Positions 1-64,000 of a stretch of DNA of 64,000 nucleotides are shown here, one piece after another. The stretch lies in NCBI RefSeq assembly GCF_006265115.1, contig NZ_SMDR01000001.1, forward strand, positions 1,054,001 through 1,118,000. Direction: 5' to 3'. Origin of the DNA: Arenimonas terrae. GTDB lineage: Bacteria > Pseudomonadota > Gammaproteobacteria > Xanthomonadales > Xanthomonadaceae. The position numbers and the translations under genes are program-made. Below the pieces are notes generated by a model, which saw only the letters and a program-made list of their open reading frames with translations, was not told the origin of the DNA and made no database searches. Position 1 is the first letter of the stretch. The number at the start of each line of letters is the position of its first letter.

Positions 1-1142
<1,142 letters not shown>

Positions 1143-1163
1143 TCAAGCCGGTCCGGGCTGGCC

Positions 1164-1424
1164 TCAGGCCGCCGGGACGACGCTCACGGTGCGACGCTTC
1201 TTCGGACCCTTGACCGAGAAATCCACCACGCCGTCCACGAGGGCGAACAGGGTGTGGTCACGGCCGAGGCCGACGCCGGCGCCCGGATGGAACTCGGTGC
1301 CGCGCTGGCGCACGATGATGTTGCCGGCTTCGATGGCCTGGCCGCCGTAGATCTTGACGCCCAGGTACTTCGGATTGGAATCGCGACCGTTGCGCGACGA
1401 GCCTACGCCCTTTTTCTGTGCCAT
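1164..1424 (-). CDS. rpmA: 50S ribosomal protein L27
   Basis: L27 is a large-subunit protein whose N-terminus reaches the peptidyl transferase centre. The 86-residue product begins [17 protein letters not shown] and contains [10 protein letters not shown] and [14 protein letters not shown], the invariant L27 blocks. The length is normal. It follows rplU with an 18-nt gap and is cotranscribed with it. There is no N-terminal extension of the kind cleaved in Firmicutes. Confidence 0.99.
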
Positions 1425-1442
1425 GGCTTTATCTCCTCGCGC

Positions 1443-1754
1443 TTAGCCGGCAATGCCGGTGATTTCGATTTCGGTGAAGTACTGCCGGTGGCCCATCTGC
1501 TTGCGATGGTGCTTGCGGCGACGGAACTTGACGATGCGGACCTTGTCGAGGCGGCCGTGCGACTTGACGGTGGCGGTGACCTTGGCGCCCGAAACGTTCG
1601 GGGTGCCGATGGTGACCTTGTCGCCATTGCCGATCATCAACACGGAGTCGATGTCGAAGCTCTTGCCTTCCTCGAGGTCGATCTTCTCGACCTTCAGGGT
1701 CTCGCCCTGCATAACGCGGTACTGCTTACCGCCGGTAACGATGACTGCGTACAT
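1443..1754 (-). CDS. rplU: 50S ribosomal protein L21
   Basis: L21 binds 23S rRNA in the large subunit. The 103-residue product begins [14 protein letters not shown] and ends with the basic stretch [16 protein letters not shown] and then TEIEITGI, typical of the family. It is the first gene of the rplU-rpmA transcript. A well-formed sigma70 promoter lies 64 bases upstream, and GAGG precedes the start codon. Confidence 0.99.
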
Positions 1755-1817
1755 GACCGGGATTCCTCTGTAGTTATTTTGGTCAAACCTGCCCCGCGGT
1801 CACGGGACAGAAGCGGA

Positions 1818-1847
1818 ATTCTAGGGGAAACAGGCCGTTACGGTCAA
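1818..1847 (-). promoter_or_regulatory. Sigma70 promoter for rplU-rpmA
   Basis: On the minus strand, TTGACC (1847-1842) and TAGAAT (1823-1818) are separated by 18 bp. The predicted start near 1811 would give a leader of about 55 nt before rplU. Confidence 0.75.
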
Positions 1848-2066
1848 ACCCCACCACACTCCCGGCCCGCGGCCCAAGGCCGGGATGCCCCTCGCCCCTG
1901 TCCCGGGGCCGGGACAAGGGACCTCTCCAAGCCCGCGGCCAACCCCGGAAGCCGGCCGCAAACCCTTGGCCTGTCAGGCATTTATCCCATTACCTGGAGG
2001 GTCACAGCCTGCCCACGGCGCCCTGCTAAACTGCCCGGCTACTCCTCCGGAGCCGCCCCCAGGCGC
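1848..2066. other. Intergenic region between divergent rplU and uvrA
   Basis: No gene is visible. The stretch is GC-rich and contains an imperfect hairpin around 1896-1920 (CCCTGTCCCGG against CCGGGACAAGGG). A possible extended -10 for uvrA, TGCTAAACT, lies at 2024-2032, with no convincing -35. I see no LexA/SOS palindrome, although uvrA is SOS-controlled in many bacteria. Confidence 0.5.
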
Positions 2067-4966
<2,900 letters not shown>

Positions 4967-4970
<4 letters not shown>

Positions 4971-5368
4971 GCGCCGTCGTCTACACCCTGGCCATCGAAG
5001 CGCGCTGGCGCGACATGGACGCCTTCAACCACGTCAACAACGCCAGCTACCTCGGCTATATCGAGGAAGCGCGGGTGCGCTGGTTCAAGTCGCTCAGCGC
5101 CGACTGGGCCAACGAGACCTCCGCGCCGGTGATGGCTTCGGTGACGGTCAACTACCGCCGCCCGGCCGTGTGGCCGGAAACGCTGCGCATCGAGCTGATC
5201 GCCGAACGCGCCGGCAACAAGAGCCTGACCCTGGGCCACCGCATCACCGCCGCCGGCGATCGCGACGTGCTGTACTGCGATGGCCACACCATCCTGGTGT
5301 GGATCGACCGCAGCGGCCAGTCGGTGCTGCTGCCGGAGAACGTGCGCGCCGCCTGCGCCGTGGGTTAG
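4967..5368 (+). CDS. Hotdog-fold acyl-CoA thioesterase (4HBT/YbgC type)
   Basis: This 133-residue protein belongs to the 4-hydroxybenzoyl-CoA thioesterase superfamily, which hydrolyses acyl-CoA thioesters. The diagnostic segment [20 protein letters not shown] carries the usual catalytic Asp and the HVNN motif near residues 17-25. A short C-terminal beta segment ([16 protein letters not shown]) follows. The substrate cannot be read from the sequence. The ATG overlaps the uvrA stop (ATGA), which implies translational coupling. The 3' end overlaps the convergent copper-chaperone gene by 4 bp. Confidence 0.88.
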
Positions 5369-5808
5369 GGCGCGCTGCGCCGCACCGGCACTTCCACGTA
5401 CAGCCGGCGGCCGTCCGCCAGCACCAGCCGCAACCGCGCGCTGTCGCCTTCGGCCAGCGGCCGCAGCGGCTTCATCAGCATCAGGTGCAGGCCGCCGGGC
5501 TCGAAGCGCAGCGACGCGCCGGCGGCGACGACCATCCGCCCCGCCGGCCGCATCCGGCTGACGCCGTCCACGAGTTCGGTTCGGTGGATCATCGGCATGC
5601 CGAAGTCCCGGCTCTCGACGTCCACCACCTCGACCGCGGCGGCGCAGGGATTGCGCAGCACCAGGTACCCGGCCAGCGTGCTGGCGCCCGGCGGCGCGGC
5701 GCGCACCCACGCCTTCTCGATCACCGGCGCGCAGTCGGGCGCCGCCCCAACGGCGGCTGAAGCGGACAGCCAGAGGGTCAACCCCAGGCACGGGCGGAGT
5801 ACGTTCAT
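5365..5808 (-). CDS. PCu(A)C periplasmic copper chaperone
   Basis: PCuAC proteins hold Cu(I) in the periplasm and deliver it for cytochrome oxidase CuA assembly. The 147-residue product has an N-terminal signal peptide (about residues 1-22). It also has the full family copper motif H-x10-M-x21-H-x-M: His of MIHRTEL, Met of SRMRP, and HLM near residue 113. All four ligands are present. It is transcribed divergently from the DUF4139 gene. The tail is RRSAP. Confidence 0.9.
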   Translation of the reverse strand: MNVLRPCLGLTLWLSASAAVGAAPDCAPVIEKAWVRAAPPGASTLAGYLVLRNPCAAAVEVVDVESRDFGMPMIHRTELVDGVSRMRPAGRMVVAAGASLRFEPGGLHLMLMKPLRPLAEGDSARLRLVLADGRRLYVEVPVRRSAP

Positions 5809-5813
5809 GGGCC

Positions 5814-5822
5814 TATGATAAT
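5814..5822 (+). promoter_or_regulatory. -10 element for the DUF4139 gene
   Basis: TATGATAAT lies 25 bp before the start codon, in the 38-bp divergent gap. It contains GATAAT, a good -10. No clear -35 is visible. Confidence 0.5.
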
Positions 5823-5846
5823 CCCACGCGCCCCCAGGAGTTCCGC

Positions 5847-7313
5847 ATGACCCGCACCCTGCTCGCCGTCGCCATCGCCTCCATGATCACGTCCACCGCC
5901 CACGCCGCCGAACCGCGCCTCACCGTCTACAGCGGCGATTACGACGCCGTGGTGCAGTCGGAGGCCATGCCCGGCGGCCCCGGCTTCGCGCTCTACGAGG
6001 CCGGCATCGGCTTCGACCTGCGCAGCGGCGCCAACCGCGTCAGCCAGGGCGGACTGCCGAGCGCGCTCGACGCCAGTTCGGTGCGGCTCAAGCCGCGCGG
6101 CGACGCCAGCGTGCGCGGCCAACGCTTCGATTTCGCCATCGCCGGCCAGGACGAACTGCTGCGCCGTTCGATCGGCCAGACCGTCACCGTCGAGCAGTCG
6201 GGCAACGGCGGCCGCCAGAGCCACACCGGCGTGCTGATGGCCGCCGGCAACGGGCTCACCCTGCGCCTGCCCGACGGGCGGGTGAAGGTGCTGTCGGAAT
6301 ATTCGAGCTTCGAGCTGGCCGCGATGCCCGACGGCATCGTCAACGAACCCACGCTGTCCTGGGATATCACCGCCGGTGCCGCCGGCCGCCAGGACTTCGA
6401 CCTGTCCTACGCCAGCGCCGGCCTGGCCTGGCGCGCCGAATATCAGGTGGACCTGAGCGGCCAGGCCAAGGCCTGCCGCATGGACATCGACGGCGCCGCG
6501 ATGGTGGTGAACCGCTCCGGCGCCGACTTCAACGGCGTCGCCCTGACGCTCGTCGCCGGTCAACCGAACCGCGCCCCCGCCTCCGGGCCGATGCAGGCCA
6601 AGGCCTATGGCCGCGCCGAGATGATGGCGGCCGACGCCGCTGCGCCGCAGCCGGTCGCCTCGGGCGAATATCACGCCTACCGCCTGCCCGGCAGCGCCTC
6701 CCTGCCCCAGGGCAGCGTGCAGCGCCTGCCGCTGATCGATGCGACCCGCGGCATCGCCTGCGAACGTCGTTACGAAACCCGCTCGGCGATGGGCGGCTGG
6801 CGCCCGCCCTACCCGATGATCGACGCCAACTTCAATGCCGAGACCGGCGAGCAGCCGGTGATCGCCGGCCTGCGCTTCGACAACCGCAAGACCGGCGGAC
6901 TGGGCATGCCCCTGCCGGCGGGCCGCGTGCGCGTATTCGACAACGGCGACCTGCTGGGCGAGGCCACGATGGGCCACACCCCGGCCAATGCCGAGGTGGA
7001 ACTGGACCTGGGCACCGTATTCGACCTGACCGCCGAGCGCAGCCGCGAGGATTTCCAGGTCGACCGCGCCGGCCGCACGATGGAAGAGCGCATCAGCATC
7101 GTCGTGCGCAACGCCAAGCCGGAAGCGGCCACGGTGCACGTGCTCGAGACGCTGCCGCGCTGGAGCGACTGGGAGGTGGTCTCCAGCACCGTGCCCGCGA
7201 CCAAGCGCGACGCCCAGTCGGCGACCTTCGCGCTGTCCGTGCCGGCGGGCGGCGAGGCGAAAGTCACCTACACGGTGCGGTATCGTTGGGCCCCCGACGT
7301 CCAGATTCCCTGA
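5847..7313 (+). CDS. Secreted DUF4139 domain protein
   Basis: The 488-residue product has a Sec signal peptide (MTRTLLAVAIASMITSTAHA, residues 1-20). The body resembles DUF4139 proteins, which are beta-rich envelope proteins related to MuiA. Recognisable parts are a middle region LAWRAEYQVDLSG near residue 193 and a C-terminal segment ERISIVVRNAKPEAATVHV followed by LPRWSDWEV. The molecular function is not known. AGGAG lies 5 nt before the ATG. A crotonase gene follows 9 nt after the stop and may be cotranscribed. Confidence 0.8.
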   Translation: MTRTLLAVAIASMITSTAHAAEPRLTVYSGDYDAVVQSEAMPGGPGFALYEAGIGFDLRSGANRVSQGGLPSALDASSVRLKPRGDASVRGQRFDFAIAGQDELLRRSIGQTVTVEQSGNGGRQSHTGVLMAAGNGLTLRLPDGRVKVLSEYSSFELAAMPDGIVNEPTLSWDITAGAAGRQDFDLSYASAGLAWRAEYQVDLSGQAKACRMDIDGAAMVVNRSGADFNGVALTLVAGQPNRAPASGPMQAKAYGRAEMMAADAAAPQPVASGEYHAYRLPGSASLPQGSVQRLPLIDATRGIACERRYETRSAMGGWRPPYPMIDANFNAETGEQPVIAGLRFDNRKTGGLGMPLPAGRVRVFDNGDLLGEATMGHTPANAEVELDLGTVFDLTAERSREDFQVDRAGRTMEERISIVVRNAKPEAATVHVLETLPRWSDWEVVSSTVPATKRDAQSATFALSVPAGGEAKVTYTVRYRWAPDVQIP

Positions 7314-7322
7314 GGCCCACCG

Positions 7323-8075
7323 ATGAGCATCGAACTGCACCGCCATGGCGACATCCACGAAATCCGCCTGGCGCGCCCGCCGGTCAATGCGCTGACGCCG
7401 GAGCTGCTTTCGGCGCTGCGTGCGGCGGTGCAGGCGGCGCCCGCCGAGGGCGCCCGCGGCATCGTGCTCACCGGCGGCAGCAAGGTGTTCTCCGGCGGCA
7501 TGGACGTGCCGCACCTGATGGGACTGGACCGCGCGTCGCTCAAGGCCGGCTGGGCGACGCTGTTCGCGGCCGCGCGGGCCCTGGCGGATTCGCGCGTGCC
7601 GGTGGTTGCGGCCATCGGCGGGCACAGCCCGGCCGGCGGCTGCGTGCTGGCGCTGTGCTGCGACTACCGGATCATGGCGCGCGGCCCGTTCCGGATCGGT
7701 CTCAACGAGGTGCAGGTCGGCCTGGTGGCTCCGGACGCGATCCAGCACCTGATGCGTCGCGTCGTCGGCACCTACCGGGCCGAGCGGCTGCTGGTCGCCG
7801 GGTCGCTGGTGGAATCCGAGCAGGCACAGGCGATCGGCCTGGTGGACGAACTCACCGACGCCGAACATGTGCTCGCCCGCGCGCTCCATTGGCTCGAGGA
7901 GCTGCTGAAGCTGCCGTCTGCGGCGATGCTGGCCAGCCGCCAGGTCGCGCGCACCGACATGATCGCCGCGCTCGAAGCCTTCAGCGACGACCACCTCGAT
8001 GGCTTCATCGAAGACTGGTACGCACCCGGCACGCAGGCGGCGCTGCAGGCGCTGGTGGCGCGCCTGAAGAAGTGA
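7323..8075 (+). CDS. Enoyl-CoA hydratase/isomerase family protein (crotonase fold)
   Basis: The 250-residue product shows the crotonase fold: substrate loop RGIVLTGGSKVFSGGMDV near residues 47-64, oxyanion-hole region GGHSPAGGCVLALCCDYR near 99-116, and NEVQVGLVAPD. The catalytic glutamates of enoyl-CoA hydratase are not obvious: the position after the GG of the second loop reads CVLA. It may therefore be an isomerase or another crotonase activity. It lies between a DUF4139 gene and a lipoprotein gene, and its stop overlaps the latter (GTGA). Confidence 0.85.
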   Translation: MSIELHRHGDIHEIRLARPPVNALTPELLSALRAAVQAAPAEGARGIVLTGGSKVFSGGMDVPHLMGLDRASLKAGWATLFAAARALADSRVPVVAAIGGHSPAGGCVLALCCDYRIMARGPFRIGLNEVQVGLVAPDAIQHLMRRVVGTYRAERLLVAGSLVESEQAQAIGLVDELTDAEHVLARALHWLEELLKLPSAAMLASRQVARTDMIAALEAFSDDHLDGFIEDWYAPGTQAALQALVARLKK

Positions 8076-8455
8076 CGCTGGTGAAGGGCCTGCCCCGACT
8101 CGCGCTGCTGTCGCTGCTCGCCCTGCTCGCCGCCTGTGCCGAGCCGGTGCCCGAGGCCTACGCCGACTACGTCGGGCACTGGCGCGGCGACGGCGTACGC
8201 CTGGTGATCCGGGCCGACGGTCATGCCGACTACGACCGCGTGCAGGGCCGCACCCACGTGGCGATCGAGGGCAACGCCCACAGTTTCAGCAAGCGCGGCT
8301 TCCGTATCGGCATCGGCCCGCTCAGCGCGGACTTCAAGGTGCAGCAGGCGCCGGAGGTCGAGGACGGCCGCTGGCGCATGACCGTGGACGGTGTCGAACT
8401 GACCCGCATAGACATCCTGCCGGTCGAGTCCGGCCAGCAAAGCCTGCGGCTCTGA
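8072..8455 (+). CDS. Small putative lipoprotein, function unknown
   Basis: A 127-residue protein with a hydrophobic leader ending in the lipobox LLAAC (Cys near residue 20), so it is probably an outer-membrane or periplasmic lipoprotein. The mature part (YVGHWRGDGVRLVI, then GPLSADFKVQQAPEV) looks like a small beta-barrel. I recognise no family. The start is GTG at 8072, overlapping the crotonase stop. GTG at 8081 is an alternative. The stop abuts the convergent sulfurtransferase stop with no gap. Confidence 0.7.
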   Translation: MTLVKGLPRLALLSLLALLAACAEPVPEAYADYVGHWRGDGVRLVIRADGHADYDRVQGRTHVAIEGNAHSFSKRGFRIGIGPLSADFKVQQAPEVEDGRWRMTVDGVELTRIDILPVESGQQSLRL

Positions 8456-9313
8456 TCAGTCGCCGGTGGCCACCGGCCGCGCCGGCTGGCTGACCCAGCC
8501 GCTCCACGACGGCGCGTAGATGCGCGCGCCGGAAAGGCCCGCATGCTCCATCGCCAGCAGGTTGTGGCAGGCGGTGACGCCGGAGCCGCAGCTGAGCACG
8601 ATCCCGTCCGGCGCGCGCCCCTGCAGCAGGGCCTCGAAGTCCGCCCGCAGCTGCGCCGGATCGCGGAAGACGCCCTGCTCCATGTTCTCCCCGTACGGCC
8701 GGTTCAAAGCGCCGGGAATGTGGCCGGCGACCGGATCCAGCGGCTCCACCTCGCCGCGGAACCGCTCCCGCGCGCGCGCGTCCAGCAGCCAGCCCGGTGC
8801 GGTCGGCAGGCGCGACAGCACTTCGTCGGTGCCCGCAACCTGGGCCAGGTCGAATTCGCCTTCGTAGTGCCCGGCGTGCAGGGTCGGCTCGCCGGTTTCC
8901 AGCGGCAGGCCGAGCGTGCGCCAGCGCGAGAAGCCGCCGTCGAGCACGGCGACCCGACGATGCCCGAGCAGGCGCAGCAGCCACCAGAAGCGCGCCGCCG
9001 CCATCGCACCGTCGCCGGCGTCGTAGGCGACCACCTGCGAACCGGGCGTCACGCCGAGCCGCGCCAGCAGCGCGCGGAAATCGGCCGCTTCCGGCAGCGG
9101 GTGCCGGCCCAGCGATGCGGGCTTGCGATGGTCGGACAGGTCGCGGTCCAGGTGTGCGTGGCCGGCGCCGGGCAGATGCGATTCGCGCCAGGCGCGCTCG
9201 CCCGCGCCGGGGTCGGCATTGGCGAGCACGTGCCGGCAATCGACGATCACCAGGTCCGGGCGGCCCAGCGCGGCCACCAGGTCCTCGGCGGAAACCAGGG
9301 TGGTCCAGTTCAT
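8456..9313 (-). CDS. sseA: 3-mercaptopyruvate sulfurtransferase (tandem rhodanese)
   Basis: The 285-residue product has two rhodanese domains. The first includes LVIVDCRHVLAN near residue 20. The second carries the active-site loop CGSGVTAC near residue 238. CG(S/T)GVTA is the mercaptopyruvate-specific loop, whereas thiosulfate sulfurtransferases have CRxGVT. The enzyme transfers sulfur from 3-mercaptopyruvate to thiol acceptors in the cytoplasm. The ATG overlaps the upstream Nudix gene stop, so DUF1289, nudL and sseA form one coupled unit. Confidence 0.93.
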   Translation of the reverse strand: MNWTTLVSAEDLVAALGRPDLVIVDCRHVLANADPGAGERAWRESHLPGAGHAHLDRDLSDHRKPASLGRHPLPEAADFRALLARLGVTPGSQVVAYDAGDGAMAAARFWWLLRLLGHRRVAVLDGGFSRWRTLGLPLETGEPTLHAGHYEGEFDLAQVAGTDEVLSRLPTAPGWLLDARARERFRGEVEPLDPVAGHIPGALNRPYGENMEQGVFRDPAQLRADFEALLQGRAPDGIVLSCGSGVTACHNLLAMEHAGLSGARIYAPSWSGWVSQPARPVATGD

Positions 9314-9930
9314 GTGGCCTGCTCCAGCCGGTGGCGGAAATTCACCAGCATCGCGGCGGTCGCGCCCCAGATGCGGTGGCCCTCGTAACGGTACTCCAGC
9401 AGCCGGCGGCGGCGCCCCTGCCAATCCATCTCGAGCTCGCGCACGTTGGCGGGGTCGAGCAGGAAATGCAGCGGCACCTCGAAGGCTTCCGCCACCTCGG
9501 ACGGATCCAGTCGCGGCACGTAGCCACCCGACACCGTCGCGACGACCGGGTAGACGTGGAAGCCGGTGATGGTGACGAAGGGATCCAGATAACCCCGCGG
9601 AGACGACAGTGCCGCCGCGAGTCCGACTTCCTCCTCGGCTTCGCGCAGCGCCGCCGCCACCGGATCGGCGTCGTCGGCCTCGATTCGGCCACCGGGAAAA
9701 CTGACCTGGCCGGCGTGGAGGCGTAGCGCCTCGGTGCGCCGCGTCAGCAGCACGCAAGGGCCGTTGGCGCGCTCGATCAGCGCAATCAGCACGGCGGCAG
9801 GCCGCAGCGGCGCGCCGGCGGGCAGCAGGTCGGAAAGTTCGGGAAGGTTCCAGCCGGGCCCCGAGGGGGGCTGGTCCAGCGCGTGCAGCGCGCGGGGCAG
9901 GCGTTCGATCGGGTCGAACGGCGGGGTCAC
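9310..9930 (-). CDS. nudL: Nudix CoA pyrophosphatase (NudL/YeaB type)
   Basis: The 206-residue protein carries the CoA-pyrophosphatase signature LRLHAGQVSFPGGR, then the Nudix helix ALREAEEEVGL near residue 100. Family members hydrolyse CoA and acyl-CoA to 4'-phosphopantetheine and 3',5'-ADP. The start is GTG at 9930, whose last two bases overlap the DUF1289 stop. No in-frame ATG lies nearby upstream. The stop overlaps the sseA start. Confidence 0.9.
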   Translation of the reverse strand: MTPPFDPIERLPRALHALDQPPSGPGWNLPELSDLLPAGAPLRPAAVLIALIERANGPCVLLTRRTEALRLHAGQVSFPGGRIEADDADPVAAALREAEEEVGLAAALSSPRGYLDPFVTITGFHVYPVVATVSGGYVPRLDPSEVAEAFEVPLHFLLDPANVRELEMDWQGRRRRLLEYRYEGHRIWGATAAMLVNFRHRLEQAT

Positions 9931-10115
9931 ACGCGCTGCGCCTCGCGCCCCGGCAGCACCACTTCCATCAGGTGCAGGCGCTCGTCGTCGTTCATCTGCG
10001 ACCACCGCGCGATCTCGGCCGTGGTCCGCAGGCAGCCTTCGCACAGCCCCGCCCGGTCGAGCGAACAGATCCCGACGCAAGGGCTGAGCACGGCGCGGAA
10101 GGAAGGGTTGCTCAT
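9927..10115 (-). CDS. DUF1289 small Cys-rich protein
   Basis: A 62-residue protein with the DUF1289 pattern CVGICSLDRAGLCEGCLRT: four cysteines at residues 13, 17, 24 and 27, suggesting metal or Fe-S binding. It continues EIARWSQMNDDER. The biochemical role is unknown. It is the first gene of a coupled trio with nudL and sseA, and lies behind the strong terminator that follows the FKBP gene. Confidence 0.88.
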   Translation of the reverse strand: MSNPSFRAVLSPCVGICSLDRAGLCEGCLRTTAEIARWSQMNDDERLHLMEVVLPGREAQRV

Positions 10116-10127
10116 GCTCCGGACACG

Positions 10128-10159
10128 AAACCGCCGCGCCGGGAGACCCGGCGCGGCGG
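10128..10159 (-). terminator. Strong terminator after the FKBP gene
   Basis: A perfect 13-bp stem CCGCCGCGCCGGG/CCCGGCGCGGCGG closes a 3-nt loop and is followed on the minus strand by TTTCG. It lies 11 bp beyond the FKBP stop and 13 bp before the DUF1289 start. Confidence 0.8.
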
Positions 10160-10169
10160 CGGTGTGTGC

Positions 10170-10898
10170 TTACTTGACGCTGACCAGCTTGATGTCGAAC
10201 ACCAGGGCCTGGCCCGGGCCGACCGGCGAACGCGGATCGTTGCCGAAGGCCTTGTCGGCCGGCAGGAACACTTCCCAGCGGGCGCCCGTCGGCATCATCA
10301 CCAGGGCCTCGCGCACGCCCGAGATCGGGAAGTCGCTGACCTTGAAGCTGGCCGGGGTCGGGTTGGCCTGGGCGTAGGTGTTGGCGAACTCCTGGCCGGT
10401 CGACACCGAACCGCGGTAATGCATCTGCACGGTGCTGGCGGCGGTCGGCTTGGCGCCCGCACCCGGCTCGATCACGCGGTACTGGATGCCGTTGGGCAGG
10501 GTGGTGACGCCCGGCTTGGCGCGGTTGGCGGCCAGGAAGGCATCGGACTTGGTCTTGTTCTCGCGGGCGACGCGTTCGAACTCGGCACGGGCCTGGCTGA
10601 CCATGCGCTGCTGCAGGCCGCCCAGCTGGGCCGCCATCTGCTCTTCCGGATGGGCCGGAGCGCGCTTGGCGAACCCGTCCTGCAGGGCGCGGATGACGGC
10701 GTTGATGTCGACGTCCACGTTCTGCTGGGACAGATCCTTGCCCAGGTCGTAACCGATCGCGTAGCTCAGCACCGCCTTGTTGACCGGAGCGGGAGCCGGC
10801 TGGGACTGCGGCGCCGGAGCCGGGGCGGTCTGGGCCAGGGCAACGCCGGCGCTCAGACCAAGGGCCGCCAGACTGGCAGCCAACAGACGCAACTTCAT
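10170..10898 (-). CDS. Periplasmic FKBP-type peptidyl-prolyl isomerase (Mip/FkpA-like)
   Basis: The 242-residue product has a signal peptide (about residues 1-22), a Q/A/P-rich linker, an N-terminal Mip-type dimerisation helix region (YAIGYDLGKDLSQQ near 47, and a long helix around 95-125), and a C-terminal FKBP domain from about 128. Such proteins assist folding in the periplasm. The FKBP pocket is altered: compared with FKBP12, FD becomes FA, IRGW becomes ISGV and AYG becomes AFG. The Asp and Trp of the proline pocket are therefore missing and isomerase activity may be weak. It is monocistronic, bounded by a strong terminator. Confidence 0.88.
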   Translation of the reverse strand: MKLRLLAASLAALGLSAGVALAQTAPAPAPQSQPAPAPVNKAVLSYAIGYDLGKDLSQQNVDVDINAVIRALQDGFAKRAPAHPEEQMAAQLGGLQQRMVSQARAEFERVARENKTKSDAFLAANRAKPGVTTLPNGIQYRVIEPGAGAKPTAASTVQMHYRGSVSTGQEFANTYAQANPTPASFKVSDFPISGVREALVMMPTGARWEVFLPADKAFGNDPRSPVGPGQALVFDIKLVSVK

Positions 10899-10950
10899 CA
10901 GGAATCTCCAGTTGTGGATGCGGGGCGATGTGGCACCCCAAAGGCCGCGC

Positions 10951-10957
10951 TAGGATA
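10951..10957. promoter_or_regulatory. Overlapping divergent -10 elements
   Basis: TAGGAT (10951-10956, plus) and TATCCT (10957-10952, minus) overlap in the 150-bp gap between the FKBP gene and the rightward crotonase gene. Each is a plausible -10, so the two promoters may compete. Confidence 0.4.
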
Positions 10958-11048
10958 GCCCCCGCACGGCTGAACCGCTACTGACACCAGCCATCGCCCG
11001 GATCCGACCCGTCCTGGCGGCCCAAGTTCCATATCCCACGGAGTTCCC

Positions 11049-11831
11049 ATGGCTTTCAGCAACCTGCTCGTCGAGGACCGCGGCGCCGTCCGCCGGATCA
11101 CGCTCAATCGCCCCGACAAGCTCAATGCCCTCAACCACGCGACGCTGACCGAACTGCATGCCGCCTTCGAAGCCGCCGGCGCGGATGAAGCGGTGCGCGT
11201 GGTCGTGCTCACCGGCGCCGGCCCGAAGGCCTTCGTCGCCGGCGCCGACATCGCCGAGATGAATGGACTGAGCCCGGTCCAGGCCCGCGATTTCTCCCGC
11301 CACGGCCAGCGGCTGATGTCGCGCATCGAACAGCTGGGCAAACCCGTGCTGGCCATGGTCAACGGCTTCGCCCTGGGCGGCGGCCTGGAGCTGGCCATGG
11401 CCTGCCACCTGCGCATCGCCGCCGACAGCGCCAAGCTCGGCCAGCCCGAAGTCAATCTGGGCCTGATCCCCGGCTTCGGCGGCACCCAGCGCCTGCTGCG
11501 CCTGACCGGCCGCAGCGCCACGCTCGAGCTGTGCCTGCTCGGCACACCGATCGACGCCGCGCGGGCCGCCCAGATCGGCCTGGTCACCCGGGTGGTCCCG
11601 GCCGACCAGCTGGAGCCCGAGACGCAGAAATGGGCCGAACAGCTGGCCGCGGCCGCGCCACAGGCGCTGCGCGGCGTGCTCGACGCCGTGCTGCTGGGGG
11701 GCGAGGCGCCGCTCGAGGCCGGCCTGGACTACGAAACCCAGGCGTTTGCCCTGGCGTTCTCCACCGAGGACATGAAGGAAGGCACCGGCGCCTTCCTGGC
11801 CCGGCGCAAGCCGCTGTTCACGGGCCGCTGA
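11049..11831 (+). CDS. Enoyl-CoA hydratase (crotonase family)
   Basis: The 260-residue product matches short-chain enoyl-CoA hydratases: RITLNRPDKLNALN near residue 17, AFVAGADIAEM near 60, GFALGGGLELAMACH near 103 with the first catalytic Glu (GGLEL), and QPEVNLGLIPGFGGTQR near 134 with the second (PEVNLG). It should hydrate trans-2-enoyl-CoA in fatty-acid beta-oxidation. It lies 16 bp before rnfC and could share a transcript with the Rnf genes, although no functional link is established. Confidence 0.92.
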   Translation: MAFSNLLVEDRGAVRRITLNRPDKLNALNHATLTELHAAFEAAGADEAVRVVVLTGAGPKAFVAGADIAEMNGLSPVQARDFSRHGQRLMSRIEQLGKPVLAMVNGFALGGGLELAMACHLRIAADSAKLGQPEVNLGLIPGFGGTQRLLRLTGRSATLELCLLGTPIDAARAAQIGLVTRVVPADQLEPETQKWAEQLAAAAPQALRGVLDAVLLGGEAPLEAGLDYETQAFALAFSTEDMKEGTGAFLARRKPLFTGR

Positions 11832-11847
11832 GCCGCTGAGGCCGGCC

Positions 11848-13347
11848 ATGCGCCCGTCCCGCTTCCACGGCGGCCTGCGCCTGGCCGGCCACAAGGCCGA
11901 ATCCACCGCCGACGCCCTGCGTCCCTGCCCGCCGCCGCCGCTCCTGCGCCTCTCGCTGGCCCAGCACGCCGGGCGCCCGGCGCGGGCCCGCGTGGCGGTC
12001 GGCGAGCGGGTGCGCCGCGGGCAATTGCTTGGCGAGGCCGACGGCGAGCTCAGCGCCGGGGTGCACGCGCCGCGCGCCGGGCGGATCGAGGCGATCCGGG
12101 CTGGCGAGCTGCCGGGTTTCCCGGGCCTGCCGAGCATCGAGGTCTGGCTGGCCGTCGAGGGCGACGAATCCATCACGCTGCCGCCGCTGGAGGGCCTGGC
12201 CAGCGAACCGACGGCGCTGCGCGAACGCATCCGGGCCGCCGGCGTGGTCGGACTGGGCGGCGCCGGCTTCCCCACCGCGGAAAAACTCGCGATCGGCCGC
12301 GAGCTGCTGATCCTCAACGGCGCCGAGTGCGAGCCCTGGATCGCCTGCGACGACGCGCTGCTGCGCGAACATGCTGACGAGGTCGTGCTGGGCGGACGCT
12401 TGTTGGCCCGCGCCGTCGGCGCCGGCCGGATCCTGCTCGCCGTCGAGGACAGCATGACGGCCGCGCTCGACGCCTGCCGCCGGGCGGTCGCTGCCCACGG
12501 CGGAGGCGCCGTCGAACTGGCCGTGGTGCCGACGATCTATCCTGAGGGCGGCGAACGCCAACTGATCCAGGCGCTGACCGGACGCGAGGTGCCGCGCGGC
12601 GGCCTGCCGCGCGACCTGGGCGTAGTGGTGCAGAACGTCGCCACCGCGCGCGCCGCCTGGCGCGCCGTGGTGCACGGCGAAGCGCTGACCGAACGCATCG
12701 TCACCGTGACCGGGCCTGGCGTGGTCCGGCCCGGCAACTACGTGGTGCCGCTGGGCACGACGGTGGCGCATCTGGTCGCCCAGGCCGGCGGCTACACGCC
12801 CGACGCGGCGCGGCTGCTGCTCGGCGGGCCGATGATGGGTCTGGCCCTGCCGCATGACGACGTGCCGCTGGGCAAGACCCACAACTGCGTGCTCGTGCAG
12901 TCCGCCGCCGACGTAGACGCCGAAGCCCGCGAGCCGGAAATGCCCTGCATCCGCTGCGGCGACTGCGCGCCGGTCTGCCCCGCGCGCCTGCTGCCGCAGC
13001 AGCTGCTCTGGCAGGTCCGCGCCGGCCGGCTGGACCGCGCCGTGGACCAGGGCCTGTTCGACTGCATCGAGTGCGGCTGCTGCGACCTCGCCTGCCCCAG
13101 CCACATCCCGCTGACCGCGTATTTCCGCCACGGCAAGGGCGAACAGCGCGTGCGCGAGGCCGAAGCGGAACGCGCCGACGCCGCCCGCATTCGCCACGAA
13201 TCGCGCCAGCAGCGGCTCGAACGCGAGGCGGCCGAACGCGCCGCGCGAGATGCCGCGCGCCGCGACGCCGCCACCAGCAGCGACGCCGTCGCCGCCGCGC
13301 TCGAACGCGCGCGGGCCCGCCGCGGCGATTCCGGCGCGGCGCCATGA
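11848..13347 (+). CDS. rnfC: Rnf/Rsx electron transport complex subunit C
   Basis: RnfC is the peripheral NADH- and FMN-binding, Fe-S subunit of the membrane Rnf complex, which couples electron flow between NADH and ferredoxin to ion movement; the Rsx version keeps SoxR reduced. The 499-residue product has an N-terminal barrel-sandwich domain, GLGGAGFPTAEKL near residue 136, NGAECEPWI near 158, and two 4Fe-4S clusters CIRCGDCAPVC (near 366) and CIECGCCDLAC (near 405). The tail is Ala/Arg/Glu-rich. The expected rnfA and rnfB are not upstream. The stop overlaps the rnfD start (ATGA). Confidence 0.95.
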   Translation: MRPSRFHGGLRLAGHKAESTADALRPCPPPPLLRLSLAQHAGRPARARVAVGERVRRGQLLGEADGELSAGVHAPRAGRIEAIRAGELPGFPGLPSIEVWLAVEGDESITLPPLEGLASEPTALRERIRAAGVVGLGGAGFPTAEKLAIGRELLILNGAECEPWIACDDALLREHADEVVLGGRLLARAVGAGRILLAVEDSMTAALDACRRAVAAHGGGAVELAVVPTIYPEGGERQLIQALTGREVPRGGLPRDLGVVVQNVATARAAWRAVVHGEALTERIVTVTGPGVVRPGNYVVPLGTTVAHLVAQAGGYTPDAARLLLGGPMMGLALPHDDVPLGKTHNCVLVQSAADVDAEAREPEMPCIRCGDCAPVCPARLLPQQLLWQVRAGRLDRAVDQGLFDCIECGCCDLACPSHIPLTAYFRHGKGEQRVREAEAERADAARIRHESRQQRLEREAAERAARDAARRDAATSSDAVAAALERARARRGDSGAAP

Positions 13348-14387
13348 AGACCTTCGCCACCGCCAGCGCGCCGCACCTGCCGCCGCGCCGCAGCGTGCGC
13401 ACCGTGATGGGCCTGGTGCTGCTGGCGCTGGCGCCGGGCGTGGCCGCGCACGGCTGGTTCTTCGGCCCGGGCATCGCCATCCAGATACTGCTCGCCGCCG
13501 CGTTCGCGCTGGCCTTCGAGGCGGCGATGCTGCGGGCACGCGGCAAACCGCTGCGGCCCTTCCTCACCGACCTGAGCGCGCCGCTCACCGCCGTGCTGTT
13601 CGCGCTGTGCGTGCCGCCGCTGGCGCCATGGTGGATCGCCGCGATCGGCATGGCGGCGGCGATCGTGCTCGCCAAGCAGCTGTTCGGCGGCCTGGGCCAC
13701 AACCTGTTCAATCCGGCGATGGTCGGCGTGGCGGTGGTGCTGCTGTGTTTCCCGCGCGAGTTCACCCAGTGGCTGCCGCCGGCAGGCCTCGATCCCGAAG
13801 TCGGAATGCCGGGGGTCGGCGACAGCCTGCGCGCCGTGTTCACCGGCGAGCTGCCGCCGCCCTGGCGCTGGGACATGCTGGCGCAGGCGACGCCGCTGGA
13901 CACGGTGCGCACGCTCGCCGGCCAGGGCGCGACGCTGGCGGAGATCCGCCACGACCCGCTGTTCGGCGATTTCGGCGGCCGCGGCTGGGAATGGATCGCC
14001 AACTTCTTCGCGCTCGGCGGCCTGTTCCTGCTCTGGAAACGCGTGATCCCCTGGCAGGTGCCGGTGGCGACGCTGGGCACGGTGATCCTGCTGACCCTGC
14101 CGTTCTGGCTGTACGACCCCGACCTGCATCCCTTCCCGCTGCAGCACGTGTTCTCTGGCGCGCTGGTGCTGGGCGCGTTTTTCATCGCCACCGATCCGGT
14201 CAGCGGCTGCACCACGCCGCGCGGGCGGCTGCTGTTCGGCGTCGGCGTGGCCGTGCTGACCCTGCTGATCCGCCGCTGGGGCGCGTTCCCGGACGGGGTC
14301 GCCTTCGCCGTGCTGCTGATGAACTGCGCGGCGCCGTGGATCGACCTGCACACGCGCCCGCGCATCTACGGCGAGGCCGGGCGATGA
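13344..14387 (+). CDS. rnfD: Rnf/Rsx electron transport complex subunit D
   Basis: RnfD is a polytopic inner-membrane subunit with covalently bound FMN. The 347-residue product has several hydrophobic helices and the segment QATPLDT, where Thr183 occupies the family's flavinylation position (S/A-x-A-T-P-L-D). It also has conserved LGHNLFNPAMVGVA near 111-124 and FFIATDPVSGCTTPRGR near 275-291. It overlaps rnfC upstream and rnfG downstream by 4 nt each, so the genes are translationally coupled. Confidence 0.95.
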   Translation: MKTFATASAPHLPPRRSVRTVMGLVLLALAPGVAAHGWFFGPGIAIQILLAAAFALAFEAAMLRARGKPLRPFLTDLSAPLTAVLFALCVPPLAPWWIAAIGMAAAIVLAKQLFGGLGHNLFNPAMVGVAVVLLCFPREFTQWLPPAGLDPEVGMPGVGDSLRAVFTGELPPPWRWDMLAQATPLDTVRTLAGQGATLAEIRHDPLFGDFGGRGWEWIANFFALGGLFLLWKRVIPWQVPVATLGTVILLTLPFWLYDPDLHPFPLQHVFSGALVLGAFFIATDPVSGCTTPRGRLLFGVGVAVLTLLIRRWGAFPDGVAFAVLLMNCAAPWIDLHTRPRIYGEAGR

Positions 14388-15052
14388 GCGCCGGCCGCGA
14401 ACCGCTGCGGGCCGCCGCCCAGCTGGCGCTGGCGGGACTGATCGCGGCCCTGCTGCTGGCCGGCACCTGGGCGCTGACCCGCGACCGCATCGTCGCCGCC
14501 GAGCACCGCGCGCAGATGCAGGCGCTGGAGATCGTGCTGCCGCCGGACCGCTACGACAACGACCTGGTCGCCGATGCCGTGCAGGTCCAGGCGGCCGCGT
14601 GGCTCGGTCGCGAAACCGCCACCGTGCACCGCGCCCGCCTGCGCGGTGAGGCCAGCGCGCTCGTGCTCGAAGCCACCGCGAACGACGGTTACGCCGGCCC
14701 CATCCACCTGCTGGTGGCGGTTGCCGACGACGGCCGCGTGCTCGGCGTGCGGGTCACCGCGCACCAGGAAACGCCGGGCCTGGGCGACGACATCGAAGCC
14801 GGACGCAGCGACTGGATCACCCGTTTCGCCGGCCGTGCGCTCGGCGACCCGCCCGCCGCCGATTGGGCGGTGCGCAGGGACGGCGGCCGCTTCGACCAGT
14901 TCGCCGGCGCCACGGTGACGCCGCGCGCGGTGGTGCGGGCGGTGAAACGCTGCCTCGAATTCGCGGCGCGCCACGGCGACGAGATCCGCGCCGCGGCGCC
15001 GGGCGTTACACTGCGCATCGAGTCCGCGCCCGACGACCACCGGCCCAGATGA
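14384..15052 (+). CDS. rnfG: Rnf/Rsx electron transport complex subunit G
   Basis: RnfG is a mostly periplasmic flavoprotein anchored by one N-terminal helix (about residues 10-32 here). The 222-residue product contains VRVTAHQETPGLGDDIE near 124-140 and the FMN attachment motif. That motif reads AGATVT at 174-179, with Thr177 as the predicted flavinylated residue. The common form is SGATxS/T, so Ser is replaced by Ala here. It overlaps rnfD (ATGA). rnfE follows after 13 nt. Confidence 0.93.
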   Translation: MSAGREPLRAAAQLALAGLIAALLLAGTWALTRDRIVAAEHRAQMQALEIVLPPDRYDNDLVADAVQVQAAAWLGRETATVHRARLRGEASALVLEATANDGYAGPIHLLVAVADDGRVLGVRVTAHQETPGLGDDIEAGRSDWITRFAGRALGDPPAADWAVRRDGGRFDQFAGATVTPRAVVRAVKRCLEFAARHGDEIRAAAPGVTLRIESAPDDHRPR

Positions 15053-15065
15053 CCGCCAGCCCGCG

Positions 15066-15707
15066 ATGAGCGCCCCCAACGCCCGCAGCATCCTCGAATA
15101 CGGCCTGGCCAGCGGCAACACCGGGCTGGTGCAGCTGCTCGGCCTGTGCCCGCTGCTGGCGGTGAGCAACAACGCGGTGAACGCGCTGGGCCTGGGCCTG
15201 GCGACCGTCGTCGCGCTCACGCTCACCAATGCCGCGGTGTCCCTGCTGCGCCGGCTCAGCGGCCGCGACGTGCGCATCCCCGCCTTCGTGATGATCATCG
15301 CCGCCGTGGTCACCTCGATCGAACTGGCGCTGCGCGCCTGGCTGCCGGAGCTGCACGCGGTGCTGGGCCTGTTCATTCCGCTGATCGTCACCAACTGCGC
15401 GCTGATGGGCCGGGCCGAAGCCTTCGCCTCGCGGCACGATCCAGCGCGGGCAGCGCTCGACGGTTTCGCGACCGGCCTGGGTTTCCTGTGGGTGCTGCTG
15501 GCGATCGGCGCGCTGCGCGAGGCCATCGGCGAGGGCAGCCTGTTCGCGGGCGCCGGCCGCCTGCTCGGCCTGCCCGCGCTGGAGTTGTCGGCGCCGGACT
15601 ATCCCGGTTTCCTGCTGGCCCTGCTGCCGATCGGCGCCTTCCTGACGCTGGCCGGGCTGGTCGCTCTGCGCCAGGGCTGGCGGCAACGGCGCGGAGCCAG
15701 GGCATGA
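15066..15707 (+). CDS. rnfE: Rnf/Rsx electron transport complex subunit E
   Basis: A 213-residue integral membrane subunit with six predicted helices. It carries the RnfE blocks VQLLGLCPLLAVSNNAVNALGL (two lines, residues 22-43), RIPAFVMIIAAVVTS and FIPLIVTNCALMGRAEAFA. The N-terminal GLCPLLAV sequence and the GRAEAFA motif fit RnfE better than its paralogue RnfA. The stop overlaps the nth start by 4 nt, the same rnfE-nth junction seen in enterobacteria. Confidence 0.94.
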   Translation: MSAPNARSILEYGLASGNTGLVQLLGLCPLLAVSNNAVNALGLGLATVVALTLTNAAVSLLRRLSGRDVRIPAFVMIIAAVVTSIELALRAWLPELHAVLGLFIPLIVTNCALMGRAEAFASRHDPARAALDGFATGLGFLWVLLAIGALREAIGEGSLFAGAGRLLGLPALELSAPDYPGFLLALLPIGAFLTLAGLVALRQGWRQRRGARA

Positions 15708-16339
15708 AGCCGGACCAGCGCCGCGAGCTGTTCGCCCGCCTGGCCGAGCTCAATCCCCATCCCAAGACCGAACTCGAATACACCACGCCGTTCGAGCTGT
15801 TGGTGGCGGTGACGCTGTCGGCCCAGGCCACCGACGTCGGCGTCAACAAGGCCACACGCAAACTCTTTCCGGTCGCGAACACGCCGGAAAAGATCCTGGC
15901 GCTCGGCGAGGACGGCCTCAAGCGCTACATCTCGACGATCGGGCTCTACAACGCCAAGGCCGCCAACATCATCGCCGCCTGCCGGATCCTGGTCGAACAA
16001 CACGGCAGCGTGGTGCCGCAGGACCGGGAGTCGCTGGAAGCGCTGCCGGGCGTCGGGCGCAAGACCGCCAACGTCGTGCTCAACACCGCCTTCCGGCAGC
16101 CGACCATGGCCGTGGACACGCACATTTTCCGCGTCGCCAACCGCACCGGCCTGGCGCCGGGCAAGACCGTGCGCGCGGTGGAGGACAAACTGCTCAAGGC
16201 CGTGCCGCCCGAGTACCTGATGGACGCCCACCACTGGCTGATCCTGCACGGCCGCTACGTCTGCAAGGCCCGGAAACCAAACTGTCCCGGATGTGTCATC
16301 CGCGACCTGTGCCGGTTCAAGGACAAGACCCCGGCCTGA
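15704..16339 (+). CDS. nth: Endonuclease III
   Basis: Endonuclease III is a bifunctional DNA glycosylase/AP lyase that removes oxidised pyrimidines. The 211-residue protein has the helix-hairpin-helix LPGVGRKTANVVLN near residue 113, including the catalytic Lys. VDTHIFRV carries the catalytic Asp near 138. A C-terminal 4Fe-4S loop has exact spacing C-x6-C-x2-C-x5-C (CKARKPNCPGCVIRDLC). It is the last gene of the rnf operon; the start overlaps rnfE. Confidence 0.98.
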   Translation: MKPDQRRELFARLAELNPHPKTELEYTTPFELLVAVTLSAQATDVGVNKATRKLFPVANTPEKILALGEDGLKRYISTIGLYNAKAANIIAACRILVEQHGSVVPQDRESLEALPGVGRKTANVVLNTAFRQPTMAVDTHIFRVANRTGLAPGKTVRAVEDKLLKAVPPEYLMDAHHWLILHGRYVCKARKPNCPGCVIRDLCRFKDKTPA

Positions 16340-16353
16340 GCGTCGGGCCTTCG

Positions 16354-16377
16354 CTGTCACATGTCAGCCCCTGTCAC
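16354..16377 (+). promoter_or_regulatory. TGTCA repeats, probable PhoB-type site before the porin gene
   Basis: CTGTCAC (16354-16360), ATGTCAG (16361-16367) and CTGTCAC (16371-16377) lie about 70-90 bp before the porin start. A possible -10, TAACCT, is at 16399. The E. coli Pho box repeats CTGTCAT every 11 bp. Here the spacings are 7 and 10, so this resembles a Pho box but is not canonical. Confidence 0.5.
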
Positions 16378-16443
16378 AATAACGAAACCTTCACGTCCTA
16401 ACCTGCGCCGGCCTCCCCACCTTCCATCCCGCAGGGATCCGAC

Positions 16444-17583
16444 ATGAAACTCGCTCCGAAGCTGCTCGCCGCCGCCGTCCTGGCCGCCCTCTCCACCCCG
16501 GCCCTGGCCGAGATCACCATCGACGTCGTTGGTGGTTCCGAGGTCTCCTTCGAAGGCCTGGTCCAGTTCGACTACAACGACTTCGACAGCGACGTCGTCA
16601 ACCTCAACGGCGACATCCTGGACGGCGACAGCGCCGACAACGAGCTGCGCCGCGCCGAGATCGTGCTCAAGGGCAAGGGCCCGGGCATGTTCAACTGGGT
16701 CGTCGGCTACGACGCCAAGGCCGACAAGTTCCTCGACACCAACGTCAACTACCGCTTCAGCGGCAGCACCGTGCTGACCGTGGGCCAGTACAAGCAGCCC
16801 AACAGCCTGGAAGAACTGTCGAGCACCAAGAACAACGACTTCATCTCCAAGGCCATGGTGACCAACACCTTCGGCATCGCCCGCCGCCTCGGCGTCGCGC
16901 TGGGCACCGGCGGCGACACCTGGACCCTGACCGGCAGCGTGTTCGGCCGCGAGCTGACCCGCAACCTGGCCCACGGCTCCGGCTACGGCGCCCGCTTCAC
17001 ATGGGCCCCGATCAACGAGTCCGGCCGCCTGTTCCACCTCGGCCTGTCGGCCGTGGACTACGACACCGACGCCGACACCGTGCGCATCCGCACCCGCCCG
17101 CAGGCCGACCTGGCCAGCGCGCGCCTGGTCGACACCGGCAACCTGACCAATACCGACCGCCAGCAGACGCTGGGCGTCGAGGGCATCTGGGTCCAGGGCC
17201 CGTTCAAGCTGCAGGCCGAATACATGCAGTCCACCGTGGACCGCTACTCCAGCCCGGAAGACTTCACCGGCAGCAGCGGTTACGTTTCCGGCGTCTGGAA
17301 CGTCACCGGCGAAACCTGGGGCTACAAGAACGGCGTCATCGCCACCAACCTGCCGGACGAGCCGGCCTCGGGCATGTGGCAGCTGGGCCTGCGCTACGAC
17401 ACCATCGACCTGGACGACGGCACCGTGCTCGGCGGCCAGATGGACTCCTGGACCGCCGGCGTGAACTGGTACTGGCGCTCCAACACCAAGTTCTCGCTGA
17501 ACTACGTCGCGGTCGAGTCCGAGCGCCGCGGCGTGCAGGACGACCCGAACATCCTCGAGGCCCGCGTCCAGTTCTACTGGTAA
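16444..17583 (+). CDS. Phosphate/polyphosphate-selective porin (OprP/OprO family)
   Basis: The 379-residue product has a signal peptide (residues 1-22, ending TPALA) and alternating beta-strand sequence. It ends in an aromatic residue (VQFYW), typical of outer-membrane beta-barrels. [15 protein letters not shown] at the mature N-terminus, [19 protein letters not shown] near 64-82 and [15 protein letters not shown] near 115-129 match the porin O/P family. Its place directly before pstSCAB-phoU fits phosphate uptake across the outer membrane. It has its own TGTCA-rich upstream region and its own terminator. Specificity (phosphate or polyphosphate) is inferred. Confidence 0.88.
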
Positions 17584-17592
17584 GCCGGTCCG

Positions 17593-17623
17593 AATGGCGC
17601 CCCACCACCGGGGCGCCATTTTT
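17593..17623 (+). terminator. Terminator after the porin gene
   Basis: An 11-bp perfect stem AATGGCGCCCC/GGGGCGCCATT with a 6-nt loop (ACCACC), followed by TTT. It lies 10 bp past the porin stop. Confidence 0.9.
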
Positions 17624-17649
17624 CTCTCCGACGCCGCGATGTAACCCGG

Positions 17650-17678
17650 CTGTCACATTCGTCATAAATCATTGTCTG
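17650..17678 (+). promoter_or_regulatory. Probable PhoB-type control site before pstS
   Basis: CTGTCAC at 17650-17656 is followed by TCGTCAT at 17659-17665 and ATTGTCT at 17671-17677, in an AT-rich patch (ATAAATCATT) unusual for this sequence. GCTGTCACAT is shared with the site before the porin gene. Repeat spacing is not the canonical 11 bp. Confidence 0.5.
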
Positions 17679-17736
17679 GCCCGGCCGGCGCTCCCTCCCC
17701 GCGCCCCGGGCCCCCGAATCTCCCAAGGAGTTGACC

Positions 17737-18762
17737 GTGTTTAGCTCGATCAAAGCCAAGACCCGCATCGCCGTCCTCGCCATCGCGGCCGTGGTCGGTT
17801 CCCAGGCCCAGGCCGCCGAAATCACCGGCGCCGGCGCCTCCTTCGTCTTCCCCGTGATGTCCAAGTGGTCGGCGGACTACAACAAGGCCACCGGCCACCG
17901 CATCAACTACCAGTCCATCGGCTCGGGCGGCGGCATCGCCCAGATGAAGGCCAACACGGTCGACTTCGGCTCGTCCGACGCGCCGCTGAGCCCGGCCGAC
18001 CTGGCCGCCTCCAACCTGGTGCAGTTCCCGTCCGTGATGGGCGGCATCGTGCCGGTGGTCAACATCGCCGGCGTCACCCCGGGCAAGATGCGCCTCAACG
18101 GCACCGTGCTGGCCGACATCTTCCTGGGCAAGATCAAGACCTGGAACGACCCGGCGATCGTCGCGCTCAACCCGGGCCTGACCCTGCCGGCCCAGCGCAT
18201 CACCGTCGTGCACCGCTCGGACGGCTCGGGCACCACCTTCAACTTCGTCAACTACCTGTCCAAGGTCAGCCCGGAGTGGAAGTCCAAGGTCGGCGAAGGC
18301 ACCTCGGTGCGCTGGCCGACCGGCGTGGGCGGCAAGGGCAACGAAGGCGTCACCGCCTATGTGAAGCAGATCAAGGGCGGCATCGGCTACATCGAGCTGT
18401 CGTACGCACTGACTAATAAGATCGCCTACACCGCGATGCAGAACGCCGCCGGCAACTTCGTCCAGCCCAGCGCCGAGACGATCCAGGCCGCCGCCGCCAG
18501 CGCCGAGTGGGCGACCTCGAAGGACTTCTTCCTGATCGTCACCAACGCGCCGGGTGAGAACTCCTGGCCGATCAGCGCCACCAACTTCATCCTGATGTCC
18601 AAGCAGCCCAAGAGCGTCGAAAACGCCCGCCATGCGCGTGAGTTCTTCGACTGGGCCTACGCCAACGGCGACCAGCAGGCCAGCGCCCTGGGCTACGTGC
18701 CGCTGCCGGACGCGCTGGTGGAGCAGATCAAGGCCTACTGGACCAGCACGCTGGCGAAGTAA
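17737..18762 (+). CDS. pstS: Phosphate ABC transporter, periplasmic phosphate-binding protein
   Basis: PstS captures inorganic phosphate in the periplasm for PstCAB. The 341-residue product has a signal peptide (to about residue 27, SQAQA) and the phosphate-site segments TGAGASFVFP, SIGSGGGIAQMKANTVDFGSS (split here near residues 63-83) and HRSDGSGTTFNF near 158-169. Start choice: AAGGAG at 17725-17730 lies 6 nt before GTG 17737 but directly abuts the upstream in-frame TTG at 17731, so GTG is the usable start. A stable hairpin follows the gene, consistent with higher pstS than pstCAB expression. Confidence 0.96.
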   Translation: MFSSIKAKTRIAVLAIAAVVGSQAQAAEITGAGASFVFPVMSKWSADYNKATGHRINYQSIGSGGGIAQMKANTVDFGSSDAPLSPADLAASNLVQFPSVMGGIVPVVNIAGVTPGKMRLNGTVLADIFLGKIKTWNDPAIVALNPGLTLPAQRITVVHRSDGSGTTFNFVNYLSKVSPEWKSKVGEGTSVRWPTGVGGKGNEGVTAYVKQIKGGIGYIELSYALTNKIAYTAMQNAAGNFVQPSAETIQAAAASAEWATSKDFFLIVTNAPGENSWPISATNFILMSKQPKSVENARHAREFFDWAYANGDQQASALGYVPLPDALVEQIKAYWTSTLAK

Positions 18763-18777
18763 GCCCGTCACAAATCC

Positions 18778-18805
18778 GTCGCGCGCGCCCCACGGCGCGC
18801 GCGGC
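18778..18805 (+). terminator. GC-rich hairpin between pstS and pstC
   Basis: GCGCGCGCC (18781-18789) pairs with GGCGCGCGC (18794-18802) around a CCAC loop, and the stem extends 2-3 bp further. Only a weak T-run (TGTTT) follows. It may act as an attenuator or mRNA-stabilising hairpin rather than a full terminator. Confidence 0.5.
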
Positions 18806-18846
18806 TGTTTCCGGGCCCCGAAGCCCCACGGACGATCAGGACACCC

Positions 18847-19812
18847 ATGCACAGCCCCGCCGCCAACGCCGACCCCGCACCGCGCTTCCTCGACGGAGCC
18901 GGCGACTGGGTGTTCCGCAACATCGTCGCCATCGCCGGCTGGTTCGTGCTGATCACCCTGGTGCTGGCGGCCTTCTCGATGTACTGGGGCGGCCGCGAGG
19001 CCTTTGCGGAATTCGGCTGGGGCTTCCTGACCTCGACCGACTGGGATCCGGTGCAGGAAAAATACGGCGCGGCGGTCGCCATCTACGGCACGGTGGTCAC
19101 GACCGCCATCGCCATGCTCATCGCGGTGCCGGTCAGCTTCGGCATCGCCCTCTTCCTCACCGAGGTGGCGCCGGCCTGGATCCGGCAGCCGCTCGGCGCC
19201 GCCATCGAACTGCTGGCCGGCATTCCCTCGATCATCTACGGCATGTGGGGCCTGTTCGTGCTGGCGCCGATCCTGGGCAACCACGTCTACCCCTGGATCG
19301 ACGAGAACCTGGGCCAGCTGCCAGTGATCGGCACGCTGTTCTCCGGGCCGCCGCTGGGCATCGGCATGCTCACCGCCGGCATCGTGCTGGCGATCATGGT
19401 CATCCCCTTCATCTCCTCGGTGATGCGCGAGGTGTTCCTGACCGTGCCCACGCGCCTGAAGGAATCGGCCTACGCGCTCGGGTCCACCACCACCGAAGTG
19501 GTCTGGGACATCGTGCTGCCCTACACCCGCTCGGCGGTGATCGGCGGCATCTTCCTGGGCATGGGCCGCGCCCTGGGCGAGACCATGGCCGTCACCTTCG
19601 TGCTCGGCAACGCCCACTACATCAGCCTGTCGCTGCTGGAGCCCGGCAACTCGATCGCGGCCAGCGTCGCCAACGAATTCGCCGAGGCCACCACGCCGAT
19701 GTACCAGTCGGCCCTGCTGGCCCTGGGTTTCCTGCTGTTCGTGGTCACCTTCATCGTGCTGGCGATCGCCAAGCTCATGCTGATGCAGCTCAAGAAGCGG
19801 GAGGGCAAATAA
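18847..19812 (+). CDS. pstC: Phosphate ABC transporter permease PstC
   Basis: PstC is one of two inner-membrane permease subunits of the high-affinity phosphate importer. The 321-residue product has about six transmembrane helices. The permease coupling loop lies near VPTRLKESAYALGSTTTEVV (residues 201-220), followed by GMGRALGETMAVTF near 238-251, the EAA-type motif of binding-protein-dependent transporters. Its TAA stop overlaps the pstA ATG (TAATG). Confidence 0.96.
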   Translation: MHSPAANADPAPRFLDGAGDWVFRNIVAIAGWFVLITLVLAAFSMYWGGREAFAEFGWGFLTSTDWDPVQEKYGAAVAIYGTVVTTAIAMLIAVPVSFGIALFLTEVAPAWIRQPLGAAIELLAGIPSIIYGMWGLFVLAPILGNHVYPWIDENLGQLPVIGTLFSGPPLGIGMLTAGIVLAIMVIPFISSVMREVFLTVPTRLKESAYALGSTTTEVVWDIVLPYTRSAVIGGIFLGMGRALGETMAVTFVLGNAHYISLSLLEPGNSIAASVANEFAEATTPMYQSALLALGFLLFVVTFIVLAIAKLMLMQLKKREGK

Positions 19813-20675
19813 TGTCCGCCGTCGCCGACCGCCTGTTCCTCAAGCGCCGCATCGTCAACGGCGTGTCCCTGGTGCTTTCCGCCGCCGCCGCGCTGTTCGG
19901 CCTGTTCTGGCTGGTCTGGATCCTGTGGACCACGTTCACCAAGGGCGTGGACGCGATGAGCCTGAGCCTGTTCACCGAGATGACCCCGCCTCCGGGCGAG
20001 GAAAGCGGCGGTCTGCTCAATGCGATCGCCGGCAGCCTGGTGATCAGCGGCCTGGCCGTTCTGCTGGGCGCGCCGATCGGCGTCGCCGCCGGCACCTACC
20101 TGGCCGAGTACGTGAACCACCGCAAGCTCGGCGAGGTTATCCGCTTCGTCAACGACATCCTGCTCTCGGCGCCGTCGATCGTGCTTGGCCTGTTCGTCTA
20201 TACCCTGGTGGTGCGCACGACCGGCGGCTTCTCCGGCCTGGCCGGCGCGGTGGCCCTGGGCTTCATCGTGCTGCCGGTGGTGGTGCGCACCACCGACGAG
20301 ATGCTGCGCCTGGTGCCGACCCAGATGCGGGAGGCGGCCCTGTCGCTGGGCATCCCGCAGTGGAAGGTCACCACCCAGATCCTCTATCGCGCCGCCGCGC
20401 CGGGCATCGTCACCGGCATCCTGCTGGCGCTGGCGCGCATCAGCGGCGAAACGGCGCCCCTGCTGTTCACCGCGTTCAACAACCAATACTGGAACCTGGA
20501 CATGACCTCGGCGGTACCCAACCTGCCGGTGACGATCTTCCAGTTCGCGCTCAGTCCGTTCGAGTACTGGAACAAGCTGGCCTGGGCCGGCGCCTTCCTG
20601 ATCACGATGTTCGTGCTGCTGGTCAGCCTCACCGCCCGCTATTTCCTGCTGCGCAAGAAGATGAGCCATGACTGA
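19812..20675 (+). CDS. pstA: Phosphate ABC transporter permease PstA
   Basis: The second permease subunit of the Pst importer. The 287-residue product has six hydrophobic helices and the coupling segments [20 protein letters not shown] near 95-114, [13 protein letters not shown] near 117-129, and [20 protein letters not shown] near 166-185, then [13 protein letters not shown]. It starts at the ATG embedded in the pstC stop and overlaps pstB by 8 nt, so pstC, pstA and pstB are translationally coupled. Confidence 0.96.
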
Positions 20676-21498
20676 CGCCATGATCAATCCCGCCCCGATC
20701 GCCATCAGCACGGCCGTCCCGGCCGCCGTCGAGCTCGCGCCGCGGTCGGCCAAGCTCACGGCGCGCAACCTCGCCTTCCACTACGGCGCCTTCACCGCGC
20801 TCAAGGACATCAACCTGGAGGTGCCGGAGAAGCGCGTGACGGCGCTGATCGGTCCGTCCGGCTGCGGCAAGTCGACGCTGCTGCGCATCTTCAACCGCAT
20901 CTACTCGATCTACCCGGGCCAGCGCGCCACCGGCGAGGTGATCCTGGACGGCGAGAACGTGCTCGACCCGAAGTACCCGCTGAACAAGCTGCGCAGCAAG
21001 ATCGGCATGGTGTTCCAGAAGCCTGTGCCGTTCCCGATGTCGATCTACGACAACATCGCCTACGGCATCGGCCACTACGAGAAGCTGTCGCGCTCGACCA
21101 TGGACGACCGGGTCGAGGAGGCGCTGCGCCAGGCGGCGCTGTGGGACGAGGTCAAGGACAAGCTCAAGCAGAACGCGCTGGGCCTTTCCGGCGGCCAGCA
21201 GCAGCGGCTGTGCATCGGCCGCGCGGTAGCGCTCAAGCCCGAGGTGATCCTGTTCGACGAGCCGACCTCGGCGCTGGACCCGATCGCCACCGGCAAGATC
21301 GAGCAGCTGATCGCCGAGCTCAAGCAGCAGTTCACTATCCTGATCGTCACCCACAACATGCAGCAGGCGGCGCGCTGCTCGGACTACACGGCCTTCATGT
21401 ACCTGGGCGAGCTGGTCGAACACGGCGTCACCTCGACGCTGTTCACCAAGCCCACCAAGCAGCAGACCGAAGACTACATCACCGGCCGTTTCGGCTGA
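20668..21498 (+). CDS. pstB: Phosphate ABC transporter ATP-binding protein PstB
   Basis: PstB is the ATPase that powers phosphate import. The 276-residue protein has Walker [10 protein letters not shown] (near residue 66), Q-loop [20 protein letters not shown], signature [14 protein letters not shown] (near 173), Walker [13 protein letters not shown] (near 193) and switch His (THNM). An extra 30-odd residues precede the ABC core compared with E. coli PstB. Initiation occurs inside pstA. phoU follows after 15 bp. Confidence 0.97.
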
Positions 21499-21513
21499 GC
21501 ACAGGACGCCACG

Positions 21514-22215
21514 ATGACCACCACTCCGCACGACCACATCGTCAAGAGCTACGACAGCGAGCTCAAGCGCCTGGATGGCGAGATCAAGCGCATGGGCGAG
21601 ATCGCCATCGCGCAGCTCGATGCCGCCATCGACGTGCTGCAGCGCCGCGACAGCCAGGCGGCGATGCGCGTGGTCGCCAACGACGAGGCCATCGACCAGC
21701 TCGAGCACGAGGTCAGCCACGACGTGCTGCGCCTGCTGGCGCTGCGCCAGCCCATGGCCCGCGACCTGCGCGAGGTCTACGCGGCGCTGCGCATCTCGGC
21801 CGACATCGAGCGCATCGGCGACTACGCCGCCAATGTCGCCAAGCGTTCGATCGTGCTCAACCAGACGGCGCCGGTCTCGGCCGCGCGCGGCCTGCCGGCG
21901 CTGGCCAAGCTGGCCAACACGCTGGTGCGCGAGGCGCTCGACGCCTACGCGTCGCGGGACGCCGACCGGGCGATGGCGGTGCGCAGCCGGGACGCGGAGC
22001 TCGACGCCGAATACACCGGCCTGTTCCGCGAGCTGCTTACCTACATGGCCGAGGACCCGCGCCAGATCACGGCCTGCACCCACCTGCTGTTCATGGCCAA
22101 GAACATCGAGCGCATCGGCGACCACGCCACCAACATCGCCGAGAACACCTGGTTCCTGGTGCACGGCGAGCAGCCCGAAGGCGAACGCGAAAAGCGCGAC
22201 CTCACCAGCCAGTAG
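21514..22215 (+). CDS. phoU: Phosphate signalling protein PhoU
   Basis: PhoU links the Pst transporter to the PhoR/PhoB two-component system and represses the Pho regulon when phosphate is plentiful. The 233-residue, all-helical protein has the two family metal-binding repeats, ADIERIGDYAAN near 94 and KNIERIGDHATN near 195. It is the last gene of the pst operon. No phoB or phoR lies in the window, and no clear terminator follows; a hairpin repeat begins about 75 bp downstream. Confidence 0.97.
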   Translation: MTTTPHDHIVKSYDSELKRLDGEIKRMGEIAIAQLDAAIDVLQRRDSQAAMRVVANDEAIDQLEHEVSHDVLRLLALRQPMARDLREVYAALRISADIERIGDYAANVAKRSIVLNQTAPVSAARGLPALAKLANTLVREALDAYASRDADRAMAVRSRDAELDAEYTGLFRELLTYMAEDPRQITACTHLLFMAKNIERIGDHATNIAENTWFLVHGEQPEGEREKRDLTSQ

Positions 22216-22291
22216 TGCGCTTTCGCCCTTGCGCAAGCAGGTCTGCGCGGACGGTGATCCAGCGCGACACCGGGGGTCGTAGTTGGCGATA

Positions 22292-22403
22292 GGCCGCCGT
22301 ACGTGAGGTCTCTTCCCGGGGACGCCGTGAATCCATCCATGGAGGCTCTTCGAAAACGTCCATGTTTTCGAAGCCCCGGGAAGAGCCCTCACGCACGACG
22401 GCC
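22292..22403 (-). repeat. Structured hairpin repeat, copy A
   Basis: Imperfect 30-nt outer arms at 22292-22321 and 22374-22403 (ending CTCTTCCCGGGG and starting CCCCGGGAAGAG) enclose about 50 bp. Directly inside the right arm is a perfect 10-bp hairpin CTTCGAAAAC/GTTTTCGAAG with loop GTCCAT. It matches copy B when reverse-complemented, sharing CATGGA, CGGCGT, CCGGGAA and GCGGCGGCCTA in the same order. Confidence 0.75.
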
Positions 22404-22566
22404 TGCGGACCCCCCGGGCCGGGATGTCGATTTGGGGCGAGGGCTCGAATGCCCCCGCTTCTGGCATGCAGCGTGTCCGCCCATGAGCCGGGAACCGCGT
22501 CCAGGGCCTTAGAGCGACCGGATCACGCTGCTTTTGGGTTCGACAGTCCGGCCCCGATCAACCACA

Positions 22567-22676
22567 GGCCGTCGTGCGAGGGGACTTTTCCGGACCTTCA
22601 GCGACACGGACGTCGCTGAAGAGCCTACATGGACGTACTTGCGGCGTGTCCGGGAAAGTCCCCTCGTGCGGCGGCC
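22567..22676 (+). repeat. Structured hairpin repeat, copy B
   Basis: Outer arms of 29 nt at 22567-22595 and 22648-22676 (GCGAGGGGACTTTTCCGGAC against GTCCGGGAAAGTCCCCTCGT). Directly inside the left arm is a perfect 10-bp hairpin CTTCAGCGAC/GTCGCTGAAG with loop ACGGAC. Inner stem sequences differ between copies A and B but keep length, loop size and position. This is compensatory change, which supports a conserved structure. Confidence 0.75.
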
Positions 22677-22802
22677 TACCGCCAAGGACGAGCCCGGCAC
22701 CGACTCGCCAACATCGACACGAGCCTTGATCTTCTTGCGCAGCAAGGACTTAGCCGCGGCGGGCCGTGAAGGGCGCCCCACCCGCCCCCGCACCGCCTGA
22801 GG

Positions 22803-22808
22803 TAGAAT
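22803..22808 (+). promoter_or_regulatory. -10 element for the riboswitch-gcvP transcript
   Basis: TAGAAT lies about 20 bp before the riboswitch, the right place for its promoter. The -35 is not obvious. Confidence 0.55.
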
Positions 22809-22827
22809 GCGCGGGCTCGATGCGTGG

Positions 22828-22990
22828 TGCGGGAGAGGCTGGCCAAGGCCAGCGCCGAAGGCGTAACGCCCGTAATCGCTCAGGACCCGGAACCGTACCG
22901 CGCGAGCAACTCTGGAGAGACCGGTTCAAACCGGCGCCGAAGGGGCATGGGCCGATGGCCCAAAACTCTCAGGCAAAAGGACAGAGGGGC
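22828..22990 (+). promoter_or_regulatory. Tandem glycine riboswitch
   Basis: Two consecutive glycine aptamers are recognisable. The first begins GGGAGAGGCTGGC and contains GCCGAAGGCGTAACGCCCG and CGAGCAACTCTGG. The second begins GGAGAGACCGG and contains GCGCCGAAGGGGCA, then AAACTCTCAGGCAAAAGG and ACAGAGGGG. These are the consensus core and closing elements of the class. A GAGGGGC/GCCCCC pairing directly after the second aptamer could be the expression platform. In other bacteria these RNAs switch on the glycine cleavage system when glycine is abundant, which fits gcvP downstream. Confidence 0.93.
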
Positions 22991-23038
22991 GCCCCCGTGC
23001 ATCCGTGCGCGGCCCTCCCCTATCGGTCCGGACCTGCC

Positions 23039-25924
<2,886 letters not shown>

Positions 25925-25949
25925 TCCCCGGCAGCGGTCCGCTGGACGA

Positions 25950-25974
25950 GGGCCCCGCACGGCGGGGCCCTTTT
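25950..25974 (+). terminator. Terminator after gcvP
   Basis: A 9-bp stem GGGCCCCGC/GCGGGGCCC with a 3-nt loop, followed by TTTTGTT. Confidence 0.92.
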
Positions 25975-26162
25975 GTTGGAGACGGGCCGGCGGCATCCCG
26001 CCCACCCGGTTCCGGGCTTCCGCTGCCGGCTCCAGAACCCTAAACGCTGGCTGAACGCTGCGTCCCGGCGCGCGAATCCTTCGCTCCGCCGAAAGGCTCT
26101 TCCTGGGATATGACAGCAAGGCCATTCCGGTCCATGCTCGGAGCCCGGAGAGAGCGCCCACC

Positions 26163-26678
26163 ATGCACAGCCCGGCCTGGACCCAGGACCTCGAAGCGGC
26201 CCGCGGCGGCGACCGCCCCGCGCTGGAACGGGTGCTGACGCGCTCGCGCCAGGACCTGCGCCGCTACGCCGAACACCACTGCGTGGTGAACGATGCCGAG
26301 GACGCCGTGCAGGAGGCGCTGTTCACGGCCTCGCGGCGGCTGATGGACCTGCGCCAGCTCGAATGTTTCGCGTCGTGGCTGTTCCGCATCGTCAAGCGCG
26401 AATGCAACCGGATGAAACGCGGCCTGCGCAACCTGCGGCAGGAGCCGATCACCGAGGACATCGCCGACACCTGCACCATCGAACGGCGCGGCCTGGCACG
26501 CGACCTGGCCATGGCAATCGAGTCGCTGCCGGCGCACTACCGCGAGATCGTGCTGCTGCGCGACCTCGAGGGCCTGACCATCGAGGAGCTGTCCGAACGG
26601 CTGGGCCTGACCCGCGAAGCCGCCAAAGCGCGCCTGCACCGGGCCCGGGCGCTGGCGCGAGAATACCTGCAAGACTGA
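26163..26678 (+). CDS. ECF-type RNA polymerase sigma factor
   Basis: The 171-residue protein has sigma region 2 ([18 protein letters not shown] near residues 43-60, then [18 protein letters not shown]) and region 4 with a helix-turn-helix ([20 protein letters not shown], then [20 protein letters not shown]). It lacks region 3, as ECF sigma factors do. It is followed after 46 bp by the Cys-rich peptide gene, and both starts are preceded by GAGAGAGCG. In Caulobacter an ECF factor (SigF) controls comparable bufferin genes. No anti-sigma gene is adjacent. Control of the downstream cluster is inferred. Confidence 0.88.
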
Positions 26679-26724
26679 CCCACCCCGCGGGGCAACCCGC
26701 ACCATCCCAGAGAGAGCGAAGACC

Positions 26725-27102
26725 ATGTCCAAGAAGACCCTGAAACCCGTGGTACTGGCCGCCGGCGCCGTGATGCTCGGCGGCATGGCCCTGGCCAATT
26801 CCGCGTTCGCCATGAGCAGCCTGGCCCAGGGTTACCTGGTGGCGTCCGAGGACGCGGCCAAGGCCGAGGAAGGCAAGTGCGGCGAAGGCAAGTGCGGCGA
26901 GGGCAAGTGTGGCGACGACAAGGCCGGCCAGGAAGGCAAGTGCGGCGAAGGCAAGTGCGGCGGCGACAAGGCCGCGGAAGAAGGCAAGTGCGGCGAAGGC
27001 CACTGCGGCGCCGAGAAGGGCGAGCACGAAGGCGCCTGCGGCGGCGACAAGGCCAAGGAAGAAGGCAAGTGCGGCGAAGGCAAGTGCGGCGGCAACGGCT
27101 GA
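26725..27102 (+). CDS. hvfA: HvfA/bufferin-type RiPP metallophore precursor with EGKCG repeats
   Basis: The 125-residue precursor has a Sec-type leader (about residues 1-29, ending SAFA) and a Glu/Gly/Lys-rich core. Its ten cysteines (52, 57, 62, 73, 78, 89, 94, 105, 116, 121) all sit in EGxCG: eight EGKCG, one EGHCG (94) and one EGACG (105). The motifs form blocks of 3, 2, 2, 1 and 2, separated by spacers of exactly six residues (DDKAGQ, GDKAAE, AEKGEH, GDKAKE). In the HvfA and bufferin families, MNIO enzymes convert these cysteines to copper-binding heterocycles or thioamides, and the product protects against copper. The next genes encode that enzyme and partner. The exact modification and metal are inferred. 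Confidence 0.9.
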
Positions 27103-27109
27103 GCACGCC

Positions 27110-27967
27110 ATGACGGCCATCCGTTCCCTTTCCCCGATGGCCGCCGGCCTCGGCCTGCGGCGGGCCCTGATGGGTCCGCTGCAGGCCGCTGCGCCGGGCG
27201 ATTTCGATTTCCTCGAATGCGCGCCCGACAACTGGATCGGCGTCGGCGGGCGTTTCGGCGAGGGCCTGCGCGAACTGAGCGCAAAACACCCCTTGGTCTG
27301 CCACGGGCTGTCGTTGTCGCTGGGCGCGGTCGAGCCCTTCGACCAGACCTACCTCCTGAAGCTGCGGCGTTTCCTGGACGAACACCGGGCGCCGGTCTTC
27401 AGCGAGCACCTGTCCTACTGCAGCGACGACGGCCAGCTCTACGACCTGATGCCGATCCCGTTCACCGAAGAGGCCGTGCACCACGTCGCCGGCCGCATCC
27501 GCCAGGTGCAGGACACGCTGGGCCGGCGCATCGCGGTCGAAAACGTCTCGTACTACGCCGCGCCCTACCAGGCCATGCCGGAGGTCGACTTCCTGAACGC
27601 CGTGCTGGCCGAGGCCGATTGCGACCTGCTCCTGGACGTGAACAACGTCTTCGTCAACGCGGTGAACCACCGCTACGACGCCCACGATTTCCTGCGCCGC
27701 ATCCCCGGCGAACGCATCGCCTATTTCCACGTCGCCGGCCACTACGACGAGGCCGACGACCTGAAGGTGGACACCCACGGCGCCACCGTGAAGCCCGACG
27801 TGTTCGCGCTGCTGGACGAGGCCTGCACCCTGTTCGGTCCGCGGCCGGCCCTGCTCGAGCGCGACTTCAACTTCCCGCCCTATGCCGAACTGGTGGCCGA
27901 AGTGGCGACCATGCGCGGCGTGCTGGCGCGCCATGCGCCCGCGGAGCAACGCCATGCCCGCGGCTGA
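27110..27967 (+). CDS. hvfB: MNIO/DUF692 multinuclear iron oxidative enzyme (HvfB/BufB type)
   Basis: The 285-residue protein belongs to DUF692 (MbnB/TglH/HvfB), TIM-barrel enzymes that use two or three irons and O2 to modify cysteines in a precursor peptide. Likely iron-ligand segments are CHGLSLSLG (His65), FSEHLSY (Glu99, His100), VENVSYY (Glu144, Asn145), [21 protein letters not shown] and VDTHGA. AGxGLR near the N-terminus and LLERDFNFP near the C-terminus are also family-like. It starts 7 nt after the precursor stop and overlaps the DUF2063 gene by 14 nt. The substrate is presumably the adjacent EGKCG peptide. Confidence 0.93.
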
Positions 27968-28718
27968 GTCGCTGCGCGCGCAGCAGTTCCGCCTGGCCGC
28001 GCACCTGCGCGATCCGGACGGCGCAGCGCCGCCGCCCGGCCTCGAGGACCGGCGCCTGAAGATCTACCGCGACCTGTTCTACAACAGCCTGCAGGGGCTG
28101 CTGGCGGGCAACTTCCCGGTCATCCGCAAGCTGCTGGGCGCGGACGCCTGGCATGTGCTGGTGCGCGACTTCTACCGCGAGTACCGCTGCAGCACACCGC
28201 TGTTCCCGGAACTGCCGCGTGAATTCATCCAGTACCTCCAGGAGCGCGGCGACGAGCGCGGCGATCCGCCCTGGCTGCTGGAGCTGGCGCACTACGAATG
28301 GGTCGAGCTGGCGCTGGACCTGAGCGAAGCCGGGCTGGCCGACGCAAGCTTCGACGCCGATGGCGACCTGCTCGCCGGCGTGCCGGTGCTGTCGCCCCTG
28401 GCATGGCCGCTGGCCTACGCCTGGCCTGTGCACCGGCTGTCGCCCGATTACCAGCCCACCGCGCCGCCGGGCGACGCGACCTTCCTGCTGGTGCAGCGCG
28501 ACGCAACCCACAAGGTGCGCTTCAACCAGCTCAGTGCGCTGACGTTCCGCCTGCTGCAGCGGATCTCGGAGTTTCCGGATCTGAGCGGGGGCGAACAGCT
28601 GCGGGCCTTGGCCGTCGAAGCCCAGGCTGCGGATACCGACGCCTTCGTCGCGGCGGGCCGCGAAATGTTCAAGCAACTTCATGCCGACGGCGTGGTCCTC
28701 GGCACCCGAATCCCCTGA
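27954..28718 (+). CDS. hvfC: DUF2063 partner protein (HvfC/BufC type)
   Basis: The 254-residue protein has the DUF2063 N-terminal helical domain ([20 protein letters not shown] near 34-53, [29 protein letters not shown]) and a C-terminal region of about 100 residues after [15 protein letters not shown]. In characterised systems the HvfC/BufC partner binds the leader of the precursor and is needed by the MNIO enzyme, playing a RiPP-recognition role. The start lies inside the end of the MNIO gene, so the two products are probably made in step. An older label for DUF2063 is 'putative DNA-binding', which does not fit this context. Confidence 0.9.
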
Positions 28719-28728
28719 GGAAACCACC

Positions 28729-29382
28729 ATGCGAAACACACTGAGCGAGCGCTGGACCGCGCTCACCGAACGGCTGGACGGCGTCGGCGACTGGCTGGCG
28801 CCGCTGGGCCTGCGGCTGATACTGGCCTGGGAATTCTGGGAGGCCGGCATCGAGAAGTTCCGCGGCGAGAACTGGTTCGCCAGCATCCAGTCCGACTTCC
28901 CCTTCCCCTTCGACCGCGTGCCGCCGGACCTGAGCTGGACGCTGGCGACCTGGTTCGAACTCGGCGGCGCGGTCGCGCTGCTGCTCGGCCTGGGCACGCG
29001 CTTCTTCGCCTTCAACCTGTTCGTGCTGACGATGGTGGCCACTGCCTCGGTGCACTGGCCGATGAACTGGCAGACGCTGCAGGACCTCGCCATGGGCTAT
29101 GCGATCAGCGACAAGGGCTTCGGCAACTTCAAGCTGCCGCTGATCTTCGCGGTGATGCTGCTGCCGCTGGTGTTCAAGGGCGCGGGCAGGTTCAGCCTCG
29201 ATGCCCTGATCGCCGGCCGCCTGGCCACGCGACCGCTGCAGGGCGTGCAGGACACGCTGGCCTGGGGTCTTGCGGGGCTCGTGATCGGGCTGCCGCTGTC
29301 GCTGCTGCTGCCGACGCTGGGGCTCACCCTCGCGGCCATCGGCCTGCTGCTGGTGGCCCTGGACCGACTGCTGCTGGCCTGA
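28729..29382 (+). CDS. hvfX: DoxX-family membrane protein (HvfX type)
   Basis: The 217-residue inner-membrane protein has DoxX-like helices: [20 protein letters not shown] near 26-45, [20 protein letters not shown] near 72-91, [20 protein letters not shown], and [20 protein letters not shown]. DoxX proteins of this group are often the last gene of MNIO/DUF2063 clusters; their role (redox, export or metal handling) is not settled. It follows the DUF2063 gene by 10 nt. Two extra hydrophobic segments occupy the C-terminal 50 residues. Confidence 0.85.
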
Positions 29383-29390
29383 CCCTCTGT

Positions 29391-29396
29391 TATCCT
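29391..29396 (+). promoter_or_regulatory. Possible -10 directly before rnt
   Basis: TATCCT lies 7 nt before the rnt ATG, so a transcript from it would start at or next to the start codon (leaderless or nearly so). No good -35 is visible, and rnt may instead be read from the upstream cluster 21 bp away. Confidence 0.35.
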
Positions 29397-29403
29397 GCGC
29401 GGC

Positions 29404-30039
29404 ATGGATTCCAGCTCCCTGCCGCGCATGTCCGATCGATTCCGCGGCTTCCTTCCGGTCGTGGTGGATGTCGAAACCGGTGGATTCGACTGCACGAGGC
29501 ATGCGCTGCTCGAGATTGCGGCGGTGCCGATCGAGCTCGATGGCGACGGCTTCTATGTGCCGGGCGAGACGGTCAGCACCCATGTCGAACCCTTCGCCGG
29601 CGCCGAGATCGACCCCAAGTCGCTTGAGATTACCGGCATCCGGCTCGACTCGCCGCTGCGCGGCGCGATCGACGAACGGGCCGCGCTGGACCACATCTTC
29701 GCGCCGGTCCGCGCCGCGGCCAAACGCCACGGCTGCCAGCGCGCGATCCTGGTCGGGCACAACGCGCACTTCGACCTGGGCTTCCTCAACGCGGCGGTCG
29801 CGCGCGTCGCGCACAAGCGCAATCCCTTCCACCCCTTCAGCACCTTCGACACGGTGACGCTGGCCGGCATGGCCTACGGGCAGACCGTGCTCAGCCGCGC
29901 CGTGCTGGCGGCGGGCCTGGACTGGGACGGCGACCAGGCGCATTCGGCGGTCTACGACACCGAGCGCACGGCGCAGCTGTTCTGCGCGGTGCTCAACCGC
30001 TGGCGCAGCTTCGACCTGGCCGCGACGCGGCCAGCCTAG
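29404..30039 (+). CDS. rnt: Ribonuclease T
   Basis: RNase T is a 3'-5' exoribonuclease that trims tRNA ends and finishes 5S and 23S rRNA. The 211-residue product has the DEDDh catalytic set: [10 protein letters not shown] (Asp, Glu near residue 22), [11 protein letters not shown] (Asp near 124) and HSAVYDTE (His, Asp near 181). [20 protein letters not shown] is typical of RNase T and separates it from DnaQ. The start may be ATG 29404 or ATG 29428 (MSDRFRGF); the second matches the usual family N-terminus, so the first eight residues are uncertain. Confidence 0.95.
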
Positions 30040-30090
30040 CGGCGGCGATCCGTCGCCCGATTAACGTGGCGACGGCCTGCACGGAAACCT

Positions 30091-30390
30091 TCAGCCGCCT
30101 GGTGGGATTTTCGGCTGGCGGAACTTCGCCGCCCGCAGCTTCACGCCGCGCCAGAGGCCGTAGAGGCTGATCGCCATCCAGGCCAGCTGCATGATCGTGG
30201 TCGAGATCACGTCGCGGAAATCGGGGCCCGGCCCGAAGATCGAGATCAGGATGAAGACTGCGCCGAACAGGTTGGCCAGCTGGTAGCCGAAGGAATCGCC
30301 GGCCAGCCGTCCGGCCTGCAGCAGGAAAAACGACACCAGCACGAAGCCGACGCCGGCCAGGCCCACGAAGTCGTACCACTGCAGGCTCAT
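30091..30390 (-). CDS. Small multi-pass membrane protein (CBU_0592-like)
   Basis: A 99-residue protein with about three transmembrane helices: FVGLAGVGFVLVSFFLLQAG, ANLFGAVFILISIFG and STTIMQLAWMAISLYGLWRG. It ends with a short basic tail. It resembles small uncharacterised CBU_0592-type proteins, but the assignment rests on general pattern only. The ATG overlaps the rlmB stop (ATGA), making it the third gene of an rnr-rlmB operon. Confidence 0.65.
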   Translation of the reverse strand: MSLQWYDFVGLAGVGFVLVSFFLLQAGRLAGDSFGYQLANLFGAVFILISIFGPGPDFRDVISTTIMQLAWMAISLYGLWRGVKLRAAKFRQPKIPPGG

Positions 30391-31139
30391 GCCTTGGCTC
30401 CGCGCTGGCGAACCACCTCGAACAGGGCCACGCCGGTGGCGACCGAGACGTTCAGGCTCTCCATCTCGCCCGGCATCGGGATCTTTACCAGGCCGTCGCA
30501 ATGTTCGCGGGTGAGCCGGCGCATGCCCTCGCCTTCGCCGCCCATCACCAGGGCGACGTTGCCGGTGAAGTCGATGCCGTGGATGGCCTGGGTGGCGCTG
30601 CCGTCGAGGCCGTAGATCCACACGCCCATCTCCTGCAGCGCGCGCAGCGTGCGCGCCAGGTTGGTGACGCTGACCACCGGGATGCGGTCGGCGGCGCCGG
30701 CGGAGGTCTTGCGCACGGTCGCGTTGATCGGCGCGGCCTTGTCCTTCGGAATAACCACGGCGGTCACGCCGGCCGCGGCCGCGCTGCGCAGGCAGGCGCC
30801 GAGGTTGTGCGGGTCCTGCACGCCGTCGAGGACCAGCACCAGCGCCTTGCCGCCGGCCGCCTCGACCAGGGCCGGCAGTTCCTTCTCATCGGTCGGCTTG
30901 GCGGCTTCGTAGCGCGCGATCACGCCCTGGTGGCGGAGGCCGCCGGCGATGCCCTCGAGCGACTGCAGCGGGATACGCCGCACCGACACGTCGCGGCGGC
31001 GCGCGGTTTCCTCGATCTCGGTCAGGCGCGGGTTCTTGGCGCCGGCCTCCATCAGCACTTCGCGCACGTGCTCGAGGTCGTGCTCCAGCGCCGAGGCGAC
31101 CGCGTTGATGCCGGCGATCCAGTTGTCCTTCTTGCTCAT
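30387..31139 (-). CDS. rlmB: 23S rRNA (guanosine-2251-2'-O)-methyltransferase
   Basis: RlmB methylates the 2'-O of G2251 in the 23S rRNA peptidyl-transferase loop using SAM. The 250-residue SPOUT enzyme has an N-terminal substrate-binding domain (AGINAVASALE near residue 9). The knotted catalytic domain carries QDPHNLGACLRSAAAAGV (near 107), VMGGEGEGMRRL (near 200) and IPMPGEMESLNVSVATGVAL (near 219), motifs 1 to 3 of the SpoU family. It follows rnr by 30 nt, the usual rnr-rlmB pairing. Confidence 0.97.
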   Translation of the reverse strand: MSKKDNWIAGINAVASALEHDLEHVREVLMEAGAKNPRLTEIEETARRRDVSVRRIPLQSLEGIAGGLRHQGVIARYEAAKPTDEKELPALVEAAGGKALVLVLDGVQDPHNLGACLRSAAAAGVTAVVIPKDKAAPINATVRKTSAGAADRIPVVSVTNLARTLRALQEMGVWIYGLDGSATQAIHGIDFTGNVALVMGGEGEGMRRLTREHCDGLVKIPMPGEMESLNVSVATGVALFEVVRQRGAKA

Positions 31140-31169
31140 CTTGGTTTCCCGTTGGGCCCGGCCGATGGC

Positions 31170-33620
31170 TCAGGCTTTTTTCTTCTTCTTGGGCTCGCCT
31201 TCCGGCACCACCAGCCGGAAGTCGATGCGCTTATCCTCGACGCTGGCCTTGAGCACGAGCACACGCACCGGGTCGCCGAGCCGGAACTTCAGGCCCTGGC
31301 GTTCACCGGCCAGCGAGCGGCGCAGCGGGTCGAAGTGGTAGTAGTCGTGCGGCAGCTGGGTGACGTGCACCAGGCCGTTGACCTTGGAACCGGCCAGCTC
31401 GACGAACAGGCCGAAGTTGGTCACACCGCTGATGACGCCGTCGAACTCGTCGCCGACGTGTTTTTCCATCCAGGCGCTGCGGTAACGCTCGTCCACCTCG
31501 CGCTCGACCTCGTCCGCGCGCCGCTCCATCTCCGAGCAGTGCAGGGCCAGGGCCGACATCTCCTTGCCGCTGTAGCGGTAGCCGTCCGGATCGCCCGACA
31601 GCAGCGCGTGCTTGATCGAACGGTGCAGCAGCAGATCCGGATAGCGGCGGATCGGCGAGGTGAAGTGCGCGTAGGCCTCCAGCGCCAGGCCGAAGTGGCC
31701 GAGGTTGTCGGTCTGGTAGACGGCCAGGCTCTGCGAGCGCAGCAGCACGGTCTCGAGCAGCGGCGCGTCGGGGCGCACGCGGATCTTGCGCAGCAGCTGG
31801 GTGAAATCCTTGGGCTGGACCTTGGCCCAGGGCGGCAGGCTCAGGCCGAACTCCGACAGGTATTCCAGCAGGTCGGCGTACTTGGCTTCGGGCGGCCGCG
31901 GATGCACGCGGAACGGCGCCGGGATCTGTTTCGAGGTGATGTACTTCGCGGCCTCGACGTTGGCCGCGATCATGCATTCCTCGATCAGCTTGTGGGCGTC
32001 GTTGCGCTCCATCATGCCGGCCTGCACGACTTCGCCCTTGTTGTCGAGAACGAAGCGCACTTCGCCCGACTCGAACTCGATCGCGCCACGGCGGTTGCGG
32101 GCCTTGGCCAGCACCTTGTAAAGCTGGTGCAGGCGCTGCACCTGCGGCATCAGCGAGCCGATCTGGGCCACGGCTTCCGCACCGGCTTCGGTATCGGCCT
32201 CGCCCGCCGCCTTCCAGACCTGGGTGTAGGTCAGGCGGGCGTGCGAGCGCATCACCGCCTCGAAGAACTTCGAGCGGGTGACGTTGCCTTCGAAGTCCAC
32301 CTGCATGTCGCAGGCAAAGCACATGCGCTCGACCTTGGGCATCAGCGAGCAGATGCCGTTGGAGAGCGTCTCGGGCAGCATCGGCACGACGAAGCCCGGG
32401 AAATACACCGAAGTCGCGCGCTTGATCGCCTCGTCGTCCAGCGCGGTGCCCGGGCGCACGTAGTGCGAGACGTCGGCGATGGCGACGATCAGGCGGAAGC
32501 CCTCGGCATTGGGTTCGCACCAGACGGCGTCGTCGAAGTCCTTGGCGTCCTCGCCGTCGATGGTCACCAGCGGCACCTTGCGCAGGTCGACGCGGTCGCG
32601 GGTCTCGGCCTCGGGCACGTCCACCGGCACCAGCGCGGCTTCGGCCAGCGCCTCGCGCGGGAATTCGTGCGGCAGGTCGTGGCCGTGGATGGCCGCCTGC
32701 ACCACCAGCGACGGCGTCAGCTTGTCGCCCAGCACCAGCAGGATGCGGCCGATGGGCGGCCGACCCTTCTCCGGCGGCGCGGTGACTTCCACCACCACCA
32801 GCTGCCCTTCGCGGGCCTCGTTGCGGTCTTCCGGCGGAATCAGCACCTCGGTCAACACGCGGCGGTCGTCGGGCACCACCATGCCGATGCGCGAGCGTTC
32901 GCTGTAGCGGCCGGTCAGGCGGGTGAGGCGATGTTCGAGCACTTCGACGATCGCGCCTTCGCGGCGGCCGCGCCGGTCCACGCCGGTGACGCTGGCCAGC
33001 ACGCGGTCGCCGTGCAGCGCCTTGCGCAGCTCGCCCGGCGGCAGGAACAGGTCTTCGCCGCCGTCCTCGCATTTCAGGAAACCGAAGCCATCGGGGTTGG
33101 CGATGACGGTGCCGGCGATCAGGTCGAGCTTGTGGGCGACGGCGTAACCGCCGCGGCGGTTCATCAGCAGCTGGCCGTCGCGCAGCATGGCGGTGAGCCG
33201 GCGCGACAGCGCGTCGAAACGGTCCGGCGCGGTCAGGCCCAGGGCGCGCGCGATTTCCTCCGCGGTCAGCGGCCCCTTGCTGTCGCTGAGGAATTCGGCG
33301 ATGGCTTCACGGCTGGTGATCGGCTGTTCGTACTTCTGGGCTTCGCGCGAAGCATGCGGGTCGGGATAACCGGGGAAACCGGACTTGCCCGGCCTTCCCG
33401 GGCGAGCCGCCGCAGGCGCCTGGCCGCGTGGCGCCTTGCCGGGCTTGCCCGGCGCACCGGGGGAGGCCTTGCCGGCCTTGGGCTTGCCGCTGGCACCGCC
33501 CCGGGGCTTGCCCGGCGCGTCCCCGCGGGAGGGTTTGGCGGGGGCCGCGGATCGCGCACTTTCGGGCATCCAGGGCGGCAATTTGCCGCCGGTGCCGCCT
33601 TTCTTCGGGGGTTTGCTCAT
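31170..33620 (-). CDS. rnr: Ribonuclease R
   Basis: RNase R is a processive 3'-5' exoribonuclease that degrades structured RNA. The 816-residue product has a winged-helix domain (SREAIAEFLSDSKGPLTAEE), cold-shock domains (GFGFLKCEDGGEDLFLPPGE), the RNB catalytic core with VTIDGEDAKDFDDAVWC supplying the catalytic aspartates, an S1 domain (GDEFDGVISGVTNFGLFVEL) and a Lys tail (PKKKKKA). The start is ATG 33620 (MSKPPKKGG). About 85 N-terminal residues are low complexity (G/K/P/A) and probably disordered. It is the first gene of the rnr-rlmB operon. Confidence 0.97.
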   Translation of the reverse strand: MSKPPKKGGTGGKLPPWMPESARSAAPAKPSRGDAPGKPRGGASGKPKAGKASPGAPGKPGKAPRGQAPAAARPGRPGKSGFPGYPDPHASREAQKYEQPITSREAIAEFLSDSKGPLTAEEIARALGLTAPDRFDALSRRLTAMLRDGQLLMNRRGGYAVAHKLDLIAGTVIANPDGFGFLKCEDGGEDLFLPPGELRKALHGDRVLASVTGVDRRGRREGAIVEVLEHRLTRLTGRYSERSRIGMVVPDDRRVLTEVLIPPEDRNEAREGQLVVVEVTAPPEKGRPPIGRILLVLGDKLTPSLVVQAAIHGHDLPHEFPREALAEAALVPVDVPEAETRDRVDLRKVPLVTIDGEDAKDFDDAVWCEPNAEGFRLIVAIADVSHYVRPGTALDDEAIKRATSVYFPGFVVPMLPETLSNGICSLMPKVERMCFACDMQVDFEGNVTRSKFFEAVMRSHARLTYTQVWKAAGEADTEAGAEAVAQIGSLMPQVQRLHQLYKVLAKARNRRGAIEFESGEVRFVLDNKGEVVQAGMMERNDAHKLIEECMIAANVEAAKYITSKQIPAPFRVHPRPPEAKYADLLEYLSEFGLSLPPWAKVQPKDFTQLLRKIRVRPDAPLLETVLLRSQSLAVYQTDNLGHFGLALEAYAHFTSPIRRYPDLLLHRSIKHALLSGDPDGYRYSGKEMSALALHCSEMERRADEVEREVDERYRSAWMEKHVGDEFDGVISGVTNFGLFVELAGSKVNGLVHVTQLPHDYYHFDPLRRSLAGERQGLKFRLGDPVRVLVLKASVEDKRIDFRLVVPEGEPKKKKKA

Positions 33621-33684
33621 GCCGCCATGGTACACCCCGTGGACCTCCGGCCTTCCTTTGCCCGACCGGCGCGCCGCGCGGCAA

Positions 33685-33713
33685 TTGACAAGACCGGGAT
33701 CGGCCATTAACTT
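33685..33713 (+). promoter_or_regulatory. Sigma70 promoter for tRNA-Leu
   Basis: A consensus TTGACA (33685-33690) and TAACTT (33708-33713) are separated by 17 bp. The predicted start near 33720 lies 27 nt before the mature tRNA. Confidence 0.8.
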
Positions 33714-33746
33714 ATGCGGCTTCCTCGCGCATGCGACGGAACACCT

Positions 33747-33831
<85 letters not shown>

Positions 33832-33842
33832 TCTTCGAGAAC

Positions 33843-33868
33843 AAAGGCCCGCTTCGGCGGGCCTTTTT
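33843..33868 (+). terminator. Terminator after tRNA-Leu
   Basis: A 10-bp stem AAAGGCCCGC/GCGGGCCTTT with a TTCG tetraloop, followed by TT. Confidence 0.92.
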
Positions 33869-33926
33869 CTTTGGCCCGCTCCGCAGGCCCTACAATCCGG
33901 GCCGCAGGCAAGACGGAAACCGCAGG

Positions 33927-36029
33927 ATGCCCACCGACTCCCAACGCATCGACCACGCCCTCGCCCTCGCCGCCGAAGGCCGGGCGGACGAAGCCGACGC
34001 CACGCTGGCGACGCTGGCCCGCCAGGACCAGGACCCGATGGCCGCCTGGCACCTGGCCTGGCTGCGGCTGCGCAACGGCGACGCCGACGGCGCGCTGGCG
34101 ATCCTGGGCGAGTTCGACGCCGACCCACTGTGCAACGAGCGCCTGCGCGAGCAGCTGCTGGGCGAACGCCGCAACGCCGAGGCCGCCACCGTCCTGAAAC
34201 GGGTACCGCGCCTGCCGGGCGACCCGCGCAGCCTGGTGGCGGGCGCGATCGAACGGCACCTGGGCGGCGATTTCGCCGGCGCCGCCGAGCTCTGCCGGCA
34301 GGCGATCGGCCTGGCCCCGGCCCATGCCCCAGCGCACAACCACCTGGGCCGCGCCCTGCACAACCTCGGCCAGACCCCGGCCGGCCTCGCCGAGTTCGAG
34401 CGGGCCGTGCACGCCGACCCGCGTTATCCCGAGGCCTGGCACAACCTGGGCCATGCCCTGCGCGCGCGCGGACAGCTCGAGCGCGCCTGCGAAGCCTTCG
34501 AACAGGCGCTGTCGATCTCGCCCGGCTACCGCTCGGCGCGGCTGAACCTGGGCATCACCCGGTTCGCGCTGGAGCAGCCCGACCCGGCGCTGGCCTGCTT
34601 CGAGGCCCTGCTCGAGCGCAACCGCGACGACGTCGACGCGATGGTCAATGCCGGGCTGTGCATGCAGCTGGTCGGTGACCTGGCGAAGGCCCGCCAGCGC
34701 TACGAGCGCGCCCTGCAGCTGGCGCCGGAAAACCAGTCGGCCTGGTATTACCTGGGCGTGCTGCTGAACGAGCAGTCCGAGCCCAGCGCCGCCGTTCAGG
34801 CCCTGCAGAAGGCCCTGGCGCTGCGCCCCGACGACGCCGACGCCTGGGCCGAGCTGGCCGGCGTGCACGAGATGTCCAGCGAGCTGGCGCTGGCCAGGGA
34901 CGCGGTGAGCTCGGGCCTGATGCACGCGCCCGGGCATCCGCTGCTCAACATCGAGGCGGCCAAGCTCGAGCGCCGCCAGGGCGACCTGCTGGGCGCCGAG
35001 ACGCGGCTGCGCCGGCTCGACCCTGCCCGGCTGCCGCAGCGCGTGCGCCAGCAGTATTTCTACGAGCTGGGCACGGTGCTGGACCGCAACAACCAGAACG
35101 AGGCCGCCTACCGCGCCTTCGAGCAGGGCAATGCGCTCGCGGCGCAGAGCGTGCGCCGGCGAGGCATCGACGGCGAGGCCTTCTTCCGCGGCATCGACCA
35201 GATATCGGCCTGGCTCGACCAGGGCGCACCGGGCATGGACACGGGCCTGGACGACGGCGACCTCGGCGCCGACCTGTGCTTCCTGGTCGGTTTCCCGCGC
35301 TCGGGTACGACCCTGCTCGACACCATCCTCGACGCCCACCCCGGCGTGCGCTCGATCGAGGAGAAGCCGACGCTGGAGCCTCTGATCCAGACCATGGGTG
35401 GCCTGCCCGGCGGTTACCCGGCGGCCATCGCCGGCCTCGATGCCGGCGACCGCAAGGCGCTGCGGCGCATGTACCGCATGGCGCTGTCCCGCCACGGCGG
35501 CGCCGACAGCCCACTGGTGCTCGACAAGCTGCCGCTGCGCTCCATCCACTCGGGCCTGGTGCAGGCGTTGTTCCCGAAGGCGCGCCTGCTGTTCTCGCTG
35601 CGCCATCCCTGCGACGTGGTGATGAGCAACTTCATGCAGCAGTACGCGGTGAACGACGCCTTCGTGAACTTCTACACGCTCGCCGACACCGTGCGCGCCT
35701 ACGACGCGGTCTTCGGCCTGTGGCGAAAGCTCGAGGCGCGGCTGTCGCTGCCGATTGCCTACGTGCGCTACGAGAACCTGGTGCAGTCGCCGCAGGAGGA
35801 AGTCGCCGCGGCCTGCGCTTTCCTGGGCATCGCCTGGGACCCGGCGATGCTCGAAGCCGACCAGCGCAACCGCGAGCGCGGCCGCATCCGAACCAACAGC
35901 TACCAGCAGGTGGCGGAGCCGATCTACCGCCGCGCGGTAGGCCGCTGGGCGCGCTACCGCGACCAGCTGCAGCCGCACCTGGCCACGCTGGCCCCACACG
36001 CGGCCCGCTGGGGTTACCTGCTCGACTGA
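33927..36029 (+). CDS. TPR-repeat sulfotransferase
   Basis: The 700-residue protein joins about ten tetratricopeptide repeats (residues ~1-400; good examples are AHNHLGRALHNLGQTPAGLA and AWYYLGVLLNEQSEPSAAVQ) to a C-terminal PAPS-dependent sulfotransferase domain. The domain shows the 5'-phosphosulfate loop FPRSGTTLLDTIL near 456-468 and the 3'-phosphate region LFSLRHPCDVVMSNF near 554-568. No signal peptide or membrane segment is visible, so it is probably cytoplasmic. The acceptor is unknown. TPR-sulfotransferase fusions of this kind are common in proteobacteria. It is monocistronic after the tRNA terminator. Confidence 0.88.
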   Translation: MPTDSQRIDHALALAAEGRADEADATLATLARQDQDPMAAWHLAWLRLRNGDADGALAILGEFDADPLCNERLREQLLGERRNAEAATVLKRVPRLPGDPRSLVAGAIERHLGGDFAGAAELCRQAIGLAPAHAPAHNHLGRALHNLGQTPAGLAEFERAVHADPRYPEAWHNLGHALRARGQLERACEAFEQALSISPGYRSARLNLGITRFALEQPDPALACFEALLERNRDDVDAMVNAGLCMQLVGDLAKARQRYERALQLAPENQSAWYYLGVLLNEQSEPSAAVQALQKALALRPDDADAWAELAGVHEMSSELALARDAVSSGLMHAPGHPLLNIEAAKLERRQGDLLGAETRLRRLDPARLPQRVRQQYFYELGTVLDRNNQNEAAYRAFEQGNALAAQSVRRRGIDGEAFFRGIDQISAWLDQGAPGMDTGLDDGDLGADLCFLVGFPRSGTTLLDTILDAHPGVRSIEEKPTLEPLIQTMGGLPGGYPAAIAGLDAGDRKALRRMYRMALSRHGGADSPLVLDKLPLRSIHSGLVQALFPKARLLFSLRHPCDVVMSNFMQQYAVNDAFVNFYTLADTVRAYDAVFGLWRKLEARLSLPIAYVRYENLVQSPQEEVAAACAFLGIAWDPAMLEADQRNRERGRIRTNSYQQVAEPIYRRAVGRWARYRDQLQPHLATLAPHAARWGYLLD

Positions 36030-36099
36030 GGGACTTGCGCAGGACCGAAGCCGGGAGGACATTCGACGATGGTCGGGTGGCCCCGACCCCGCCGGTCGC

Positions 36100-36105
36100 T
36101 AGACT
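36100..36105 (+). promoter_or_regulatory. Possible -10 for cstA
   Basis: TAGACT lies 33 bp before the cstA ATG, in the 109-bp gap. No convincing -35 or CRP site is visible. Confidence 0.35.
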
Positions 36106-36138
36106 GGCCGGTGACCCTCTCCGCCGGGAACCGTCCGC

Positions 36139-38208
36139 ATGAACAAGCTCACCCGTCACGCCGCCTGGGGCCTTCTGGCCGTGCTGGGCGCCTTCGCGCT
36201 GGGCACGGTGGCCCTGCGCCGCGGCGAGAACATCAGCGCGCTCTGGATCGTGTTCGCGGCGGTCTCGATCTACCTCGTGGCGTACCGGTATTACGGCCTG
36301 TTCATCGCCGACAAGGTGCTGGGCATCGACCCCACGCGCGCCACCCCGGCGGTGCTGCGCAACGACGGCCTGGACTTCGTGCCGACCAACAAGCACGTGC
36401 TGTTCGGCCACCACTTCGCCGCCATCGCCGGCGCCGGCCCGCTGGTGGGTCCGGTGCTGGCGGCGCAGATGGGCTACCTGCCCGGCACGCTGTGGCTGAT
36501 CGCCGGCGTGGTGCTGGCCGGCGCGGTGCAGGACTTCATGGTGCTGGTGATCTCGAGCCGACGTGACGCGCGTTCGCTCGGCGACCTGGTGCGCGAGGAG
36601 ATGGGCCGCGTGCCCGGCACCATCGCGCTGTTCGGCGCCTTCCTGATCATGATCATCATCCTGGCGGTGCTGGCGATGATCGTGGTGAAGGCCCTGGCCG
36701 AAAGTCCCTGGGGCATGTTCACGGTGATCGCGACCATCCCGATCGCGGTGTTCATGGGCCTGTACATGCGCTACATCCGGCCCGGCAAGATCGGCGAGAT
36801 TTCGGTGGTCGGCATCGTGCTGCTGGTGGCGGCGATCTGGTTCGGCGGCGACGTGGCCGCGCACCCGACCTGGGGCCCGGCCTTCACCTTCACCGGCACC
36901 CAGATCACCTGGATGCTGATCGGCTACGGCTTCGTCGCCGCGGTGCTGCCGGTGTGGCTGCTGCTGGCGCCGCGCGACTACCTGTCCACCTTCCTGAAGA
37001 TCGGCACCATCATCGGCCTGGCGATCGGCATTCTGATCGTGATGCCGGACCTGCGCATGCCGGCCCTGACCCAGTTCACCGACGGCACTGGCCCGGTCTG
37101 GAAGGGCAGCCTGTTCCCGTTCCTGTTCATCACCATCGCCTGCGGCGCGGTGTCGGGCTTCCACGCGCTGATCTCGTCGGGCACCACGCCCAAGCTGCTG
37201 GCCAACGAGCGCCACGCGCCCTACATCGGCTACGGCGGCATGCTGATGGAGTCGTTCGTGGCGATCATGGCGATGGTGGCCGCGTCGGTGATCGACCCGG
37301 GCATCTACTTTGCGATGAACAGCCCGGCGGCGGTGATCGGCACCGACCCGGTCAACGCCGCGCAGGTGATCTCCAACTGGGGCTTCGTGGTCACGCCCGA
37401 GGTCCTGACCGCCACCGCGGCCGAGATCGGCGAGAGCTCGATCCTGTCGCGCGCCGGCGGCGCGCCGACGCTGGCGGTGGGCATCGCCCAGATCTTCCAT
37501 GCGGTGATCCCGGGCGAAGGCATGATGGCCTTCTGGTACCACTTCGCGATCCTGTTCGAGGCGCTGTTCATCCTCACGGCGGTCGACGCCGGTACGCGCG
37601 CCGGCCGCTTCATGCTGCAGGACCTGCTGGGCAACTTCGTGCCGGCGATGCGCAAGACCGAGTCCTGGGCCGCGAACCTGCTCGCCACCGCCGGCTGCGT
37701 GGCGCTGTGGGGCTATTTCCTCTACCAGGGCGTCACCGATCCGTTGGGCGGCATCAACATGCTGTGGCCGCTGTTCGGCATCGCCAACCAGATGCTGGCC
37801 GGCATCGCGCTGATGCTGTGCACGGTGGTGCTGTTCAAGATGAAGAAGCAGCGCTATGCCTGGGTGTCGATCGTCCCGACCACCTGGCTGCTGATGTGCA
37901 CGACTTATGCCGGCTGGATCAAGATCTTCGACGCCAACCCGGCGGTGGGCTTCCTGGCCCAGGCCAACCGCTATCGCGACGCGATCGCGCGCGGCGAGCT
38001 GATCGCGCCGTCCAAGGACTTCGACGGCATGGCCCAGATCATGTTCAACAACTACGTCAACGCCGGGCTGACCGCCCTGTTCCTGGGCGTGGTGGTGAGC
38101 GTGCTGTTCTACTCGGTGCTGGCGATCCGCAAGGCGCAGGCCAATCCGGCGCGCAGCGATCGCGAAACGCCCTACGTGGCGCTGACCGCCGACCAGGCCA
38201 GGCTGTGA
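36139..38208 (+). CDS. cstA: Carbon starvation protein A, peptide/pyruvate-type transporter
   Basis: CstA is a large inner-membrane transporter (about 16-18 helices), induced by carbon starvation in E. coli and linked to peptide and pyruvate uptake. The 689-residue product has the family blocks YLVAYRYYGLFIADKVLG near 44-61, GHHFAAIAGAGPLVGPVLAA near 92-111, VQDFMVLVISSRRDARSLGD near 133-152, and SGFHALISSGTTPKLLANER near 339-358. The small YbdD-type gene follows after 10 nt, the standard cstA-ybdD pairing. A carbon-source regulator site cannot be read from the sequence. Confidence 0.95.
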   Translation: MNKLTRHAAWGLLAVLGAFALGTVALRRGENISALWIVFAAVSIYLVAYRYYGLFIADKVLGIDPTRATPAVLRNDGLDFVPTNKHVLFGHHFAAIAGAGPLVGPVLAAQMGYLPGTLWLIAGVVLAGAVQDFMVLVISSRRDARSLGDLVREEMGRVPGTIALFGAFLIMIIILAVLAMIVVKALAESPWGMFTVIATIPIAVFMGLYMRYIRPGKIGEISVVGIVLLVAAIWFGGDVAAHPTWGPAFTFTGTQITWMLIGYGFVAAVLPVWLLLAPRDYLSTFLKIGTIIGLAIGILIVMPDLRMPALTQFTDGTGPVWKGSLFPFLFITIACGAVSGFHALISSGTTPKLLANERHAPYIGYGGMLMESFVAIMAMVAASVIDPGIYFAMNSPAAVIGTDPVNAAQVISNWGFVVTPEVLTATAAEIGESSILSRAGGAPTLAVGIAQIFHAVIPGEGMMAFWYHFAILFEALFILTAVDAGTRAGRFMLQDLLGNFVPAMRKTESWAANLLATAGCVALWGYFLYQGVTDPLGGINMLWPLFGIANQMLAGIALMLCTVVLFKMKKQRYAWVSIVPTTWLLMCTTYAGWIKIFDANPAVGFLAQANRYRDAIARGELIAPSKDFDGMAQIMFNNYVNAGLTALFLGVVVSVLFYSVLAIRKAQANPARSDRETPYVALTADQARL

Positions 38209-38218
38209 GGGGCACGCC

Positions 38219-38416
38219 GTGAGAACCGCCGACCTGAAGAACGTCTGGCAGCGCACCGTGCAGACGGCGCGCCTGATGGTGGGCCTGCCCGACTACGCCC
38301 GCTACGCCGCCCACGTCCGCGAGAAGCACCCGGACCGCGAACCGATGACCGAGCCGGAGTTCTTTCGCGCCTGCCAGCAGTCGCGCTACGGCGGCCGCCA
38401 GGGCCGCTGCTGCTGA
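38219..38416 (+). CDS. ybdD: YbdD/YjiX family small protein
   Basis: A 65-residue protein of the DUF466 family, almost always found next to cstA-type transporters and needed for their function in E. coli. It contains LMVGLPDYARYAAHVREKHP and MTEPEFFR, and ends RYGGRQGRCC with the conserved terminal Cys pair. The start is GTG at 38219, because no in-frame ATG exists upstream that keeps the family length. Confidence 0.93.
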   Translation: MRTADLKNVWQRTVQTARLMVGLPDYARYAAHVREKHPDREPMTEPEFFRACQQSRYGGRQGRCC

Positions 38417-38433
38417 GGCCGGCGAAAACGGAA

Positions 38434-38455
38434 ACGGCCCGCCGGGGCGGGCCGT
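38434..38455. terminator. Bidirectional terminator between ybdD and purA
   Basis: ACGGCCCGCC (38434-38443) pairs with GGCGGGCCGT (38446-38455). On the minus strand, TTTCCGTTTTC follows. On the plus strand, TCCTT follows. It serves two convergent operons. Confidence 0.75.
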
Positions 38456-38482
38456 TCCTTCACGCGGGGAACCGGCGCCGGA

Positions 38483-39946
<1,464 letters not shown>

Positions 39947-40132
39947 TCAGGTCCGGACCCAGTAGAGGGCGGCCAGGCCGGCCGCCATCATCACCCCGCC
40001 CGCCACGCGCAGGGCGCGGTCGGGCTGTTCCAGCAGCTGGGACACGGCCTGCTTCCAGGTCGCCGGGGCGACGAAGAGCAGCAGGCCCTCGATCACCAGC
40101 ACCAGGCACAGCGCCGCCCAGAGGTCGGACAC
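39947..40132 (-). CDS. yjeT: DUF2065 (YjeT family) small membrane protein
   Basis: A 61-residue protein with two hydrophobic helices (LWAALCLVLVIEGLLLFVAP and VAGGVMMAAGLAALYWV) and the YjeT-type segment ATWKQAVSQLLEQPDRALR between them. The start is GTG at 40132; no ATG is available. The hflK-hflC-yjeT-purA order is the same as in E. coli. The function is unknown. It is 11 nt downstream of hflC. Confidence 0.88.
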   Translation of the reverse strand: MSDLWAALCLVLVIEGLLLFVAPATWKQAVSQLLEQPDRALRVAGGVMMAAGLAALYWVRT

Positions 40133-40143
40133 GGCGCCGGGCC

Positions 40144-41016
40144 TCAGCGCTTGTCGTTGCCGAAGTAGCGCAGGAACTCCGAATCCGGATCGAGCACCAT
40201 CACCGTCTGGCCGTCGGCCATCGAGTTCCGGTAAGCCTCCAGGCTGCGGTAGAAGGCGTAGAACTCCGCGTCCTGGCCGTAGGCCTCGGCATAGATCTCG
40301 GACGCACGGGCATCGCCCTCGCCGCGCAGCTTCTGCGCATCGCGCTCGGCTTCGGCGATGGTGACCCGGCCCTGACGGTCGGCCTCGGAACGGATGGTCT
40401 CGCTCTGCTCCACGCCCTCGGCGCGCAGCTGGTTGGCTACCTGGGTGCGCTCGGTGCTCATGCGCGAATAGACCGTACGCAGGATGTTGCTGTCGTCCGG
40501 CAGGTTGATGCGCTTGATGCGCACGTCCACCACCTCGATGCCCAGCGACTTGGCGCTGCGGTTCACCGCTTCCAGGAAGTTGCCCGAGAGCTCGGCGCGG
40601 CCGGCGGAGACCACTTCCTGCAGCGTGCGCTGGTTGATCTCGTTGCGCAGGGCGTTCTTGACGATGGGGGTCAGGCGCTGGCGCGCCGCTTCCTCGTTGC
40701 CGCCGTTGGCGGCGCGGTAGTAGGTCGCGACGTCGTCGATCTTCCACTTGACGAAGAAGTCGACGCTGACGTCCTTCTTCTCGGAGGTCAGGTAGCGTTC
40801 CGGGGCATCGTCGAGCGAGAGGATGCGCTGGTCGAACTTGCGCACCTCCTCCACCAGCGGCCACTTGAAATGCAGGCCCGGCTCGAGGCCGCTGCGCACG
40901 ACGCGGCCGAGGTTGAGCACGATCGCGGTCTGGCTCTCGTTCACCACGAAGACCGAACCCATGGCGGCCAGCAGGCCGGCGATGGCGAGGAACAAGATAA
41001 GGGTCATTCCACGCAT
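40144..41016 (-). CDS. hflC: FtsH modulator HflC
   Basis: HflC, with HflK, forms a large periplasm-facing cage around the FtsH protease and modulates it. The 290-residue SPFH/band-7 protein has an N-terminal membrane anchor (LILFLAIAGLLAAMGSVFVV), the SPFH domain (GLEPGLHFKWPLVEEVRKFD near 43-62), and a long charged helix (RAEGVEQSETIRSEADRQG, AEAERDAQKLRGEGDARASE). The YRSLEAYRNSM motif is typical of HflC. It starts 1 nt after the hflK stop. Confidence 0.96.
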   Translation of the reverse strand: MRGMTLILFLAIAGLLAAMGSVFVVNESQTAIVLNLGRVVRSGLEPGLHFKWPLVEEVRKFDQRILSLDDAPERYLTSEKKDVSVDFFVKWKIDDVATYYRAANGGNEEAARQRLTPIVKNALRNEINQRTLQEVVSAGRAELSGNFLEAVNRSAKSLGIEVVDVRIKRINLPDDSNILRTVYSRMSTERTQVANQLRAEGVEQSETIRSEADRQGRVTIAEAERDAQKLRGEGDARASEIYAEAYGQDAEFYAFYRSLEAYRNSMADGQTVMVLDPDSEFLRYFGNDKR

Positions 41017-41017
41017 G

Positions 41018-42127
41018 TCAGCGGCTTCCCTGGCGGCGGTCGTCGCGCGGTGCGCGCTCGGTGGGCTCGGCGGCCGCGGTCGGCGCGGCCTGGGTGGCCG
41101 GCAGACGGATCACGGGCGCTTCGGCGGGCGCGCCGGACCGTGCGGCACCCCCGATCGGCAGATAAAGGATGTTGTCCTGGCCGCCGACCACTTTCGGATT
41201 ATTCCTCAGCACTTCCTGCATGGTTTCCAGGTAGAGGCGCTTGCGGGTGACCTCGGGGGCCTTGCGGTATTCGTCGGCGAGCAGGCTGAAACGCTGCGCG
41301 TCGCCTTCGGCCCGGGCGATCGCGGACACGCGGTAACCCTCGGCCTCCGTGCGCAGGCGCGCGGCGCGGCCGCGGGCCTCGGGCAGCACGGTGCTGGAGT
41401 AGGCGCGGGCTTCGTTCACGATCCGGTTCTTGTCCTCGCGGGCGCTGATCGCGTCGTCGAAGGCCTCCTTCACTTCTTCCGGCGGGCGGGCGTCCTGCAG
41501 GTTGAAGTTCACCACCGTCAGGCCGGTCTGGTAGAAGTTCAGCGACTCCTGCAGGCGTTCCTGCGCCGCGATCACCAGCTCGGCGCGGTCGAACAGCACC
41601 ATGTCCATGGTGCTGCGGCCGACCACCTCGCGCACGGCGCTCTCGGCGGCGTCCTTGAGGGTCTGCTCCGGGTTCATCGAACCGAACAGGAACAGGCGCG
41701 GGTTGTCGCGGCGGTACTGGGCGTTGAACTTGATGTCGATCAGGTTCTCGTCCTTGGTCAGCACGCGCACCTGGTCGGTCACTTCGACGACGGCGGTGGC
41801 GTCCACGACCGTCACCGATTCGATCGGCCACGGCCACTTGAAGTTCGGGCCCGGGGTCATGATCCGGTTGAACTCGCCGAAACGCAGCACCACGCCGCGC
41901 TGGCGTTCGTCCATCAGCTTGAAGCTGTTGAACACCACCCAGATGCCGATCAGGCCGATCACCCAGGGCAGCGGGTTGAAGCCGTTCGCCGCGGAGCCGC
42001 CGCGGCCGCCACCCGAACCGCCGCCGAACATGCCCTTGAGGCGATTGAGGAAGGCTTCGACCTCGTTGCCGGGGTCTTTGCCCTTCCAGGGGTCTTGGTT
42101 GCCTTTACCAGGCTGGTTCCAGGCCAT
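41018..42127 (-). CDS. hflK: FtsH modulator HflK
   Basis: The partner of HflC. The 369-residue product begins with a Gly-rich cytoplasmic segment (KGMFGGGSGGGRGGSA), one membrane helix (LPWVIGLIGIWVVFNSF near 53-69), the SPFH domain (ERQRGVVLRFGEFNRIMTPG), and a coiled-coil region (EVKEAFDDAISAREDKNRIV). A disordered, Arg/Pro/Ala-rich tail of about 50 residues follows. It lies between hflX and hflC in the standard order. MAWNQPGKGNQDPW is the usual N-terminus. Confidence 0.96.
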   Translation of the reverse strand: MAWNQPGKGNQDPWKGKDPGNEVEAFLNRLKGMFGGGSGGGRGGSAANGFNPLPWVIGLIGIWVVFNSFKLMDERQRGVVLRFGEFNRIMTPGPNFKWPWPIESVTVVDATAVVEVTDQVRVLTKDENLIDIKFNAQYRRDNPRLFLFGSMNPEQTLKDAAESAVREVVGRSTMDMVLFDRAELVIAAQERLQESLNFYQTGLTVVNFNLQDARPPEEVKEAFDDAISAREDKNRIVNEARAYSSTVLPEARGRAARLRTEAEGYRVSAIARAEGDAQRFSLLADEYRKAPEVTRKRLYLETMQEVLRNNPKVVGGQDNILYLPIGGAARSGAPAEAPVIRLPATQAAPTAAAEPTERAPRDDRRQGSR

Positions 42128-42193
42128 GCTTGCTCCGTCGCGCGCCGCCGGGGCCGTTGCCCTGGCAGGGGCCAGGATCGGGGAAAGCGCGCT

Positions 42194-43510
42194 TTAGTCA
42201 GTGTCGGGATTGTAGGTAGGGGCGCCGGGGGCCACAAGCAAGAGGGCGTGAAGCGGATGGCCACCCGGCTCGGCCGCCAGCCGCTCGGCGGCGGCCCACG
42301 GAAGGTCAAGTGCAAGACGCCACCCCGACTCGTCCGCCTGCTCGGACCGGACCGCGCCCGCGGCGTGCAGCCGCGCCCGCAGCCGGCCGTGGTCGGCCGC
42401 CAGCTGCAGTTCGCCGCTGAAGCGCCGCTCGGCGAACCGGCGGATCAGCAGGTCGCGCAGCAGGTCCAGGCCGAGGCCGTCGCGGGCCGACAGCCAGGCC
42501 CGCTCGCGGCCCTCCACCTCGGGGTCCAGGCGCGGCTGCGCACCCTCGATGCGGTCGATCTTGTTGAACACCAGCACCTGCGGGATGTCGCCGGCGCCGA
42601 TCTCCTCCAGCACCTTGTCCACCTGGCCGATGCGCTCGTCGCGCAGCTCGTCGGCGGCATCGATGACATGCAGCAGCAGGTCGGCCTCGCGCGCCTCGGC
42701 CAGCGTCGAGCGGAAGGCGGCCACGAGTTCGTGTGGAAGGTCGCGGACGAAGCCGACCGTATCGGACAGCACCAGCGGCGCGACGCCGTCGACCCGGCGC
42801 ACGGTCGGATCGAGCGTGGCGAACAGGCGATCATCGGCATACACGCCCGAACCGGTCAGGGCATTGAACAGGGTGGACTTTCCGGCATTGGTGTAGCCGA
42901 CCAGGGCCACGCGCGGCACCTCGTTGCGGATGCGCGCGCGGCGCATCTGGGTGCGCTGCACCTCGACCTTGTCCAGCCGCGCCTGCAGCGACTCGAGCTT
43001 CTTCTGCAGCATGCGCTTGTCGAGCTCGAGCTGGGTTTCGCCGGGGCCGCGCAGGCCGATGGCGCCGCCGCGCTGGCGCTCGAGGTGGGTCCAGCCGCGC
43101 ACCAGGCGCGTGGCCCAGTGCTTGAGCTGGGCCAGCTCGACCTGCAGCTTGCCCTCGTGGGTCGCGGCGCGCTGGGCGAAGATGTCCAGGATCAGGCCGG
43201 TGCGGTCGACGACGCGGCGCTTGAGCACCTTCTCGAGGTTGCGCTCCTGGCCGGGCGTGAGCAGGTGGTTGACCAGCACCAGGTCGGCACCGGTGGCCTC
43301 GCAGGCGGACTGCACTTCCTCGAGCTTGCCGGTGCCGATGTAGTAGGCGGCGTTGGGCTTCTCCACGCGTGCCATGACAGTGCCGACCACGGTGGCGCCG
43401 GCCGAGCGGGCCAGTTCGGAAAATTCCTCGAGCAGGGCCGGGTCCTGCTGGCCCGGCGCATGCGGCTGGATCAGCAGGGCGCGTTCGCCCTTGCGGGCGC
43501 GCTCAAACAT
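42194..43510 (-). CDS. hflX: Ribosome-rescue GTPase HflX
   Basis: HflX splits stalled 70S ribosomes under stress. The 438-residue product has the N-terminal HflX domain (KPNAAYYIGTGKLEEVQ near 53-69), the coiled linker (KRMLQKKLESLQARLDKVEV), and a G domain with P-loop VALVGYTNAGKSTLFNALTG near 202-221, DTVGFVRDLP (G3) and NKID (G4). A C-terminal domain of about 70 residues follows. It lies 15 bp downstream of hfq. Confidence 0.97.
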   Translation of the reverse strand: MFERARKGERALLIQPHAPGQQDPALLEEFSELARSAGATVVGTVMARVEKPNAAYYIGTGKLEEVQSACEATGADLVLVNHLLTPGQERNLEKVLKRRVVDRTGLILDIFAQRAATHEGKLQVELAQLKHWATRLVRGWTHLERQRGGAIGLRGPGETQLELDKRMLQKKLESLQARLDKVEVQRTQMRRARIRNEVPRVALVGYTNAGKSTLFNALTGSGVYADDRLFATLDPTVRRVDGVAPLVLSDTVGFVRDLPHELVAAFRSTLAEAREADLLLHVIDAADELRDERIGQVDKVLEEIGAGDIPQVLVFNKIDRIEGAQPRLDPEVEGRERAWLSARDGLGLDLLRDLLIRRFAERRFSGELQLAADHGRLRARLHAAGAVRSEQADESGWRLALDLPWAAAERLAAEPGGHPLHALLLVAPGAPTYNPDTD

Positions 43511-43525
43511 CGGACGTCAGGACGC

Positions 43526-43801
43526 TCAATCGTCCTGGCCCGCCTCGTCGTCTTCGCCGCCCGACGACGCGACCGCGCCGCCGCCCGGTCCGACGCGCAC
43601 GTTGCGCGCGGGCACGACGGTGGAGATGGCGTGCTTGTAGACCATCTGGCTGACCGTGTTACGCAGCAGCACGACGAACTGGTCGAAGCTTTCGATGGTG
43701 CCCTGCAGCTTGATGCCGTTGACCAGGTAGATGGACACCGGGATGCGCTCGCGGCGCAGGGCGTTCAGGAAGGGATCCTGGAGGGATTGACCTTTGGACA
43801 T
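43526..43801 (-). CDS. hfq: RNA chaperone Hfq
   Basis: Hfq is the hexameric Sm-like chaperone for small regulatory RNAs. The 91-residue protein has [20 protein letters not shown], Sm1 ([20 protein letters not shown]), Sm2 (VYKHAIS) and a short acidic tail ([11 protein letters not shown]). Distal- and proximal-face residues (Q8, D9, F42, Y55, K56, H57) are all in place. The 5' leader carries a 16-bp palindrome and an A-rich stretch, possibly used for autoregulation. Confidence 0.98.
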
Positions 43802-43826
43802 GTGGACTCCGTTCTTCTTTTTGTGG

Positions 43827-43842
43827 CGCGCCAGCTGGCGCG
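43827..43842 (-). promoter_or_regulatory. Palindrome in the hfq leader
   Basis: CGCGCCAGCTGGCGCG is a perfect 16-bp palindrome. On the minus strand it is followed by CACAAAAAGAAGAACGGAG just before the hfq ATG. AAAAGAAGAA resembles the A-R-N repeats bound by the Hfq distal face. Confidence 0.4.
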
Positions 43843-43880
43843 ATTTGCGGCCAAAAGGGTCCGAGGCCGCGAATGACCGG

Positions 43881-43886
43881 ATTCTA
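43881..43886 (-). promoter_or_regulatory. Extended -10 for hfq
   Basis: TGCTAGAAT (minus) lies 80 bp before the hfq start, inside the 98-bp miaA-hfq gap. It would let hfq be transcribed independently of miaA, as in E. coli. No clear -35, which an extended -10 does not strictly need. Confidence 0.55.
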
Positions 43887-43899
43887 GCAGCAGTGGGCG

Positions 43900-44838
43900 T
43901 TAGCCGCGGGTCACGAAGGCCGCGAGCGCGGCGGCGAGGCCGGCCTGGTCGGTCGCGGGGTCGAACCAGCGCGCGTCGAGCTGGCCGCGCAGCCAGGTGA
44001 GCTGGCGCTTGGCCAGTTGCCGCGTGGCGGCGATGGCCTCGGCGCGGAAGGTGGCGGCATCGGTGTCACCGTCGAGGTGGCGCCAGGCCTGGCGATAGCC
44101 GACCGCCCGCATAGACGGCAGGTCCGGGTGCAGGCGCGGATCGGTGCGCAGGCGGCGCATCTCGTCGAGGAAGCCCGCCGCCAGCATCGCGTCGAAACGC
44201 CGCTCTATGCGTTCGTGCAGCACCGCGCGGTCGGCGGGGGCGAGCACGAGCTTGAGCACGCGGAAGGGGAACACGCGGCGCGGCCCGGCGCCCTGCCAGG
44301 CGCTGATCGGGCGGCCGGTCAGGCGAAACACTTCCAGGGCGCGGGTGATGCGCTGCAGGTCGCGAGGCTTGATGCGCTGGCCTGCGGCGGGGTCGGCCGT
44401 GGCCATCTCGGCGTGCATCGCGTCCCAGCCCCGGGCCGCAGCCTCGGCTACGATACCGGCCCGCATCGCGGGATCGGCCGGCGGAAGGTCCGACAGGCCA
44501 TCGAGCAGCGCGCTGAAATAAAGGCCGGTGCCGCCGGCCAGCAGCGGGACCCGGCCGCGCGCGGCCAGGGCCTGCATGGCCGGCAGGGCCTCGCCGGCGA
44601 AATCGGCCGCCGAAAAGACTTCGTGGGGGTCGCGCACGTCCACCAGGTGGTGAGGCGCCAGCGCCCGCGTCGCCGCGTCGGGCTTGGCCGCGCCGATGTC
44701 CAGGCCGCGGTAGACCAGGGCCGAATCGACGCTGACGATTTCGGTGTCGAGCTGCTGCGCCCACTCCACCGCCAGGGCGGTCTTGCCCGAGGCGGTGGGG
44801 CCCATCAGCGCGATGGCCAGCGGGCGCCGGTCCTGCAT
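43900..44838 (-). CDS. miaA: tRNA dimethylallyltransferase
   Basis: MiaA adds a dimethylallyl group to N6 of A37 in tRNAs reading UNN codons. The 312-residue enzyme has P-loop [17 protein letters not shown] near residue 10, [19 protein letters not shown] near 35, [17 protein letters not shown] near 64, [16 protein letters not shown] near 100 and [12 protein letters not shown] near 280. The start is ATG 44838. An open frame continues far upstream but lies antisense-shifted inside putP. It begins 5 nt after the putP stop and is followed by hfq. Confidence 0.97.
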
Positions 44839-44843
44839 CGGTG

Positions 44844-46334
44844 TCAGGTGCCGCTGCGGCGCAGCTCGCCCTGCACGGAGTCGAACAGGCCTTCCATCGC
44901 TGGCGAAGGTTTGCCCATGCGGCTGACGACCACGATGGCCAGCGTGGCCAGCGCGACGCCGGGCACCATCTCGTAAAGGCCGGTCTCCGCGAAGAACTGC
45001 TTCCACAGAATCACCGTGCCGGCGCCGACCAACATGCCGGCCAGCGCACCGTTGCGGGTGGTGCGTTTCCAGTACAGCGACAGCACCACGACCGGACCGA
45101 AGGCGGCACCGAATCCGGCCCAGGCGTAGCTGACCAGGCCCAGCACGCGGCTTTCCGGGTCCGACGCCAGCCAGATCGCCAGCAGGGCCACGCCCAGCAC
45201 GGCCAGGCGTCCGATCCAGACCCGTTCGCGTTGTCCCGCCGAAGGCCGCAGGAACCCCTTGTAGAAGTCTTCGGTCAGCGCGCTCGAGCAGACCAGCAGC
45301 TGGCAGCTCAGCGTACTCATCACCGCGGCGAGGATGGCCGAAAGCAGGACGCCGGCGACCCAGGGGTTGAAGAGCAGGGTCGAGAGCTCGATGAACACGC
45401 GCTCCGGATTCGCCGCCACCGCGCCGGCATCGGCAGGGTTGGCGGCGAAATGGGCGATGCCGAAGAAGCCCACGGCCATCGCGCCCGCCAGGCACAGCAC
45501 CATCCAGGTCATGCCGATGCGGCGCGCGGCCGGAATCGTGCGCACCGATTCGGCTGCCATGAACCGCGCCAGGATGTGCGGCTGGCCGACGTAGCCCAAC
45601 CCCCAGGCCAGCAGCGAAACGACGCCGACCACGCTGGCGCCCTTGAAGAAGTCGAGCTTGGTGGGGTCGACCTGCTCCACCAGCGCCAGGCTTTCGGCCG
45701 GGCCGCCCAGGCCGAGGATCACGAACACCGGGGTGATGATGAGCGCGAAGATCATCAGGCTGGCCTGCACGGTGTCGGTCCAGCTCACCGCCAGGAAGCC
45801 GCCGACGAAGGTGTAGAGGATGGTGGCGGCCGCGCCGTACCACATCGCCTGCGCATAGGGGATCTGGAACACGCTTTCGAACAGGCGCGCGCCGGCGACA
45901 ATGCCGGAAGCGCAGTAGACTGCGAAGAACACCAGGATGATCAGGGCCGAGAGCACGCGCAGCAGCTTGCCGCGGTCCTCGAAGCGGTGGGTGAAGTAGT
46001 CGGGCAGGGTCAGCGCGTTCCGGCTGCGTTCGGTGTACAGGCGCAGCGGCGCGGCGACGTAGCGCCAGTTCGCCCAGGCGCCCACGACCAGGCCTATCGC
46101 GATCCAGACCTCGGACACGCCGTTGAGGTAGAGCGCGCCCGGCAGGCCCAGCAGCAGCCAGCCGCTCATGTCCGAGGCACCGGCGGACATGGCCGTGACA
46201 AAGCTGCCCAGCGAACGTCCGCCGAGGATGTAGTCGTCGAAGCTGCGGGTGTAGAACCAGGCGGCGAAGCCGATGCCGACCATGCCCAGGATGTAGATGG
46301 CGAAGGTGATGTGCAGCGGGGACAGCTGGCTCAT
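44844..46334 (-). CDS. putP: Sodium/proline symporter
   Basis: PutP imports proline with Na+ across the inner membrane. The 496-residue SSSF-family protein has about 13 helices: [20 protein letters not shown] near 33-52, [19 protein letters not shown] near 54-72, [20 protein letters not shown] and [20 protein letters not shown] near 244-263. These match PutP rather than PanF or solute-general SSS members. putA is not in the window. It is immediately upstream of miaA (5-bp gap), so the two may be cotranscribed. Confidence 0.94.
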
Positions 46335-46410
46335 GGCGGCTCGTCGGATGGCGGAGGCCGCGCAAGCTTAGCGCGTACCGCCGGTGGCGCGCCCTCCCCT
46401 GAGCCGCCGC

Positions 46411-46438
46411 TTGAAGGCGCCCGCAGCGGGCGTATGCT
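46411..46438 (+). promoter_or_regulatory. Sigma70 promoter for the AlkB-type gene
   Basis: TTGAAG (46411-46416) and TATGCT (46433-46438) with 16-bp spacing, 30 bp before the start codon. Confidence 0.55.
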
Positions 46439-46467
46439 GGCGCCGGTCCCCACCCGCAGGCCCGCCG

Positions 46468-47544
46468 ATGCGACCAGGCAAAGCCCTCGCCTTCCTGCTG
46501 GTATTCATCGTGCCGGCGCTCATGCCGGCGGCGGCCTGGCTGGCCGAGGCCACCGGGCGGCCCGACCTGATGGCCTGGTTTCCCTTGTTCTTCCTGTTCG
46601 TGTTCCTGCCGGCGCTGGATTATCTGCTCGGCCACGACCCGGAGAACGTGCCCGCCGGACTCGAACGCGAGACGGCGCAGCGCCGCTGGTTCAAGGCTCT
46701 CACCCTCGCCTGCCTGCCGGTGCAGCTCGCGCTGCTGGCCTGGTCGGGGCACTGGCTGGTGCATGCCGGCCTGGGCCCGGCCGGCGTCGCCGGCTGGCTG
46801 CTGTCGCAGGGCGTGGTCGGCGGCATCCTGGCGATCAACACCGCGCACGAGCTGATCCACAAGGACGGCCGGCTGGAACCCCTGGCCGGCGGCGCGCTGC
46901 TGGCCAGCGTCGGCTACCACGGCTTCAAGATCGAGCACCTGCGCGGGCACCACGTGCACGTGTCGACCCCGGAGGACGCGTCGAGCGCGCGCTATGGCCA
47001 GTCGCTCTGGCATTTCCTGCCGCGGGCGATGTGGCGCAACACTCTCAACGCCTGGCGCCTGGAGGCCGCGCGACTGCGGGGCCTGGGCCTTCCCGCCGCG
47101 CACTGGCGCAACGAGATGGGTGCGTGGACCCTGCTGTGGCTGCTCTTCGCCGTCGCCTTCGCGCTGTGGCTGGGGCCGGCGGGGCTGGCCTTCTTCCTGC
47201 TCCAGGGGCTGTTCGCCGCCGGCTCACTGGAGATCATCAACTACATCGAGCACTACGGGCTGGAGCGCCGCCGCGGCCCAGACGGCCGCTACGAGCGCAC
47301 CACCCACCTGCACAGCTGGAACTCGGACTACGCGCTGTCGAACCTGCTGCTGTTCCAGCTGCAGCGGCACAGCGACCACCATGCCTTCCCGAAACGCCGT
47401 TACCCGATCCTGCGCCACCATGCCGACAGTCCGCAGCTGCCCGGCGGCTATTCGGCGATGTTCGTGCTGGCCCTGGTGCCGCCGCTCTGGCACCGCGTGA
47501 TCGATCCGCGCGTGCGCCGCTTCCGCGAACACGCCACCGGCTGA
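46468..47544 (+). CDS. alkB: AlkB-type alkane 1-monooxygenase (membrane di-iron)
   Basis: Integral-membrane non-haem di-iron hydroxylases of this type oxidise terminal carbons of alkanes using rubredoxin electrons. The 358-residue product has several helices and all the expected His motifs: [11 protein letters not shown] near 128, [20 protein letters not shown] near 154-173, [11 protein letters not shown] near 257 and [16 protein letters not shown] near 301-316. The family STPEDxxSAR sequence and the NYIEHYGL block favour a true alkane hydroxylase over a fatty-acid desaturase. The start is ATG 46468, 30 bp after a good promoter. No rubredoxin or reductase gene is adjacent. Confidence 0.88.
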
Positions 47545-47546
47545 TC

Positions 47547-47610
47547 CGCGTCATCCACACCGCCTGTGGACAAGCCTGGGAGAAGCCCTGTGGACGGATC
47601 GCGGAGCGCC
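47547..47610. repeat. 64-bp direct repeat, copy 1 (DnaA-box-like)
   Basis: Begins CGCGTCATCCACACC and ends GGATCGCGGAGCGCC; 60 of 64 positions match copy 2. It contains three box-like nonamers: TCATCCACA (one mismatch to TTATCCACA), TGTGGACAA (reverse TTGTCCACA, one mismatch) and TGTGGACGG (weaker). The first two face each other. Confidence 0.75.
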
Positions 47611-47660
47611 TTGCCTGGCAAGGGCCGCAGCGACTTTGGGCAGTTTTTCGCCAGCCTCCG

Positions 47661-47724
47661 CGCGTGATCCACAGCACCTGTGGACAAGCCTGGGAGAAGT
47701 CCTGTGGACGGATCGCGGAGCGCC
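47661..47724. repeat. 64-bp direct repeat, copy 2 (DnaA-box-like)
   Basis: Starts 114 bp after copy 1 and differs from it at four positions (6, 14, 16 and 40). The nonamers are TGATCCACA, TGTGGACAA and TGTGGACGG. One of the four differences falls in the first box and leaves a single mismatch to consensus. Confidence 0.75.
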
Positions 47725-47860
47725 AGCAGCAGCGCGGGAGTCAATAGCCTTGGTCATTGATTGACCAGAGGTGTCGCGATGACATGCCGCATCGGGCGTC
47801 GAATCCTGGCCGCCCCGGCCCCCACACCCGTCTCGTGGTCAGGCCATCACGCGGCGCCCT

Positions 47861-48757
47861 TCAATCCTCGTCGGGCCACTGGATCACCGGTTTGCCGGCC
47901 GCTGCCTTGGGCGACGGCTGTGCCGCGACCGCGGCCCAGACCTTGAGCGCATCCACCGTTGCGGCGACGTCGTGCACGCGCAGGATGCGCGCGCCGTATT
48001 CGGCCGCCAGCACCGCCGCGGCGACCGAGGCATGCAGCCGCTCACCGACCTCGCGGCCGGTGATCTCGCCCAGGCTGCGCTTGCGCGAGAGCCCGGCCAG
48101 CAGCGGAAGGCCCAGGTCGAGCAGGCGCGACTGCTGGCGCAAAAGCAGCAGGTTGTGCGCGGTGGTCTTGCCGAAGCCGTAGCCGGGGTCCAGCACGATG
48201 CGCTTCTTGGCGATGCCGGCCATCTCGCAGGCGAAGATGCGTTCGGCCAGGAAACGGTGCACTTCGCCGACCAGGTCGTCGTAGGCCGGCGCCGCCTGCA
48301 TCGACCGCGGCTCGCCCTGCATGTGCATCAGCACCACGGGCACGCCGGTCGCGGCCGCCGCATCCAGCGCGCCCTCGCGGCGGAGCGCATAGACGTCGTT
48401 GATCAGACCCGCGCCGGCGGCGACCGCCGCGCGCATGACCTCGGGCTTGGACGTGTCCACCGACACCGGCAGCGCGGTTTCCCGCGCCAGGCGCTCGACC
48501 ACCGGGATCACCCGCCGCAGTTCTTCCTCGACCGTGACCTCGTCGGCGCCGGGCCGGGTGGATTCGCCGCCCACGTCCAGGATGTCGGCGCCTTCGGCCG
48601 CCAGGCGCAGGCCGTGGGCCACGGCGGCCTCGACATTGTCGTGGGCGCCGCCGTCGGAGAAGGAATCGGGCGTGACGTTGACGATGCCCATCACCCGCGG
48701 GCGGTCGAGGACCAGCACGCGGCCGGCGCAGTCGAGTTGCGGGGTCAGGTCGAACAT
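47861..48757 (-). CDS. folP: Dihydropteroate synthase
   Basis: FolP condenses p-aminobenzoate with dihydropterin pyrophosphate in folate synthesis and is the sulfonamide target. The 298-residue product has VMGIVNVTPDSFSDGG near residue 22, ADILDVGGESTRPGADEV near 57, LINDVYALRREG near 118, LDPGYGFGKTTAHNLLLL near 206 and RVHDVAATVDALKVW near 265. The start is ATG 48757 (MFDLTPQLD). A terminator lies between ftsH and this gene, so it probably depends on readthrough or its own promoter. The usual glmM does not follow. Confidence 0.97.
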   Translation of the reverse strand: MFDLTPQLDCAGRVLVLDRPRVMGIVNVTPDSFSDGGAHDNVEAAVAHGLRLAAEGADILDVGGESTRPGADEVTVEEELRRVIPVVERLARETALPVSVDTSKPEVMRAAVAAGAGLINDVYALRREGALDAAAATGVPVVLMHMQGEPRSMQAAPAYDDLVGEVHRFLAERIFACEMAGIAKKRIVLDPGYGFGKTTAHNLLLLRQQSRLLDLGLPLLAGLSRKRSLGEITGREVGERLHASVAAAVLAAEYGARILRVHDVAATVDALKVWAAVAAQPSPKAAAGKPVIQWPDED

Positions 48758-48770
48758 GGGAATCCCGGGC

Positions 48771-48802
48771 AAAGAAAAAGGCCAGAGCGGACTCTGGCCT
48801 TT
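48771..48802 (-). terminator. Terminator after ftsH
   Basis: On the minus strand, an 11-bp stem AAAGGCCAGAG/CTCTGGCCTTT with a 4-nt loop, running into TTTTTCTTT. It sits 24 bp past the ftsH stop and 13 bp before the folP start codon. Confidence 0.9.
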
Positions 48803-48826
48803 CGCGTGGACCACGGCAAGCCGGGG

Positions 48827-50736
<1,910 letters not shown>

Positions 50737-50737
<1 letters not shown>

Positions 50738-51366
50738 CAGTTCTTTCCTCGGCGCTTGCCCATGGCCAGCGCATAGACTTCGTTCGACCGGCGGCGGGAG
50801 GCCGCCGGCTTGCGGATCACCAGCTTGTCGTAGCGGGTCCTGAGGTCCTTGACGTAGGCATCGAAGCCCTCGCCCTGGAACAGCTTGATCAGGAAGTTTC
50901 CGCCCGGTTTCAGGTGGGTATCCGCGAAATCGCGGGCCAGCTCGGACAGGTACATCGCCCTCGCCTGGTCCACGGTATCCACGCCGGTCATATTGGGGGC
51001 CATGTCGGAAAGCACAAGGTCGACGGGCGCCCCGCCCAGCAGTTCCTCAAGCTGGGACAATGGCCCCGGCTCTCTGAAATCGCCGTGAATGAACTCCACG
51101 CCGGCGATCGGCGGCATGTCGAGGATGTCGAGGGCGATCACACGGCCCTTGCCGCCCAGGTCACGCCGCAGCACCTGGGACCAGCCGCCCGGGGCCGCGC
51201 CCAGGTCCACCACCACCATGCCGGGCTTGAGCAGCCGGTCGCGTTCGATCAGCTCCTCGAGCTTGTACGCCGCCCGCGAGCGCATGCCCTCGGCCTGGGC
51301 CTTCTTCACGAAGGGGTCGGCGAAGTGCTCTTCGAGCCAGCGGGGGCTGCTTTTGCTGCGGGCCAT
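50737..51366 (-). CDS. rlmE: 23S rRNA (uridine-2552-2'-O)-methyltransferase
   Basis: RlmE (RrmJ/FtsJ) methylates U2552 in the A-loop of 23S rRNA, a late 50S assembly step. The 209-residue enzyme starts [19 protein letters not shown] and has the catalytic tetrad K-D-K-E context: [25 protein letters not shown] (SAM site near 54-68), [14 protein letters not shown] near 122 and [12 protein letters not shown] near 160, then [12 protein letters not shown]. The frame is open upstream, but ATG 51366 fits the family. It is coupled to ftsH (TGATG). Confidence 0.97.
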
Positions 51367-51407
51367 GGGGTTCGACGGGACGCCGTCGGCGGGGCGGAGT
51401 GGCCGCC

Positions 51408-51417
51408 ATGATACCCT
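51408..51417. promoter_or_regulatory. Overlapping divergent -10 elements, rlmE and yhbY
   Basis: TATCAT (51413-51408, minus) and TACCCT (51412-51417, plus) overlap midway in the 81-bp divergent gap, at suitable distances from both starts. Confidence 0.4.
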
Positions 51418-51447
51418 ACGCCCCCTTTTGAACCCGTCCGGAACGTC

Positions 51448-51753
51448 ATGGCCGCCGTCCTCAGCAATCCCCAGAAGCGCTACCTGCGCGGCCTGGCCCA
51501 TGACCTCAAGCCCGTCATCCTGGTCGGCGCCAAGGGCATCACCGACAACCTGGTGGCCGAGGCCGGCATCGCGCTCGAGCGCCACGAGCTGATCAAGGTC
51601 CGCGTCGCCGCCGGCGACCGCGAGCTGCGCGACGAGTGGATCGGCCTGCTGTGCGAGCGCGCCGACGCCGCCCTGGTGGCCCGCATCGGCAACATCGCCG
51701 TGCTCTACCGCCGCAGCCAGGACAAGCCGCTGATCGTGCTTCCGAAGGCCTGA
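51448..51753 (+). CDS. yhbY: CRM-domain RNA-binding protein YhbY
   Basis: A 101-residue single-CRM-domain protein associated with pre-50S ribosomal particles. It carries [20 protein letters not shown] near residues 7-26 with the conserved [13 protein letters not shown] loop (GxxG RNA-binding motif), then [13 protein letters not shown] and [13 protein letters not shown]. It is divergent from rlmE, the same neighbourhood as in E. coli (yhbY-rlmE-ftsH). Confidence 0.95.
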
Positions 51754-51767
51754 CCCGGGGGCGACCG

Positions 51768-52142
51768 GTGCAGCTGTCGCAGGAAAACCCGGACTTCCTC
51801 TACGTACTGCGCGGCGTCAGCGACGCGGGCGTACTGGTGAACCAGGAAACCATCGGCACCAGCTTTCTGCTCACCCCCAACCAGCTGGTGCAGGACTGGC
51901 GCCCGACCTCGGCCGCGGACCTGCAGCCCGCCGACATGGACGCGGTGCTCGCCCTGCAGCCGGCCCTGGTGCTGCTGGGCACCGGCCCGCGCCAGCGTTT
52001 CCCGTCCGCGGCGGTGATGGCCGCCCTGCTCACGCGCGGCATCGGCATCGAGGTGATGGACAGCGCCGCCGCCGCGCGCACCTTCAACGTGCTGGCCACC
52101 GAAGGCCGGCGCGTGGTCGTGGCCTTCCTGCTGCCCGGCTGA
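51768..52142 (+). CDS. Mth938/DUF498 domain protein
   Basis: A 124-residue protein of the Mth938-like (DUF498, NDUFAF3-related) family. It shows [20 protein letters not shown] near 25-44, [12 protein letters not shown] near 66-77, [19 protein letters not shown] near 90-108 and a C-terminal [11 protein letters not shown]. The bacterial function is unknown. The start is GTG 51768, 14 nt after the yhbY stop. Its stop codon lies inside a perfect inverted repeat. Confidence 0.85.
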
Positions 52143-52210
52143 AATCCGGGGTCAGAGTCCATTTATCCGGCGCATTCGCGCCGGATAAATGGACTCTGAC
52201 CCCGGATTTC
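52141..52210. repeat. 33-bp perfect inverted repeat at a convergent junction
   Basis: Arms 52141-52173 and 52178-52210 are perfect complements around the loop ATTC. Each arm reads GAAATCCGGGGTCAG, then AGTCCATTTATCCGGCGC. The arms contain the last two bases of the Mth938 stop on one side and the start of the nlpD stop on the other, so the element fills the whole gap. GGGGTCAGAGTCC resembles REP-like palindromes near REP-associated transposases in this order. No transposase is adjacent. It could also act as a bidirectional terminator. Confidence 0.85.
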
Positions 52211-53183
52211 ACGGCGGTGGCAGCACCTGCAGGGGATCCACGGGCTTGCCGTTGCGGCGCACCTCGAAGTGCAGCATGTCGCGGCTGGTGCCGCTGCGGC
52301 CGAGCTCGGCGATCTGCTGCCCGCCCTTCACCGCGCTGCCTTCGGTCACCAGGCGGCGGCGGTTGTGGGCATAGGCCGACAGCCATTCGTCGCTGTGCTT
52401 GACGATGATCAGCTCGCCGTAGCCGACCAGGCCGGCGCCCGAATACACCACCACGCCATCGGCGGCCGCGAACACCGGCTGGCCCGCATTGCCGGCGATG
52501 TCGATGCCCTGGCGCTTGGGGTCGCCCGCGACGAAGCGGCCGACCAGGGCCCCCTGGGCCGGCCAGCGCCAGCCGCTGGCGCTGACCGCCGAGGGCGGCG
52601 CGACCGGGGCGGCGACCGGGGCCGGCGGGTTCGACGAAGGCGCCGGTGCGACCGGGACCTGGCCCGCGACCGGCGCCGGATTGGCGGGACCGGGAACCAC
52701 GGCCGGAACCGGGGGCGTCGGACTCGCGACGGGCGGCGTGCCCGCGGCCACGGCCGGACCGGGTGCACCGCTGCCCGGCGGCAGCGGCCGTGAGATGGCG
52801 GGCCCGTTCGGCGTCGGCGCGCCCGGCCGGGGCGAGGCCGGCATGCCGGTGACCGATGTGCCGGCCGCGGGCGCCGCGGCACGCGGTCCGCGCAGCGTCA
52901 GGCGCTGGCCGGGATAGATCGTGTAGGGCGCCGGGATCCGGTTCCAGGCCGCGACTTCCCGGTAGTCCAGGCCGTGCCGGAAGGCGATGCCGTACATCGT
53001 GTCGCCCTGGCGCACCAGGTAAACGTCGCCCCGTTCGGCCCGCGGCGCGGAGCGCACTGGCGCCGAACTGGCCGGCCGCTCCGGGCGCGCGCCCTCGCGC
53101 TTGACCACGCGCGAATGGCCGCAGGCCGACAGCAGCACGGTGAAGGCGAGGAGCAGCAGGACGCGGATCAGCGGACGGGGCAT
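52209..53183 (-). CDS. nlpD: LysM/LytM lipoprotein NlpD (murein hydrolase activator)
   Basis: NlpD activates the amidase AmiC during septal peptidoglycan splitting. The 324-residue lipoprotein has lipobox LLSAC near residue 19 and a LysM domain (YLVRQGDTMYGIAFRHGLDY near 54-73). A Pro/Ala-rich linker of about 100 residues precedes a C-terminal M23 domain. The M23 metal ligands are missing: QGIDIAG replaces the HxxxD His, and MLHFEV replaces HxH. This matches enterobacterial NlpD, which is an activator and not an enzyme. The start MPRPLIRVL (53183) gives a proper lipoprotein signal. Confidence 0.92.
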   Translation of the reverse strand: MPRPLIRVLLLLAFTVLLSACGHSRVVKREGARPERPASSAPVRSAPRAERGDVYLVRQGDTMYGIAFRHGLDYREVAAWNRIPAPYTIYPGQRLTLRGPRAAAPAAGTSVTGMPASPRPGAPTPNGPAISRPLPPGSGAPGPAVAAGTPPVASPTPPVPAVVPGPANPAPVAGQVPVAPAPSSNPPAPVAAPVAPPSAVSASGWRWPAQGALVGRFVAGDPKRQGIDIAGNAGQPVFAAADGVVVYSGAGLVGYGELIIVKHSDEWLSAYAHNRRRLVTEGSAVKGGQQIAELGRSGTSRDMLHFEVRRNGKPVDPLQVLPPP

Positions 53184-53227
53184 GCGCGGAGTCGGGGGTC
53201 GGGACGTGCCGATGATAGCGCCAGCCT

Positions 53228-53821
53228 TCATGCGCCCTGCCCCCGCAGAAACAGCCAGGCCACCACGCCCACCAGCAGCACCAGGGCGGCCCAGCCCACC
53301 GGCTCGATGTGCTTGTGCAGCGCCTTCTCGGCGCGCTCGCCGCCCAGGCGGATGGCGCCGGCGACCAGGAACACGCGCTTGCCGCGACCGATCAGCGCGC
53401 CGAAGAAAAACGGCAGCAGCGGCATGCCGACGGCGCCGGAGGCGATCGTGAACACCTTGAACGGGATCGGTGTGAAGCCGGCGATCAGCAGCAGCCAGAA
53501 ACCATTTTCGGCCGCCTGCTGCTTGATGCTCTCGAATTCGGCGGCGTAACCCAGCCGCTCCACCAGCGGCATCGCCAGCTCGACCGCGAAATAGCCCAGC
53601 GCGTAGCCGATGAACATGCCGACCATCGACCCCGCCAGGCTGAGCGTGGCGAACCAGAACGCGCGCCTGGGCTGGGCCAGCGACATCGGCGCCAGCATCA
53701 CTTCGGGCGGGATCGGGAAGAAGATCGCCTCGATGAAGCTCAGGCCGGTCAGCAGCGCCGGCGCGCGCGGATGCCGGGACCAGGCCAGGGCGCGCACGTA
53801 CCACGGACGGAACAGTTCCAT
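53228..53821 (-). CDS. yqaA: YqaA family inner-membrane protein (DedA/VTT-like)
   Basis: A 197-residue protein with four to five helices. ALLTGLSFIEAIFFPIPPEV near 22-41 has the PIPPE signature, GSMVGMFIGYALGYFAVE lies near 63-80, and GFTPIPFKVFTIASGAVGM lies near 114-132. The pattern matches VTT/DedA-related YqaA proteins, which are implicated in membrane homeostasis and lipid scrambling. It sits in the conserved surE-pcm-yqaA-nlpD order. The ATG shares a base with the pcm stop. Confidence 0.92.
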   Translation of the reverse strand: MELFRPWYVRALAWSRHPRAPALLTGLSFIEAIFFPIPPEVMLAPMSLAQPRRAFWFATLSLAGSMVGMFIGYALGYFAVELAMPLVERLGYAAEFESIKQQAAENGFWLLLIAGFTPIPFKVFTIASGAVGMPLLPFFFGALIGRGKRVFLVAGAIRLGGERAEKALHKHIEPVGWAALVLLVGVVAWLFLRGQGA

Positions 53822-54498
53822 CAGAGCGTCCCAGGCAGCAGTGGCACGAATACGACGCCGCCCAGGTCTTCGCGCACCAGCTCGCCTTCCACGCGGCGGA
53901 TGCGCAGCAGGCGCTGGCCGTTGGCGGCGCCGATCGGCGCGACCAGGGTGCCGCCTTCGGGCAGCTGGTCGAACAGCGCCTGGTCCAGCGCGGCGGCGCC
54001 GGCGGTGACGATGATGCCGTCGAAGGGCGCGTATTCGGGCCAGCCGGCGCGGCCGTCGTCGTGTTTGGTGCGCACGTTCAGGCCGAGGTTGCGGAAGCGG
54101 CGCCGGGCCACCCGCAACAGCTCTTCGATACGCTCGACGCTGTAGGTCTCGAGCCCCAGCGTCGCCAGCACCGAGGCCTGGTAGCCGGAGCCGGTGCCGA
54201 CCTCGAGCACGCGCTGGGGCAGGCCGTTCTCGATCAGGGCGGCGGTCATGCGCGCCACCACCCAGGGCTGGGAAATGGTCTGGCCGTTGCCGATCGGCAG
54301 CGCGGTGTCTTCATAGGCGCGGCTGGCCAGCGCCTCGTCGATGAACAGGTGGCGCGGCACGGTGCGCATCGCGGTGAGCACGCGCTCGTCGTTGATGCCG
54401 CCTTCGGCGCGCAGGCGCTCGATCATGCGGTCGCGCGCGCGCTGCGAGGTCATGCCCAGGCCCTGGCTGGCGGGCTGGCTGTGGAAACGGGGCGTCAT
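53821..54498 (-). CDS. pcm: Protein-L-isoaspartate O-methyltransferase
   Basis: Pcm repairs isoaspartyl residues in aged proteins using SAM. The 225-residue enzyme contains [20 protein letters not shown] near 69-88, [20 protein letters not shown] near 105-124 (SAM site), [17 protein letters not shown] and [20 protein letters not shown]. The start is ATG 54498, overlapping the surE stop by 4 nt. [14 protein letters not shown], a second possible initiation point 15 residues in, is closer to the usual N-terminus. Confidence 0.96.
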
Positions 54499-55274
54499 GC
54501 GGATGGCTTCAGTCCTTCGCCGAGTCCGCCGACCCAGCTGGCGACCTTTTCCAGCGCCTGGTAGCGGGTCAGGTCGACGTGGATCGGGGTGATCGAGATG
54601 TGGCCGGTGCGCACCGCGTGGAAGTCGGTGCCAGGGCCGGCGTCCTGCTCGGGACCGGCCGGGCCGATCCACCACAACGGCCGGCCGCGCGGGTCCACCT
54701 GTTCGATGCAGGCCTCGGCGCGGTGCCGGTGGCCCAGGCGCGTGACCTCGTAGCCGCGCACTTCGTCCCAGGGCAGGTCGGGCACGTTGACGTTGAGGAT
54801 GGTGTCGGCGGGCAGCGGGTCCACCAGCAGGCGGGCAGTGATCTCGAGCGCGGCGCGGGCGGCGGTGTCGTAGTGGCGGGCCGAGGATTCGTGGGTGACC
54901 AGGGACATCGCGATCGCCGGCAGGCCCAGGAAGCGGCCTTCCATCGCCGCGGCGACGGTGCCCGAATAGATGACGTCGTCGCCGAGGTTGGCGGCGCTGT
55001 TGATGCCGGACACCACGATATCGGGGTCTTCGGCCAGCATGCCGGTCAGGGCCAGGTGCACGCAGTCGGTCGGGGTGCCGCCGACGCGCCAGACGCGCTC
55101 GGCGATTTCCTTGACCCGGATCGGCGCGTCCAGGGTCAGCGAATTGCTGGCGCCGGAACGGTCCCGGTCGGGCGCCACCACCGTCACTTCGTGGCCGGCG
55201 GCGCGCAGCCCCTCGGCCAGGACGCGGATGCCGGGGGCTTCCACGCCATCGTCATTGCTCACCAGTACGCGCAT
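54495..55274 (-). CDS. surE: 5'/3'-nucleotidase SurE
   Basis: SurE is a divalent-metal nucleoside monophosphatase linked to stress survival. The 259-residue product starts [20 protein letters not shown], with the DD metal ligands at residues 8-9. SGASNSLT near 39-46 and [20 protein letters not shown] near 92-111 supply further ligands (Ser39, Asn95). It is the first gene of the minus-strand surE-pcm-yqaA-nlpD operon. TATCAT upstream (55304-55299) is a possible -10. Confidence 0.97.
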
Positions 55275-55364
55275 CAGGGGTCCCGCGGAAAGGAGGCCAT
55301 GATAACGGATGCACCCGCCCACGCGGCCACCTCGCGGTCACCCTCGCCGGGTTAGGCTTCGCGC

Positions 55365-55937
55365 ATGAAGAAAAAACCGCCCGCGATCAGCGCCGAGGAC
55401 GCCGCCCTGTTCCGCGGGTCGATCGACGGGGTGCGGCCGCTGGATCCGGCGCCCGCTCCGCCGGAGCGGCCACGTCCGGCCCCGGAGCCGCGCATGCAGG
55501 TCCGGGACGAGGCCGAAGCGCTGGCCCAGTCGCGCACCGCCGCCTGGATGGAAGCCACCATCGATGCCGCCGAGGCCCTGGCCTACCGGCGCGACGAAGT
55601 GCCGGAGAAGGTGCTAAAGACGCTGCGCCGCGGCCAGTACAGCATCGGCGGCGAACTCGACCTTCACCAACTGCGGGCGCACGAGGCGGAGAGGTGGCTG
55701 CGGGAGTTTCTGGCCCAGTCGCGGGCCGAGGGCCTGGCCTGCGTGCGCATCATCCACGGCAAGGGGCTGCGCGCCGTCGAAGGCGGCTCGGTGCTCAAGG
55801 CATTGGTGGACCGGATGCTGCGGCAGCGCTCGGACGTCCTGGCCTTCGCCTCCGCGCCGGAAGCGATGGGAGGGACCGGGGCGGTGCTCGTCCTGCTCGC
55901 CCGCCGCCGGGCGGGCGAGCAGGGGCCTACGGCCTAG
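55365..55937 (+). CDS. smrA: Smr-domain DNA/RNA endonuclease-like protein
   Basis: A 190-residue protein with a disordered, Pro-rich N-terminus and a C-terminal Smr (MutS-related) domain: GELDLHQLRAHEAERWLREF near 97-116 and RIIHGKGLRAVEGGSVLK near 127-144, with the LDLH and HGKG motifs. Smr proteins nick branched DNA (SmrA-type) or cut mRNA at collided ribosomes (SmrB-type); which applies here is unclear. TAGGCT 7 bp before the ATG could give a leaderless transcript. The gene lies between surE and truD on the opposite strand, a place where many relatives have surE directly after truD. Confidence 0.88.
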   Translation: MKKKPPAISAEDAALFRGSIDGVRPLDPAPAPPERPRPAPEPRMQVRDEAEALAQSRTAAWMEATIDAAEALAYRRDEVPEKVLKTLRRGQYSIGGELDLHQLRAHEAERWLREFLAQSRAEGLACVRIIHGKGLRAVEGGSVLKALVDRMLRQRSDVLAFASAPEAMGGTGAVLVLLARRRAGEQGPTA

Positions 55938-55940
55938 GCC

Positions 55941-56162
55941 TCAGGGCTTGTCGCGATCGCGATTGCGCGGCGGATTGACCCAGACGACGTCCACGCCCGC
56001 GGCCTTGGACGCCTTTTCGACGGCGGCCATGTAATCGCGGTCATAGCTGAACGCCGGGTCCCGGGCGCTGTCAGGGGCCATCTGGGCCGTTCCGGTACTT
56101 GCGCAGCCGATCAGGAGCAGGCTGCCAACGACAAGGCTGATGCACTTGCAGGCGGTGTTCAT
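55941..56162 (-). CDS. Small putative lipoprotein
   Basis: A 73-residue product with lipoprotein signal MNTACKCISLVVGSLLLIGC (Cys20 as the acylation site) and a short mature part (DPAFSYDRDYMAAVEKASKA). No family recognised. The start is supported by AGGAGGTC 6 nt before ATG 56162. Its stop is 3 bp from the Smr gene stop (convergent). Being on the same strand as truD and directly downstream of it, it may be the last gene of that operon. Confidence 0.7.
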   Translation of the reverse strand: MNTACKCISLVVGSLLLIGCASTGTAQMAPDSARDPAFSYDRDYMAAVEKASKAAGVDVVWVNPPRNRDRDKP

Positions 56163-56244
56163 AGCGACCTCCTTAGGGCAGGACAACCGCGCCATGAGCG
56201 TACTCCCGGCGTTGCCGGCTGCAAGTGCCGGAATTGCCGTTTCG

Positions 56245-57270
56245 TCACTCCGGACGTGCTTCCCGCACCTCGCCCAGTTCGGCCAACAGGCCGGTGGCAT
56301 AGGCGCCCGGCGGCAGGCCGAACTCCAGCTGCAGGCAGCCGGATTCGGGCCAGGTCCAGGCCAGGCCGTCCACGCGCACCCGCAGCGCCCGCCGCTCCTG
56401 CTTCAGGCCCGCCGCCTCCAGCCCCGCACGCAGGTCGGCGAAGGGTTCGACGGCGGTCAGCTCGAGGGCGCGCACCGCCCCGGTCGGGCGCAGTTCGCCC
56501 AGGCCCCACATCGGCCCGGTGGCATGGATGTCCTGGCGGGCGACCCGCTCGGCCAGGGCCGGGCTGACCGGCTCCGGCCCGAACACGCTCTGGCTGCCGT
56601 CGAGCATCCAGACCTCGCCCTCGGCGCCCGCGGCCCAGCTGCCGTCGGCCACCCGCGCCGACAGCACGGCGTTGAACAGTTCCGAGCGCGCCGCGGAGAG
56701 GTAGATCGAACGCTGGTCGCGGTGCACCCGCTGGCCGGCGAACATGCGCCGCGCCGACTCGACATTGTCGCCGTCGCGTCCGAACCGCTGGTCGCCAAAA
56801 AAGTTGGGCAGGCCGGAACCGGCGATCGCCTGCAGCCGCTGCTCGACCGCCGCCCGCTCGCCCTCGAGCTCGCGCAGCACCAGCACGAAACGGTTGCCCT
56901 TGAGCGCACCGCGCGGGAGTTTGCGGTTGTGCCAGACCGAGCCCAGCACCCGCAGGTCGTCGGACACCAGGCCGTCCAGGTCCGGCGCCACGCGCTTGGG
57001 GAAATGCACCGAGAAGCGCTGGCGCGTCACCGCGTGCCGGTCCTTCATGCCGGCGTAGCCGACGCCCATCTCGGGGATGCCGGCCCAGCGCGCGATGCGC
57101 TTGGCCGCGTGCGCGGTGTTCATGCCGCGCTTCTCGACCGTCAGCAGCAGGTGTTCGCCCTGCCCCGCCGGCTCGAAACCGTCCACTTCCTCGACCTGGA
57201 AGTCTTCGGGCCGGCTGCGGAACACCGCCTGCAGCGCCGGCGGGCCGAACGCCCGCGGCCGGCCGCTCAC
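56245..57270 (-). CDS. truD: tRNA pseudouridine(13) synthase TruD
   Basis: TruD makes pseudouridine 13 in tRNA-Glu. The 341-residue enzyme has [20 protein letters not shown] near 18-37, [20 protein letters not shown] near 72-91 with the catalytic Asp (MKDR), and [20 protein letters not shown]. It also has the TRUD insertion domain with [18 protein letters not shown] near 152-169. The start is GTG 57270, overlapping the ispF stop (GTGA). No in-frame ATG lies between ispF and the conserved region. Confidence 0.96.
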
Positions 57271-57752
57271 GCGCGCACCAGCAGGGCCACGGCCATCGCC
57301 GCCAGGCCTTCGCCGCGGCCGGTGAAACCGAGCTTCTCGGATGTCGTGGCCTTGACGCTGACCGCGTCGACGTCGACGCCGAGGTCGGCGGCCAGGTGGG
57401 CGCGCATCGCCGCGGCGTGCGGCGCCACCTTCGGGCGTTCGCAGACCACGGTGATGTCGGCATTGCCCAGGCGCCAGCCGCGCTCGGCCAGCAGCGCGCC
57501 GCAATGGCGCAGGAACACGCGGCTGTCGGCGCCCTTCCAGCGCGGGTCGGACGGCGGGAAATGCACGCCGATGTCGCCCAGTGCCAGCGCGCCCAGCAGG
57601 GCGTCGCAGAGCGCATGGATCACCACGTCGCCGTCGGAATGCGCCAGCACGCCGCGCTCGTGCGCGATGCGCACGCCGCCCATCACCACGTGGTCGCCCT
57701 CGCCGAAGGCGTGCACGTCGTAACCCTGGCCGATGCGGATGCCGCTGTTCAT
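57267..57752 (-). CDS. ispF: 2-C-methyl-D-erythritol 2,4-cyclodiphosphate synthase
   Basis: IspF forms MEcPP in the non-mevalonate isoprenoid pathway. The 161-residue zinc enzyme has [13 protein letters not shown] near residues 8-20 (Asp and His zinc ligands), [19 protein letters not shown] near 36-54 (third ligand, His), [18 protein letters not shown] near 60-77, and [20 protein letters not shown] near 136-155. The start overlaps the ispD stop. Together ispD and ispF cover two steps of the pathway. Confidence 0.98.
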
Positions 57753-58450
57753 GTGACCGGTGCCTTTCCTGCCCGTGACAGGATGAATTCCGCCAGCGCC
57801 AGGTCGGCGGGCGTGGTGACCTTGAGGTTGTCCTCGCGCCCCTCGACCAGGCACGGCCGCAGGCCCAGGCGCTCGAGCGCCATCGCCTCGTCGGTGGCCT
57901 TGATGCCGGCATGCAGCGCCGCCAGCAGCGCGCGGGTCAGGCCGCCGCGGCGGAACAACTGCGGCGTCAGCGCGCGCCACAGGCCGTCGCGCGGTTCGGT
58001 GGACTGGCTGTGGCCGGTGGCGTCGGCGCGCTTGAGCGTGTCGCGCACCGGCGCTGCGAGCAGCGCGCCGACCGGATGCGCCTGGCCGATCGCGAGCAGG
58101 CGCGCCAGGTCGTCGGCATGCAGGCAGGGGCGCGCGGCGTCGTGCACCAGCACCCACTGGTCTTCGCTGACGCTGGCCGGCAGGGCCTGCAGGCCGGCGA
58201 GCACCGAATCGGCGCGTTCGCCGCCGCCGACGCAGGTCAGCACCGGCTTGCCGCCGAGCTCGCGCCAGCCCGGCCACCAGGGATCATCGGCGGCGACCGC
58301 GACCATCACGCCGTCGACGTCGTCGTGTGAGAGCACGGCGAGCAGGCTGTGTTCGATCAACGGACGCCCGGCGAGCGTGAGGTACTGCTTGGGCGTTTCG
58401 CCGCCGAACCGGCGGCCCTGGCCCGCGGCCGGCACGACGGCCCAGGTCAT
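57749..58450 (-). CDS. ispD: 2-C-methyl-D-erythritol 4-phosphate cytidylyltransferase
   Basis: IspD attaches CMP to MEP in isoprenoid synthesis. The 233-residue nucleotidyltransferase begins [20 protein letters not shown] near residues 5-24, the CTP-binding G-x-G-x-R-x8-K pattern. It contains [19 protein letters not shown] near 104-122 and [17 protein letters not shown] and [16 protein letters not shown] in the C-terminal part. It overlaps ftsB upstream and ispF downstream by 4 nt each. Confidence 0.97.
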
Positions 58451-58785
58451 TGCGCCGGGTCCGCGCCGGTTCCGGCTTCGGCGTCGACGTCGGGTTGTTT
58501 CGTCGCGTCCGGATCGACCACCCGGTAGAAGGTCTCGCCCGGCTTGATCATGCCCAGCTCGCTGCGGGCGCGGTCCTCGACCGCGGCCTCGCCCGACTTG
58601 AGGTCCTCGACCTCGGCCTCCAGCGCATCGTTGCGCTGCTGCAGGCGGGCGTTTTCGCTGCGCTGCTCGCCTACCCGAACCTGGAGCTCACGCGCCTCGC
58701 CCAGGCCGCCTTCGCCCCACCACAGCTTCGCCTGCAGGGCCGCGAAGGCCAGCAGGAGCAGGGCGAGGACCCACCAGCGGCGCAA
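58447..58785 (-). CDS. ftsB: Cell division protein FtsB
   Basis: FtsB is a single-pass divisome protein that pairs with FtsL and FtsQ. The 112-residue product has one N-terminal helix (RRWWVLALLLLAFAALQAK), a periplasmic coiled coil (ENARLQQRNDALEAEVEDLK) and the conserved block EDRARSELGMIKPGETFYRV near 67-86. No ATG or GTG exists in frame between the eno stop and the membrane helix. I therefore assign TTG at 58785, giving the normal family N-terminus. The stop overlaps the ispD start. Confidence 0.92.
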   Translation of the reverse strand: MRRWWVLALLLLAFAALQAKLWWGEGGLGEARELQVRVGEQRSENARLQQRNDALEAEVEDLKSGEAAVEDRARSELGMIKPGETFYRVVDPDATKQPDVDAEAGTGADPAQ

Positions 58786-58795
58786 GGGCGTCGGC

Positions 58796-60571
<1,776 letters not shown>

Positions 60572-60575
<4 letters not shown>

Positions 60576-61404
60576 AGCGTGTCCTCCAGGAAGCCGTTCT
60601 TCTTGGTGATGCGGTCGATTTCGAGCAGCGTGGACAGCAGCGCTTCCATCTTCGGCAGCGGCCAGGCGTTGGGGCCGTCGCTGAGCGCCTTGTCAGGGTC
60701 CGGATGGGTTTCCATGAAGATGCCGCTGATGCCCACGGCCATGGCCGCGCGCGACAGCACCGGCACGAACTCGCGCTGGCCGCCGGACTTGCCGCCGGCG
60801 CCGCCGGGCAGCTGCACCGAATGGGTGGCGTCGAACACCACCGGGCAGCCGGTGTCGCGCATCACGCTGAGCGAACGCATGTCGGAGACCAGGTTGTTGT
60901 AGCCGAAGCTGGCGCCGCGTTCGCAGGCCATGATCTGCGGGTTGCCGGTGGCGCGCGCCTTGTCGGTGACGTGTTTCATCTCCCAGGGCGACAGGAACTG
61001 GCCCTTCTTGATGTTGACCGGGCGACCGGCGCTGGCGACCTTCTGGATGAAATCGGTCTGCCGGCACAGGAAGGCCGGCGTCTGCAGCACGTCCACCACC
61101 GAGGCCACTTCGTCCATCGGCGTGTATTCGTGCACGTCGGTGATGACCGGCACGCCGATCTGGCGCTTCACTTCGGCCAGCACCTTCAGGCCCGCTTCCA
61201 GGCCCGGGCCGCGGAAGCTGGTGCCCGAGGTTCGGTTGGCCTTGTCGAAGCTGGACTTGAAGATGAAGTGGATGCCGAGTCGGCCGGTGATTTCCTTCAG
61301 CTGCCCGGCGACATCGAGCTGCAGCTGCTCGGACTCGATCACGCAGGGGCCGGCGATCAAGAAGAAGGGCTGGTCCAGGCCAACCTTGAAACCGCAGAGT
61401 TCCA

Positions 61405-61405
<1 letters not shown>
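60572..61405 (-). CDS. kdsA: 3-deoxy-8-phosphooctulonate synthase (KDO 8-P synthase)
   Basis: KdsA makes KDO-8-phosphate from PEP and arabinose 5-phosphate for lipopolysaccharide inner core. The 277-residue enzyme has [20 protein letters not shown] near 13-32, [20 protein letters not shown] near 49-68, [36 protein letters not shown] and [14 protein letters not shown] near 195-208. The ATG shares a base with the pyrG stop (TGATG). With eno following, PEP supply and use are encoded side by side. Confidence 0.97.
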
Positions 61406-63132
<1,727 letters not shown>

Positions 63133-63236
63133 TCAAGGGCTTGCGCCGCCGGGGCGGCCGGCCCGGCTTGACCACCCCGGCCCCGGCGCCCATCCTGCGG
63201 GCCTCGCGCCACCACCCGCCCCGAGCCCCCTGCCTG

Positions 63237-64000
63237 ATGAACACCCGCTACAACGCCGCCGACATCGAAGTCCTCTCGGGCCTGGACCCGGTCAAGCGCC
63301 GCCCCGGCATGTATACCGACACCACCCGGCCCAACCACCTGGCCCAGGAGGTCGTGGACAACTCGGTGGACGAGGCCCTGGCCGGGCACGCGAAGACGGT
63401 CGAGGTGACGGTCTACGCGGACGGCAGCGTCGAGGTCTCGGACGATGGCCGCGGCATGCCGGTGGACATCCACCCGGAGGAGAAGATCCCAGGCGTCGAG
63501 CTGATCCTCACGCGCCTGCACGCGGGCGGCAAGTTCAGCGGCAAGAACTACACCTTCTCGGGCGGCCTGCACGGCGTCGGCGTCAGCGTGGTGAATGCGC
63601 TGTCGAAGAAGACCGAGGTCTTCATCAAGCGCGACGGCAACGAATACCGCATGGAGTTCCGCGACGGCGACCGCAGCTCGCCGCTGGAAGTGATCGGCAC
63701 CGTCGGCAAGCGCAATACCGGCACGCGCGTGCGCTTCTGGCCGGACCCGAAGTATTTCGACACGCCCAAGATCGCGGTGAAGGCCCTGCGCCACCTGCTG
63801 CGCGCAAAGGCCGTGCTGTGCCCGGGCCTGACCGTGAAGCTGTTCGACGAGGCCAGCGGCGAGCGCAACGAATGGTTCTACGAAAACGGCCTGCGCGACT
63901 ACCTGCGCGGCGAACTCACCGGCCGCGACCTGCTGCCGGCCGAGCTGTTCACCGGCCACCTGGGCAAGGAAAACGAAGTGGTGGACTGGGCCGTGGCCTG
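63237..64000 (+). CDS. parE: DNA topoisomerase IV subunit B, C-terminus beyond window
   Basis: ParE is the ATPase subunit of topoisomerase IV, which decatenates daughter chromosomes. The 254 residues visible cover the GHKL ATPase domain: [20 protein letters not shown] near 11-30, [15 protein letters not shown] near 38, [20 protein letters not shown] near 66-85 and [15 protein letters not shown] near 110-124. [13 protein letters not shown] and [20 protein letters not shown] are ParE-type and distinguish it from GyrB. The start ATG 63237 is divergent from pyrG. The frame is still open at the right edge. Confidence 0.96.

Follow-up and report, generated by a model that had tools for sequence, protein, structure and literature searches.

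A captophorin operon of Arenimonas terrae probably driven by its own ECF sigma factor

The products made from EGKCG-type precursors that have been described, namely fontiphorin, oxazolin and gonophorin, carry 5-thiooxazole groups formed with a loss of 4 Da per cysteine, and those among them that were tested bind copper (PMC13097082, PMC13419390). For oxazolin, an earlier oxazolone/thioamide structure has been withdrawn and revised (PMC13097082, PMC13419390); the name of the NCBI model retains "oxazolone/thioamide". On the enzyme side, Arg-Arg and Asp-Phe pairs are the mark of the Lys-Cys substrate group, and the Asp and His of the VDTHG motif are essential in HvfB (PMC13097082, PMC13419390). 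In regulatory terms, the Neisseria sigma factor SigE shares a transcript with the homologous operon, drives it, is autoregulated and is held by the ZAS protein MseR (PMC2893595). In H. influenzae, exposure to HOCl leads to transcription of hvf by RpoE2, which HrsE otherwise restrains (PMC7907618), and sigma-F of Caulobacter, together with NrsF, responds to Cr and Cd (PMC3511200). In a 2025 survey, sigma factors are noted in connection with Buf1 but not with EGKCG clusters (PMC12452194).

The locus considered here lies in a 64,000-nucleotide stretch of Arenimonas terrae DNA (hereafter the window). Like the oxazolin (hvfABCX, Haemophilus influenzae) and fontiphorin (fonABC, Fontimonas thermophila) systems, it encodes an EGKCG precursor with a predicted signal peptide, an HvfB MNIO and an HvfC (PME1) protein, and it shares HvfX with the H. 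influenzae hvf operon. It differs from them in the sigma gene at its head and in its 10 EGxCG sites, one of them EGHCG and one EGACG, as against 6 in HvfA and 7 in FonA (PMC13419390, PMC13097082). With the gonophorin operon of Neisseria (NMB2140-NMB2145/NGO1948-NGO1943) it shares an ECF sigma factor within a captophorin operon and, as we infer for Arenimonas, autoregulation, a likeness that does not imply orthology of the sigma factors; in Neisseria, however, the sigma gene follows the biosynthetic genes and is accompanied by the Cys-containing ZAS anti-sigma MseR, whereas in Arenimonas it comes first. The Caulobacter bufferin 1 operons (sigma-F/NrsF) are comparable in that an ECF sigma controls MNIO and DUF2063 genes under metal stress (PMC12452194, PMC3511200), and unlike the Arenimonas operon in their DUF2282 precursor and membrane anti-sigma NrsF, although one sigma factor of the Arenimonas family does lie beside a DUF2282 cluster (see below). 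No pair of the SigE/MseR or SigF/NrsF kind is apparent, there being no anti-sigma gene adjoining the Arenimonas sigma gene and no extra conserved gene in 60 loci. CorE of Myxococcus xanthus provides a precedent for an anti-sigma-less ECF sigma in a metal response (PMC3107203, PMC8999054), but it senses copper by a C-terminal Cys-rich extension that is absent from the 171-aa Arenimonas protein. A CorE-like metal-sensing sigma, with such a domain and a CXC in the linker, was accordingly rejected, as the sequence ends after region 4.

The biosynthetic genes are a fresh example of a large, already known class. An operon headed or accompanied by a sigma gene is likewise not without precedent, given the Neisseria system and the bufferin-1 operons with their other precursor type. 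As far as we could find, the literature holds no description of a dedicated, anti-sigma-less sigma factor with its own promoter across Lysobacteraceae. That the locus is a captophorin (oxazolin/fontiphorin-type) operon driven by its own ECF sigma factor is the reading to which we give a probability of roughly 0.85.

Biosynthetic genes and precursor

Five plus-strand genes are present where the earlier note had placed them, and their families are recognised far beyond chance in Pfam and NCBIfam (Pfam E-values: MbnB_TglH_ChrH, 8.6e-99; DUF2063, 7.5e-25; NGO1945_C, 7.7e-28; DoxX, 7.5e-21). The close packing of the last four, described in that note as gaps of at most 10 nt or overlaps, is likewise confirmed: 7 nt separate the precursor and MNIO genes, 10 nt the DUF2063 and DoxX genes, and the MNIO and DUF2063 genes overlap by 14 nt, while 46 nt lie between the sigma and precursor genes. 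The operon is flanked by gcvP upstream and RNase T downstream, and its hvfB is the sole MNIO gene recovered in a search of the host genome. Curated NCBIfam cut-offs, together with the same gene order in relatives, bear out the proposed assignment as HvfA, HvfB, HvfC and HvfX of an MNIO-modified, Cys-rich metallophore system; by its sequence, it is a captophorin (oxazolin/Buf_EGKCG) operon. A PCuAC gene said to lie about 20 kb away was found at window positions 5401-5721 on the minus strand and is the only one found in the genome; we found no evidence of a tie between it and the hvf operon.

Table 1. Genes and regulatory elements of the Arenimonas terrae locus (window coordinates)
Feature	Position	Strand	Description	Basis
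ECF sigma factor	26163..26678	+	171 aa; consists of regions 2 and 4; C-terminal extension absent	Pfam, conservation
HvfA-type captophorin precursor	26725..27102	+	125 aa; 10 EGxCG motifs	NF050137 72.9 bits, cut-off 19.5
HvfB-type MNIO	27110..27967	+	285 aa	NF003818 411.5 bits, cut-off 360; 3bww alignment; residues
HvfC-type partner (PME1, DUF2063 + NGO1945_C)	27954..28718	+	254 aa	NF050145 302.9 bits, cut-off 142
HvfX-type DoxX membrane protein	28729..29382	+	217 aa	NF050144 149.6 bits, cut-off 80
Inferred sigma-specific promoter	26072..26101	+	-35 GCGAATCC 26072-26079; 17-nt spacer; -10 CTCTT 26097-26101	
Direct repeat CTAAAC-N5-CTGAAC, 11-nt period	26040..26056	+	just 5' of -35; possible activator site	

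Comparison with the HvfA/BufA and HvfB/BufB families had been suggested in the earlier note. The MNIO exceeds the cut-off of the HvfB model and falls below those for BufB, ApyH, MbnB and ChrH. The precursor exceeds the cut-off of the KCGExKCG_twice repeat-domain model (NF050137) but falls, at 40.7 bits, below the cut-off of 95 for the HvfA equivalog NF050188, which is a narrow H. influenzae-type equivalog and no defining feature of captophorins at large. The MNIO contains R17/R18 and D252/F253, the signature of the Lys-Cys group, which were paired with R15 R16 and D249 F250 of FonB by motif and spacing rather than by alignment, as well as D221/H223 within VDTHG; an alignment shows its site motifs to be conserved with respect to PDB 3bww. 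The DUF2063 protein, a relative of PDB 3dee, is by its sequence the PME1 partner (DUF2063, RRE), and HvfX would be a membrane-located accessory protein. Among the relatives, the HvfC match of L003 comes in two pieces and the HvfB of L011, with one internal TGA, is matched in two frames; both look like frameshifts or assembly errors.

All 10 cysteines of the precursor fall inside EGxCG motifs, comprising eight EGKCG, one EGHCG and one EGACG. Its N-terminus, conserved in the alignment of relatives, consists of KK, a hydrophobic core and AFA, and is predicted to be a Sec signal peptide with cleavage after AFA at about residue 29, as judged by eye. A His-bearing variant block ending in (K/A)CG (window 26995-27040, precursor residues 91-106) is common to six Arenimonas precursors, that of the window and those of L005, L006, L008, L009 and L010; on account of this recurrence, the His-bearing repeat appears to be no random lapse. 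In the precursors of other relatives (L016, L017, L019, L020, L022, L025, L029, L030), EF-hand-like segments lie between the EGKCG blocks, a Pfam search confirming the EF-hand in L016. These inserted versions differ from the published precursor type, in which the EF-hands lie C-terminal to a short EGKCG domain; no EF-hand-like segments occur in the precursor of the window.

The sigma factor family and its candidate promoter

Pfam detects Sigma70_r2 and Sigma70_r4_2 (3.6e-15) above their cut-offs in the sigma protein, i.e., regions 2 and 4 with no region 3. Searching the sigma alignment against 84,980 genomes recovered 71 relatives with E below 1e-20 (L060-L130). An EGKCG gene lies directly downstream of the sigma gene in 59 of the 71; nearly all of these 59 loci have HvfB and HvfC, and nearly all belong to Lysobacteraceae. 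The gene order sigma-A-B-C(-X) is common to Arenimonas, Lysobacter, Pseudoxanthomonas, Luteimonas and Stenotrophomonas, with same-genus matches including A. daejeonensis, A. metalli and A. malthae. In an initial set of 30 distinct loci from relatives, 15 have the sigma gene ahead of hvfA; the remainder consists of more remote clusters, a truncated contig (L003) and an Arenimonas locus lacking the sigma gene (L012). As judged from this gene context, the sigma factor belongs to the unit and does not just happen to adjoin the hvf genes, and it appears to be dedicated to the EGKCG peptide operon across the bacterial family.

The 12 sigma relatives with no EGKCG gene directly downstream comprise outgroups and four loci (L073, L074, L075 and L077) in which the sigma gene has phoU or gcvP on one side and RNase T on the other and hvf genes are missing; of these four, only L073 retains a recognisable promoter motif. 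Their persistence suggests that the sigma factor may have another role there or be decaying. In a tree of 71 sigma sequences, in which some branches are long and the deep nodes unsure, the four group with hvf-bearing Arenimonas and the starred branches require the hvf label to change twice or more, so that it is simpler to suppose that these four lost hvf. Further, in L122 (5480-7583) the sigma-family gene lies beside genes for an MNIO, a DUF2063 protein and a DUF2282 (Buf1) bufferin precursor, and thus the family accompanies two types of captophorin.

The regions upstream of the sigma genes share a dyad, GCGAA-N20-CTCT, which is exact in 22 of 72, as against at most 5 for the best shuffled dyad. 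Its full form, GCGAAYCC-N17-CTCTT, usually stands about 90 nt before the sigma gene, has a 17-nt spacer in 42 of 44 instances and occurs within 200 nt upstream in 43 of 72 loci versus 31 of 1440 control windows. A first guess at the promoter, TGAAC-N17-CGAA, was set aside when the dyad count over the 72 loci and the fixed N17 favoured this motif. Scanning the 72 loci on both strands with a weight matrix yields 42 sites: 35 before the sigma gene, partly circular since the matrix was trained on these upstream regions, five in the hvfC-hvfX gap, two on the minus strand before the sigma gene and none elsewhere. Four tests are free of this circularity. One is the set of sites between hvfC and hvfX. 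Further, the motif is missing from every one of 14 hvf clusters that have no sigma gene (best score 1.7, as opposed to 14.9-30.8 in clusters with one); in its stringent form it occurs only once in the 3.3-Mb genome, in front of the Arenimonas sigma gene; and it recurs on the opposite strand, with the exact 17-nt spacer, in seven outgroups (L113, L115, L116, L120, L121, L122, L127). In three of the latter (L113, L116, L122) it faces a divergent gene encoding a VTT-domain/pyridine nucleotide-disulphide oxidoreductase fusion, whose reading frame is split in two in L116. Taken together, these tests point to the motif as the promoter of the sigma family, from which the Arenimonas sigma factor would transcribe its own gene along with hvfABCX. 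The predicted regulon is small, possibly the operon alone; a wider one drawn from a loose motif with one mismatch was rejected, with 70 matches versus 49 for a backward control pattern.

Additionally, a direct repeat of the form TRAAY-N6-TRAM is found within 200 nt upstream of the sigma gene in 45 of 72 loci, as compared with 8 of 720 control windows. Because this repeat upstream of the -35 element is conserved in the family, an activator might provide another input. Reading it as a Pho or PhoP site is unsupported, and a literature search returned nothing relevant.

Induction, modification and copper

Metal or envelope redox stress would raise the activity of the sigma factor, and the promoter would then yield one message for sigma and hvfABCX, with positive feedback, as the conserved motif suggests. 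The gap of 46 nt leaves no room for an anti-sigma gene between sigma and hvfA, and in 60 loci no genes around the sigma gene are conserved beyond the hvf genes, phoU and RNase T. With no anti-sigma gene in the unit, the signal could be relayed by a distant anti-sigma, could control the transcription of sigma at the direct repeat, or could act on the sigma factor itself. The first of these, a ZAS-type anti-sigma like MseR or HrsE encoded elsewhere in the genome and holding the sigma factor, is a serious possibility to which we would give somewhat less than an even chance: most ECF sigmas have an anti-sigma, as do the Neisseria and Haemophilus systems, and a genome search for zf-HC2 gave two weak matches, but neither reaches the cut-off and each immediately follows another sigma gene (C1:837051 and C1:1648245), and no further neighbour is conserved in the 60 loci. 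Direct sensing is thinkable on account of two region 2 cysteines, C40 and C81, which are invariant in all 71 readable relatives and occur together in none of the 13 other sigma-70-family proteins of the genome. That the sigma factor itself senses metal or thiol stress, with this pair as the switch for captophorin synthesis, nevertheless strikes us as improbable, and the invariance may have a structural cause. C68 and C104 were rejected as sensor residues, the former being present in only 27 of 72 sequences and the latter varying in the alignment. If true, self-sensing by C40/C81, with neither an anti-sigma nor a Cys-rich tail, would represent a sigma type so far undescribed.

Downstream of the switch, HvfC would present HvfA, with its EGKCG repeats, to HvfB; the iron centre of this enzyme would use O2 to oxidise each Lys-Cys, with loss of 4 H, to 5-thiooxazole, as shown in relatives. 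The signal sequence suggests that Sec then exports the peptide to the periplasm, where the thiol-bearing rings would bind Cu(I) and act as a buffer for surplus copper, as they do in relatives. The earlier note had regarded both the modification and the metal as unpredictable. Since all EGKCG-type products examined carry 5-thiooxazole, the modification is more foreseeable than that: by analogy, 5-thiooxazole is strongly predicted at 8 to 10 cysteines with a change of about -4 Da each, amounting to about -32 Da if the eight EGKCG sites react and about -40 Da for all 10. The range reflects the relatives, where FonBC accepted Ala before Cys, so that EGACG may be processed, and modified a His-preceded Cys once, in an otherwise different motif (PMC13097082). 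As regards the metal, copper is the likely natural signal and substrate by analogy, and the Arenimonas operon may give protection against copper, as has been demonstrated in relatives.

Instead of buffering copper, the product of the same biosynthesis could protect the cell from oxidants (HOCl, peroxide) or from another soft metal (Au, Cd, Cr), and the inducer, as in H. influenzae, could be an oxidant rather than copper. The induction of H. influenzae hvf by HOCl through RpoE2 (PMC7907618), the triggering of Caulobacter sigma-F with its bufferin genes by Cr and Cd (PMC3511200), the induction of 'gig' operons by gold, and the outgroup motifs facing the oxidoreductase gene, with CMD-family genes nearby, are all compatible with such a role; in the characterised EGKCG and bufferin products, however, the bound metal is copper, and we consider this alternative unlikely, if worth keeping in view. 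Far less credible is an independent stress sigma merely adjoining a sigma-70-driven hvf operon, which the 46-nt sigma-hvfA gap and the four loci that retain sigma in its usual place but no hvf genes would allow, but which fits poorly with a sigma motif that also precedes hvfX in five gapped loci and is missing from all 14 sigma-less clusters.

Captophorins are among the largest RiPP classes, with thousands of operons, and the switch is known for few of them. A captophorin operon driven by its own sigma factor would tie one sigma factor to one peptide operon over much of Lysobacteraceae, including Lysobacter, Stenotrophomonas and Luteimonas, by way of a readable promoter, and the inducing signal of EGKCG captophorins would thereby become directly testable with a single reporter.
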